DNA from: Adineta ricciae
Taxonomy: Eukaryota; Rotifera; Eurotatoria; Adinetida; Adinetidae
DNA: 64,000 bases
Direction: 5' to 3'
Assembly (NCBI GenBank): GCA_905250025.1
Contig: CAJNOJ010000161.1
Coordinates: 179,972 to 243,971, forward strand
In this document: one piece after another, positions 1-64,000 of the stretch
Layout: each line of letters begins with the position of its first letter
Numbering within the stretch: the first letter of the stretch is position 1
Program-made: the position numbers and the translations under genes
The notes under the pieces: model-generated
The model's input: only the letters and a program-made list of their open reading frames with translations
The model's database searches: none
What the model was told of the DNA's origin: nothing

Positions 1-1272
1 ATCTCAAGTTTATATAGGCAACATCAGTAGTTAATCATGCAGCTGTTATAACACCAACAAAAGATGTTCCGAGTTCGAATTTTTCAGAACTGAAAATCGA
101 CGATAAAATAAAGAAACGCTCCCGAACGGAGTCAGCGCTTTCAACCAAGTCCAGACACAGTATTAAAGCTGAGGATGCCGTTCGTCCGTAAGTCCATATA
201 TTGAAAGAAGTTCCTTTGTTCACTCATTATCGAAAATATTTAGGCTGTATAAAGAAGATGTACTCTATCAAGGTGATACACGTGATCTACCTGAATACCG
301 ATCCCATCGTGATATTCCAAGCTACATTCAAGACACAACTAAAGTACCTGAAGTCATGGAAAAGTCAAAAATGAAAGCATTTTGGGATATTTTTCTTTCG
401 ATGACAAATTTTGATTTATTAGCTGATAAGAAAATGATTATTCTCTGTTTGGTAAAGTATAATTCGTCATAACAGATGCTTTTCAACTCAATCCTTCTCT
501 TTAAGGCCAATGTATGTTCAATGGTTGGCTACTACACACCGTATCTGTTCATTCCGAAATACGCTCAGTTTGAAAGATCAGTTCCAGAAATAAGCTCTAT
601 TTTCCTGCTATCAATTATCAGTAAACTCGATAATATTATTAATATTTACTATTCTCTTAAAATATGTCTCCTTTTTGTTTAGGTTTTAGCAACACTCCTG
701 CTCGATTTCTCTCCGGCTGGATAACGAAACTTCCGTACATGACACCTCTACTCGTGAATAACATCGGTTTAACTGTCGCTGGTGTTTCATCGTTGCTTCT
801 ACCATTTTGCACGAGCCATTTGCTTTTAATTCTGTTTTGCATTGTATGGGGTGGCTTTATTGGTAAAAATCTAATTCGTTTCTCTTCATATAACACATGA
901 ACACTTATATTTTAGCGTTCCATGTTTCATTAAGTCCAGTGATCACATGTGATTTAGTAGGTCTCGAACGTTACAGCAATGCGCTGGGTTTAGTATTGAT
1001 GTTTCGAGGTATCACATCATTGAGTGCTCCACCGGTAAATGAATTTGAAATCAAATGAACTATCTTTTGAGTGTACTATTTAGATTATGGGTGCTATTCG
1101 TGATGTAACAAACAGTTTTGATATTGCATTTATTATTGGTGGTATAAGTTTTCTTGTAAGTGCACTAATGCACTTCCATCTGATGTGGATTAACCATCGT
1201 GAGAAGAAACAAGTAGATGAAACAAAAAAGTCGATCGATATTCAAGCCAATCCAATGGCATCCGATATTTAA
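1..1272 (+). CDS. Monocarboxylate transporter-like (SLC16/MFS) protein, 3' part
   Basis: The gene enters the window already in progress. Predicted exons are about 18-187, 244-451, 506-613, 683-862, 916-1034 and 1085-1272, all with GT-AG introns and joining in one frame. The first two exons give a long hydrophilic stretch rich in Ser, Lys and Arg, like the cytoplasmic loop between membrane segments 6 and 7 of SLC16 carriers. The later exons give alternating hydrophobic segments with an RFLSGW motif and a short charged C-terminal tail ending at 1272. In this family the protein would be a plasma-membrane carrier of monocarboxylates or related small molecules; the substrate cannot be inferred. 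The N-terminal half lies outside the window. A different MFS subfamily is possible, but the large central loop favours SLC16. Confidence 0.7.
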
Positions 1273-1548
1273 TTCTCCTATAAACCATTGAACAATTGCG
1301 CGTTTATCAATTATATTTATGTCTTGTAGTTCTAGTTCTTTTACATTCGATTTCTTGCTATTAATCAGCATCCGGTAATGTTTTCTAGTTGATGAAATTC
1401 AATCTGTGATTGAAGCCAGTCTTGGAAATTTTATATCAATGAAAAACCTTTTCATTTTTCACTCATAAGACATGGAAAATAAAAACGATTTCGTTTCTTT
1501 TCTGTTGTAAAAATATGCAGATTCGAAATGTATCATATATCACCCGTT

Positions 1549-2466
1549 TTATGTGCATTGATATGTGCTATCACATTGACTTGTAAAACGGTTGAATTTC
1601 TGTCCGGCAGGACATGTCGCAGAGAGCGGAGCTAGAACAAAATATTTTACAGTATACCATAATTGAGTTTTAGAAAAGATACGAACCACCGAATGGTTGT
1701 GGACAGTAAAAATATCGACCGATGCCACATTGTGCTGTATCAGGGAAAACACCTTGTCGTGTGCATGTAAAGTAACCTATTTATCAAATGTATACATAAA
1801 GTTGGAAAGTCTGAATGTGTATACAAACATTGATTGCAATTCACTCCGCGATATCCCGGTGCACAATTGCAGTAAGCATAGGTGGTGGCTCCGATTGTTT
1901 GCTCGAAACATGTTCCAGTTTGACATAAACCTGCATAGCAACGTGTGGATATGCCTAAGGTAATCTCAATCAACTAGAAGTGAACTCAGTTAACATATTT
2001 TGTTTACCTTGAATTTCACAATGTTCACCGCTAAAACCCAATTGACACCAACAAACTTGCTGACCGTTCACAACGTTACAAACGCCACTGTTGACACATG
2101 TTTTCGTACATGCTGCTTGCAATGGATTGACAGTACCTGATAAGCAAATGATTCTAACATGCATCTTTCAATCAAATTATGACTTCGGCTCCTTACGACA
2201 AGGTGCATTGACCACAGATTGAATGTTATTCGGACATGTGCATAAAACTGTATTATAGTTCGGTGGCAAATCATAGCAACAATAGCCAGTTAATCCATCG
2301 AACGCACCTGGCACTAGTTGACATGGGTTACTTGCGCACGTTACTATGAACATTCACAGACAAGACATATTGTTGGTATTCATTTGCTAAGTTTACCTGC
2401 TTCACTCAGATCGATAGATTGTTGAAATAGAAGAGTAACTAGGAACAGAACAGATGCACGAGTCAT
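1549..2466 (-). CDS. Secreted cysteine-rich protein with EGF-like repeats and a C-terminal chitin-binding-like module
   Basis: The start at 2466 gives a signal peptide of about 23 residues (MTRASVLFLVTLLFQQ...). Predicted exons are 2397-2466, 2197-2343, 2008-2136, then from 1954 downwards, with two further introns before the stop at 1549-1551. The second exon encodes a Cys-rich stretch beginning CASNPCQLV. The third (C-x3-C-x5-C...CWCQLGFSGEHC) and fourth (CYAGLC...CNCAPGYRGVNC) are typical EGF-like domains. The final exons encode six spaced cysteines (CGIGRYFYC...TCPAGQKFN...C...C) resembling a peritrophin-A/CBM14 chitin-binding domain. The join in this last part uses a non-consensus GTGGTT donor. 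The protein is probably extracellular or cuticular; no ligand can be named. A 20-bp piece of exon 2 recurs at 3240-3260, in a local duplication that also involves the neighbouring ATP-grasp gene. Confidence 0.7.
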
Positions 2467-2554
2467 GATGAGATAAATAATGGGGAAATTTATGAAATAA
2501 TCATTCTTTTATATGATGATGAATTGACATGTTTTCCCTTCTGTGAAGCTTGTT

Positions 2555-2865
2555 AATCTTCTTATTATTGGAAACTGGATACCTCATTTTGTTTTTCTCT
2601 CTGCATATTACGAATAACAAATTTAGAAGAGTCCGACTATATACTACAATCAACTTGATTTTAAAAAAACGAATGTGTTTAGAAAAAAAGATTAGCAAAT
2701 AAAAGATAGAAGAAATGAATGTGATCGTGTAAGAAATATGAAAGTGACTCATTGTATGATCGAATAGCTTCTTTTTCGAAGTGAATTTTCTTTCTCGATC
2801 GAATGTTTCGAACCTGATGCCGCAATTCATAATATAGCCAATAGACTTCTCGCGGGCATAATTCA
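2555..2865 (-). pseudogene. Eroded duplicate of the 3' end of the MysC-like gene
   Basis: This stretch aligns by eye with 3335-3660, the C-terminal coding end and 3' flank of the ATP-grasp gene. Shared blocks include the segment around ACGAATGTGTTTAGAAAA and the following AGATTAGCAAAT run. Relative to the gene, it lacks about 21 nt between TTTTC microhomologies, carries small indels that change the frame of the last codons, and ends near 2860 without the rest of the ATP-grasp domain. It is best read as a truncated, non-functional tandem copy. The order and orientation match the functional unit downstream. Confidence 0.75.
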
Positions 2866-3232
2866 AAATTGATCTAGAATACTTTTAGTTGAAATTGTTA
2901 CATACTTAATGGCGGATCTTTGTACCCTGCCTACTTTCAATGATTCGATAGGCACGAACAAATAGAAATCAGTCTATTTAAAATTCAATTAAGGGTATTA
3001 TTTGTCGAGTTTATAAAACTTAAGTCAACATAGACCAATCACATCGTTTTATCCGGTTTACATGAATTGACTTGATCCCACAAGCGAATGCATTCAACAA
3101 GAAAGTAACACGGTTTGCTACATAGGTTGAACTGTGCTTTTGTTATCGGTGATTGGGTCAAATTTTCTCAGTTAGAATAATTTTCGTCTCAATCGATTTC
3201 CGTTCGATCATTTTTCGCCTACTCAACACTTG
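2866..3232. other. Gene-free spacer in the duplicated block
   Basis: No supported exon was found. A segment around 2900-2970 has weak similarity by eye to 5040-5130, the region just upstream of the MysC-like gene start. That would fit the first copy having lost its internal coding part while keeping some 5' flank. This is tentative. Confidence 0.35.
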
Positions 3233-3262
3233 ATACAAGCTGACATGGGTTACTTGCGCATA
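3233..3262 (-). pseudogene. Remnant of exon 2 of the EGF/chitin-binding gene
   Basis: A 20-base identity to 2320-2340 in the same orientation. Read on the minus strand it still spells CASNPCQLV before running into a stop. It sits just 3' of the intact ATP-grasp gene, exactly where the EGF gene lies relative to the truncated ATP-grasp copy, so it marks the second unit of an old tandem duplication. Confidence 0.6.
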
Positions 3263-3400
3263 AAACATTGTCCATACTCATTTCTCCAGTTCAACGCCTT
3301 CGTTCATGTGCACAGGTCCTGCTGAATAGCCAAATTTTTTCTTATTTGAAATTGATACTTTGGTTTGTGTTTTTCTTTCTGTTTATTACGAAATAAAAAT

Positions 3401-5007
3401 TTAAAACAGTCGACCCATATTACAATCAACGTGATTAAAAAAACGAATGTGTTTAGAAAAAAGATTAGCAAATAGAAGATAGAAGAAATGAATGTGATAG
3501 TGTAAAAGAAACGGAAATGGATCATTCCATGACCAGATAGCTTCTTTTCCGAAGCAAATTTTCTTCAAACATGCAATGATTTTCTTTCTCGATCGTATGT
3601 TTTGAACCAGTTGCCACAATTCATAGGGTAGCCAATAGATTTGTCGCGCAGAAGCAAGCGGTACAATCATTGTCGAAGATTCGTGTTCGAAATAAGCATT
3701 GGCAACTTCTGGATGATTGTAAAACGAAATAATATTTGAATCAACATATGAACGGCATTCAATAGCATAAACTTGCTCATCGTGATCATCAATGATGAAT
3801 TTCATTGATAAATGGCCAGTTAAATTCAACGTTTCAACGTACTGCATACACCATTGTAAGATCCTTGGCTGATCGACATGTTGGTAGGTTGATTTTGGCG
3901 AACAGACAAATAGCTTTATTCTGCCATCGATCGCTGTGACGTGTGTTGAATATTCTTGACCGGAAAGAAACTTTTGTAAAAGATATGGACGATGTTCACT
4001 GATTGATAATTTGTTGATGTATTCGATGGTTTCTGATGGTGTTGATCGAGGTAATATGATTGTTTTCTCGTGATGGAGAGAATCGATGGTAGCTGGCTTG
4101 CAGATGTACGAGCAATCATAATTAAATTGTAATAATTGTTCACGTGATGTTATTAGAAATGAAGATGGAACTGATAGATTCAGAGAACGAGTTCTCTCTA
4201 TAAATGCATATTTGTTCGACATGAATATTGTTTGATCAGATCTTGGATAAAAGATCGAACAATTGTGCGTTGCCAATGCGACTTGTAACTACAAAATCGT
4301 TGCATCATGAGGCTGAATACTATTTACAATCGAATTGTGCATACCCGTTCATCGATGTGAGAATGACAGCACGGAATAAAAACATTGATCTTTTCTCTTC
4401 GAACAATGTTCGCTAGTATTGTTAGATATGCGTCGGATTCTTTGCTTGGCGATGGATGAACATAAAATCTTTCGACGGAATTCGACCATCGATGACCGGT
4501 AAGCCAATTGATTGATTCATCAACAAGAATTATTTGATGGCCCGCTTGATAAAATGATCGACATAGATGAAGTGCTTTTGTTGTACTACCACCGGATATG
4601 AGAATTCGTTTCCGAGATGGATTTGATGAGGGTAAGGATGACTTTTTATGAATGAGATTACAAAAATAGGATAAAATCATTGTTAACAATGTAATCAGGA
4701 GGTTCAACGGAAACATTAAGCCAAATAAAAGAAGACAAACGATTGTGCGTACATAATTATTTAATAAATAAGAAGGTATGTGAGTTAACTGTGAGAGAGT
4801 TTTTATTAGTCGACGATAGGGTGGCCAAGATTGTTCTAAATTATCTTGGGATTGTTGTCTAAGTGCAGAAAAGGTCATTGAATCGTACACATGTTGATGA
4901 AGTTCATTCAAATCTAGACGTTACAGGAGATATTTTTTTATCGATGATATTTCCTAAGTTCAATTAAATTTACCTTGAACTTTATGCAACTCACTTCTCG
5001 TAGACAT
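3401..5007 (-). CDS. MysC-like ATP-grasp ligase (mycosporine-type)
   Basis: Three exons (4974-5007, 4345-4913, 3401-4288) join in frame through introns of 60 and 56 nt to give about 496 residues. Residues about 66-95 form a hydrophobic segment. At about 114 comes ILISGGSTTKALHL, then WLTGHRWS, then the ATP-grasp body with LSGQEYSTH, YAIEC and FYNHPEVANAY, and a tail ending DPFPFLLHYH...NMGRLF. This order and these motifs match, from memory, the MysC ATP-grasp family, which in cyanobacteria, dinoflagellates and cnidarians joins glycine to 4-deoxygadusol to make mycosporine-glycine, a UV-screening compound. No MysA or MysB partner is in the window. Two odd points: the metal-binding Glu-x-Asn is Glu-Cys-Arg here (about residues 378-380), and the LDDK-type motif reads MSNK. 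Activity may therefore be changed or lost. A related ATP-grasp with another substrate is possible. Confidence 0.72.
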
Positions 5008-5641
5008 AATTTAAAAGTGAACTGAAATGATCTCAGTTAGAAATTCATGACTCATAGTGGACCTTTGCCCTTCTTTCTTTGTTTCTAACCATTCAATAGA
5101 AGATATTCCGCCATCGATATCGACGAACGAACAGAAATAGTATAGAACCAACAACAAATTATCAAGTTTAACGTATTGTTTACGAGTTTGTTGTAACCAA
5201 ATTTCATATCGATTAGTTTTATCGAATGTGCGACCAGAAAAATCACATCATCGATTTCTTTCTTCATACGAGAAAAGCCTCTTGGATATTACTAAACGAC
5301 ATAATTAGTGCACACATACAGCTAATCAAGGACTTTATTGATCAATAGACTATGAGCATACTGATTCCGCAATATTCTAAAAGCAATTTGTATGAATTTC
5401 ATGTAGATAATAATTAACATGTTATTTTGTCATTATAAATCCTTTGTAAACAACATCTGTCATGGTTTTGATGGAAAAACGAACTTGATATTGCAATACA
5501 TATCATTATCGATGTAATCTTTAGAGATTTGTGTGTCGTTGACTTTATCATGGTATGACACATTTCTAATTATACTCGGAAAACGAACAACCTTTTATTT
5601 TTGTTGAGATTTTCATCCGAAGTGATGTACAAGAACAATTT
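5008..5641. other. Intergenic, 5' flank of the MysC-like gene
   Basis: About 630 bp upstream of the MysC-like start and downstream of the next minus-strand gene. Only short, unconvincing open frames are present. No repeat or RNA gene was recognised. Confidence 0.5.
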
Positions 5642-6507
5642 CTACACAGGTGATTCGCGTATGCATCGTGCATTTGTCGAGTCATGTTCATCGTCTTCGC
5701 TTTGGTTACGTCGTGTTCCATCAGCGGGTGAATAACATATGCTATATCGAACAGCAGCGATGTTCTCCACGCTTTTGCGATGTAAATCAAGCAGGCTTCG
5801 TCGGATATTCGATGGAATCATGTATGGATTGAGTAACCGATCGGCTTTAGAAGGATACTTTGTTATTGAACAAGTTGAGATTGTTGAACCTCGCGGTCGT
5901 TCTTTTTGCAATAAATGCGTAGTTAATGGTGATCCCGCGTTTGAATTTGTATATTCATCGATCGTTGTATCGTACATTGGTGTGATAAAGGCACCGGCAG
6001 CAGAAAATCGTGGTTTGGAATGAATCACCATATCACTTGTACGATGAACAACAGTAATATGATTCAAATTCATTGGTGGTTTAGCAGTTGGACGATACGG
6101 TATATCACGATGACGAATACGTAGTAATTCTGAATGGCGAATGAAGACAAAGATCGAGCCAAGCCACAATAATAGCACACAGATAATGATCATAATTTCA
6201 GGTACGCGAAGTGGATCAGGTCGATCATCTAAAGAAAGTAATTGTTAGAGATGAAAAGAACAAAACTAGTCGTTTTTCTACCATCATCAGTTTGGGCAAC
6301 AGCGGTTATATCAATACTATGATTCGCACTCGTGGATGGGCGAACTTGAACGATAAATTTCTGTGCTTCATTGATTAATAAAATCATTTGCTCTGTATCA
6401 GTCTAAATTTCATTAATATATCTTTAACAAAGTTCTTAACAAAACGAAATGTTTACCTTGTTTGATTTCTCCAGTATCATGATTGATCAAATCACAATCA
6501 AACTCGT
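5642..6507 (-). CDS. Single-pass membrane protein, possibly FNDC4/5-like; C-terminal exons
   Basis: Three exons are supported: 6457-6507, 6282-6392 and 5642-6228. They join in frame if the second uses the acceptor ending ATACAG. The first two give a beta-rich stretch that could be the end of a fibronectin type III domain (FIVQVRPSTS, IDITAVAQTDD). Next come PLRVPEIMIIICVLLLW, a transmembrane segment, and a long cytoplasmic tail of about 160 residues rich in Ser, Arg and Pro. The order of FN3 end, short linker with PE, and membrane helix recalls FNDC4/FNDC5 (irisin precursor), but the tail is much longer and similarity is weak. The signal peptide and first exons were not found; they should lie between 6508 and about 7800 on the minus strand. 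The true function is unknown. Confidence 0.4.
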
Positions 6508-7853
6508 CTATGTAAAAAAAAAAACAAAATTCCTTTAGCCGTGTATGTGTTAATAGGAACAAACAGGAAGAAGGAATGCCAGTTGATAGAAGATAGGAAA
6601 ACACATTTGTAATAGCAATCGGAAAGCTAACACATAGAACGACTTGCCATTTGCTTTAACATCAGAGCGTATGGATGGCGACGTGCACACACACACATGC
6701 TCTCTCCCTCTCTTTCTTTTCACGCTTACTTAAGAAAGAAATGCTCTATTATCAATAAACCAAAATTATCTGATTCCTCTTATTCTTGTCCACACAAACA
6801 CTGATGAGAACAATATTTTCGAACAAATCATACGCGATACACACATGTGGCAATTGTTTGATTAGTATCTAAACATAAAATAAAACCTAGCTGAATAGCT
6901 ATTCAAACATCCGACAGGAACATCGAGAAAAAAAACAAATGATCATTTATTCTATTAACATCGGATATTTTCACAAGAAAAAATACGAGCCGCTAAAAAC
7001 AAGAACCTGCTCTCTAATCGACAGACGATGTCATGGAGTATTATCGAAATCAAATTCTCCCTGTTTTTCAAGAGTACTATTGGATAAATGAAGAAGAACA
7101 TCGGATTATCAATCAACACGTTAGATCTGATTATTAGAGACAAATAAATCGACATCGATTCATCTTCCAGACATTAATGACACCATCTATCTTTCAGTAA
7201 CATTTCCAACGTGATAGAGACACAAAAACCGAGAGCGTTTTTCTTTTTATCCATCAACTAGTGTTTGTTTACTGTTTGTCGATCATGTCGGACTTTTGTG
7301 AACATTAACAATCGTTTTAATATTTCCAATCAAGGTCTTTTTTCCCATCAACATTGATATTAGACTATCTCGTTTTCTTCGCTCCTATTGGGAACAATTA
7401 CGAAATTCGCCGATCCTATACTCACATGTGGGCTCATGCGATGAGAAAAATAATCGATAATAGGAATGAACTCGTTTGCCGTATGTGGGCTGCAATACAA
7501 TGGAATGTTGTGATTCATATCGTATGTTTTGATTTCTTTCTTTTAGAAATATTTTCTCGTTTTCTCCTTCATCGAATTTCGCCGACGACAAGAAGTGAGT
7601 CTTGAGTACTCTATCAACGAACAAATGTGAATAATCAACAAGCATTTTCAGACATGAAGGAAGAGCTCTGAATGAGATATCCAAAGTGTTTTTGACTATA
7701 TTGAATTTCTTATAAGAATAATTCGATTTTCTAACAAGATTGTGCTGACCTAATTTATCTTCAATGTAGCGACATCTTCTCACGAACATCAGCCGTTGGT
7801 TGATCTTCGCAAAACTTGATGATGGTGATGCTGATCATTTCTATTCTCAGTAA
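6508..7853. other. Unresolved region between divergent genes
   Basis: It should hold the missing 5' exons of the minus-strand membrane protein and the 5' flank of SCFD2. Open frames on both strands (for example 7385-7789 minus and 7354-7605 plus) lack family features and overlap each other. A CA/GT-rich tract lies near 6680-6700. Confidence 0.4.
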
Positions 7854-10558
7854 ATGTCGTCGACTTTGATACAATTAGCATCAATTCAATCGAATCAGAT
7901 CACATCGTTGACTAAATTGTGCTCGAATGCATTAGTTTTAGTTGATCAAATAACATTCGAATGGTTTCGGATGATCAATCTCATCGGACATTTATTTTGT
8001 TCCCTAGATCATCCGACAATCAAACGAATCAATGATGAAGTAAATCATAATCAAATCTTTTCTCTTCTCGACAGTTTGTCTTTTGAAGAATCTATTCGAA
8101 AATAATAAACACAAACATTTGGTAATCATCCTGAGTGAACCAATTGCAATATCTCGTTTGAATCAGATTTGTACTCAACATTCATTTGATTCAATTGTGT
8201 TATTAACAAGTTCATCAACATTGATTCACGATTCGAATAATGAACTCGACGAACATCTATTCGATTTATTACAATTAAAATATCTACAGTTTCCATTCGT
8301 AACAATTACAGACAATTTCTTTTTAACTCCAACACTTATTCCATATCGATTACCGTCGATTGAAACATTAACGTCGCTCACTCATGAAAAGATTAAAGTA
8401 GGACAATTTTCTATTCGATCATGATCTTATTCCTAGTGTTCTTTCTTTTTGTAGACAATTACCTCATTCGATGACATCTTTCATGCCGATGAAATGAAAA
8501 CTATCCGAGTAAGTAAGCAAAAGATTTCATTACTACATCACTATCCTTCTCTATTCAGACCTACGCTGAGATGCTAAACACATTAATGACGAGTATGAAT
8601 GCATACGAAGATGTTTTCACGCTTGGTCCATTAAGTCATATTATTGGCCGAGAATATACACAAACGAAACATACAAAACAACGGCGACGAGTACGAAATT
8701 GATTTTGATTCTGAAATAATTCGATTGTTTTAGTCCGGTGAACGTAAAATCGCACTTCTACTAATCGACCGACAGTTAGACTTGGCGACACCATCATCTC
8801 ATCAGCTGGATACATTACTTGCACAAGTGATTCATTCGTTACCGAATATACGCATAAAAAGTGTTGATCAGTGCCAACAACGAACGATTGATGTTCAAAT
8901 CGACACACGAGCGTTATTGAAGAGTTCATCGTAAGTGTGCCGAGATATATTCCAGCTTTAATGTATTAGATTTTCTAGAGTGAAGTTTGAGAGTGATTAT
9001 AATTCATATTTATTCGCGGATATGAAACGACGTGTGGAGAATGTCGATATCAAGTCAATATTTGATAATATCGTGTATTCCAAATCGAAAGTATGTGGTT
9101 TTAACGAGAGATTTTAATAGCAAAGATATTTTGTCAGATAGCCACAAGTGAAGTCTTCAGTCATTTACTCGAATCTCTGATTTATAACAATTTGGAGACG
9201 AAAATTAAGTCTGTAAAAGTCTCTGCGGCGGCAATCAGTGCTTGTCTAGAAAAATTTCGGTAAGCAACAACAGATATTTTATTCGAGAATTCATCTAAAC
9301 CTCATATTACAGACAATCGCCGATAACTGTCTGTAAAAACTACGAATTATTAGTCATGTCCTGTTGTTTGATGCAATTACTGGATTCAGTTAGTCAAAAC
9401 CAAAAACTCGAACGTTTAATTGGTCTTGAAAAAGTACGATCTTATAATTCGTTTCGAGAAAATAACTTATTTTGAACGGTAGATTCTTGTCCAAGCTTTG
9501 ACAACAAATGCAGGTCCTAGTCCATATTCAATTGTATTGCAAACATTGAAAGAAGATCTGGCGAAATCTGAAGAACAACGGTTTTGTTGACTTCTATCGA
9601 TATCTTGTTTGCATTCACGAGTTTTTCTAGGCAATTGAAATTGATTGATTATGTTATTCTACTCGTTCATATTTATTCACTCGCTGGTAATGATGTTTTC
9701 TACGGAAAGGAAGAAAAGGATCGTATACATGTAAATAAACTCAAAAGTCAAACTTTGATAAAGATAGGTTGAATTTGTTTGTTTAGAAATTGATTGGAAA
9801 GGAAATTCTCACAGATTCATCATTTACTACCGAACTTCGTCATGAAATGAAAAGTATTGTACAAATCCCTACCTAAATTCATATTTTCATTATTGAATTT
9901 CTTCTAGCATTGGGATATTCGTTAGAAATCGAACACGTTCTTGATGTTATTTATGAACAGCTTGATTTATTATCGTCGTACAAACGTCGTTATAAACATT
10001 TGAAGTTCGTTCTCATTCTTTTCTTTTCGCTCGACTCTTTCTTATTTATTTTCAGTTCACTAATCGTTCAAGGTAATGATGAACAACCGACATATCGTCA
10101 ATCCATACTTAAACAAGTATTCGATCTATACAAACGAGGTAGTAATGCAAGTCAATCTCGATCATCAGCGTCGGCAAATCAACAGGAACAATTCTTACAA
10201 GACATTGAACATGTTCCATTCGATGGATTCACAGATCTGTTTAAAAGTGCGACAAGAGGGTAAATTTCACATGAGATACTCATCAATCATTGAACATTTA
10301 TCTGATTATAGATTCTTTGGTGATACAAAACCAACATTAGTTAGTAACGATTATTCGGCAATAGTTGTTTTCATTGTGGGCGGAATCACAACACAAGAAA
10401 TACAGCTTGTTCAAGAATATAGTCAACAAATAAAGAAACAAGTAAGAAAGGCAGACATTCGTTTGCAGATAGAATTTCATTCTCGCTTTCAATAGATTAT
10501 CATTGGCTCGTCGGGTATCATGAAAGCAGAAGATGTGTTATCCATGTTATTAAGTTAA
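7854..10558 (+). CDS. SCFD2: Sec1 family domain-containing protein 2
   Basis: A Sec1/Munc18-type protein acting in membrane traffic. The start at 7854 lies 3 nt after a splice acceptor. Exon 1 ends at 8039, and a 49-nt intron (8040-8088) restores frame into a long second exon. Hallmarks in order are KHLVIILSEPIAISRL, GPLSHIIG, KIALLLIDRQLDLATP (the region around the SCFD2 'VDRTLDLT' motif), the middle block with LLDSVSQNQKLERLIGLEK, VILLVHIYSLAG, QSILKQVFDLY, HVPFDGFTDLFKSA and the C-terminal SAIVVFIVGGITTQEI. This collinear match to human SCFD2 runs almost end to end, so the gene appears intact, with about a dozen short introns. The protein stops at 10558. Sec1-like proteins bind SNAREs; the exact SCFD2 role is poorly known in any animal. 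Confidence 0.85.
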
Positions 10559-10930
10559 TGATTTCAATCGTCTTTTTATTGTCATTGTTGATTTTTGCAA
10601 TAACCTTAAATATATTTGTCCTATGAGAATAAACAGCGCAGTTTGTTTTCGAATACGACGTTGGTCATGACAAAAACAGCCTTCGTCGAAATACACGTCA
10701 GTAATTACAATGAGCTTTTAGTTGATATGCGTATGTTAGTTCGAAGGAGGAGGGGAGAAAAATATGTACGTTGCATACACATACAAACATCGCCCACATC
10801 TTCACCTTCATTGAAACAGAACAATACATAGACATTCGCGCGAGTCACATTTGATCCATTAGTTCTGTTGCTTGAAGTCAAACAAATCTATCTCCATACA
10901 TTAACTATTTGAATTGTTCTTATCACTGAC
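10559..10930. other. Intergenic
   Basis: 372 bp between SCFD2 and the HAD gene on the same strand. A weak open frame at 10616-10831 shows no family features and is not called. Confidence 0.5.
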
Positions 10931-11704
10931 ATGTCTCAAATAGCTAAAGAGTCAATCTCGACTAAACTAATACGCTCCCAATCGGCCATTCAGTTTGTCA
11001 AAAGAAAAAAAGTCAAACAGCAACAACAACGAATGGAGATAACTGCTGGCAAACGTGTCAGTATCGCTAAATACATTGCCGAACAGCGTAGCAAAGCTCG
11101 GGATATTGTCCTTTGCATACAACGAAAGAACATCAAACTTGTTGCCATCGATTTCGACAATACACTACTATCTATCCATACGAGTGGATATTACCAAGGG
11201 ACAGTCGACAATTTAATTGAATATATCCGTTCGACGTTTTATTATTTCATTCAAGAGATACTTAATTCATCTGCATTCGGTCAAACACTTCACATTTGTA
11301 TAGTGACCTTTTCATCCCAAGAACAATTGATACGTCAATTACTTGAATTGGCATTCAAAACACCGTGAGTTTATATTTGACCTGATTTGTGACGAAAGAT
11401 CAATTCTATTTGTCGTTCTAGAAAGACCGATCGGATTATCATTCGAGGAAATACACCGAAATTCTTGTCAAGTACGAATGACGAAGGTTTCCTCGGCAAA
11501 CAATCACATTTATCGTCTGTCGTCACAGAATTAGCAACACAACGGAAGAAAACAATCAAACCACATGAAATTCTCCTGTTAGATGATGACGTACAAAATA
11601 TTCTCATTGCAGAAAAGTTTGGACATAAAGTTTTGGAGATTCGCGATGGAATCAACCTTGACATTTTGAAAGAATTTGCTTTTAATGTATTACCTGAATG
11701 TTAA
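10931..11704 (+). CDS. HAD-superfamily phosphatase-like protein
   Basis: Two exons (10931-11364 and 11422-11704) give 238 residues. All four HAD motifs are visible: motif I as DFDNTLL near residue 75, motif II as IVTFSS near 120, a candidate motif III Lys in GKQSHLSS, and motif IV as ILLLDDDVQNI near 203. The N-terminal 60 residues are basic and Gln-rich and lie outside the catalytic fold. There is no large cap insertion, so it is a small capless-type HAD enzyme acting in the cytosol or nucleus; no signal peptide is seen. Substrate (protein, sugar or nucleotide phosphate) cannot be inferred. Gene symbol not assigned because several unrelated HAD proteins share this layout. Confidence 0.7.
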
Positions 11705-12734
11705 CAAATCTTGAGATCTTTCTAAGAATTTGAATAGTCAATCAATTGAAATGTTTTATCAGAGTTTCTTCTTAATTAAATTAACCGAAACTGCCAGAAC
11801 TAATATTCATCAAAACAAAAACGAACACAATCACAAGATTGATCGAGTTCTGGAGAAAAGACGACAATTCTCTCCCAGAGATTTCTTCAAAATCAACTCA
11901 TTTCAATGTAAATTGATCTCAAACTTATCTATGATGATTTCAAGAATAAATTCACTGGGAGTATCAAATCGTTGGCTCATCCTAATACACTATCAAACGC
12001 TGATTTGTAATCCTATATTTATAATTCCCTTGTCAATAGAACGGAGAATGGAGTAAGAGTAACGTTTTTTGAAATGAGATAGAATCACAAAAAATCTCGT
12101 GATGAATTCGATTACTCATCGATAGTCATATTTTCACCTATTTCATCGTCCGATAAAGACGAGCGAGTTGTTTTCGTTCGTATCGTGCAAAACCGATGAA
12201 TCAAATTCCCGATTTACATTTTCTCTCTTCTACGAAAGGTAGCAAGAAAAAAGAGCGATTCGATTCGTACACAGAAGTGAAGTGCTTCGTTACCTTTTTT
12301 CATCTAACGTAATAATCGACGTGTTGATTCATTTGCCCCACCTCAATTTCTTCTTTTTTTGTGCATTTCAATAGAACATTTAATCGTCTTTGTTATATCA
12401 CCTGCACACACGTATGTATGCTTATTGGTAACGTCTATTTGAACATCTCGCAATTGAATAGTTTGTCTCTGACTATGTTGAAATGAGCGCCATCTAGGTC
12501 GTTCTCTTGTTCGATTGGTAATCATTATTGAGAACAACAAACAAACAAATAAATAACAGTTGACTCAGTCTCGTATCATCGGTGATAGAAGAAAAAGAAG
12601 AATAGTGATTATTCGTTCGTTCGATCGATCGCGATCGAACTGAGTTGACTCAAAGAATAATTTTATAAAAATATTTTTAAAAAAGTAAAAGCAAAGACTG
12701 ACGACATTTATTGCTCTGTTTTTTAGAACTAGCC
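11705..12734. other. Intergenic and 5' region of dynamin
   Basis: About 1 kb. Weak open frames at 11730-12056 (+) and 12343-12540 (-) have no supporting features. A splice acceptor (TTTTTTAG) ends at 12726, 8 nt before the dynamin ATG, so the dynamin 5' leader is probably joined here by cis- or trans-splicing. Confidence 0.5.
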
Positions 12735-15700
12735 ATGGCGACTCATGCAGGAAATCCAAGTAAATATTGAAATTCATTGCACAACTAATCCACAACTCTT
12801 CGAACATTGTTTAGATATGGAATTGCTAATTCCAATGATCAATCAACTCCAACATATATTTACCGCAGTTAACGCAAGATTGACATTAACATTGCCACAA
12901 ATAGCAGTCGTTGGTGCTCAATCTGCTGGTAAAAGTTCTGTATTAGAAAATATTGTTGGACGGTAAAGCGAACTACTTGTTTCTCCATCATATTTTGCTT
13001 TTGTTCTGCAGAGATTTTCTTCCTCGCGGTGGAAATATGGTTACAAAACGACCGCTTGTATTACAATTGATAACATCGCAGGGACAAGGTAGATAAGAGA
13101 AGAAATGATCGAATTTAATCGCTTTGTTCTACTCCGATTAGAATATGCTGTGTTTGGACATAAACCACAGCAAAGATTTATCAACTATGCTGATGTACGA
13201 GCTGAAATTGAAAATGATACAAAAGCTGTTGTACGAGACGATATGGGAGTATCGAACATACCGATTAACCTAACAATTTACTCACCACATGGTAATGAGT
13301 GACAATACTAGCTCTAATTTGATGCACATTTCAAATTTCGAATTTTAGTTGTTAATCTGACCCTGGTCGATTTACCAGGCATGGTGAAAGTTCCATCGCA
13401 GGGTCAACCGCCTGATATTGTGAAAAAGATCGATGATATCATCATAGAATACATAAGCAATGAAAATTGTCTTATTCTCGCTGTAACACCTGCAAATATT
13501 GATATTGTCACCTCAGATGCTCTAGTTATGGCACGTAGTCGAGATCCAATGGGTAAACGTACCATTGGTGTTCTAACTAAACTCGATATGATGGGTAAAG
13601 GACATAATGCGCGTGACGTCCTTTTGAATAAAGTTGTCGTACTCGAACGGGGTAAACTTTAGTGAATAAGAGAATGACTCATCGAGTGGGAATGATTCAT
13701 TTAGGCTTTATTGGTGTTGTTCTTCGTGGTCAACGCCTTGATGAATATGGTCGAGCATCGAAAGAATTAGATATTCCCGGAGCACTAGAACATGAACGAC
13801 AGTTCTTTCAAAGTGAACCCGCATACCGGTAACAAAAGCTAGAAAGCGCTTTTTGTTTCCTTTATGAAAACGTTCGTCGTTTAGTGACATTGCTGATCGT
13901 ATGGGTGTACCGTTTTTACAACGTACGTTGAGCATACAATTAACTGAACATATTCTCAAATGTCTCCCTGATTTAAAACGAGAATTGACCGCACGTCATC
14001 GTGATCTCGCAAAAGAAGTGGCAGAATATCGTGCAACAGCTATGTTTGACACTTCGTCAACCTCGGACACAAAAGCTCTCGTTGGGTAATGATCATTCAC
14101 ACATAAAATCTAAATAATCTCGTTCTTTCTTTGTTTTAGATTAACACATGAATTGCGCGAAGACTTCGATACAGCTTTACAAGGTACTCATCTGAAAGAA
14201 TCAGATCTAAAGACATTGACTGGTGGTGCACGTATTGCTAATATCTTTCGTGAACGTTTTCCATTCGAATTAGTTAAAGTAGGTTGTCACACATATCTGA
14301 AGTTGATGATTTTATCAAACGCTATTTAGACGGAATTACAAGACAAAGATATGCGCAACCAAACCGTAGTTGCGATTAAAAATATTCGTGGTTTTCGGTA
14401 AGATTCTTTCGTCTCGTGGATTCTTCACTATCCGTCTTCGTCCTTCAGATCGGGTTTGTTCACACCTGATGAAGCTTTCGAATATATTGTTCAAATGCAA
14501 ATCGCAAAATTCGAAGAACCCGTTATGAAATGCGTGGATATGGTCGTATCAGAATTGATGGCTATTATTCACGAAGCAACTAGTAAAGTAAGACCTTTTA
14601 CGTCTAAACCAACACTGTTTTCATTCCAATTATGAATAATTTTCTTTAAAGATGAAACGCTATCCATTATTACGACAATCTACTGAAGATTTATTAATTC
14701 AATACCTTCGTGAACGTGAAATTGCTACTAAACAAGCATGTTCAACTTATGTACAAACTCAGTTATCATATATCAATACGAATAATGAAGATTTCATTGG
14801 ATTTGCCGGGTAAATACGTTCGCTGTTTTTCCTCTTCATATATTAAATCTCGATGTCACAGTTTTGACCTTTATTTGACTCGGCATGCGTCTGTATAGTT
14901 ATTTACATTCATGTCATTTTGTAAAGATCAAACATGCACGCAAGTCGTTTTTGAAAAATACTGTCACTGATAAATTATATCGTGGCTAATAAACATAAGG
15001 AAGAATGTTGATAGACACCAGATGTAGAATGTCATTTCTATGATTGAATAGAAAAATCAGTCAAGCGATAGTTGGGTGTAATAGTGCAAAGAGATGTGTG
15101 GAAGAAAAAGTTTTAAGAATAGGAGACGAATTTGAATGATATTGAATGTTCATTTTGATTTCAGTGCGGAAAAATCAGTCGCTGCTGGTGAAGCCAAGCG
15201 AACTGTTACAAATCAGGTAAAATTCTCTTCATTAGTTTTTCCTAATGTAATCTAATTATTCGATTTAGGTTATACGTAAAGGTTTTCTTCGTGTTCATAC
15301 TGGTGTGAAATTATTTCAAGCAAAAGACTACTTTTTTGTTCTCTCAACCGATAATCTATCTTGGTTTACAGACTCTGATGTATGATGTATGAAAGAATCA
15401 ATTGAATATTCGACTCTTCTGTTTTGAATAGGAAAAAGAAAAGAAATATATGTTACCGTTAGAAAATTTGAAGATTCGTGATGTCGAAGGTGGATTCATG
15501 GCTAAACGACCACAATTCGCAATATTCAATACTGATTCGAAGTACATTGATTTCCAGTAGTCATTTCCAATACATCATATTTCTTCTTTCAGAAATGTAT
15601 ATAAAGAACATAAAACTCTTGAATTATCCGTCGATAATACCGAAGAGCTCGACACATGGAAAGCCTCATTTTTACGTGCTGGTGTCTATCCTGAACGTGA

Positions 15701-17478
15701 ACAACCTCATGAAGACTCTCAAGTAAGATTAGCTAGGAATGTATGCATGACTTTTTCCTTGAATTGAAACGTTTTTCTAGTCTGCAGCTGAAGTCGGTCC
15801 TGTTGACCCACATATGGAACGGCAAGTAGAAACAATCAATAAATTAGTAACATCATATATGCAAATTATTGCTAAAATGACACGCGATTACATTCCGAAA
15901 ACAATTATGTTTCATATTGTTCAAAACGTTAGTTGAGAACTTCGCCGTCTGTTCGTTGTTTGATTTTGAGTACATTTTAGATACAAAAATTCGTTGCGAA
16001 AGAATTATTGGCTCATCTCTACGCACTCCCCGATCCAGTAAGAAATGATTCGAAATAGATTCAATGTACCTATTGTATATTTATTTGCAGAAATCATTGT
16101 TGCAAGAATCAGAAGAAGAACGACAACGACGAGAAGCGAAACTTGCAGAATTTGAAGCCATCAAGAGTGTATGTTGAATGTAATCGTATAGATGAGAGTT
16201 CATCTATAAGAGAATATTTTTAGGCGTTGACTATTATTGAAAACTTCCATATCAATGCACGCAAAGTAGCTGGCTCAGTTATGCCAGCTTCGGTATTAGC
16301 GGCAGGTTTTTCAAGTGCCTCCTCAGCTCCTACGAATAATTATGGAGCATCAAACTTTTCATCGAACTCTCTGGACACATCCTATTTTCAATCGTCATTT
16401 GCAACGTATGTAAAACAAATAATACATACAATACAATCTTGAACTTAACCAATTTGTTGTTTAGAAATCGTCCGCCCAGTCCGAATCCATCACGCAAACA
16501 ACCGGCACCACCTAATCCAACGCCTACAGCATTTTCATCACGTGAACCACCACCGCCTCCACTTCGTCCGAGTCCGATACCAAGTGGATTTGGTAGTAAT
16601 TCTTCAACATTACCAGCACCAATCATGCCTCAGTAAGTTTCTTTCTATCAGCCTTGTCTGTTGTTTTCCTTGTATCGTACGTACATGTTTCTGTGTATGA
16701 CTGAGTTTTATATTTCTCCCACCTTCCTATCAGGCCCACGTCATTACATAAATTACAAGCAACGCCATCATCGTCTAATAACTTATTCTCGGAATTAAAT
16801 GATAAATTGGCAAGACAAGTAGCGTGAGTGTCACCGGGCTAGGCTATAATATTGACTATGAGCGATTGTAAAAGCTAGTCATGCTAATCATCCTTAATTT
16901 CTGCTCATCTAATTTTCTTTTTTCAATTTTGTTTGATGTTGTTTCGTAAATATCGAATCTTCTATAGACGGGCTCAGTCATCATCGATGAACTCATCTTC
17001 ATCGCAATCATCATCTAACATGTTTCACGGATTAGATCCGTTTGCTACACCTACATCACAGTACCAAAATGGTACATCCAACCCTCCCGTACCAGCGTAA
17101 GTGTCGATTGAACCAATAAAATTCACCGCTCGCTATGAACTAATCATACTTTGCACGGATTGATTTTTCTCTTTTACTAATTTGCATGTGTTCGCTTCTA
17201 CTAACAAAATGCCTAGTATGCCAATGCTTCTCTTCTTTTTACAGACCGGTTATGAATCAGCAAGGCAGAGCAAGCCCACAACCTGGGGGCTTGCCACCGC
17301 CTATTTCGCCGATGTAAGTCATTGCAACCGTTGTCTGTGTTCATAAAAATGCTTTCTTTTTGTCATCGAATCTGTGAGAAAATACTCACTCATGTTTTTC
17401 GTTGTTTGTTCTAGTCGACCAACACCATCCATTCCACCACGACCATTCGAGCGTCCACCAGTTCCACAACGAAATTAG
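12735..17478 (+). CDS. Classical dynamin GTPase
   Basis: A large GTPase that wraps and cuts the necks of endocytic vesicles. The start at 12735 is chosen because a 55-nt intron (12760-12814) then gives [21 protein letters not shown], matching the usual dynamin N-terminus; the downstream in-frame Met at 12745 would read through that intron. GTPase motifs are visible: P-loop GAQSAGKSS, switch I within [16 protein letters not shown] and TKLD. The stalk follows, then a PH domain ([11 protein letters not shown]...[12 protein letters not shown]), the GED ([18 protein letters not shown]...[13 protein letters not shown]) and a long Pro/Ser-rich tail spread over several exons with PPPPLRPSP and [15 protein letters not shown], typical SH3-binding sites. 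All five dynamin regions are present, which separates it from mitochondrial Drp1-type proteins. About 17 short introns; some tail exons could be alternatively spliced. Confidence 0.93.
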
Positions 17479-18441
17479 ATCTGACTCATCTTCAGCAAAC
17501 ATGTTATAACCATCGCTTTTCTTTGTTTCTCACACTATTATCACCTGTTTTCTTTGTGTATAGAAGATCTTCTCTCGTGCGTGTTTGAATATTCATCTAG
17601 ATGCAATTATCTCATTATAGAACTCTCAATTATAATATACATATATATATTTTATTCTTGACCGTTGCACAGCATACTATCCTTATTTTTTTTTGCCATT
17701 GTGGTCTATTGACTGTAAATTTTTTGTGTTCCGGTTATCGAAACAAGAAATATCAAAGAAGAAAATGTGTTCCGTTTCATAGTTTGTGCAACCAAAATAA
17801 ATGAGTAGAGTCTTTCCCTTCAATGTTTCTTCTGTTATCTAGACATTTACGTAATTGATGTTGTAGGTTTTGTGTATAAATTTGTGTATAATTGTATCTC
17901 GTACTTCTCGAACAGTGTCGATGTCCATTAAGAATATCATTTTATTTATTGAATTCTTTTCCAACATATTCATACAATTTGTAGAAAACGAAAACATCAG
18001 ATCAACCTGCCGTCTATTCATCTTCTCATATCATTGTTCTTGTTTGCGTAACTTATCGCTATTTTTCCATTTTTAACACAGATATTATACACTGCCTTTA
18101 CTCATCATCCGTAATGTCACTGTATGTAGATTGCTCTTCTTCTTCTTCTTCTTCTTCTTGATTGAATTCATTTGTAGCCCTTTTTCATACCTCTACACAG
18201 CCTTGCGCGTTCATTTTTCTCTTTAATAAAAAAAAACATTCGTGATCCTTTCGATTTTCCTTTGTTTTAATCTCGAGTCGAAGGATAGTCAATGGTTAAT
18301 AACTTCCGAATAGATTTTCGTGCTTAGAAAGTTATGTCAAATTTGATTCGAAGAAAAAAAATACTAAATACGCATCTTTTTCAATACTTGTAGATTTGCG
18401 CAATCGATGGTTAACATGTGATTATTTCTATTCGTCTTATC
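17479..18441. other. Dynamin 3' flank and intergenic spacer
   Basis: No gene seen. Candidate AATAAA poly(A) signals lie near 17795 and 18226. Short open frames on both strands are not convincing. Confidence 0.5.
18135..18159. repeat. (CTT)n microsatellite
   Basis: Eight or so tandem CTT units in the dynamin 3' region. Confidence 0.9.
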
Positions 18442-20438
18442 ATGTGGTAAGTCGCATATTTCTGACGACTGATTCATAGTCTCACGTATTTCGTGCTGTG
18501 TTCTTGATAAACATCCATCGTGCCTTGAAACGAACTGTTCATCTGACAAGAATTTTCTTTTGTTTCTCAGGCCATCGCGTTTTAAGCAATACTCCGTTGT
18601 TGAACAACAACAAGATACTGATCATCATGAAAATGATACCAATTTAGCATTTACAATTCCTCGAGAGTTCATCACTCGACAAGATTTAACATCCGGTTCT
18701 TTATTTCACGGTAGAAACTTGCTTCGAACTACTAAATGAAAAACTTTGTCTATTGCTGTTCGTCGTAGGTGGTATTGATAGTCCATCGATCAATGCAATT
18801 GATCCTGTACTGAAACAACCTGTGCATATAACGAAATATCTGTGTTTAAAATCAAAAACAAGCACTCAACAGTATATAAATCATTTATATGAACGCATTC
18901 TTCTCACCAGTCATTTATCACATCCGAATGTTCGTCGAATTCTATCTTGGTATATTGCTGATGCTTGTCTTTATTCAATAACTGCCCTCATCCAAGGTAC
19001 TTTACGTCATGCAATTCAATCCGAAACATTTTCACTGGAACGAATTGCTCGTTTGTCATCCCAAATCATCAACGGAACGATCTACTTACAATCCAAAGGT
19101 CTTTGTCCGTTGACACCATGGTAAATTGTCATTCTTTCGATATAATCTTCAAACAATTCTCATTTAGGTATACGACAAACATTGAATTGACGCGTGATGA
19201 TCGAATACTCTTGTGTTCGCCAACGATATCGACAACTAAATTAAATGGTGGCATTGTTCATCATCATCATCTCTGGAGACATGCACCAGAAAGTTTAATT
19301 CGAATGATAATTGAGAGCGAATCTCATGTCAAGTAAGTTTTCTTGAAAAACAATGTTAATTTCGTCCTTGATGATAGTCTCAAAAGTATTTTCTATTTTT
19401 CGTCGCAACTCAAGGAGATTTCTTTTTTGCACAAATAGCACCAGTGACTCCAGGCAAAAAATAACATTACACATGAAGTACTAATACAAAAGACTTGTTC
19501 ATTTATTTGTATTTTTCTAAACAAAAGTCAACGAGACACTCCGAGATGATGTAGCATGAAAACAAACACTTGTTCGAATTCATCAAGGATAGTTTTGGAA
19601 CAAATAGATTAAACATAACGTGCTAAGCATTTCTCGGAAACTTTCGTTGAATATGACTAGACGACGCCTACACATGAATCTTCATGGCACGACCGGATGT
19701 CAACAGTCGCTTACGCACTTCCGAATTACCAACCTTCTCACCATTTCTTCTCTCTTTTTTTTCAGTATCGGATCGTTTGATAATTCCAAAGAAGATGTTT
19801 GGTCAATTGCTTGCATCATGGTGGAAATGATGATCAATACGATCCTATTTCGTCCGCCAAATGATGGTCCTGCATTACAATTACTTTGTATTGTACAATT
19901 TGTTGGTGGTTTAACAACATCATTAATTGATTGTTTTCCAGCACATGTCAAACAGTTATTTTCAAATATAAGATGTGATAGTCATCAACAACGCTTAAAT
20001 CGGTTATTGAGACAGATATTTCATCAATATGCCAATCATGTGAATGATTATAGTCGAAAAGATCATCTCTACGATTTATTAAAACAAATGTTTCAATTTC
20101 AATCGGATAAACGTCTTGATTTGCAATCCCTGATCACCCATCCATTCTATGCATTCTGTTCGTCAAACATGTGTTTGAATAAACCACGATTGAACATTCT
20201 CAAAGTCCAAATCCCGTCAATCCGAATCGATGATCTTGTTCATTTGTGTACAAAACTTCACTTAGAACAATCTCGATGGATATTAACACTGAAAGAACGC
20301 TGTCTACTCGAATTGATTTTGCATATCGATAATTTCAATCAATTGAATTTCTCTCAATTAGGCTTAAGTCAACCTTTACTAAACGAACTTCAAAGACTTG
20401 TCTACTTTTTAACGGGTAATCAATCAATCAATGTATAG
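18442..20438 (+). CDS. NLK/MAPK-like pseudokinase
   Basis: Five exons (18442-18446, 18571-18710, 18769-19120, 19168-19332, 19766-20438) give 444 residues in one frame. The fold is recognisable: the N-lobe with ERILLTSHLSHPNVRRIL (alpha-C and beta-4 region), ARLSSQIINGTIYLQSKGL (alpha-E), an APESL remnant of the APE motif, EDVWSIACIMVEMM (the DxWSxGC region) and DLLKQMFQFQSDKRLDLQSLITHPFY, the MAPK-type C-terminal motif. But the catalytic residues are gone: the beta-3 site reads VHITKY instead of VALKKM, the HRD loop is replaced by CPLTPWYTTNIEL, and DFG by CSPT. The glycine loop is also absent. It most resembles Nemo-like kinase among MAPKs. It probably serves as a scaffold or allosteric partner. 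The start (a 5-nt first exon, MW|P) is inferred. The last intron (about 430 nt) is unusually long for this window. Confidence 0.7.
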
Positions 20439-20829
20439 TTTTCTTTCCTTCCTGTCAAATTCTTCTCATTCCATCATCTATAACATAACATGTAAATGTG
20501 TAATATTCAATTATATATATTCATAAGCAACGAATCTAACAGTTAGTTTTTTTATTGTGAGAAGAACATTTTCTGTGTTTATTGAATGATAAAAAAAGAG
20601 ATAGTTTGGTGCTTCTTCTTTCTTTCCTCATGCGTTTTCTTATATATATATATAATATGTATTTTTATTTCATGTATACTCTAGTTTTATTTCTTATTGT
20701 GAAAACGGGTCGGTACAGCTCTCCAGGAGCAAAACACAGATAATCATGATTTTATTTTCTTGTTTTTAGATATGAACAGTTAAAATTCATTCCGCATCGT
20801 CGTATCCTCTTTCACTCGACTCGTCCAAC
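20439..20829. other. Intergenic
   Basis: Short A/T-rich spacer with TA-repeat tracts near 20515 and 20643-20656. A splice acceptor ends at about 20769, 61 nt before the next ATG, and suggests a spliced leader or 5' UTR exon. Confidence 0.5.
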
Positions 20830-22509
20830 ATGAAGTTAATGTTTTTTCCGGTGACGATGATCGAAGAGTTCCCTCATATGTTACTTTACTATAACTTCAC
20901 TCGTAAACGCGACCGGTATTTTCTTTCACCATTCGAAGTCGAAATTTCCAAACACGGTTCGCAAAGAACAGTTTGTGAAATCATTCGTTCATCCGATTTT
21001 CTTTGTGGTCTGCTCGGTATCGATCGGCCAATGATGTTAAAACAAATAACTACGAACAACTCACCCAGTATTGTATCGACCGGTTCGATAACAAACGATG
21101 CAAGTCTCTCGTCATCAGATAGTCAAGAACAAACTAGTCGCCGTGCTTTGTCTTGTTCGACAGCAGCAGGAATTAATAATTCAACCGATCCATTATTGTC
21201 AATGATCGAAGAAAAGCTAGATTTCAAGCATAAATGTATGTTCTATTCAACTGGTCCAACATCGGATCTATGCGGTAAGACGCAGTTGTAGATGCATTTT
21301 ATGAGGAACTTCTTTTTCTCATAGTTTGCGCTTTGAATGTTGGTCATAATCCATCAGTTCTGTGTAATGCTATTGGTTATTCAAGTTTACAAATCGACGA
21401 AGACTCTCAGACAGACAAACCTGCGAGTGCAGACGATGAGAAGAAAAAATCACGTAACGTCAAAGCTCGTCATCAACATCGACAATATGTCCATCAATGG
21501 ATGTGCATTCGAGACATAATTGATGGTTTAATCACATGCAATCACATACTTAAAAGTAGAAATATTCATGAGATTCTTATTAAAATGGATCTCTGGTTAA
21601 AAGAACGAAATGAGCCCAAATCTGATAAACCATCGCTGACAAACATTCAACAAATCAAAGGCAAAGCACGACAATTGGTTTGGGATTTGATGGAAATAAA
21701 GTATAGCTCTGTACTCCTTCTTATCTAACTACTGACGTTTGTCTCTACACGTTTAGAAATGAAGTACGCTTCCCACGTCCGTCGCATGGTCGGATACCGA
21801 ACTTTCGTTATTGTGAATTAGCAGCTGAAAATGTCACTAGTTTAGAATGCTTTCATCGAGCACGTGTTATTAAAATCAATCCATCACTTGCTCAGGAACC
21901 GCTTCGTTACTTAGCATTGACTTATAACAAAGTTTTATTAACACCAACGCCAGCGCTCGGTTCGTTCATACTCTCTCACAAATCATCAATCAATTTCTCT
22001 TTTTCGTCCTTTTTCTAGAATCCGTACTTTTCTACAAGTTAGATCCAAAATTCCTACGTCGAAATCAATTGGAATGGGCAGCAACGAAAACCGGTGCTGC
22101 AGAGCTGGGCACTGCACTTCAACTCACAGCATTAAAGCAAATTCATGTCGATATCATTATCGTTGCATCAGTTGCTGTCAATCCAATCACTGGTGCACGT
22201 ATTGGCAAAGGTAAAGGCTACGCCGATCTCGAATACGGAATTATGTCTCAAATGGGTTGTGTGAATAAGAAAACGGTTGTTATAACAACATGTCATGAAA
22301 GTCAATTGATAAACGATTTACCGAATGAAATCATGGAAGAACATGACTTACCTGTTGACATTATTGTGACGCCGAAACGATATATTTACACCAAACGGTT
22401 ATTTCAACGTCCTGAACGCGTCTATTGGAATAAAATTGATTCAGATATGTTGACAAGCATTCCTGTTTTACAGGAATTGAAGCAATTAGAAGGACAAGAA
22501 ACAAAATAG
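20830..22509 (+). CDS. MTHFSD: Methenyltetrahydrofolate synthetase domain-containing protein with a long N-terminal extension
   Basis: Four exons (20830-21274, 21325-21700, 21757-21959, 22019-22509) join in frame to 504 residues. From about residue 262 the protein is clearly MTHFSD: KGKARQLVWDLMEIK, then VRFPRPSHGRIPNF, then a 5-formyl-THF cyclo-ligase-like fold with GARIGKGKGYADLEYGIM. In vertebrates this protein starts almost directly with that domain and ends with an RNA-binding RRM. Here there is no RRM; instead about 255 unrecognised residues precede the domain, starting MKLMFFPVTMIEEFPHMLL and including a Ser/Thr-rich low-complexity part and a basic stretch (KKKSRNVKARHQHRQ). The reading frame and consensus splice sites across 21274/21325 and 21700/21757 support one gene. 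The catalytic ability of MTHFSD is uncertain in any animal. Two fused genes remain possible. Confidence 0.75.
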
Positions 22510-23392
22510 TCAGATGAATAAATAAATAGAAGATAATAACAATAACGTACATATTCCTCGTTGTCTGATGATTAAAGTAAAAGCAAACGTTCGTCTCCTT
22601 ATTCCGGTTTCTCAAGCAATTTATTTTTCGAATGAACTTTTGTTGTTTCATTATTTTACTCTCTCTTTTATTGTTGTGACTTATGAAAAAAACACAAGAT
22701 AAAACATATTTTCATCTCATGTTGTTTTGTTTTGTTTTCATTGTTGTATTTAGACAGTTCTATGTAATAAATATTCGTATTTATTCGATTGTTTTCTGTT
22801 GTATTCGAATCTTTTCTTTTCATGTTCAACAACTCACTTGGCGCATTTAATTTCATCTATCAATGAGCGCAATTCCATTGCGAGATGCCATTTCGCGACT
22901 GAACTACTGATCAGTTGTTTGCGTAACTATGAAAGACACTGATTTATTTTTCTGACGAAGTCATTTCTTTTCCGACAACAATAGTTCACTCGATCTTCTT
23001 TAAATAGTGTAAAAAAAAACCTTGAAACTTTTTTATTAATTATATATTTATATCAGGATTGCATGTACTGTAAAGTTAACAACATCAATGTTCAATGTCG
23101 TTTGAATAATTCATGGAATTCTTGTAGTTAATTGAACAATTAGACATTGTTTAATACGAGAAGAAATTGAGAGAGAGAGAGAGAGAGAGAAAGAGAAAGA
23201 GAGAGAAGATTGTTGATTGTTACTACATTGCCGATGATTCTTCTACGATTCCTCACGACGTTAATCAAACATGTAGTTAAACGTAGAAAAAGAAAAAAAA
23301 ACGACAGTAGTTGTAGCGGCGACAACGACGAGAGACATATTTTTGCTTATTAACCATTCAACAGAATCTTCGAAGAACAAAACACCGCAATC
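22510..23392. other. Intergenic
   Basis: MTHFSD 3' flank (AATAAATAAATA near 22518) followed by the upstream region of the B-box gene. Open frames here are low-complexity and not supported. Confidence 0.5.
23167..23208. repeat. (GA)n microsatellite
   Basis: Nearly perfect GA repeat about 190 bp upstream of the B-box gene start; it could act as a GAGA-type promoter element, which is inference. Confidence 0.85.
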
Positions 23393-25117
23393 ATGAGTTC
23401 TCGACCGAAAATACCTTTACTTGACGAACATTACTGCCAAATATGTTCAACAACGAACCTGGGAACTAAAACTCCATGTTTAGCGTGTTTCAATTGTAAT
23501 CATTGTAGTTTAGCAATGTGTTACGACTGTTTTGAAAGACACACAAGTCAACTTGTGGGAGAATACACTCAGTTACAAAAGCGCTTCTCACAATTAGCAA
23601 ATCTGTTCGATGATAAGCGAAAATTTCTGCAACAATTTCAAGATAATTGCATACGGAGCGTCAATGCTGTTTTCGATGAAGCACTTCATGATCTTGAAAA
23701 CCTTCGATATGAAAGTATCAATTACGTTCGTAAACAATTCAACGATGCCGACGTAAGTTCGATGAAATTCAACAAGTATTCTATTGTCAACCTTTCCTAG
23801 ACGGTCATGTCGGATTTAATGGCAAATTTGTTACCAATCATTACGAAAGCGCAACAGAACTGGTCGCGGGATGGCGTATCGAAGAATGTCATGCTGGAGC
23901 TCGAATCTCAACAGAAACAAATGAATGATATCGAGAATCGGTTGGAGATCTTCTCTTCGCCAAATTTACAAATCAAAATGTCGACGTATCCACGAAACAA
24001 CCTTGATTTACAATGTCAATTACTTTTAAATACCTATTCATCTCCAAATAAATTCTCTCATACTTATCCGGGTAAAATCATGTCGACGCGATGTTCCTAT
24101 GGCAAAGATGAAGATTTGCACAATGACAAAATCGCTGTAGAAACCGAGGTCGAAGACTTCATCGAACATGTTCACACCAATAAGCAGATACAAACTGATC
24201 CAATTGTCGATACAAGTTTAGATACAGACGATGAAGACGAAACTGATCAAGTCACCAGTCAGAATTATCTAAGCAGACGTTTCACTCAACAAGGAACTAT
24301 ATTTACGCAAAATGAAGTCGATCGAATTGCGAGCGACGGAGAGAATCTTCTCTATTATTCAGACACATCGAAATCGATATGTTATATCACAAATATCGTT
24401 TCCACTCGACAAGCGAATGGAACGTCCATAACCGAAGAAATCTCATGTCGATGGCCTTATCAATCGATAATCGATTTGATCTACTGTTCTACCACGTCTC
24501 AATTCATTTGTGCAACAAAAACTGGTATTTACACATGTACGATTAAAGATTCAACAACCATAGATATCCAAATGCAAATAGTTCAATTATGGTCTTATGT
24601 GCGGATCTCAGCGGACGAAAAATCTCTATGGCTTTGGTCGGATACTCCACGTACAAGTCAATTGCGTACTTATTCACCTCGGACATTCGAATGTATAAAA
24701 ATCTTTGATTTGAAGAACTATCCACGCTTTCTGGACAATAGTACAACATTTTCTGTACATGCGAATATTCTTGCAACGTTATTTCAATTTAAGAAAACAT
24801 CCGATTCGATGTGTGCAAGCAAATTTTTCCATTTAACATTTTGTGATATTAAAGATCTTCGTGAAATCTGTACGATACAATTGGGTGAATGCGATATCGA
24901 TCACGAAATTCGTCATAATCGAGATGGATTAGTTTTTATTACGAATGGAAAGAAAAAACTCTGGATTGTCGATCCTTGCGGACGCAAAGAATACGTGAAA
25001 TTATATCGGCTGGGGCGTGCATTAACATTACATAAGACAAATCATATAATAATTGCAAATGGTACTCAACAATTGCAATGCATTGAACATGTACAAGATG
25101 AGAATGGGATCAGTTAA
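23393..25117 (+). CDS. B-box-like zinc-finger, coiled-coil protein with a predicted beta-rich C-terminus
   Basis: Two exons (23393-23752, 23801-25117) give 558 residues. Residues about 14-48 hold a Cys/His cluster (CQIC, CLACFNCNHC, CYDCFERH) resembling a B-box zinc finger. A coiled-coil-like helix region follows (residues about 55-180), then an acidic linker (DTDDEDETDQ), and from about 245 a set of repeated beta-strand patterns (EVDRIASDGENLLYYSD, SVRISADEKSLWLWSD-like units) that look like blades of a beta-propeller. This arrangement is TRIM-like without a RING finger. Bdelloid genomes have many such proteins, as far as I recall; an individual role cannot be given. It starts with MSSRPKIPLL after a splice acceptor about 30 nt upstream. 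Confidence 0.65.
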
Positions 25118-25778
25118 ATACATTGATTGAGAAATCTTTCTATTTACCTGTGTGTGTGTTGTTTTGAATAACCTTGGCAGAAATGAAAACAAAATGCTGT
25201 TTGAAGTAGTATAGATGCATTTGTGAAGTATTTATATATAAATATATATGTTTAAAAGATTTATGGGCTCTATTGATTAACAGTTGTTTTCTTTGGAGTC
25301 TAGGTGAAGAAACGATTGAACTGTTCTTTTCATTGTCAAATGAAACACGTTGATTTGGAGGATGTCAAGCAGAAGTTCTTGTTGGAAATAGTGATTAATG
25401 AGAACATTTATTGATTGAATTGAATAAAAATTGTTTGATTCATTCGGCGGAAAGAGAGTTGATGAAGGTGATTTCATCCAGTGAACAAAAGGTCGAAATA
25501 CAAATTGTTTCCTCTACAAATAGACGTTCTTTTGTTTCGACGCAATCGTACGATTTTAGCAAACAATTCCAATGTTTCGATAGGATATGTAAGACAAGAA
25601 AACTAAGTGCAAACGAAACGACATCATCCGAGACTGTACTCGTTGGAAATTGGTTTAACCAATGGGTTTGCTCTTCATCCTTGGTTGGTGTGTGCCAGGT
25701 TTTCATCGAAAGATAGAAAATCTCTGTTCATCATTAAGAGACGAAGATGTGTTTCTGCATGATTGGGTCATTTTCTAG
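25118..25778. other. Intergenic with unresolved open frames
   Basis: Between two plus-strand genes. Minus-strand frames at 25277-25477 and 25440-25706 overlap each other in different frames and a plus-strand frame covers 25411-25716. None shows a domain or a clear splice join, so no gene is called, though a small minus-strand gene cannot be excluded. Confidence 0.35.
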
Positions 25779-28113
25779 ATGACAACGGTTTTATCCTTGA
25801 ATGAAGATGTACTGTACGTTATTCGATCGAAATGTTCATCATCTATCGATATGTGGCATCTTCTTCTTGCGTTGAATTATGACTTACCAACAATAATGAA
25901 TCTACGTGCTTTTTGGATGTAAGTTTGGCTTTCTCCAACGTTGGATCTAGAGAAAAATCTTCTTTTTATTTCGTTTAGCCGTATTCGATTATCATCGTTG
26001 CATAATAAGGCAATATTATACTCGTTTATTAAACAAATTTCCATGTATTGTGTCGATCTTCGTCTTGATAATCTCAATTGGATGGTTGTTGTTGATATTC
26101 GTCATTTACTTTCTCATTTTCGCCTATTAGTCTCCTTCCATACTGGAAATGTTGCATTGTCCAAGAGTACATTAATCAATGATGTGAAGAATTTTTTTCC
26201 TTTTGTAAAATATCTTACTTTACTCATATCTGTGGATGATTCAATGGAATCATGTTTAACCACTCGTCAGAGCACCAACACAGATGAGACATTTCATAGT
26301 ATATGTACAACATTGAATGAAATGCAACATCTCGAGCACATTGTATTAGTATTACAAGACAAAAAAGGTAGATTTTCATGGATTTTTCCCGAGTGAGTCG
26401 CTTTGTTTTCTAGGTGGATGTCTATCTGATCTCAGTGCACGAACTAATTTTCGTTTGGCTTGTGAATTTATCTCGAGGAGAATAAACAATTGCACGTTAA
26501 TTTCAATCGAAGAGAATGGACACGATATCAAAGATCGATTCCCATCAAACGATTCTTCCGACAGAACATATACCGGTTCGATAGATTTATTTCTAAACAA
26601 TACAATCAAACATTTGATTATCTCTTTTCGATGGATGCTAAGCGGAAATCTAAAACTCGCCATTACTGATTCTAGTCAAGAGAAGTGGCAACTGGAAAGT
26701 TTAGTTTTACCGTGTGTACCATTGACGTGGGAGACAATTGAGCTGAATCAATTGAAATTATTGGATATAGGTTATGTTAATTCGAAAAATCGAGACGAAT
26801 TAACACGTCTTGATGAATTGCTGATATGCCATCATCGTTCTCATTCATTACAAGATTTAACTTTGAATTTAAATGAATGGCAATCTGTAAGATTTGTTAT
26901 TCGATGGAAAAATCAAGAAAAGAATTCGGCAGCAGCACAATTTACTTCAATATTCGAGAATTGCTTTGATCCGATAAATACATCCGAAGATGAAAATATG
27001 ATCAGTGAAGATCACAGCGTCAAATCAAACGATGTTATCGATGACTTTCTTCTGGAATTTATTGATGATACTGAAGCCACGATCTTTCAACTACCATTAG
27101 ATTATTCTTGGCTGATTAAATTGACTAATTTAAATCTGACTGGTATTCATTATCATTCGATTGATTTGAATCACATTTTCAATTCCTTATCTCTCCTTCG
27201 AACACTAAGTCTTTCACCATGTTTACTTTTCTACCTCGATCAATACGAATGTCATTGTCAGTCGACATCTGATCCATATGAAATACATTCTTTAAATCGC
27301 AATCTTCTTTCTCTCAATCTTGTTTGTCATCTGACGAACCTGAAGGAACCGTGTTCAATCTTCTTCAATCAGCACAAACATCATTCGATTCGTCATTCAT
27401 CCATTCATCAACATCTGAAAACCAATGAATCGTCCTTTCATTATGAAGTATTCATTCGTCGGATTATTCGAACAGTGTTGCAAGCATTAGATCTGCATCA
27501 TTTTAGCATGAGAATGCCGAATTATGAAATGAATATCGATGATCTCAATCTACAAGAGAACAATCATTTGGAAACGTTGATCTTCGATGTGAAATTACCG
27601 TTAGCCTTTCATTCAAAATTAGCTCGATTCTATTCAATAAATCGTCCGAATAATCTAAAGCGATTGGTATTCTTGAGTGAAAACGAATTTCAATTAACAC
27701 CGATACTTATCGATCGCTTTCATTCATTGGAAATCATCGAAATTCTATCACTCAACTGTCATTTGAACCGAACGACTATTCAATATCTTGAAAAAGTTTT
27801 GAAACCTAGTCAATATCCAAATCTGAATACGTTTCGTCTGTGGATTAGTAGTGTGGATGCGACTCATCTGCTCAAACATCTGCATAAAACTGTTCGATTA
27901 GCTTTCGAACCAGTCAAACCTGGCTTTATTTTCGACATTTCCATTGTGAATCCATCGACGCGTGCTTTTCAAACACGAAAGTGTATTTTGTATGACAGAA
28001 CGCATGAAATACATCAGCTTTTTTATTGTGTACCTTCACACCAATTGTCGATTGTCTATCCGAGTTATTTGAATTCGAAACCGTTGTACAGTGAACGAAT
28101 TTTTCCGAAATAA
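25779..28113 (+). CDS. Large leucine-rich protein of unknown function
   Basis: The ATG at 25779 directly follows a TTTTCTAG acceptor. Three exons (25779-25918, 25979-26367, 26414-28113) give 742 residues. The first about 45 residues (LNEDVLYVIRSKCSSSIDMWHLLLALN) have the length and hydrophobic pattern of an F-box-like motif, but key residues are not certain. The rest has repeated leucine-rich units (LTNLNLTGI, LRTLSLSPC, LLSLNLVCHL, LETLIFDVKL, LEIIEILSLNCHL), consistent with a curved LRR-type fold such as F-box/LRR adaptor proteins. No signal peptide or membrane segment. It could be a substrate receptor of an SCF ubiquitin ligase. I do not recognise a named orthologue; it may be a lineage-specific expanded family. 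Confidence 0.6.
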
Positions 28114-28270
28114 ATGAAGATATTTTCGTTGATCTGTTTATTTACATGGTAAATCAAGAAAGAAAAACAAAAGCCATTCAATTTGCTGACAAGAGAGAAG
28201 AAAAAAACTACATTGACTTTTCAAGTATGAAGATCTGTAATTCAGCGAAGCGGAAATCGAGAATTTTTCA

Positions 28271-31200
28271 TTACGAAAATCGTTTTATAAGTGCTAAGAG
28301 ATGTTCGGCATCGGTATGGGGAAATGTTTGGTTGTTTTGTAAAGTTGTATTCGAAGAAAACTGACTTGAAGACCATTGAGGAAGATTCCTTCCAGGTTGA
28401 GAATTGTTCACAAACGTTGATGATGAGAATGGCAGATCCTGTTGAATCATGGATTCTCTATACTGGAGAAGTGTTTGTAAGCGTTCGATCGTGTCCGACT
28501 GTTCGTATGCATTTGGAAAGAGTGGAACAGTTGACATGAGTGGTGGTGGTGGAGGTGGAGGTGGTGGTGGCACAATAGTATCTTGATAAAATAGTTGATT
28601 TGAAGGTGGTGTATCGTAGTAGGAAGGCGCCAAACTAAAGAAAGAAAATAGAGAGAGAATCGAAATGACACTGAAACTTTACTTCTGATTAAAATTTGTT
28701 ATTGATGGATTGTTTGCGATTCTTATAAGGTCATGCTCATTTATGTCGAGTAAGGATGGTATTTTATCGACACTGTTAGCAAAACGTGGATGGTCAGCTG
28801 CTGACTGATGATTATAATTGAATCGTTGATGACCTAACGACATCGTGGTTGGATTACACTTTCGTTGGTTGTAATGGAAGGATCGATCATATGATCGATT
28901 TCTTCGTTGATAGTCATTTCTATTCGATGAATTTCGATTTATTATTGATGAAGGTGAGTTTGTTCGAGAATCCTGTATGGAAGAACCACGTGAGCTATTG
29001 GATTTCGAACGAGAACGTGAAAAACTGAGATTCGTTTCGTAACTATCACAAGTTATGACTCGACGAGGATTGATATCTATGGAAGAAACAAGCTAAAGAA
29101 GCGTAGAAAGAAGAGATCTCTCACCTTCGTTTGATATCGGAACTAAATCGACTTTGATGCGTTTAACTATCGGCTGCTGTTGCTCTTCGTCTCCATTGGT
29201 ATTTGTCGTTTCAATAAACAGCTTATCATCATTATTGTTAGATACCAAAGTAACTGTTCGTGTAGACGGTTGGAAGTTATTTGTATCTATTTCCATATCG
29301 TCGTCCATAGAGTGTCGATATGAAGGACTTAGTGATTTCGATAAAGAAGCTTCTTTAGTTAATAAATTCACAAATTCTTCCCGTGATTGATCGAAAGTGG
29401 AGTTGGAATCGATCATTGGAGGAATATCATTGGCTGTTGCTTCGATTTGTTGAAAAGAAGGATCTTTGATTGGAAGATTGACTTCCGCTGGTAACAATTC
29501 AGTTTGAGAGTTTTCCTGAGTAGAAGATTCATTAATATCAGCCGAAGACGAAGAGATATTTGCTCGATTGTCAAGAGATTCGATCGGTACTGGTTTTTCT
29601 GAAGGAAATCGCTCGTCATAGTCGTTTAATGCCTGAGTCAATGAAATATCGTTGTCATTATTCACGATATCACTGTTTGATTGAGTATTGACTATGAGAA
29701 TTACAATGAACGACACGAATGAAGAAACGTAAAGACAAAAGTCCTACCTTGCTGACCACTGGCTGTTTGATTTGATTTCGGATCGTCTAATCCGTATTTT
29801 TCCATAAGAATACCGGAAAGTTCTTCTAGAATACGTTTGACTTGTGGTCGGGTCTCTTGTCGATACTCATTGCAAAGAAAATCCAATAAATCACTTGATA
29901 GATGAGTATTCGACGATGAAATCACTTGCCGTTCTTTCAATAACTTTCGACCGTTATTAATGCATATTCGAGAATTGGGTAATTCATATTTCTTTCGTTC
30001 GTTCAGATACTCTTGAAATTTTCTCTGTCGTCGCTCACGTAAATTCAAACGTCTCTCTTGAGAATTCAAGTATTTTTCATGTTCGATCAATCGATTCGAC
30101 ATTTGAATTTGTTCATAAGCAAACTGATTCGTCGTATCTTCTAGATCGATATGCGATTGCGTGTCGGATCGTTTCAAACCCAATTGAAAACAATCAACTA
30201 CTGAAACATGAAGTGAGAAGTCATCTTTGGTCAGCGAATTCTCTCGCTGACGTTCGTATTCATTTATACACATCGGTTGAACTACATAGGGAATCAATGT
30301 GTAACTCGTTCGTTTGGTTAATAGCTCATTTCTTGTATCACAGTAGTTGTTCAAACGCTTCTGCTGTTGTAAAGCTCGTTTAACAGCGGTATTTTCCAAA
30401 TAGAACACGTCATGCGTTTGTTTTAAGGATTTTAAACGCGGGTCAATCGATGGATTAGCTGGAGTCAAAGGAATGATTTTTTCAGCTAAGCGTTGCTTTG
30501 ATGATGTGGACTTTTCGAGAGGAGACAGTGGAACAATTTCGACGGGAGTAGTAGTTGTTCGTGTTGTACTAAATGATGTGTAGAGTGAAGAATATGAAAT
30601 CATTGATTCATTTGAGTATTTTGTGGGTGTAGTTTCATTAGTTTTTATAATTGACGAAGTTACACTCGGTTCATTTTGAATATCTGTTTTGAGTGGAACC
30701 ACTGGTTTCGATATGAGCTCAACTGTTCGTTTCATTCGATACGAATTGACTTGTTGAAGTGGTTTGATGTGTCGCTGCTGAGGTTGTTTGAGTGCGGGGA
30801 CGAGTTCACACGAGAATTTTTCAGTTAAATCATACCACAAAATAGCGAGAGGAAGTACCTGAGATGGCCGAGTCATTGGTTCCATATCATTATGTTCATA
30901 ACAGAAAACCTATTAATATAATAGGATAAATCTTATGATCAAACACGGTATCATTGTCAAAATGCATCTGTTCCAGGATGTTCTTGTTTTCACGCACAAC
31001 AGGTGAAGATAATCCGAATCACACTAAAAAACTTACTAGAGAACTTGCTAATAAATCATCGATATTCCGTTGTTCTTTGTTCAGTGTCTGAATTTTACAA
31101 AAATGATGATCATGATGTAACTGGGCAGAGAGATCTTTGTTCGCTGTAGCTGGTACAGTTGGATAGCCTTTGCCCAAGAGTATCTGCAAGAGAGTTTGTC

Positions 31201-31848
31201 TGTTGGAAAGAATTCATGTTCTCAAATACGAACTTTACAAATTAACAGACCGAATTTGCGAAGATTTTGTGAATTAGTCGAGGCTAGAAGAATGTCTGGA
31301 CGTCGAGATAAATGAATTCCATCTTTTGGATTACCTATTGGAGAATATTGTTAATTTAGTTCATCAAAATCAATTCTACACGCATACCGAGATATTTATC
31401 AATTGAAAATGTTAATTCTCCACATAATATACCATCAGTGGCGATCTTCGTCGCCATATCGCGCGTTAAAACAAGATGAAAAGCATACCGTTCGATTTGA
31501 TCTTGAGATTTTTTCATTCGAATCTTCCTTTCACTAGATTTCAGTCAATACAAATCATAACTTAGTGCTCGTGTAAGTTAACGTACTTAAATAGTTTTTG
31601 TAGTTTGGAATTTCGTATCATATCACATGATTGACATTCATTTTCTCGAAAGTCAAAATGAGTTTCCAGCGCACAAGATTTGATTTCATGAAACAATTCT
31701 TTCACGTTGCGACTATCGGACTTTTCTGAGAGTAGTACATCTATACAGAAGAATGTAATCATCGTTTATCAAAGTGGATTGTCCTACCTTGATTGGATGT
31801 ATGCGTTTTCGGAATAACAAACGGTTTTTTACCATCTCGATCAACCAT
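28271..31848 (-). CDS. TASOR-like protein with DUF3715 pseudo-PARP domain
   Basis: About nine exons give roughly 1,030 residues. The first five (31787-31848, 31587-31740, 31388-31533, 31234-31334, 31037-31183) and the start of the sixth (from 30909) build a domain that follows TASOR/TASOR2 DUF3715 in order: NVKELFHEIKSCAL, NERKIRMKKS, YLGNPKDGIHLSRRPDILLAS, FCYEHND and MTRPSQVLPLAILWYDL. In vertebrates TASOR is the scaffold of the HUSH complex, which silences transposons and other intronless DNA through H3K9 methylation. The rest is long and mostly disordered, with a coiled-coil stretch (NSQERRLNLRERRQRKFQ), an Arg/Ser-rich part (SFSRSRSKSNSSRGSS) near the C-terminus and a run of ten prolines. 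The start at 31848 lies 1 nt after an acceptor; an extra in-frame upstream exon (about 31900-32079) is possible. Function in silencing is inferred from the family. Confidence 0.7.
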
Positions 31849-32214
31849 TCTAAAATTCGAAATGATTTCAAGTTATTCCTTGCAGAACGAATCAAACGAA
31901 GTCATGTGTATTGTTTTTAACAAAGAAACTATCCATATGTCGAGTCTTTCAATGCTTCTCCTTATGTCGAAAGCATCTGGGGTCGTGAAAATCATTCCTT
32001 CTACTATTCGAACTTTGTCAGTCAGCTTGATAGCTGTAATAAAACACGAAATAAATAGAAGTAATCGTGCTGTTATCACTAAACATAGATGGGTTTTTAT
32101 TAGTGACAGCTATCGGAAGAAATAACTACATTGGTTATTTCACATTGGTAACGATTCGTCGGATATATTTTTCTTTCAAAAAAATCTTCTCTTTCACTCC
32201 AAATCTATTCCAGT
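31849..32214. promoter_or_regulatory. Shared divergent promoter region of TASOR-like and APC10
   Basis: 366 bp separate two divergent starts, so both genes probably share promoter DNA. A minus-strand open frame (31873-32079) could splice in frame onto the TASOR-like start and extend its N-terminus; this is not certain. Confidence 0.4.
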
Positions 32215-32905
32215 ATGACAACAGGTATATGTACAGTTCCGATTCGTGTCAGTAAAAACAATCGAGAAATAGATCCGACTGAAGATGAACGCAAGGGCAT
32301 CGTGCAGAATATAACTAAACAAGCGTACTGGCATGTATCATCATGTAAACCAGGTATGTACGCTCGCAATGTTCGTTCGACATTTTCTGATTAACGTGAT
32401 CGTTTTAGGACACGGTGTTGATAAACTACTAGATGATAATCTCGAAACTTATTGGCAATCTGATGGTCCTCAACCACACCTAGTCAACATTCAATTTAAA
32501 CAGAAAACTAAAATCAAAGATTTGTGCATTTTCTCGGATTTCAAAGTCGATGAAAGTTACACACCTCAGAAGTAAACATACATCTTCAAGATCTAGTTCG
32601 AAGTTGAACTTCTTCATTCTTGTAGAATATCCATTCGAACAGGAATTAATCATAACAATCTTGTCGAACTACGATGTTTCGAAATTCACGAACCCGCTGG
32701 CTGGGTGATTGTTCCCACTCGTGATGCACGTTCGAATCCAATTAAAACCTGGATGATTCAAATCGCAGTCCTCGCTAACCATCAAAGTGGCCGAGACACG
32801 CATATTCGTCAAATAGTTGTTCATAGTCCAACGGAAACATCCTCAATATTCATCGACCCGAAATTTTCAAGTATTGAATTAGCCTCGCACAGTAGTTGCA
32901 GATAA
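32215..32905 (+). CDS. ANAPC10: Anaphase-promoting complex subunit 10
   Basis: Three exons (32215-32353, 32409-32571, 32626-32905) give 193 residues; human APC10 has 185. The DOC domain is clear: [44 protein letters not shown]-type strand, [26 protein letters not shown], and the [20 protein letters not shown] motif that shapes the degron-binding surface. APC10 works with Cdc20/Cdh1 as co-receptor for D-box substrates in the APC/C ubiquitin ligase that drives exit from mitosis. The ATG follows the acceptor CTATTCCAG by a single base. The C-terminus ends in ...[12 protein letters not shown] rather than the Ile-Arg (IR) tail that docks to APC3 in other species; this tail is longer and the final IR is missing. 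Confidence 0.93.
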
Positions 32906-33076
32906 TTGTTCATATGTAAACGTTTCTTTCATGTGTCACTATACGATTCAAATAAATCTGTGTATTTTCATTCAGAAATAAAACGTTCGGACTTTTTTTT
33001 TATTGCGGAAATATGCATATGATGAACTTTTTTTTAAAAGAAAATCTATCTGCTCTGTTCGCATTGCGTCAACAAA

Positions 33077-34327
33077 TTAATATAAAACGACGTTTTTATA
33101 TTCTTCGAATGCTTGCTTTAATCGCAAACATCCTTCACGTAATTGATCACAGTCAGCAATTGCAATACAAAGTCGAAGACAATTCGCTAAACGTGCTTTT
33201 GATTCTGGATCATGAGCAAATAATCGGCCCGGTTTAAATGAAACACCATGCTTTTGAGCAATAACTAATAATTGATCACAATCAATCGCTGTGTCATTAA
33301 ACTTCACCCATAGAAAATAACCGCCCGTTGGTCGTCGACATGTGATGTACTGTTCACCGAATGTTCGCATCAATTCATCGTACATAACATTCATTCGCTT
33401 GCTGTATTCAACACATAATTTTTCATCGATAAAACGTTTCAATGAACCTTGAACTAAGATTCGATCGACAATACCAGATGTAAAAGCACTTGCGCCACCA
33501 CCACTGTGAATTAAACCATAACGAGCCATGGCATTAACGTGTTCATGACTAGCACACGCGAAACCTAATCGTAACGAGGGTGTGAGAAGTTTGGAAAATG
33601 ATTGTAGTGCTATCACAGTTCCTGCTGCATGATATGCAGCGAATGATTTCGGATGTTCGACGAGTTTCTCATTGTAATGATGACCATTACCGTTCGGCTC
33701 TTTTTTTGAATAATCGAGAAAATGATAGACTTCATCGGCAACGATTAAGAAGTGATATTTCAAACTTAGTTGAACTAATAGTTCACGACGATGATGCGAC
33801 ATTGTAAAACCACTTGGATTTTGAAACGTTGGCACCACATAAATCATTTTTGGTTTAGCGCGTTCAAGCACATCGGTAATAAATTTCGAATCAATAATCA
33901 TTCCGTCGTCATCGGTTTCATAAGATATGATATGCAAATGATGATCACGGAAAATCGATAATGCATAGAGATAGGATGGACATTCGACAAGTACAGTATC
34001 ACCGGCTCGAAGAAACATTGTACAAAGTTGATCGAGAATAGCCGAGACGCCATTGGTGATGAAAATATTTTCATAACTTAATGTCGCGATTCGACATGTA
34101 TGATGAAGAAAATTGACGATATGATGACGTAAATCGGGATTACCTTCATCTTCTGCATAGACCCAATGTGTACTTTGTTGTGTACTGATTTTGTCATTGA
34201 ATAACTCGTGCGTTGCCTTGGACAACAAATCGTATGGAATCATGGTCGCATCTGGTTCGCCAACAGCGAGTTTGATGGTGGTTGTATCAGATCTTTTGAT
34301 CGTTCTGTCTTCCAAATCGAGATCCAT
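33077..34327 (-). CDS. PLP-dependent class I/II aminotransferase (ARO8/2-aminoadipate transaminase type)
   Basis: A single exon of 416 residues from the ATG at 34327; a splice acceptor lies 7 nt upstream. Fold-type I aminotransferase features are all present: HWVYAEDEGNPDLR near the N-terminus, ITNGVSAILDQL, VPTFQNPSG (Asn that hydrogen-bonds PLP, about residue 170), IVADEVYHFL (Asp binding the pyridine nitrogen, about 198) and SFSKLLTPSLRLGF (Schiff-base Lys, about 246), ending with RPTGGYFLWV and the substrate-binding Arg in LRLCIA. This family converts amino acids such as 2-aminoadipate or aromatic amino acids to 2-oxo acids. No mitochondrial presequence is evident. The lack of introns in a window where nearly all genes have many suggests retroposition or lateral transfer. 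Confidence 0.85.
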   Translation of the reverse strand: MDLDLEDRTIKRSDTTTIKLAVGEPDATMIPYDLLSKATHELFNDKISTQQSTHWVYAEDEGNPDLRHHIVNFLHHTCRIATLSYENIFITNGVSAILDQLCTMFLRAGDTVLVECPSYLYALSIFRDHHLHIISYETDDDGMIIDSKFITDVLERAKPKMIYVVPTFQNPSGFTMSHHRRELLVQLSLKYHFLIVADEVYHFLDYSKKEPNGNGHHYNEKLVEHPKSFAAYHAAGTVIALQSFSKLLTPSLRLGFACASHEHVNAMARYGLIHSGGGASAFTSGIVDRILVQGSLKRFIDEKLCVEYSKRMNVMYDELMRTFGEQYITCRRPTGGYFLWVKFNDTAIDCDQLLVIAQKHGVSFKPGRLFAHDPESKARLANCLRLCIAIADCDQLREGCLRLKQAFEEYKNVVLY

Positions 34328-34522
34328 GTTTATTCTAAAGAAAAATTCTACTTGGAAAATATCAAAGTTAGACAATGGGATTTCTTCTGAAAAGATTTCG
34401 GACGTTTTTCTTTATTCCACCATTTCGCATAGAAAAAAAAACGAACAAGTCAGCGAAAAACAATTGATGGAGTCTATGAATGTATTCTTCTATTAAATTT
34501 GCTTTGGACTTCGATGGAATAT

Positions 34523-34756
34523 CTAATCGAGCTTCTTGAAGCCGATATCACTTGAATATTCGCGGAAGCATTGACGGCAAATCATCAAACCGTACTAAAC
34601 AAACAAACGAATGGACCTATTGTCGATCTGAAATGAACACTTCGGAAGGGATATTACCTTGCGGATGATACCATGACCGTTGGAGCAAACGCGGCATTTG
34701 CGACTGCCTGGACCATATTTGTGTGGATGTGAACGAAAGATTGATGAGTGTCCCAT
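34523..34756 (-). CDS. RPS29: 40S ribosomal protein S29 (uS14)
   Basis: Two exons (34658-34756, 34523-34594) give 56 residues, the normal length. The sequence begins [18 protein letters not shown] and holds the zinc-binding CxxC-x14-CxxC pattern (CRVC...CRQC), ending DIGFKKLD. It is a structural protein of the small ribosomal subunit head. The start codon lies 6 nt after a strong acceptor (CGGTTCTTTCAG), so the leader is probably spliced on. Confidence 0.96.
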
Positions 34757-35182
34757 GTTGTTCTGAAAGAACCGAAATCGATCTGAAAGTGAAGAAGATG
34801 AATGTATGGTCTATCAATCAAGATCCTTTGTAGAATAAAATTTTCTTTTCATTCGAGCGATTTTATCTCGATTGGTCCGGATTTTATTCGAACAAATCAC
34901 CTCCTTGGAAAATTTCGCGAAAGATGTCACATCTGTCGACAATTTTAATTGGTTTAAGGAGCCTTTTTTTTAATTCAAAATAATGAAGAAATTCTTTCTG
35001 AATTTTTCTACATAACAAAGGATGATGAGAAAATCAAAAAGAAACGAATTCGTTTCCAGGCTGAAATCATCGTTGAAAGATAATGAAGCGATGCTGACTT
35101 TGTTATGAATCAATAAATTTCGTTTTCTCATTTCTTCTTTCTATTTCAGATTCTTTCTGTAATAACCACTTAGTTCATTGCA
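34757..35182. promoter_or_regulatory. Divergent promoter region of RPS29 and SmB
   Basis: 426 bp between two divergent, highly expressed housekeeping genes. Both sides carry a splice acceptor close to the start (for SmB, TCTATTTCAG about 33 nt upstream). No coding signal seen. Confidence 0.5.
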
Positions 35183-35973
35183 ATGGTAAGATGAACTTTT
35201 GGATTAAATCAAACGTTTCAAATGCCTTTCTTTTCTTTTTATAGCCAACTCAAGGAAAAAGCAGCAAAATGCTGCAACACATCAATTATCGTATGTGGTC
35301 TCTTCAATTCAATCATAAATTAATGCATTTGAATTGATCTGTCTTTTTTTGCTAGGTATGCGATGTACGTTACAAGATGGACGACAACTTGTGGGAACAT
35401 TCAAGGCGTTCGATAAACATATGAATCTCATCCTAGCTGACTGTGAAGAATTCCGTAAAGTACGAAGTAAAACTGACAAGAGTGAACGTGAAGAACAACG
35501 ACCATTAGGTTTAATTCTATTACGTGGTGAACATTTAGTCTCAATGACGGTCGAAGGACCGCCACCAAAAGAAGTTCGTAGAGAATATTTGATTTACTCG
35601 ACAGCGAGAAAATTTTTGTTGATTGTAGGAAGTTGGTATTGCTCGTGTACCAACCAGTGCAGCTGCAGCACAAGGTGCTGGTCGTGCAGCAGGACGAGGT
35701 TTGTTTAAAGAACTATATATAATCAATGGTGCTATTGTTCTTTTTAGGAGTCATCCCGCCTATGCCTGGTGCCCCTGGCTTTGCAGCTCCCGGTCTTCAA
35801 GGACCAGTGCGTGGTGTTGGTGGACCTGGTTTCAACCAAATGGTGCCTCCTGGTCGTGGCATGCCAGCTCAAATGAGAATGCCACCACCTCCTATGGGGA
35901 TGCGTAAGTGCGAAGAACTATGTTCAACTCAAATTTTCTTTTCTCTATTCATCTAGGTCCACCAGGCATGTAA
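35183..35973 (+). CDS. SNRPB: Small nuclear ribonucleoprotein SmB
   Basis: Exon 1 is only the start codon: ATG at 35183-35185 is followed at once by a GT donor. The protein then reads [19 protein letters not shown], the Sm1 motif ([20 protein letters not shown]), the Sm2 motif ([22 protein letters not shown]), and a tail with [22 protein letters not shown] followed by Pro/Gly/Met-rich repeats and a last RPPGM exon. About 168 residues, shorter than human SmB. SmB is part of the heptameric ring on U1, U2, U4 and U5 snRNAs in the spliceosome. The RG repeats in the tail are expected targets of arginine methylation. Confidence 0.94.
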
Positions 35974-36494
35974 TGTCCAACAACTTTGTGTTTCTTTTTT
36001 ACTATTATATTTTTTGTCGTTTTTCATCTGTTTTGTTCTATGATCATCCCTTTTGTAAACGATATAGAAAAAAAAAACCAAACCAACATCGACTATTGCT
36101 TCTAAACACTAACGTAGGTGACCACTTGGAATATCATTCCATTCTCATAGTTACTCGCTTCTATCACTGAAAATACCATTGTTAGTAAACATATTCGAGG
36201 AAATATTTAATTCAACAGATAACATTCTTGAGAAAGTATTTTCCACACCCTATTTTCAATCGTTGAATTTCGTTTTTCGCCGATAGTAAAGGACACAATT
36301 CCGTCTTGACGATACTTTCACGCTTTCTTTTATTTATTCAGAAAGAAAAAAAAAACTTGGAAGGCAAACTTAACAAAACAAAATTGCGTCCGAAAACGAC
36401 AGAATATTTTAGATTTGATAGATTAAGGGAAGAAAAAGCATCTGATCTTCTGGATATCTCAGTTCATAGAAAAGCGAAAACATATAAATCACAG
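35974..36494. other. Intergenic, convergent 3' ends
   Basis: Between the SmB and SPTLC1 3' ends. No coding or repeat feature supported. Confidence 0.5.
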
Positions 36495-38285
36495 CTAAAC
36501 AGTCACTTTGACACGTGCTTCTTGAAGAACTGTACAAAGAAATTCCAATTCTTCATCCGTCATTTCCACGTTCAATATCAGACGAATGGATGGTTCGGGT
36601 AAATGATGTTCATCATTGAGATATCTTGCAACTGTTATTGTTATTCCGCGTGTTTGGGCGAACTCAACTATTTCTTCCAAACGAGCGACAGTGTTCTGCG
36701 AGTTCGTCAAACGCAAGTGTTTCAGTGGTGAAATATCTTCTCCGACAATGAGATAACCTTTAATATCTAATAATTTCCGATGTAAACGTTTACTTTTCTC
36801 CATTAATGTATCACATAAGGTCGTATCTTTCTCTTCCATGATATTCAATGCTTCAATTGCAGCTGCCGCAAGCAATGGTGGTAATGAAGCTGAAAAACAA
36901 TAGCCTTGCGCAGAGAGACGTTGATGATCAACAACAAACGAACTTCCCACAGCAAACCCACCGATTGAACCCACAGAATATTCCAATGACGAAGAAATTA
37001 AATCAATTTTTCGTCGATCAATGTTATAATATTCCGTTACACCGCGTCCGGTTTGTCCGATTGTTCCAAATGAAACACTTTCATCCATGAAGATTCGATA
37101 TTTGTACTGATATTTCAGTTCAACCATACGCGGCAGTGGACACAGATCACCATAGTTCATGTATAAACCCTCGATGATAAGAAAACGTCGTAACGTTCGT
37201 GCCTTTTTCGGGTTCTTCTTGTCATGAATGTCTTGTTCAGCTAACAAGCGTTCGAGATCGGAAATATCATTGTGACGGAACCATTTGACTGTACTTCGAG
37301 ATGCTTCGACACCTTTTTGAATTGCATAGTGAACACCTTCATCGACGAACAGTATATCGTTTCGTTTGGAGTAAGCTTCAAAAGAAAACCTTCGTTTTCT
37401 CAAATCAACAAAGATAAACTTTTTTCTTTCAAACCTGGAATTATACTGGCGACGGTTGAAAAGCCATACGAATAGATAATACCTTCTTCACAATTGAAAA
37501 AATGAGCTAAACGTTCTTCTAATTCGAGATGTATATCGATTGTACCATAAAACCTAAACAAAATCAATCAATGAAACACCGTGATCAGTATATTCATCGA
37601 AGCTTGTCACGTCTCCCCGTTCGCGATTGTCAATGTTTTCTTTTGTAGCTATTTTAAGAAACCAAAACATTCGTATGTATAGAAATGACTCAAATTTACA
37701 ACAGAATTCAGTTTTGTTCGATGACGACGTTTGAGAACTGCGTAATACTACCCTTTAGGAGCGAAATACGTAACATGATTATTCTTATCAATCCGACGTA
37801 ATTAATCAATAAACAAAAATTCTCGTTTGAATCTCGACAAAAGTGTACTTGTATTTACCCGCGTGGACCACATGAGCCAACACCATACTTTTGTACAGCT
37901 TGTATAGCTTTGTCTGCAATGCGAGGATTACCGACAAAGTTGAGAAAATTGAATGTAGCGAAATTGAGACTTTTCTTTCCATCGATTTCGATTGTCTTAC
38001 CAACAATTCCGTCTAAAACTCGAACATTTAACGCGGGATGATTGGCATCAACGGGCGGTACTAACGGTTCCGGCTGCCACTCGTCGATTAACTCTTGTTT
38101 TTCTTTTTCAGTTAATTTCTTTTCGATCCGACGAGGTTTACGAAATAGAATAAGCCAGAGTACAGTTAGAACAAGAAAGATTTCGAATAATAAATGATAA
38201 AATGGTGTTTCCTTGAAAGATTCTAATAAACTATAAAAGTCTGTTGCTAACGAAGCGACATTATCCTGATTCGCCGATGAACCCA
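36495..38285 (-). CDS. SPTLC1: Serine palmitoyltransferase subunit 1
   Basis: Three exons joined at GPRG|FYG (intron about 37552-37858) and IIP|AYSKR (about 37382-37434). The N-terminus (from MGSSANQDN) has one membrane segment ([17 protein letters not shown]), then [45 protein letters not shown] and [15 protein letters not shown]. The enzyme condenses serine and palmitoyl-CoA in the first step of sphingolipid synthesis in the ER. As in other SPTLC1 proteins the PLP lysine is absent; SPTLC2, not in this window, supplies it. The Cys in GSCGPRG matches the residue mutated in human sensory neuropathy. An upstream in-frame stretch exists but lies behind an acceptor, so it is taken as 5' UTR. Confidence 0.93.
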
Positions 38286-38944
38286 TTGTCTCTTTTATGC
38301 CGAAAAAATATCTGTAACAAATATAACAGCAATTATTTACACACTCGACAGATATAGCAAAAGAAGATGCGAAGATAAATATGATGATATCTCGAATCTC
38401 ATCATAAAACAAATATATGCGCAATACGATATGTAAATTGTTGTCTTCTCGCAGTGAATCAGAGTCACTGAACATTACGTCTGTTTTTCTTTCGGTGTAT
38501 AATGTACAAAAAACATTTACTGAATGTTGTTTTGCAAGAAAATATGTCGGAACCACTTAAGTATGTCGTTAATTATTTCAAATGTTATCTTTTCTTTTTT
38601 TTTTGATACTATCGAGGTAATGAAAATGTATTCAACGCCGGATACATTACGATCAGCCCATTATCATTCGGTGGATGTATGGATGAATATTCTTGTCTAT
38701 ATTAAAAATAAAAGTAGATTGTTCTCTTTTGCACACCCCCATTGACGTTTTTTTTACATCTATGATTCTCTCTCCGCCTTCGTCTTCCCCATCCCTAACA
38801 CGTAGTGGTTTTGCGCGAAAGAAAAAAAAAAGAGCCTTCATTTTTCCCCTCTACATTTTTTCGCTTCCTTTCGTTCTCTTATAAGTCGAATGTAATAATT
38901 AGATGGACTCATTGTGAACAAATATTAAAGTTAATGCTCGTTTC
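38286..38944. promoter_or_regulatory. Divergent promoter region of SPTLC1 and the MID1IP1-like gene
   Basis: About 660 bp between divergent starts of two lipid-related genes. No convincing coding sequence. Confidence 0.4.
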
Positions 38945-39625
38945 ATGACACTAACAAACAGCTCGATGGATTTAACGTTAACAATGTCCGAAAAAGCAGC
39001 TATGACCAAAAGCAATCAATACATCGCTAATCAGCGTCGTCAAAGCCTGCGAATGTTAAACAATCGCCGTCTTTCATCTCTTCTTCTCGATACAATGAAT
39101 GAATGCGTTCAAACTATACAAAACATGGAAGATGAAATTCTTCTACCAATACGACTTAAGGACATGTCTATAGATGGTAAGGTTTTTGTTCATCAAAGTT
39201 AACATTGTTCTCTTATCTTCGCTTCTTTAGAACTCATTTTTGATAATTCGAATCAACCCGATAACTGGCATGAGATTTATACATTCGTTCGTCAGATGAA
39301 AAATCAATTACAGTGCATATATCCGTTTGCTGATGACGATAGTGAAAATGGCAGCAGACAGAGCAAGTCCGATTCAGATGAAAAACAACGAAAATATTCG
39401 AATGATGATGAAGGCATCACTATGTTAGAAGGTTCGTCATCAACATCCTCGGTTGCTTCGTCCGAAGAATACGAACAAAATTCCACTACATCTTCTGTTC
39501 CAACTTCATTCGAAACAATCAAAGATGAGCTGAAATATCACTACTATGGGCTCTTTCAGTCATTGAATGGTCTGACACTAATGGCCAATCGTGTACGAGA
39601 CAGATATCGCGAAGAATCCAACTAG
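38945..39625 (+). CDS. MID1-interacting protein 1 / Spot14 family protein
   Basis: Two exons (38945-39176, 39231-39625) give 208 residues. The family blocks are visible: LLLDTMNECVQTIQNMEDEI with LLPIRLKDM at residues about 48-75, HEIYTFVRQMKNQL after the intron, then an acidic Ser-rich spacer, and the C-terminal LKYHYYGLFQSLNGLTLMAN plus RVRDRYREE helix. In vertebrates MID1IP1 (MIG12) and Spot14 bind acetyl-CoA carboxylase, promote its polymerisation and so stimulate fatty-acid synthesis. Invertebrates usually have one such gene, so no specific symbol is given. The start is the first Met of the open frame; a downstream Met at MSEKAAM is also possible. Confidence 0.8.
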
Positions 39626-40802
39626 GGAGAGAAAAACACGCCAATGATACTTTGTAAATACGAGTTTTATTTTTATCAAATGATGCTCTGTGGTCAGTAT
39701 TAGTCTTTCTATTCTTATTCGGCACACAGATATCTGTATTTTATGTTTTTTATCATAATTATTATTGTCTCAAAAAATATTCTTTCCACTAACAAAAATA
39801 AATTTCACTTGTACGATATAGAAAATAGCACAGGATGTTTCGGTTGATTAACTACGCTTTTGCTTGTATCTTCTATCGGGTTATGCCCTACAACCCAGTC
39901 ATAACAGTCATCCATTCTCCTCACACAAGGTGTCTCTAACTTTTCAGACTATTATTGATTCACTAGTATGATTGGGCAAAAATATCACTTGTCATCGTTT
40001 TCTAAATGCCTATGTCATGTTTAGTACTCCTTTTGACTTTTCATAATCGAATGATGATAGTGCGAAATCGAAGTATTTTTGTTTTTGAAAGAAGAATCAA
40101 AACGGGAACATCTTACCTTTGCTGTGAGTTGATTGAATGGATCATTTTTCCTACTTTCAATTTATAAAAACTCTCCGGGACGAAGGTAAATATTATCATT
40201 CGATTATTGACGAAACTCCCTCACAGTAACAACGAATATTGACATATTACTAATCGATTATCTATTCAAAAACGAATGCCTACAATCAGAGAATCAAACG
40301 ACGATGTGTATATACATCTCCATGTCAGACGACATCTCTATGGATAACGATCGAGTTATTCTAAAGGAAAACTTCATATCTGTTTGATATGAGGATTCTT
40401 TATGAAGTACGAAAAGGTTGTGATACGGCAAGCGATAAAACTTACGTTCGGTAATCTTTTTCTTTGCTTTACTTGCCACTGAGTATAGTAATCGGACGTT
40501 TTTTTTCGTGTGAAATTCATCTTGAGTTGCTATCAAAATAATAAACACCAATCCGGTCTCGCCGAGCATAGTAACCGTAACAAGCAAAAAGAATTCCGTT
40601 TTTTCGCACTCAATGAGATGGCGCTATGGCACAATCAAATTTCTGTTTGAAAAGTTCTTTTCCTAGATTTTCCTCGAGTTCATGTGGGAGGAAACGTTGT
40701 GTGTATATCCACAGGTAATACTTCTCATCGGGGATGAAAAAAAAACCAAAAATCTACTTTACAAGCAAAAGGACAAGGTGTGATGAAATAAAAAATGACT
40801 GT
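39626..40802. other. Intergenic, convergent 3' ends
   Basis: About 1.2 kb between the 3' ends of the MID1IP1-like and NDUFB9 genes. An open frame at 40294-40587 (-) shows no domain or splice context. No repeat recognised. Confidence 0.5.
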
Positions 40803-41404
40803 TCACATCATCGGAGGATCGGGAATTCCATATCGTTTGAGATACCATTCCATATATGCTTTCTTTCGTTTCTCACGTGTTGCAAAGTATGTTGGATATT
40901 GGGCTTTTTCTAATGGATGCCATGCGTCAAGTGCCTTTGAACAAAAATGTCGAAGAGAGATTCGAAAAACAAAACTAAATGGAACTTACAGAATCATCTG
41001 GTGTAGGATATCGACCTTCAGCAATACCCGACGGTGATTCTGGAACTGCAAAGAGAGAAAGAGATAGCGACGTCGGATCGTTCAATCTTCTACATACAAT
41101 TGAAGTTTTCTGTATGCCAATACATTGCTTTTTTCAATTCTTCTTCTCCTGCGATTAACAATCGTTTGGCTTTCATTAAATCTTGAATATCTTTATTCGC
41201 ATCGAAACGAGCTCGATATTCCACCATACGTTGACGGTAATTAAGTCTGTGAATAGAGGTACTTTGACATGAAGAAAAATAAGAAGAATAGTAAAATTAG
41301 AACCTATTTGGCCACTCTTCACGACGAGCAAGAGCAAATAAAGCTTTATATAAACGGCACACTCGTTGTGAATGTGTGAGAAAAGTTGTCGGTAAGTTTG
41401 ACAT
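40803..41404 (-). CDS. NDUFB9: NADH dehydrogenase (complex I) subunit B9, LYR protein
   Basis: Four short exons give about 145 residues. The start at 41404 directly follows the acceptor TTCTTTTAAG. The LYR motif is read as RVCRLYKALFALAR near residue 15. Next come RMVEYRARFDANKDIQDLM and an alpha-helical LIAGEEELKKAMYWHTENF. The intron joins in frame to FPESPSGIAEGRYP, then DAWHPLEKAQYPTYF and a short tail ending IPDPPMM. This matches human NDUFB9 (FPDSPGG..., DDWHPSEKAMYPDYF) but is shorter at the C-terminus. It is an accessory subunit in the membrane arm of mitochondrial complex I. None of the exons is long enough to be obvious alone; the gene was found by joining them. Confidence 0.9.
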
Positions 41405-42375
41405 CTTAAAAGAAATGAAGTAGTCTAAATATACAGATCTGTTGAGACGACGACAAGACAAGCTGTTTATTTTCTTGCTTCTCTCTGCGCCAATGAAATG
41501 CGCCGATGTTATGATTGGCGAAGAATCAAACCATTGAAAGATTCTTTAGTCGGAATGAATGTATATTAGTTAGTCCCATACTGTGCATGTATTTATTTAC
41601 ATTCCTTGTCGGACAGTTTGACACGTTTTTTCTCTTCTCCTTTTGTGATTATTCACTAGCTGTCAATTTAAGCTCTATATCCTTTTTAATAAACCAGAAC
41701 AAGATCGATTTCATTCTCATAAATATTAATTACTCGAAACGATACAATCGTTTCTTTTTTTTTTTTTCTTAATAAAATAAGTTACTTTTCGTTCTTCGAA
41801 ACATCAGACAGTAAGTATCATCTGTGTGTGTATCAACATCCACCTTTGATGAGAAACACTATGCATATTTAATATAAAAGTAAAGAGGCCCATAAGCACG
41901 TTCATATGAGTGAATCCAACTAGACATCCGTTTGGATAATATTCTTGTTTCCTGCTCGCATCACAAATTGATAATAGCAGATCGATTTCGCAAATACCGT
42001 CATGCTTTTCTTTTTTACAAAATTCGAGCAGAAGAGAAATGTATGACAGAGAAGATTTCTCTCCTTTTTTTTTATTATTCGATTACATTATTTCAAGGAA
42101 TAGAACTTGTAACTGACATTCTCAATATCCCATTCTGTGAGTGTCTGTTAGTCTGACCAAAAAAGAAATTGCCAACTAGATAATGGAAAGAACCCGATCA
42201 AAAGGACATGCACACAACGTCATCACTACTATCTTCAACGGATATGTATGTGGCGAAAAAGCGGAGATGCTTAATGATGAGAATGCGTTAAGGCATCCCC
42301 ATATATGCATAGAGAAGTGCGATGATCAACAGTAGAGAAGAGGAAAAAGACGACGACGCTAGAACAGCAGAAAGA

Positions 42376-42392
42376 GAAGAAGAAGAAGAAGA
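42376..42392. repeat. (GAA)n microsatellite
   Basis: Short run of tandem GAA units upstream of FARP. Confidence 0.8.
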
Positions 42393-42826
42393 ACTATTAT
42401 GTTGAGCAATTGTCTTTCTCTAGGATGTGTTACGATGACCGACTTTGCCGTTACTCTACTATTGTAGTTTGAGGAAAGCTGAAAAAAAGAAAGAGAATGG
42501 AAGAACGGAGAAGAAAGAATCGATAGTCGAAGCAGGAACGTTGTCAGAAAGAATATGTTGTACTGTCAGTCGTCATCAGTGTTGTATAGCAAAAGAGACA
42601 GACAATTTGATGGAAATGGGAAAGATGATAACGAACAGCAAAGATAATCGGTCAGTATTGAAGGAAAGAAAAAGAAAATCCTTGTTCGACGTCACAATTG
42701 CTTAATCAATCGATTGACCAATGTGTATGTGAGTGGTTTTTTTCTCATTTGTCTCTTCTCTTAACTGAACTCATCTTTATATTTGTCATACACATATCGT
42801 CCGATTGAGTTTTTCTACCCATAGAG

Positions 42827-42850
42827 TCTTCTTCTTCTTCTTCTTCTTCT
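42827..42850. repeat. (CTT)n microsatellite
   Basis: Tandem CTT units; the reverse complement of the GAA tract 440 bp upstream, so the pair could form an imperfect hairpin. Confidence 0.85.
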
Positions 42851-43164
42851 CCTATTCGCATCATCAATCATACAACGATTGCAAATAATAATCAACATTC
42901 GATAGGAGACAGACCGAAGGGATGTTATTAGTGACTAAGGAATAAAATGAGTTGATGGTCATTAAAACAATTGATGAGAAACATGTGTATGTTAATCATC
43001 GAATTTTCTTTGAGTCCAAACAAGCAACGGCAATCATGTTACAATTTGTTTTTCTAGATTCAATGTATTTTTTTTTTCAAAATAAAACATGTTTTATCAA
43101 TGATGACAACAATCGTACTCCGTGGTTGCATCTGCGTTGTATTTAATTATTCATAACCATCGAC

Positions 43165-46100
43165 ATGACATCAACGAAAACCAAACCTGGCAAGCAAATC
43201 GCATGCAAAGTGCGCATGCTTGATGATCAAGAATTACCATTTCATATTGATGTAAGTAAACGATCGATGTTGGACCTTATCAGTCTTGACAATATCAATT
43301 TTCTTCAAATAATCTTGTTGAAAACACGAGACGAATGCAGAAGTTAATTACAAGAGAGCTAATCCGTTCATGTCGATCACCATAAAACTGATGAAATACG
43401 AGTTATTAACAGAAGCAAATCTCATCTGGATTGATTAGACATATGTAGATCTGATTGATTGATTTACTCAAATAGTGCTGCTTTATCTTTTTTTTTTAGC
43501 CAAAGGCAACTGGCCAAGATCTATTCAATTCAGTTTGCAAGTACATTGAATTATTAGAAAAAGATTATTTTGGTTTAGAATATCTCGACAGTCATCGAAA
43601 TGTGGTATGTGTTCATCAATCAAAAAGAAAAGGATTTATCATCGATTTTTTGTCTAGTGTTGGCTTGAATTGGATAAACCGATTCTTAAACAAGTGTCGG
43701 AAACGAAATTCTCCTTTTGTGTTAAGTTTTATACACCCGATCCTGGACAGTTAGAAGAGGAATTTACTAGGTAATGTTGTTTGTCTCATGAAAATTCATT
43801 GATTGATGATGAATTTCGACAGATATCTGTTCGCCTTACAAATCAAACGTGATCTCGCTCTTGGAACGTTGTTATGTAGTGATAATACAGCTGCTCTACT
43901 CGCTTCGTATATTGTTCAAGGTAGATCTTTCCATTGAAAGTGCTTTTCATCTTGTTTGATGTTTATTTAGCTGAAATTGGTGATTATCTCGAAACGTATA
44001 ACAATAATCCAAGTTATTTAAATAATCGCAAGTATTTTCCTCATCAAACAGCCGAACACGAAATACGAATCATGAATTTTCACAAGAATCATCTGTAAGA
44101 CATTCGAACTACGTTCTTCCATTGCAATTTTCTTCTGTTTAGTGGTCAATCACCGGCGGATGCCGATCTTAATCTACTTGACACCGCTCGTAAAGTCGAA
44201 TTGTACGGCACTAAGATGCATCCAGCAAAAGATCATGAACAAGTGAATCTTAATCTGGCTGTTGCTCACATGGGCATTCTCGTCTTTCAAAATATTACGA
44301 AAATCAATACGTTTTCTTGGGCAAAAATTCGGAAATTGAGTTTTAAGCGGAAAAAGTTTCTGATTAAATTACAACCTGAAGGCTATGTACGATTAATAGA
44401 TTTTCCTTTCTTATTCATGAATCTGTCGGTTGATCTAGGGTTATTACAAAGATACAGTTGAATTCTATTTTGATACACGTGATGAATGCAAGAATTTCTG
44501 GAAGAAATGTATTGAATATCATGCCTTCTTTCGTTGTGTTACTATTCAACGTCAGCATCGAACGAAAAAGAAACTACTGACACGGGGTTCATCATTTCGG
44601 TATAACGGACGAACTCAAAAAGAAATTGTCGAATATGCTCGAGAGAACTATTCGAAAAATCGAACATTTACGCGGTAAAGAGAATGTAAACAATGATATT
44701 CATAATTTTTTTTGAATTTCCACAGATCTTATTCCAATACTCGCACAGTCGCACCAGTAACAAGTCGTTCTCATCGTTCACCGGCTCCTACGATTAAAAC
44801 ATCGGATACAGTCGATTCTGTTCGACACTCACGAAATCCGACTCATATCGCCAACGAGCCTGTCGATGTCTATCAACATGTGTATCACGATGATTCATCG
44901 ACACATGGAAGTCGAACGTTAGACTCGCGTTTTAGTCGAGATAAATACGATCTATCCGATGAACAGAATACCGACGAAGACGAAGATGAACACATCCAAA
45001 GACAAGCGAATGGTGTCTCACCAACGCACGTCTGTCGAAGTAGTGAACCCTTTCATGTCGATGACACACAGATGCAACATCCTTTTGATCAAGTGCAAAA
45101 AGGTAATTGAATCTTGGCTGTAAATGAAAGATAAATTGAGGTCTAGACGAGAGCATGTTGTTGTTGTTTATTCAATCGTATGAATGATATGTTTATGTAT
45201 GTTAGAAGTCTCTGGTGAAAGAAAACGATGTTTTCCAGAGAGATATATATATATATATATATGCTTGACTTGGCCTGGCGAAAAACATATTTAGACCTTC
45301 AATTCAGCTAGAGCTAATGAGGGATGAAAAACTAGTTAAAAACTCATTTCCTGGGGAAAAAATTTTCCCGCTGGTTATTCCTCTCACGTGAAACTTGCAA
45401 CGAAAGCGTTCAGTTTCAATGTTTCATTGTCGATGCAAAAAAGAATCCTAAGGGAATTTGATTGTTTATATAGACTTTGTTTCGTTTTTCTCTGTTGACG
45501 AAGTCATTCGCCTAACAAAATATTTTTCATTTGATTTTCGTTAATTAAATTTGGATTTCTCGCCATCACTTCTACTAATGCAATAATCCATTGTAAAATA
45601 CAAAAAAACCTCTCTTTTCTGTTACTCGTCATGAAGAAAATCCATTTACTTATCAGATTTTCTCGTTGTATTTACACATTGGGGAAACAACGAGAACTTT
45701 ATCTCTGAATGATCCGATTTATAAATAGCGAAGGCTTCTCCATATTTATATGACATTTCGATCTTCAACGTACTTTACTCGAACGAGATTTAGGTAATTC
45801 TTTGTTCAACTCAAGGACAATACTTGAAATACTTATTGCGTTTTCATCAATGAAATTAGGTTCTCTTGTTCGATAAAAATACAAAATCGAATTTGTTTTA
45901 GCAGATTCGCCAACAACGTCAAATCTTCAACAGAATCGTCGTCTTATAAGCGGTGCTGTGAATAGTCATCGATCAGTCCAACCATTGACAAGTAATACAC
46001 CACCACGTCGATCATCGAATGGTGAACAACAGATTCTTTCCGCCGCACAGCGACTAAGTCTAGGCAAACCAACAACGATCATGAACAACGAACACGTCGA

Positions 46101-48896
46101 TATTCAAAGTCCAACCAGAACGTACGTGTATTCATGTTCACTTCAATGATTGATCATACCATTGTGTTTTAGTTGTGCTATGGACGAAAATAGTTTTTCA
46201 CTTCCGCCGCCATTGCCTATTCTGACACCACCATCCACACAGAATCAACCTGAGGATGCAATTCTCGATGAATCAAAAGTAATTGAATAGCCATTTAGAG
46301 AAATAATTATATCAAGGATTTCTTCTAGACGCGAACTATCCCGATTATACACGAATATCGATCTCCGAAAGTCTCTATGAGTACAATCGAGACACGGACA
46401 AAAATTCGCCAGCAACAATCACGTATGTATTCTTCGCAAGCAAAACTCGCTCTAACCAACTACCATCAATCTATTTAGCATCGAGATCAATACCATCAGC
46501 ATCTTATCAGGTCAGCCCACCATTATCAGGCATTCCGGTAACATCTTTTTCTCAATCTTGAAAAGTAAAATTCCATTGAAATATTTAGCGTTTGATTGGC
46601 ACTGTTCCTCCAACATCTTTATCATCTGTCACACTGCCCACATCTGTGTCATCTACAATGATAATACCATCTAATCATGATCGCTCATTTTTTATCTGCA
46701 AAGAACTTCTTATGACAGAACGAACGTACAAGAAAGATATGGAAGTGATCGCAGAAAACTTTCGTCGTGAATTACTACTCGCCATCAATCACCATCAAGA
46801 TTTATACATGAATGATGAGTACAACTTCGAAAATGAAACATTAATTCATCTCTCCGATGTGCTCTTCACACATTTATTGCCAATTTACACATTTCATCTG
46901 CATTTCCTTCGACAGCTCGAACAGAGAATATCAATATGGTAGGTTTGAAGACAAAAATCTCGCCTGTAAAGTCTATTTCGATCTTCTTCTCTAGGGAATC
47001 GCGATCCATACCGGGTAATGAATGCCTCTATACCGATAAATTATCACAACAAATCGGAGATCTAATCATGAATTTGATCGAAATCTTACCTGTAAGTCAG
47101 TCGGCTGTTTTCTTTCATTAAAAATCTTTTATTTGATGAACTCAATAGCGATACGAACGTTACATCGAAAATTACGATCGCTTGTTGACCGAATTGGAGT
47201 ATACTCTCAAACACAATCGTCGATTCGATATGATTTACAAGGAATTCGAATCGGAGAAGTTCTGTTATTTATCATTTATATCGTTTTTGATTAAGCCGTT
47301 ACAAAGACTTTTGCACTATGAATATTTATTTGAAAGTAGGTTCATACATTCGATGAAAAACATCTTACTATCGATGATTTACTGTTTAGAACTGTTAATT
47401 CATTACAAGAATAATAATAACGATATTGAATATCAAGATTGCTATGGAGTTTTCATCAAAGTTCAAGATTTAATCGAAAATTTTGCTGATTCATTGACAC
47501 TATTGGTAAATGATGTGCTAAACTTGTATTTTTCAATCGAATGATCATTTGTTTCAGTTAAATCGACAGAAGTTAATTGAACTTCAACGAGATTTGATTG
47601 GGGTGGACAATCTTTCTAATCAATACGAACGTGTATGTAATTTAACGATAGATTTCAGCAAAAACTAATCGAATTTCTGTTTAGCAATTCATTCGTGAAG
47701 GTTGTCTTCAAAAACTATCTCGAAAAGGCTACCAACAACGAATGTTTTTCCTAGTAAATTCATTATCTCTACTCAAAACGTTTTCACACTATGTCTTTCC
47801 CTAGTTCTCCGATGTCCTACTCTACTGTGCTCGAAGTTCAAGTCCAGTTCTTCAATTCAAACTTCATGGCGAACTTCCATTGCGAACGATGACGGTTAGT
47901 TTGACATTGAATTCAAATTCTCGATATTATTCCGATTTTAGGTGGAAGACAGCGATGAACGTGTGAATATTCCTAATTCGATAACCATCTATGCTGGAAA
48001 CCGATCATTACTCGTTGTTGCCAGGTATGTAAAGATTCTCATTTTTGTCATTCGTACTTTCATGACAAGATGTCGTGCATGTGCGAGGTTGAAGAGTACT
48101 CAAGTGACAGATGTTTTATTAAGATCTAAGTTGACTTTAATATGATTATGTCTTTTCCAGTTCGGCAGCTGAGAAAGTCAAATGGTTGCATGACCTTCAA
48201 TCTGCTATCGAAAATCTCCGAGTTAATACAGAAGATCAGAAACATTCTTATACATCAACTTTGAAATCGAATGGTAAGATGTCAGACACGAATTGTTGAT
48301 TGTTTCGAATACGAGAATCTGTTCAGCTTCATCGGAAAATCTGGAACATTCAATGATCGGTACATTGGATGATGATCCAACGAATACCATCGAACGCTCA
48401 TGTGTTCAACATCGTGCGAACACAACGATGCATGTTTGTTGGCATAGGAATTTATCTGTATCGATCAATGATGATCGACAAACGGTTAAAAATCAATTAA
48501 GTGGTTATCTTTTACGAAAATTCAAGAATTCCAACGGTTGGCAAAAGCTTTGGGTCGTTTTTACAAATTTCTGTTTATTCTTTTACAAAACTTATCAGGT
48601 AAGAACGTTTTGTTTCGTACATTTTTTACCGATTTCGTTCTGCAGGATGATTATCCGCTGGCATCATTGCCGCTGCTTGGCTATCGAAGTTCATTGCCAT
48701 CGGAATTCGATGGTGTGAACAAAGATTTCGTGTTTAAACTTCAATTTAAAAATCACGTCTATTTTTTCCGTGCCGAAAGTCAATACGCTTTCGATCGGTA
48801 AGATAAATTTCTATTCCTATTCGTCATTGAATGTCTTTTTTCAGCTGGATCGAAGTTGTCTCAAGTGCAACAACAACTACATCGCCTAGTCAATGA
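43165..48896 (+). CDS. FARP-type FERM, RhoGEF and PH domain protein
   Basis: A multi-exon gene of about twenty exons. The order is FERM (from [20 protein letters not shown], through [20 protein letters not shown], to the F3 lobe [20 protein letters not shown]), the FERM-adjacent motif ([19 protein letters not shown]), a Ser/Pro-rich linker, a DH/RhoGEF domain ([20 protein letters not shown]...[16 protein letters not shown]), a first PH domain ([20 protein letters not shown]), and a second PH domain ([20 protein letters not shown] ... WIEVVSS). This FERM-FA-DH-PH-PH layout defines FARP1/2, Rho-family exchange factors at the membrane that act in neurite and synapse growth. One intron inside the linker (about 45102-45901) is near 800 nt and carries an AT repeat. 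The start at 43165 gives MTSTKTKPG; it fits the family. Confidence 0.9.
45242..45261. repeat. (AT)n microsatellite in a FARP intron
   Basis: About ten AT units near the 5' end of the longest FARP intron. Confidence 0.85.
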
Positions 48897-49196
48897 ACAT
48901 TTCTGATAAAAAAAATCAATCTCATCTGTTCTGTTTGTGTTTTTCTCTTGTTCTTTTATGGCAAATAGGGTTATTTTAGTCTATTGCTTTCTTTTTCTTT
49001 GTAGAGACACTCATAAATGTGGTGATTGCTCTAACAATATTCATCTTTTTTTTGTTTTGTACAAAAAATTTATTGTTGTTAATGTCTTGTTTGAATGCTA
49101 TTAGACAAATGACGTTTCTTCTTTCTCTTCTTTTTTTTTAAATTTCTTTTCTTGTGCAATAGTATAAAAATAAGAAAAGATCAGTTCGAATGGTAA
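48897..49196. other. Convergent 3' spacer
   Basis: 300 bp of A/T-rich sequence between FARP and FOXRED1 3' ends, with T-rich runs. No gene seen. Confidence 0.5.
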
Positions 49197-52100
49197 TTAA
49201 ACAATCATCGGCTCATAGATTGGAGTATTATTGACAACACGTTGAAAGCCAAAACGTGTTAAATCAATTGAATGATATTTGAAATCGGATAGATATTCTG
49301 AGATAGCGCGACCGATGGCGGGTGCGTGCTGAAGACCATGACCGCTGGAACCGTTAGCGAAAATAAAGTTCTGCTGTTGTGGATGTGCACCTACGATAAG
49401 ACTGGAGAAGAAAAAGGTAAAGATAGGATGAAGATATGACGAAGATATTCACTTTTGGTCGAAATAATTGTAATCGTAGAAGCCACACCAGGCATTTTTC
49501 AGCTAGAACAGATTGATTTGAGAAATCTAAGAATGAAATTCGCTTACCTTCAATGTTTCGAAACTTGGTATACGTTTCGCCAAAGCTGGCCATATTTGCT
49601 CTTCAAAAACTGAGTAATCGACCTCCAAATTATCTTCCGATTTGTCACTTTCCTGGGCAAAAAAAAACATCAAGATCACATGTAATCCAGAACTAGTCGC
49701 GTATTCATTACTTCAGTCGGACTACATCCACAAATATATGTATTTCCTATACCTTCTGGTCGGAAATAAACACCGGATATGTCAACAAACAATGGTGCCA
49801 ATGGACCAGGGCCATTCATCGATTCGAAGACAAATACATAACGTTTTCTAAACGACAAGTTGTTTGTTCGTCGAAATATGAGAATGCTTTTCACAATTCG
49901 TAGACAATATGTCGAACGAAATTGTTTCGTAGTAAACAAATGATAACGTTAGTAGAACAGAAAAAAAGAACAAATCAATCAGTTTCATCGTCTTTTTTCT
50001 TAGCATATAAAACAGAACAGCGTGGTATAGTCAGGAAAATGATGTTACGCTTCACTACCTCTCTTTTCTGTTTGTTACATACAAGCATTTTTTTTTTACT
50101 TTTTTTTTTGTATCAGTCATAGTCATTCTATTTATTGAGAGATAGTAGAGACAATTTGCTTGTTCAGGGTCATTTTACTTGGAAATCCACATGTACTAAT
50201 ATTCAATGGACAGAGACGGATTTCCTTTAGCAAGTATCAGCGAGAAGAGTGTTATTGATGAGACTGTGGAAACAGCGAAATCGACACGTGGCCAACGGCC
50301 ACCACTTCGACAAGCAACTGCCGTTCAAAGTGGCGAATTTACAACAACAAAGTCCAATCACGAACCTTCCCTTCCCACTGATTATATTAAAAAATATAAT
50401 CAAGTCGAAGTAACTAGTATTGCAGATGAAGACGATGAAAATGAAAGAGAGAGATATTTATCTCAACGAGCAAGTCAACTGAGTAATGATCGTGATAACA
50501 CAATGGTTTCATCGTACACAACAGGTGGTGGCGCGGAAAATGATGTGATTGAAATTCATCAATTTAGTTTAGCAGATGTTGATGCTTATCTCGATATTTA
50601 CTTTGATACATTAAATGATCGTTTAAGACATTATATCGGGAATGATGATCAAATACATCAATTTCGTGTGGCAATGAAGAATCGAATAAGTAACGGCAAA
50701 AACTAAAGTCAAACTCTAATCTGTTTCGCTTCTCATAGATTCGAATCCTAATGCACGTGAATTTCAAAATGTTCTTCTGGGGAAAATGAATGGCGAAGTT
50801 CTATCAGCATTAACCATGGCATTTCCGGACGAAACACCAACGATAATTCCGCTATCGACGGGTTCACACAATTCATGTTTCACATCTATACATCGATGGC
50901 TCGTACATAAAGCCAACTACGTTCCGACACATGTGGAAGAATGTTATATTGAAATGATCGGTGTAAAAAATGGCTATCGAAATCATGGCATCGGCGCGGC
51001 AATGCTCGAATGTGTGGAACAATTCGCTCGACAAGCTGGTGCTAATCGACTGACTATTCATACAACAGGACAACAATTGCGAAACTATTTCGAACGGTAC
51101 GGATTCGTTCTCGATGCCACAGACAGTTCGTCATTTTGGAAATGGGTTCTCGAGCGGCAAAATGTCGAGAAATTAACAAAAGTTCTCTCACCAGATCAAG
51201 ACAATGATTATACAACGAATAGCTATGTCAATGAGAGTATGGTAGAAAGTGTCGATGGAGCTTAGGGTCATTATTCTCATAAAGAAAACCAATAAAGTGT
51301 AAATAAAATTACAGAAACCTGTTGAATAAATAGGTTTTAGTACATTTCTCTGTCTTACCTCGGTTCTACGGGTAATGCAACAGGATATTCATCAGCAACA
51401 CCAATACCAGCCATTTTTGCTACTTCGCCAGCCCAAGGGCCAGCAGTGTTGACGAAGAATGTCGCATCTATTGGATAGATTCGATTATCGTCCGCAGATA
51501 ATATCTAAACAAAAATTTCTCATAGTCTTCCGTTGATTAATCATTTTTGGCATGATGATTTATCAAGTCATTTATCATCCCGTGCGTACATGAAAAAGGG
51601 GAAGTATTCATACAGGTGCGCACGTGGAGAGTCACACATCATTTTCTCCGTGTCTATTCAATCAAATATTCTTCAAATCATCGCGCAATTATCGATACAC
51701 ATATCATGCATTGACGTCACAAAACCACCTGAACAGTGTTAGCTATCTCATTTCAATCTACCGCACTGTTCAATGCTGGAACAAATGTTGTCCGTAGTAC
51801 GCGTGCGAAAAAGACTTTCTTTCACTTACTAAAGCTTTATCTAATTGCCTTTCGATCGTTCCATCGGCCCAGATCCGTTGTGCTTTATCAAAACCGACCA
51901 ACTCCGCTATAAATTACCGAAAAATCAAACATTTGTGTTTTTAAAAGTATTCAACAAATAAATCGTACACACAAACCATTCAAATACACGACGCCGAGTG
52001 ATAATGCTTTTTGTCGGAATGCAGTAAGCAATGCCCAAGGGTCTAGCCAACCTTCATTTTGAATACCTAGAGGAAAAACAAGACTTTCTACATCATTTAG

Positions 52101-53148
52101 ACCCTCATATCGTGGTACCATAACATCCAATTGCAATTCCGTCAGTATTCAGCCATGGAAACTGCTCCTTGAGCATATTTGCTGACATCAATTTTAATTT
52201 TGCTCCTAATGATCTAAACTGTATATAGAACAAACACAAGTCGAGACGCCTAGAGGATGTCTCACGTTTGTGTTTTGTAATTTTCTTCGAAAAGTTTCAC
52301 ACTTTTCTCACTACCACATAATAAATAACCATTATGATGAAATGAAACAGGAACAGGGTCATTGTCTGAAAGAAGGTCAATTAAGCAATCCAAATAAAAC
52401 GAAATCTCATCATTTACCAAGAATAGATAAATGTTCACGAATATGTTTGAGAAATTCCGCACCATAAACAGACATTTGAATATTTTCTTCCTAAATCGAG
52501 AGCGAAATTCCTACATTTCTGTATCATTAAGTCAATACTTACAAGAGCAAATTGCTGACGTAGCCCACCAGCCGAAAGCACCGTACTCGACGTTGTATAC
52601 TAAATGAATAGAACTTTTCAAAGTGGAAACGTGACCATCTTGGTTCTCTTACATTCCAATCACGTTCAATGACAGTTATTTTCGTATCGGGTGCCCGTTG
52701 TTTCAGAAAATAAGCGATCGCTGAACCTTTAATAGCACCCTGAATACGAAAAGCATAGGTCAGAAGTGGTAGAAATAGGAGAATACTTACACCAATGATT
52801 AAAATATCAGTTTCAATAGGAATATTTTTCACACCTGAAACCAGTACGTAGTTTATTCTTTCAAACTATCAAGTGCAGTTAATCATTCTTACGGTTTTCG
52901 GTCAATCGATGTCGGATGTAATCCATTTCGTTTTTAATAGGCGTTTCATCAATGCGTTTGATTTGATGAGCAGTCTTCGGGTTGATTAATGTGAAAGCAC
53001 GTTTCGGCGTTGATACTTCCGAAGGTTTTTTTGTCGTTAATTCTTTATTTGCATCGGGTGATGATGTTGTTGTTATTGACGAATCGTTCGATGCAAATCG
53101 TCGAATAAACAACTGATTTACTATACGTCTAGTCAGTCGTAACGACAT
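49197..53148 (-). CDS. FOXRED1: FAD-dependent oxidoreductase, complex I assembly factor FOXRED1
   Basis: The start at 53148 lies 9 nt after a TTTCTTCTTAG acceptor and opens with a mitochondrial-type presequence (MSLRLTRRIVNQLFIRRFAS). About ten exons follow: the dinucleotide-binding motif TDILIIG|GAIKGSAIAYFL, ITVIERDW, SAGGLRQQFA, SFHHNGYLLCG, PRYEGLNDVESLVFP, DPWALLTAFRQKA, FVNTAGPWAGEVAKMAG, KRYVFVFES, GVYFRPEG, CGFYDYNYFDQN, and the C-terminal NGSSGHGLQHAPAIGRAISE. This follows human FOXRED1, a DAO-fold flavoprotein in the mitochondrial matrix needed for mid-stage assembly of complex I. The gene is large because one intron (about 49848-51358, 1.5 kb) contains a complete gene on the other strand. 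The last exons stop at 49197-49199. Confidence 0.9.
50206..51265 (+). CDS. GNAT-family N-acetyltransferase nested in a FOXRED1 intron
   Basis: Two exons (50206-50689, 50739-51265) give 336 residues. The first about 105 residues are hydrophilic and acidic, probably disordered. From IEIHQFSLADVDAYLDIYFD the GNAT fold begins; motif A is ECYIEMIGVKNGYRNHGIGA (the Q/R-x-x-G-x-G/A acetyl-CoA loop read as RNHGIG), followed by LTIHTTGQQLRNYFERYGF, the usual motif B. The substrate cannot be inferred. The whole gene lies in the opposite orientation within the 1.5-kb FOXRED1 intron, so the two transcripts cannot be read together without overlap. The start codon is preceded by ATTCA and no acceptor, unlike many neighbours. 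Confidence 0.8.
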
Positions 53149-53375
53149 TCGGAATATCTAAGAAGAAAGAAATAGTGTTATTTCATCCCATTATGATCAG
53201 ATTCTTTATTCATTCATTCATTCATCATTATCATACATATTACCAGATAGATAAAATTATACAAGCAAAAAACAAAAGTAGGAATAGGTATATGAAATAA
53301 AACAACAGACAAACGTGGAAGAAGAACTGAGATTGATAGAACAAGCACCGAAATAACGATGAATAGAGAAGAGTA

Positions 53376-56026
53376 TCATGAATTGCTAGTTTTTTTTCTA
53401 AAACGGATATTTTGAAAAGGTCTCAAAAGTTTAGTTGATATCGGTTTGCGAATTTTCTCTGGTGATGACGATGAATGACCTTCATCATTCGATGATTCAT
53501 GAGCATATTGATAATTTCGATCATGTTGCATATGTTGCTGTTGATCATCTGATATGGAATCATTATTATCCATTTGAGAATCAGGTATACCTTGAAATAA
53601 AGATTTAGTTTGTTTAGATAACGAAGAACTATTTAACAATTCATAGGAGTTTTGCCGATCTGTTGAAGTTGAACTTAGATGAGAATCAAGATTACCATTC
53701 GTTGAACTGGCTTGAGAAACAGGCGGGTTTTGAGATGAACGATTATTCATTATTGCACGTCGTTTGAGCGTCACAGATGATGAGTTCGATGGTTCGATGC
53801 CACTATCTGATTGACTTATAGTATCCTGTTGAGAGACTTGAGTTGGAAGTAGCGAGTTCATTGATATAACACGAGTGTTCAAAGTACTAAAAACGAACAA
53901 AATAGTTTCAGTTAATACAATCTTGTTAATCAATGTTCACAAAAATTTAAGTCATGATTAACAAGATGCTTTTTTTTAGCACTCCGAGATATGAGAATAA
54001 AACAAAGAAACACTTATAATAACTATCATGTGTTCTATTTTCACATTCCTTTAAATACCATGCACTGCAACTACGTGATTTTTATCTTCATACCTGTTGG
54101 CTTTACTGATAATTGTGGACTCATTGTTTGTGTTGATTAAACCCATTGACTCTGATGAAATCGGCTTTGATCGATTGATTGAGTCTAAAATTTGAGGTCG
54201 ACATTCATTGTTTTTATTCGAAGATCATTTACCAGTTGATAGATTAATCAAATCTTCCCGATCGAGTAGTGATGCAATCTTATGCCAACGTCTTTCACGT
54301 TCTTCATATTCATCATGAACTTCTGCTAAGCGTTCCCTAAAGAACAGAAAAATCAATATCGTTTAGCAAGAGTGAAAATTTACTTTGCTGAATTGATTAA
54401 TTCACCTATGTTGTCCATGCAACCTGTATGAGCTATGCGAACAGCTCCGAAGAAGCCTTTTTGCATTTTGGTAATTTTGTTCATCTGAAATGCAATTCTT
54501 TGTTTGCTGAGTAATAAACTTGACGAGCGTACCTGTTCTTTTGCAGTGAGCATCGCATTTTCAGCTAATTTACGTTTTGTTTCGAAAGCAGCTTCTTCAT
54601 TATGATATGTACGTTTGAGTAAATCGATTAACTCCGCCGGTGCTTCATATGACTGATGACGAGCATGTTCTTCTGCTTTTCGTAAAGCAATTCGTAACTA
54701 AATGAACTTATCATTTTCAACTAATTAACTTTTCTCATGTTTGATATCTACCTGTTCAATTTCTTGAATGGCTAGCCGAAATTGTTTATCGACTTCGAAT
54801 GTTGTATCACGTCGCTTTCGACATTTATCTGCTTCTTCCTGAGGAAAAAAGAAACGAAAACAACGTTGAGCGTAATCTTCTCGACATTCGTCAAGTATGT
54901 TGTTCTGTTTACTTTCGTTCGTTGTACTTCAACAAACCAAGAATTTAGTAATCCTCGATCAACTTTCGCTTTGTCTTGTAATTCATTCTCCATTGCTTTC
55001 ATCCTATGCATAGACGAGCTTTTTATGAAGACAATTATCGATTTTTCATTCACTCGTACTTTCCCGTTACAGCAATTAAATCGCCTTCAGCTTGTTGTAA
55101 CGTTTCCAATTCTTTCATCATCACATGCATACTTTCTTGTGTTTTTCGATGCCGAATGAATGCATACAGGCAAGCAGCAATCGATATCAGCAAAGCACAT
55201 ATGAGAATCATATCTTTAATGAAATTATGGGTACGTCGTGGTGGACCGAATAGAACAATATCCGTCGCTTTGATTATCAGACGACGTTTATGTCGGGGAT
55301 CACGTATTTGCATAATTGTTGACAGATACTGTTTTTCATTCGCTGCTAATCTAAAATATATCGACAGAAAGTTGAGAAAAATTGACGAGCAAAACGATGG
55401 AGAGTTTACCTTGGTATCATTCGACCATCGATTTGATTTCGACGAAAGTATTCCGCGTAAATCGAAAGTTGAACATGATTCACAAGCCAATGAACAACGT
55501 CATCATTAGTCCAATTATAAACTAAAAATCGAAGGTTATCATATTTGATTTCAATGACAGTTTACAACAAACCAGGATTGCCCTTCCATTGTGTCCATAA
55601 GTCTTCAATGGTGATTTGTAGATCCGCTTTTTGAAATCGACGATGTCGAACAGAATCAGTTTTAGACTCCAGTTCTTCATGAATAAACTAAAACTCTAAC
55701 ATAAAGAACTTTTCTTTTCAAATTCTCCCTTTTACATCACGACTCTCCGATGCTTCGATCAGTCCATCTTTATCATCATCCATTTGTTCATGAATTGCCT
55801 TAATCGCTTGACGACCAAGTCGTTCCTTATCAACATCTGTACATAGATTAAATACTCCAGTACAATCTAAAACAACGATTACTCACAAACAGAAACATCA
55901 ACTAAATGTCCTACCGGGATCAGGAATATTGTAAGCAATGTTATTATTATTCTTATTGTTACTACTTGCTTGACAGCATTGAAATGAAGTAAGAATGAAA
56001 ATAAAATAGAAAATCATACGATCCAT
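53376..56026 (-). CDS. STIM1: STIM, ER calcium sensor
   Basis: From MDRMIFYFIFILTSFQCCQA (signal peptide) the order is the EF-hand (loop DDDKDGLIEASE, all calcium ligands present), a hidden EF-hand-like stretch, the SAM domain (YNWTNDDVVHWLVNHVQLSI to KATDIVLFGPP), one transmembrane helix (DMILICALLISIAACLYAFI), coiled coil 1 (MMKELETLQQAEGDL), the CRAC-activating SOAR region (ELIDLLKRTYHNEEAAFETK ... GFFGAVRIAHTGC ... RERRWHKIASLL), and a Ser-rich tail with a basic end (RFRKKTSNS). STIM senses low ER calcium and opens Orai channels at the plasma membrane. Unlike the KIKKKR patch in human SOAR, the corresponding site is less basic (NKITKMQKG). Invertebrates normally have one STIM gene; the symbol is by family. 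About ten short introns. Confidence 0.93.
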
Positions 56027-57479
56027 TCAGCTACATGAATCTAAAATAAATGCGAAATTCAAAGTCAAGACGTGTACAATGAATTGATTTGGATTCTTCG
56101 TTGTGTGTTTATGTATGCACGAAGCGTCACAATAATCATATGTAAGGGAAGATGAGAAGAGAGAGAGAGAGAACGGCAGAGATTAAGATCTCAATCAAGC
56201 ACATCTTACTGAAAAAAACCGAACTGACAAATGTAGAGATAGTCGACGTTTTGTTGTTCGGATGGGTTTCGTTTTCTTTTTCTTCATGAGAACACGATGT
56301 GGGAAAGAAAAAGGAATGAAAAGTTGTTTTCACCAGCTGATGTTGTCTTTCATGCGTAGCTGGCATTTCTCCAAACATATACTTCATGCATTCGATCTTC
56401 TGTAAATGAAATCGAATCTCCACACATACACAATAGACATTTACTGTGTTTGAGTTATTTCAATAGAGGAACAAAGAACAAGAGTCAGTTTTTCGTATAC
56501 TTGAAAGTATTCGAAAGAAAGTGTCGTAAATCAGATAAACGAATCAATAATCATATTGGATGTATTGTTTGAATAAATATTGACTGAAGAAAGAGGTGAA
56601 GAATGATTTTCACTATGACTTACCGATACGAGCAAAGATGATTGATTGATCGAGAATGATTTGACTATCTTATGATGATGAGAAGGGAAGAACATACTCA
56701 TCGAATGAATCATTCAGTTCTAAGGATGAGATGAGCATGATCCAATAAGAAATGATTAAATCGATATTCCCATTGGATGCATCGAAAAACTTAACATGAA
56801 GGTAAATTTATTGTCTCGAATTGATTCAATCAATATTGATTAGCCATACACAATAAAGATTGACAAATTATTGTTATTTGAGATACTACAGAATGCTGTG
56901 CGTTCTTTTTCTTTGGCGAATGAGGGTGAAAAGACGGATTTTATGTTAACGATGCATGAAAGATAAGTCCGACAGATTTGGATTAGAAGATGATATCAAG
57001 GGAGGATCAATTTCTTAAAACTAGATTAGCAAATCTTTGCGCTTGGAGAATGTAATGCAGAATGCCGATCTAGCAATTTGACTCTAACTTTGATTATATG
57101 GTCTTGATTTAATCGGAAATTGTCTGGAGAGAAAAGTAATAACTTACATACTACACGATTTTCGTTGCAAATCTACTTGATTTAATATACAAGATCAAAG
57201 TAATTTCCATAATGACAGAAATATATGAATAAAATTATGTATATATTCAAAATTGTTATAGGTGACGCCACTGATTCTATGATTCGAATTTGAGTAAATT
57301 ATCGAAGTGTGAAGGATGAAATTTTGTCCGATTATTTTCTTCTAAAATAAAGAAATTTGTGATGTTACGTGCCTTTAAAAATATGTCTCGCTGATTGATC
57401 TCGATTTGGACCAATCAGCTGCTACTTCATATTTATCTTTCAAATATATCATCGTCTTCAATAAGATTATTGAACAAGA
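56027..57479. other. Divergent spacer between STIM and SPF45
   Basis: About 1.45 kb of A/T-rich DNA. Open frames at 56136-56423 and 56531-56713 (-) are low-complexity. No RNA gene, TE or exon was recognised; it probably holds the two promoters. Confidence 0.5.
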
Positions 57480-59459
57480 ATGTCACTCTACGATGATATT
57501 GATATATCAGAGCCAAATAAGGAAAGCGGTACGAAAGGTAAGAACAAAAACATAAATAAATTCAGAGATTTGACTGATTTTATCTGTAGGATCGACTGGA
57601 GGATGGTCAGAGTCGATAAAGTTATTGCATGGTTCAATTCATGCGAAGAAATTTCATCAACAACAGCAACAACTCAAAGTAACATCGATTCTTTTTCGAT
57701 GCTACTTCCATGCTATACTTTTGTAGAAAGATGCACATAAAAATGTAGTAGCGCCAGTTGCCGATCTACGGAAAAAACGAGCAGCACCATTACCACGTCA
57801 TCCCAATGCTGAAGTTACATTCAATAGTCTCACCGGCAAAGTTTGTTGTTCATCTCGACGTTATATCATTGACATTCTCCTTTTTTCTTCATAGATGGAG
57901 GTTCGTGATAGTAATTCTCAACCTAAGGATACCAGTGAACCGTCATCGTCAGTAACGGCGTTAATACAGAATATTACATCGAATATGTCTGTATTCGGTT
58001 ATACAGATGAGTACGATCCGTTGAAGCCGAATGATTATGAAAAATTGAAAGAACAACGGAAACGGGAAGAATATCAACGTGATCGAGAGCTAGAACGACA
58101 ACGAAAAGAGGAAAGTGAACCAAAAGGATTATATGATGATGATTATGACAATGAAGATAACGAGAATTTGAATCGAGAGTCAAATGATCGACCAGTACGG
58201 AAGGGAAATGTTTTTGCGCCGCCACCATCCTTAATTGAAGAGGATAAGCGGGCGAGCAGTAATAGTCAAAATGAATCAGGTAGATCTCGTTAGTCATCGA
58301 AGATTTTGAGACATGTTTATATTAGATATGAAAGATGATTACTCATCTATACCACCGTTCGATTCGAATGAACGTGCAGAAGATATGGAAACAGAAAGCG
58401 TCACATCTACACTTGGTCTTGGGTCGGTGAAAGGGTAAATAATATTTAATATGATGTATACTCATACTCAATTTTCATTTTCCTTTCGTTAGTGCCGCCG
58501 CCGTTGCTAAGATGATGGCAAAAATGGGTTATCGAGAAGGGCAAGGTCTTGGTAAATCTCAACAAGGCATCAGCTCTGCGTTGAGTGTGGAAAAAACCAG
58601 CAAACGTGGTGGCAAAATCGTCCTAGAAAAGGAACCACCCATGAAAGGTAATCTCATCTTGTCGATTGACAATTGCTCATCAATTTCTTCAGATTTTGTT
58701 CTACCTGCCCCACCACCATCATTACTTCCACCTTCCATCATTACTCCGAAAGCCGATTCAGGCGTTGACCTTTCTACCGAACTGAGAGGTGCAACGAAAG
58801 TTGTTCTACTCAAAGTATGTCGATTTTCTGCAAGAAAGAGAGACAGAAAGAATTTATTAAAATTCTATATTTAAGAACATGGTCGGACCTGGTGAAGTTG
58901 ACGATTTACTTGACAGTAAGTGGGAACAAATGCATTTCACATCGATGACCATGTTTGTTTCAGGTGAAACGAAAGAAGAATGTCAAAAATATGGTGAAGT
59001 AGAAAAATGTCTTATATACGAGGTATGTGAACATGACGAAAGATGTATGTTGAAAAATGATTTTGTTTTAGATTCCAGATGCGCCTGCTGAGGAAGCTGT
59101 TCGAATATTTGTTGAATTTAAACGAGTCGAATCCGCTGTCAAAGGTATGTCGATAGTCTCAGATCTAGTTGAATGGTTCCGATCGAAGGGAACTGTTCGG
59201 TACGATGTTCGAATCCCATTTGAGGGAAGTCTTTGCTATGATGACTTAAATGATAGGTATGATACAAATTTATGATTCCATATCATAGAGCCAAAAATAC
59301 ATGTCTGAGCAAAGATCGGTGAATTCTAATTGTTATTATTATCCTTAAATTTTAGCTGTCGTCGATATGAACGGACGATATTTTGCTGGTCGGGTGGTAC
59401 GAGCAAAATTCTACGACTGTGACAAATTCCGACAATTTGATTTGGCTGATGATTCGTAA
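57480..59459 (+). CDS. RBM17: Splicing factor 45 / RBM17
   Basis: The protein starts MSLYDDIDISEP, as in vertebrate SPF45, and continues with GGWSESIKLLHGSI, VVAPVADLRKKRAAP, DEYDPLKPNDYEKLKEQRKR and a charged region (ELERQRKEESE), a FAPPPSLIEED block, the G-patch (KMMAKMGYREGQGLGKSQQG, SVEKTSKRGGKIVLE), and the UHM-type RRM (TKVVLLKNMVGPGEVDD, KCLIYEIPDAP, RIFVEFKRVES, GRYFAGRV). The RYF tripeptide is the UHM signature that binds ULM tryptophans in SF1, U2AF65 and SF3b155. It is a nuclear factor in 3' splice-site choice. Several introns are about 50 nt; one RRM intron (about 59145-59355) is longer and includes a tRNA-like B-box sequence. Confidence 0.93.
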
Positions 59460-59576
59460 TCTCATCGATTTGTGTGTCTTGTACAGTTTCTTTATATGAT
59501 GAATAAAGCTAGCAAATGATTCCAAAGAGAAATTTTACCAATATCTAACTGTTTTTCTTAAGTTTGGTTTTAGATT

Positions 59577-62616
<3,040 letters not shown>

Positions 62617-64000
62617 TATATTTATTTCTCTCTTATGTGATTTATTTTTTAATCAAACAACGTTTACTTTGAAAGTTTTAAACTAAAAATATATTTCGAA
62701 TTTGTCTGAAAACTCTAGTTGAGCACGTCTAGGTGAATTTGCATATTATCTTCTCACTTGTAATCGAATTAAATCATGATTTTCGAAAGGAGATATTCAT
62801 TAGTTTTCAATGAATTCATCTTCGATTTAATCACGACGTCGTTTGCCTGTCAAAAGTCAATGATCATTCACATCGTTATTTGAATCTTGTCGAGTTTTTC
62901 GAAACGAAAACCCTGACGTATTCATCTGCTGCGTTAATGTTTATCTTTTTCTAATGTTATTTGATTGAGTTCAAACGTGAATTCGAATGTATCGATATTT
63001 GTCACGCACTTGTTATTGGTCGCATGTAATTGATGAATTCTATTTGGTATAAATTAAGAAAGACACGACCATTCATCGTTTCGAGATGAGAATGGAAGAA
63101 AGTTACATAGTAGTTTTTCGAGAAAAACACCGCATTCGAATGTGATACACGATTGTATCATATCATTTGTATGCGGGCCGACATATTGATCGTTATCTTT
63201 GAAATAACATTGTAATATAACTGGGTGAAAATTTACCGACAAACAATTATTTGTCACTATTGTCTAGATTCATGACTGAAGTGTGATTTTTTTTCGTAAT
63301 TGTCATCTTGTCTCATCTGATCATCGCTAATTTCGTCATAGTCTGCCGTATGCATCATAACTAGTGTTTTTCTTTTTTTTGACAGATAAGATCGCCGGTA
63401 CTCGAAAATGAACTTTTCGTGAGTGTGCGCTGATGAATCGAATTGGAGCAGTACTAATGAGTAAAACAATAATTGGCCTATTTCGATTCAATATCTCTCT
63501 ATATCTCTTCACATTCTTATCGTTTGAAGTTATCTGTTGACCTCGATTAGAATCACGCTCTTAATGACTAGTTAATGGATTTGTGCATTCTTCTATGAAA
63601 CTTTAGTCTAATCGGCAAAATGTAAAACTAATTCATCTACAGTGATGTCTTCATAAGCAGTGATAGATTTCATTTATTTAAACGATTTGCTCGTGCTTCA
63701 TTTATTTTTGTCTAATGCATTTAATAGATACAAAATTGAAGACTACTTCTTTGTTGTTTTCTCTCAACAATGATGATGAGAAAAGATGACCGAAGTTGAT
63801 AAAAGCTCGACTGGTTGCTTATGCGACGTATCTCGCAGTTCTGTAATTGAAACAAAAAAAAGAAACGAAAGCAACTAGTAACTATTCATATAACTGATGA
63901 TTCAATCTTGCCGTGCTTGCGTTCATGGTAGTTGACTGTTAAAAATGACGTTATTATTTGTTTTCGAATTTTTGATAGGCGAAAATAGTGCAATGATGTA
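62617..64000. other. No gene recognised at the right end
   Basis: About 1.4 kb of A/T-rich sequence downstream of TBC1D23. Open frames at 63054-63257 and 63257-63469 (-) look random. It may contain 3' UTR or the upstream region of a gene beyond the window. Confidence 0.5.

Follow-up and report, generated by a model that had tools for sequence, protein, structure and literature searches.

The MysC-family gene and its surroundings

The window, the whole stretch of 64,000 bp of Adineta ricciae DNA that was analyzed, carries a gene of the MysC family near its left end. The gene lies on the reverse strand, between genes that recur in the same order on another contig of the assembly (C2; the window itself is part of contig C161). 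The features of this region are as follows.

18..1269, forward strand: left-hand neighbor, recognized by eye as a transporter-like gene; collinear counterpart C2:1020308-1021501
1673..2353, reverse strand: left-hand neighbor, recognized by eye as a secreted EGF-like gene; collinear counterpart C2:1021946-1022753
2640..2864 (C161:182611-182835), reverse strand: remnant of another MysC C-terminus, with two TAA interruptions (e-value 5.2e-16)
5007-3401, reverse strand: whole MysC-family gene, three exons, 496-residue product
4974..5007, reverse strand: exon 1 with the start codon, the least certain exon
4345..4913, reverse strand: exon 2, membrane helix and N-terminal lobe with the ISGG-TTKAL and WLTGHRWS motifs
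3401..4288, reverse strand: exon 3, ATP-grasp domain (predicted model and fold match), DPFPFLLHYH tail and stop codon
3740..3802, reverse strand: degraded catalytic block, running from K364 to D384, where the family has D and H respectively; coordinates from the exon model
5008..5644, no strand: short spacer of 637 bp; the collinear C2 interval is about 7.8 kb
5645..6244, reverse strand: right-hand neighbor, a membrane-protein gene; collinear counterpart C2:1032435-1033040, 38% identical

The two introns of the window gene are 60 and 56 nt long and both are GT-AG. No stop, frameshift or broken splice site occurs across its 496 codons. Exon 1 is the least certain because its counterpart in the C2 copy was not established. 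The protein matches the NF005315/PRK06849 model with an e-value of 2.2e-81 but falls below the curated cut-off; the MysC of a cyanobacterial mysABC cluster scores 489.3 bits against the same model. Homology to mysABC-cluster MysC spans most of the length of the window protein. A Pfam search with the protein gave no ATP-grasp match above the cut-off, and the three matches from a PDB sequence search are all to the membrane helix only. An ATP-grasp fold is predicted for exon 3, although this model says little about stability since the alignment used to build it was that of the protein's relatives. The structure alignments include 25 of 32 cyanobacterial rows. A comparison of MysC and MysD profiles was weak (probability 9.6). 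The gene model, the motifs, the NF005315 match and the tree described below agree with the preliminary description, which had placed a MysC-like ATP-grasp protein of 496 residues at 3401..5007. An unrelated ATP-grasp family is ruled out by the motifs, by NF005315 and by the tree with cyanobacterial MysC.

MysC paralogues in the assembly

The search for paralogues covered the whole A. ricciae assembly (130 Mb, 1033 contigs). MysC-type matches were found at C2:1023100-1024644 (reverse strand), C202:25343 and C202:104496, along with a wreck at C137:238049-238973 and the remnant in the window, which lies 0.5 kb downstream of the window gene. The C2 paralogue (494 aa) is the nearest relative found of the window protein, with 51% identity; the MysC of cyanobacteria stand further off. 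The C2 MysC has an intron where the window gene has its intron 2. The two C202 proteins, each of 509 aa in a single frame, are 92% identical to one another and about 46% identical to C2. They matched 45 cyanobacterial places at 40-51% identity and two further at 31%, and the idea that they belong to a family other than MysC was rejected. The wreck on C137 is of the C202 type and adjoins a MysD gene. Contig C202 also carries a near-identical GPCR-MysC-LicD-type block twice, 79 kb apart (C202:102996-107321 and C202:23843-28171).

The tree and the residue counts given below were made from 32 cyanobacterial MysC, which are the only prokaryotic rows, and four rotifer proteins. All four rotifer proteins fall on one side of a branch with support of 100/99. 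Within them the window and C2 proteins are sisters, also with support of 100/99.

A collinear block on C2

Positions 18-6244 of the window match C2:1020308-1033040 in the same order and orientation, so that both MysC copies are flanked by collinear genes. Collinearity extends beyond the left edge of the window (C161 from 178898, C2 from 1019185). The flanking genes are poorly characterized by domain searches: one frame of the C2 counterpart of the EGF-like gene had no Pfam match, and the membrane-protein gene on the right matches DUF4808 at only 17.9 bits, below the cut-off. The two sides differ between MysC and the membrane-protein gene, where the C2 interval of about 7.8 kb holds MysA, a MysB candidate, transporter-like frames and a mitochondrial carrier. 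A tblastn search of the window for traces of MysA and MysB up to an e-value of 10 gave best values of only 1.2 and 4.0.

The simplest reading of these alignments is that this is an old duplicated block, of which the window side would have lost MysA and MysB. The duplication is probably an ohnologue pair from the bdelloid tetraploidy. The transporter-like frames, which had no Pfam match, and the mitochondrial carrier lie beside MysA and the MysB candidate (L018:3405-6341; C2:1028904-1031840), and transport of a precursor or product is possible. Elsewhere in the window, two adjacent class I/II aminotransferase frames occur on the reverse strand at 33080-34411 and 36498-37487.

An intact-looking MysA-D set

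The C2 cluster comprises an intact MysC, a MysA and the MysB candidate, with small introns in each. Together with the MysD genes on other contigs, these genes were located as follows.

C2:1025798-1026561 + 1026618-1027221: MysA / DDGS, two exons, 455 aa
C2:1027562-1028354: MysB candidate, three exons, 224 aa, named from the O-methyltransferase family (PF01596) and its position in the cluster
C137:236595-237629: MysD, 345 aa, 59% identity over 345 aa to Chroococcus MysD

The C2 MysA is 58.5% identical over 400 aa to Chroococcus MysA. Among solved structures it matches 5tpr, which we take to be the Anabaena DDGS, with an e-value of 9.2e-159 (532 bits), and 4p53, presumably an EEVS, with 5.4e-75 (256 bits). 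The next match is at 108 bits, and the match to 5tpr exceeds those to the dehydroquinate synthases among the matches listed. These scores place the protein nearer to DDGS than to either EEVS or dehydroquinate synthase. In the whole assembly, MysA-like genes consist of the one on C2, a fusion on C263 and one weak match. The C263 cyclase was rejected as a MysA, being a fusion of DHQS and EPSP synthase in a long open frame (C263:41500-44019; L019:5501-8020). The same contig has a second long open frame that fuses chorismate mutase with a chorismate-binding domain (C263:36277-38271; L019:278-2272). These shikimate-type genes in an animal assembly are either acquired or on a foreign contig.

The label MysB is mainly positional, since the C2 candidate is only 31% identical over 180 aa to cyanobacterial MysB and has four paralogues at 50-57% elsewhere in the genome. 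MysD is more clearly defined. Two more full-length copies on C142 (60% over 344 aa) bring the genome to three, and the best solved D-Ala ligase matches the C137 protein with only 60.1 bits. Besides the MysD copies there is a strong D-Ala-D-Ala ligase match (e-value 1.3e-43) at C271:45304-45819. Neither MysA nor MysB turned up in the parts of C202 and C137 examined. Near the MysD and the MysC wreck on C137 is a bacterial GGDEF-like frame, identified by eye (C137:239291-240595; L023:5792-7096), perhaps part of an island of acquired genes.

The C2 and C202 MysC are homologous to cyanobacterial MysC and have an intact D and E-x-N-x-R block. The preliminary description had looked to MysA and MysB homologs elsewhere in the genome as a test, and the C2 MysA and MysB candidate provide them. 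Read from sequence, the intact-looking pathway genes suggest that the animal could make its own sunscreen. The idea of UV defense, first attached to the window gene, should belong with the genes on C2, C202, C137 and C142 instead.

The host and contamination

A methyltransferase of family PF01555 is encoded on C2, and another, with one in-frame stop, on C5. Directly behind the C2 gene is a chromodomain (PF00385, e-value 3e-20 after two exon parts are joined). According to PMC8885841, the methyltransferase-chromodomain gene N4CMT occurs in bdelloids but neither in Monogononta nor in any other sequenced eukaryote. By this N4CMT-like gene the host is very probably a bdelloid rotifer, in line with the rotifer genome suspected at the outset. 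The marker shares contig C2 with the MysA/B/C cluster. Contamination is ruled out by the introns, the collinear animal-type flanks and the host marker on C2.

Cyanobacterial relatives and known systems

The C2 MysC matches 41 of 386 cyanobacterial genomes at an e-value of 1e-40 or better, in 45 places and at 43-49% identity. The 32 cyanobacterial loci that we compared are 29 of these matches and three loci, again all cyanobacterial, from a separate contig scan. MysB was found beside 31 of the 32, MysA beside 26 and a MysD-like match beside 22, in flanks of about 1.5 kb for 29 loci and about 8 kb for three, so absences are not proof. One locus (L040) has MysD in its flanks and neither MysA nor MysB. 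Linkage to MysA and MysB is usual in cyanobacteria and not strictly required, and the window gene is unlinked to both. That the prokaryotic kin found are cyanobacterial is what lateral acquisition, proposed in the preliminary description, predicts.

The MysC of Chroococcus sp. FPU101 (L027) shares with the window protein near-full-length homology, an N-terminal membrane helix, the order of the motifs and the C-terminal tail. The window copy differs in having introns, in lacking MysA and MysB neighbors and in lacking the D, N, P, R and H of the catalytic block. A related animal system is the shinorine set of the anthozoans Acropora and Nematostella, which from its description in PMC3640398 likewise consists of animal homologs of the four-gene route. 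It belongs to another phylum, and its second amino-acid step is assigned there to an NRPS-like gene, whereas that of the rotifer is a MysD ATP-grasp. Within the animals, this 2013 paper gives anthozoans as the sole carriers of such genes. The DDGS-OMT-ATPG cluster of Phaffia rhodozyma, as described in PMC10057719, is likewise a compact eukaryotic cluster of cyclase, O-methyltransferase and ATP-grasp genes, in a different host. The account in PMC7826186 includes the vertebrate gadusol route through EEVS and MT-Ox, whose sedoheptulose-7-phosphate cyclase is related to the rotifer one, and a green algal mosaic cluster with a MysC-related ATP-grasp. The rotifer cyclase departs from the EEVS route in its scores to 5tpr and 4p53 given above. 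The reaction order MysA, B, C follows PMC7826186, and mysD is placed in it by PMC10384724.

Loss of catalytic residues and the fate of the window gene

The window gene has lost 20 of 78 residues, all of which are invariant across the 32 cyanobacterial MysC and the three rotifer paralogues. In C2 numbering the losses include D362K, N378R, R380Y, H382D and E301K, and P379 is gone too. The family motif ECNPRxH reads ECRSYxD in the window protein. Of the 114 columns invariant in cyanobacterial MysC, C2 keeps 91 and the window gene 67. In ATP-grasp enzymes, an acidic strand residue and E-x-N-x-R are the metal/ATP residues. The window protein has this set no longer: K replaces D at the metal/ATP site, and only the first E of the motif is kept. 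The Glu of IEC and the Lys of ICK are still present. Because the metal/ATP residues are lost here and kept in all 32 cyanobacterial MysC and the three intact paralogues, the window copy is probably a paralogue that has no catalytic activity rather than a mycosporine-glycine synthase. The role of mycosporine-glycine maker given to it in the preliminary description is not supported, and MysA and MysB are also missing from its block.

The gene has also changed quickly. Its end branch in the tree is 1.27, against 0.38 for C2. In a relative-rate test with a C202 protein (C202a) as outgroup, 67 changes fall on the window side and 28 on C2 (p = 6e-5), and each of the six outgroups tried gives the same result, with p between 6e-5 and 0.0046. 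Base changes specific to each branch come to 74, 56 and 78 at the first, second and third codon positions for the window gene and to 37, 32 and 74 for C2 (471 codons). Between the two genes NG86 gives a dN of 0.385 and a dS of 1.42, the latter near saturation. The N-terminal lobe is best kept, with 66% identity to C2 vs. 42-53% elsewhere. In neutral simulations with 60, 100 and 150 amino-acid changes, none of 200 runs at any level stayed free of stops, which argues that the frame was under selection for at least much of its history. Together these comparisons point to relaxed constraint and a lost active site in a frame that selection would have kept for at least much of the time.

We give roughly even odds to the reading that the window gene is turning into a pseudogene, having been under selection until recently and now drifting without function. 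The fast branch and the lost invariant residues are consistent with this, as is the lack of its partners MysA and MysB in the window block, and MysC copies do decay in this genome, as the wrecks at 2640-2864 of the window and on C137 show. An unbroken reading frame with sound splice sites is not what it would lead one to expect. Alternatively, and somewhat doubtfully, the gene may be maintained as a pseudoenzyme, anchored in the membrane and without catalysis, whose role is to bind or regulate the working MysC. The frame, splice sites, membrane helix and N-terminal lobe have been kept while the active site is gone, as such a role would require; however, the changes at codon positions 1 and 2 are about double those of C2, as in plain relaxation. 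In its broadest form, this proposal has the bdelloid making one- and two-amino-acid mycosporines via laterally acquired, duplicated and spliced MysA-D genes, with the window gene as a maintained pseudoenzyme that tunes or anchors the active ligase, which we regard as unlikely.

The history of the block can be told differently as well. Only C2 might have gained MysA and the MysB candidate, by insertion into an ancestral block in which MysC stood alone and served another purpose. The window block has no trace of either gene, and the extra C2 segment also carries unrelated genes, both of which suit an insertion. Linked inheritance is nevertheless simpler, since cyanobacterial MysC loci mostly already have MysA and MysB, and we think an insertion improbable. 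That the window gene is still a ligase with a rebuilt active site, its K, R and Y serving a changed use of substrate or metal and kept for a new reaction, is very improbable: an open frame where neutral decay would break it, the well-kept N-terminal lobe and the retained Glu of IEC and Lys of ICK would fit, but two of the three expected metal-holding residues are now basic, the neighboring P, R and H and the Glu of QEF are also replaced, and every replaced residue is invariant in cyanobacterial MysC and the intact rotifer paralogues.

A probably disabled copy and a kept cluster

We consider it quite likely, from the sequence comparisons, that the window gene is a duplicate of the genuine MysC of the C2 cluster, most likely a non-catalytic relic or pseudoenzyme, and that any synthesis would proceed via other genes. 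An ancestral block would have been duplicated, with the C2 side retaining the MysC-MysA-MysB cluster. The window side would have lost MysA and MysB, and its MysC the catalytic metal/ATP residues, with the open frame, splice sites and predicted fold retained. The C2 MysA would form the desmethyl-4-deoxygadusol ring, which the C2 O-methyltransferase would then methylate. MysC, from C2 and the two C202 copies, would attach one amino acid and MysD, from C137 and the two C142 copies, a second, with a putative role in UV protection. Several points weigh against this account. The frame appears to have been kept by selection, so the window protein may do something; the Glu of IEC and Lys of ICK are retained; the MysB label is mainly positional; and MysA and MysB could be a later C2 insertion that was never in the window block.

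Rotifers containing MAAs are on record. We found no published report of rotifer mys genes in the literature searched, from which preprints were absent and in which subscription papers were few. Systems of this kind are known and, as far as searched, the host is new. More important than the window gene, the disabled MysC copy that the preliminary description picked out, is the MysA-D set that looks intact on other contigs. The window gene would be a case in which an acquired enzyme gene decays in one half of a duplicated block and the cluster persists in the other. With a MysA-D set in a bdelloid genome, the question of whether rotifers make their own sunscreen becomes directly testable in food-controlled cultures.
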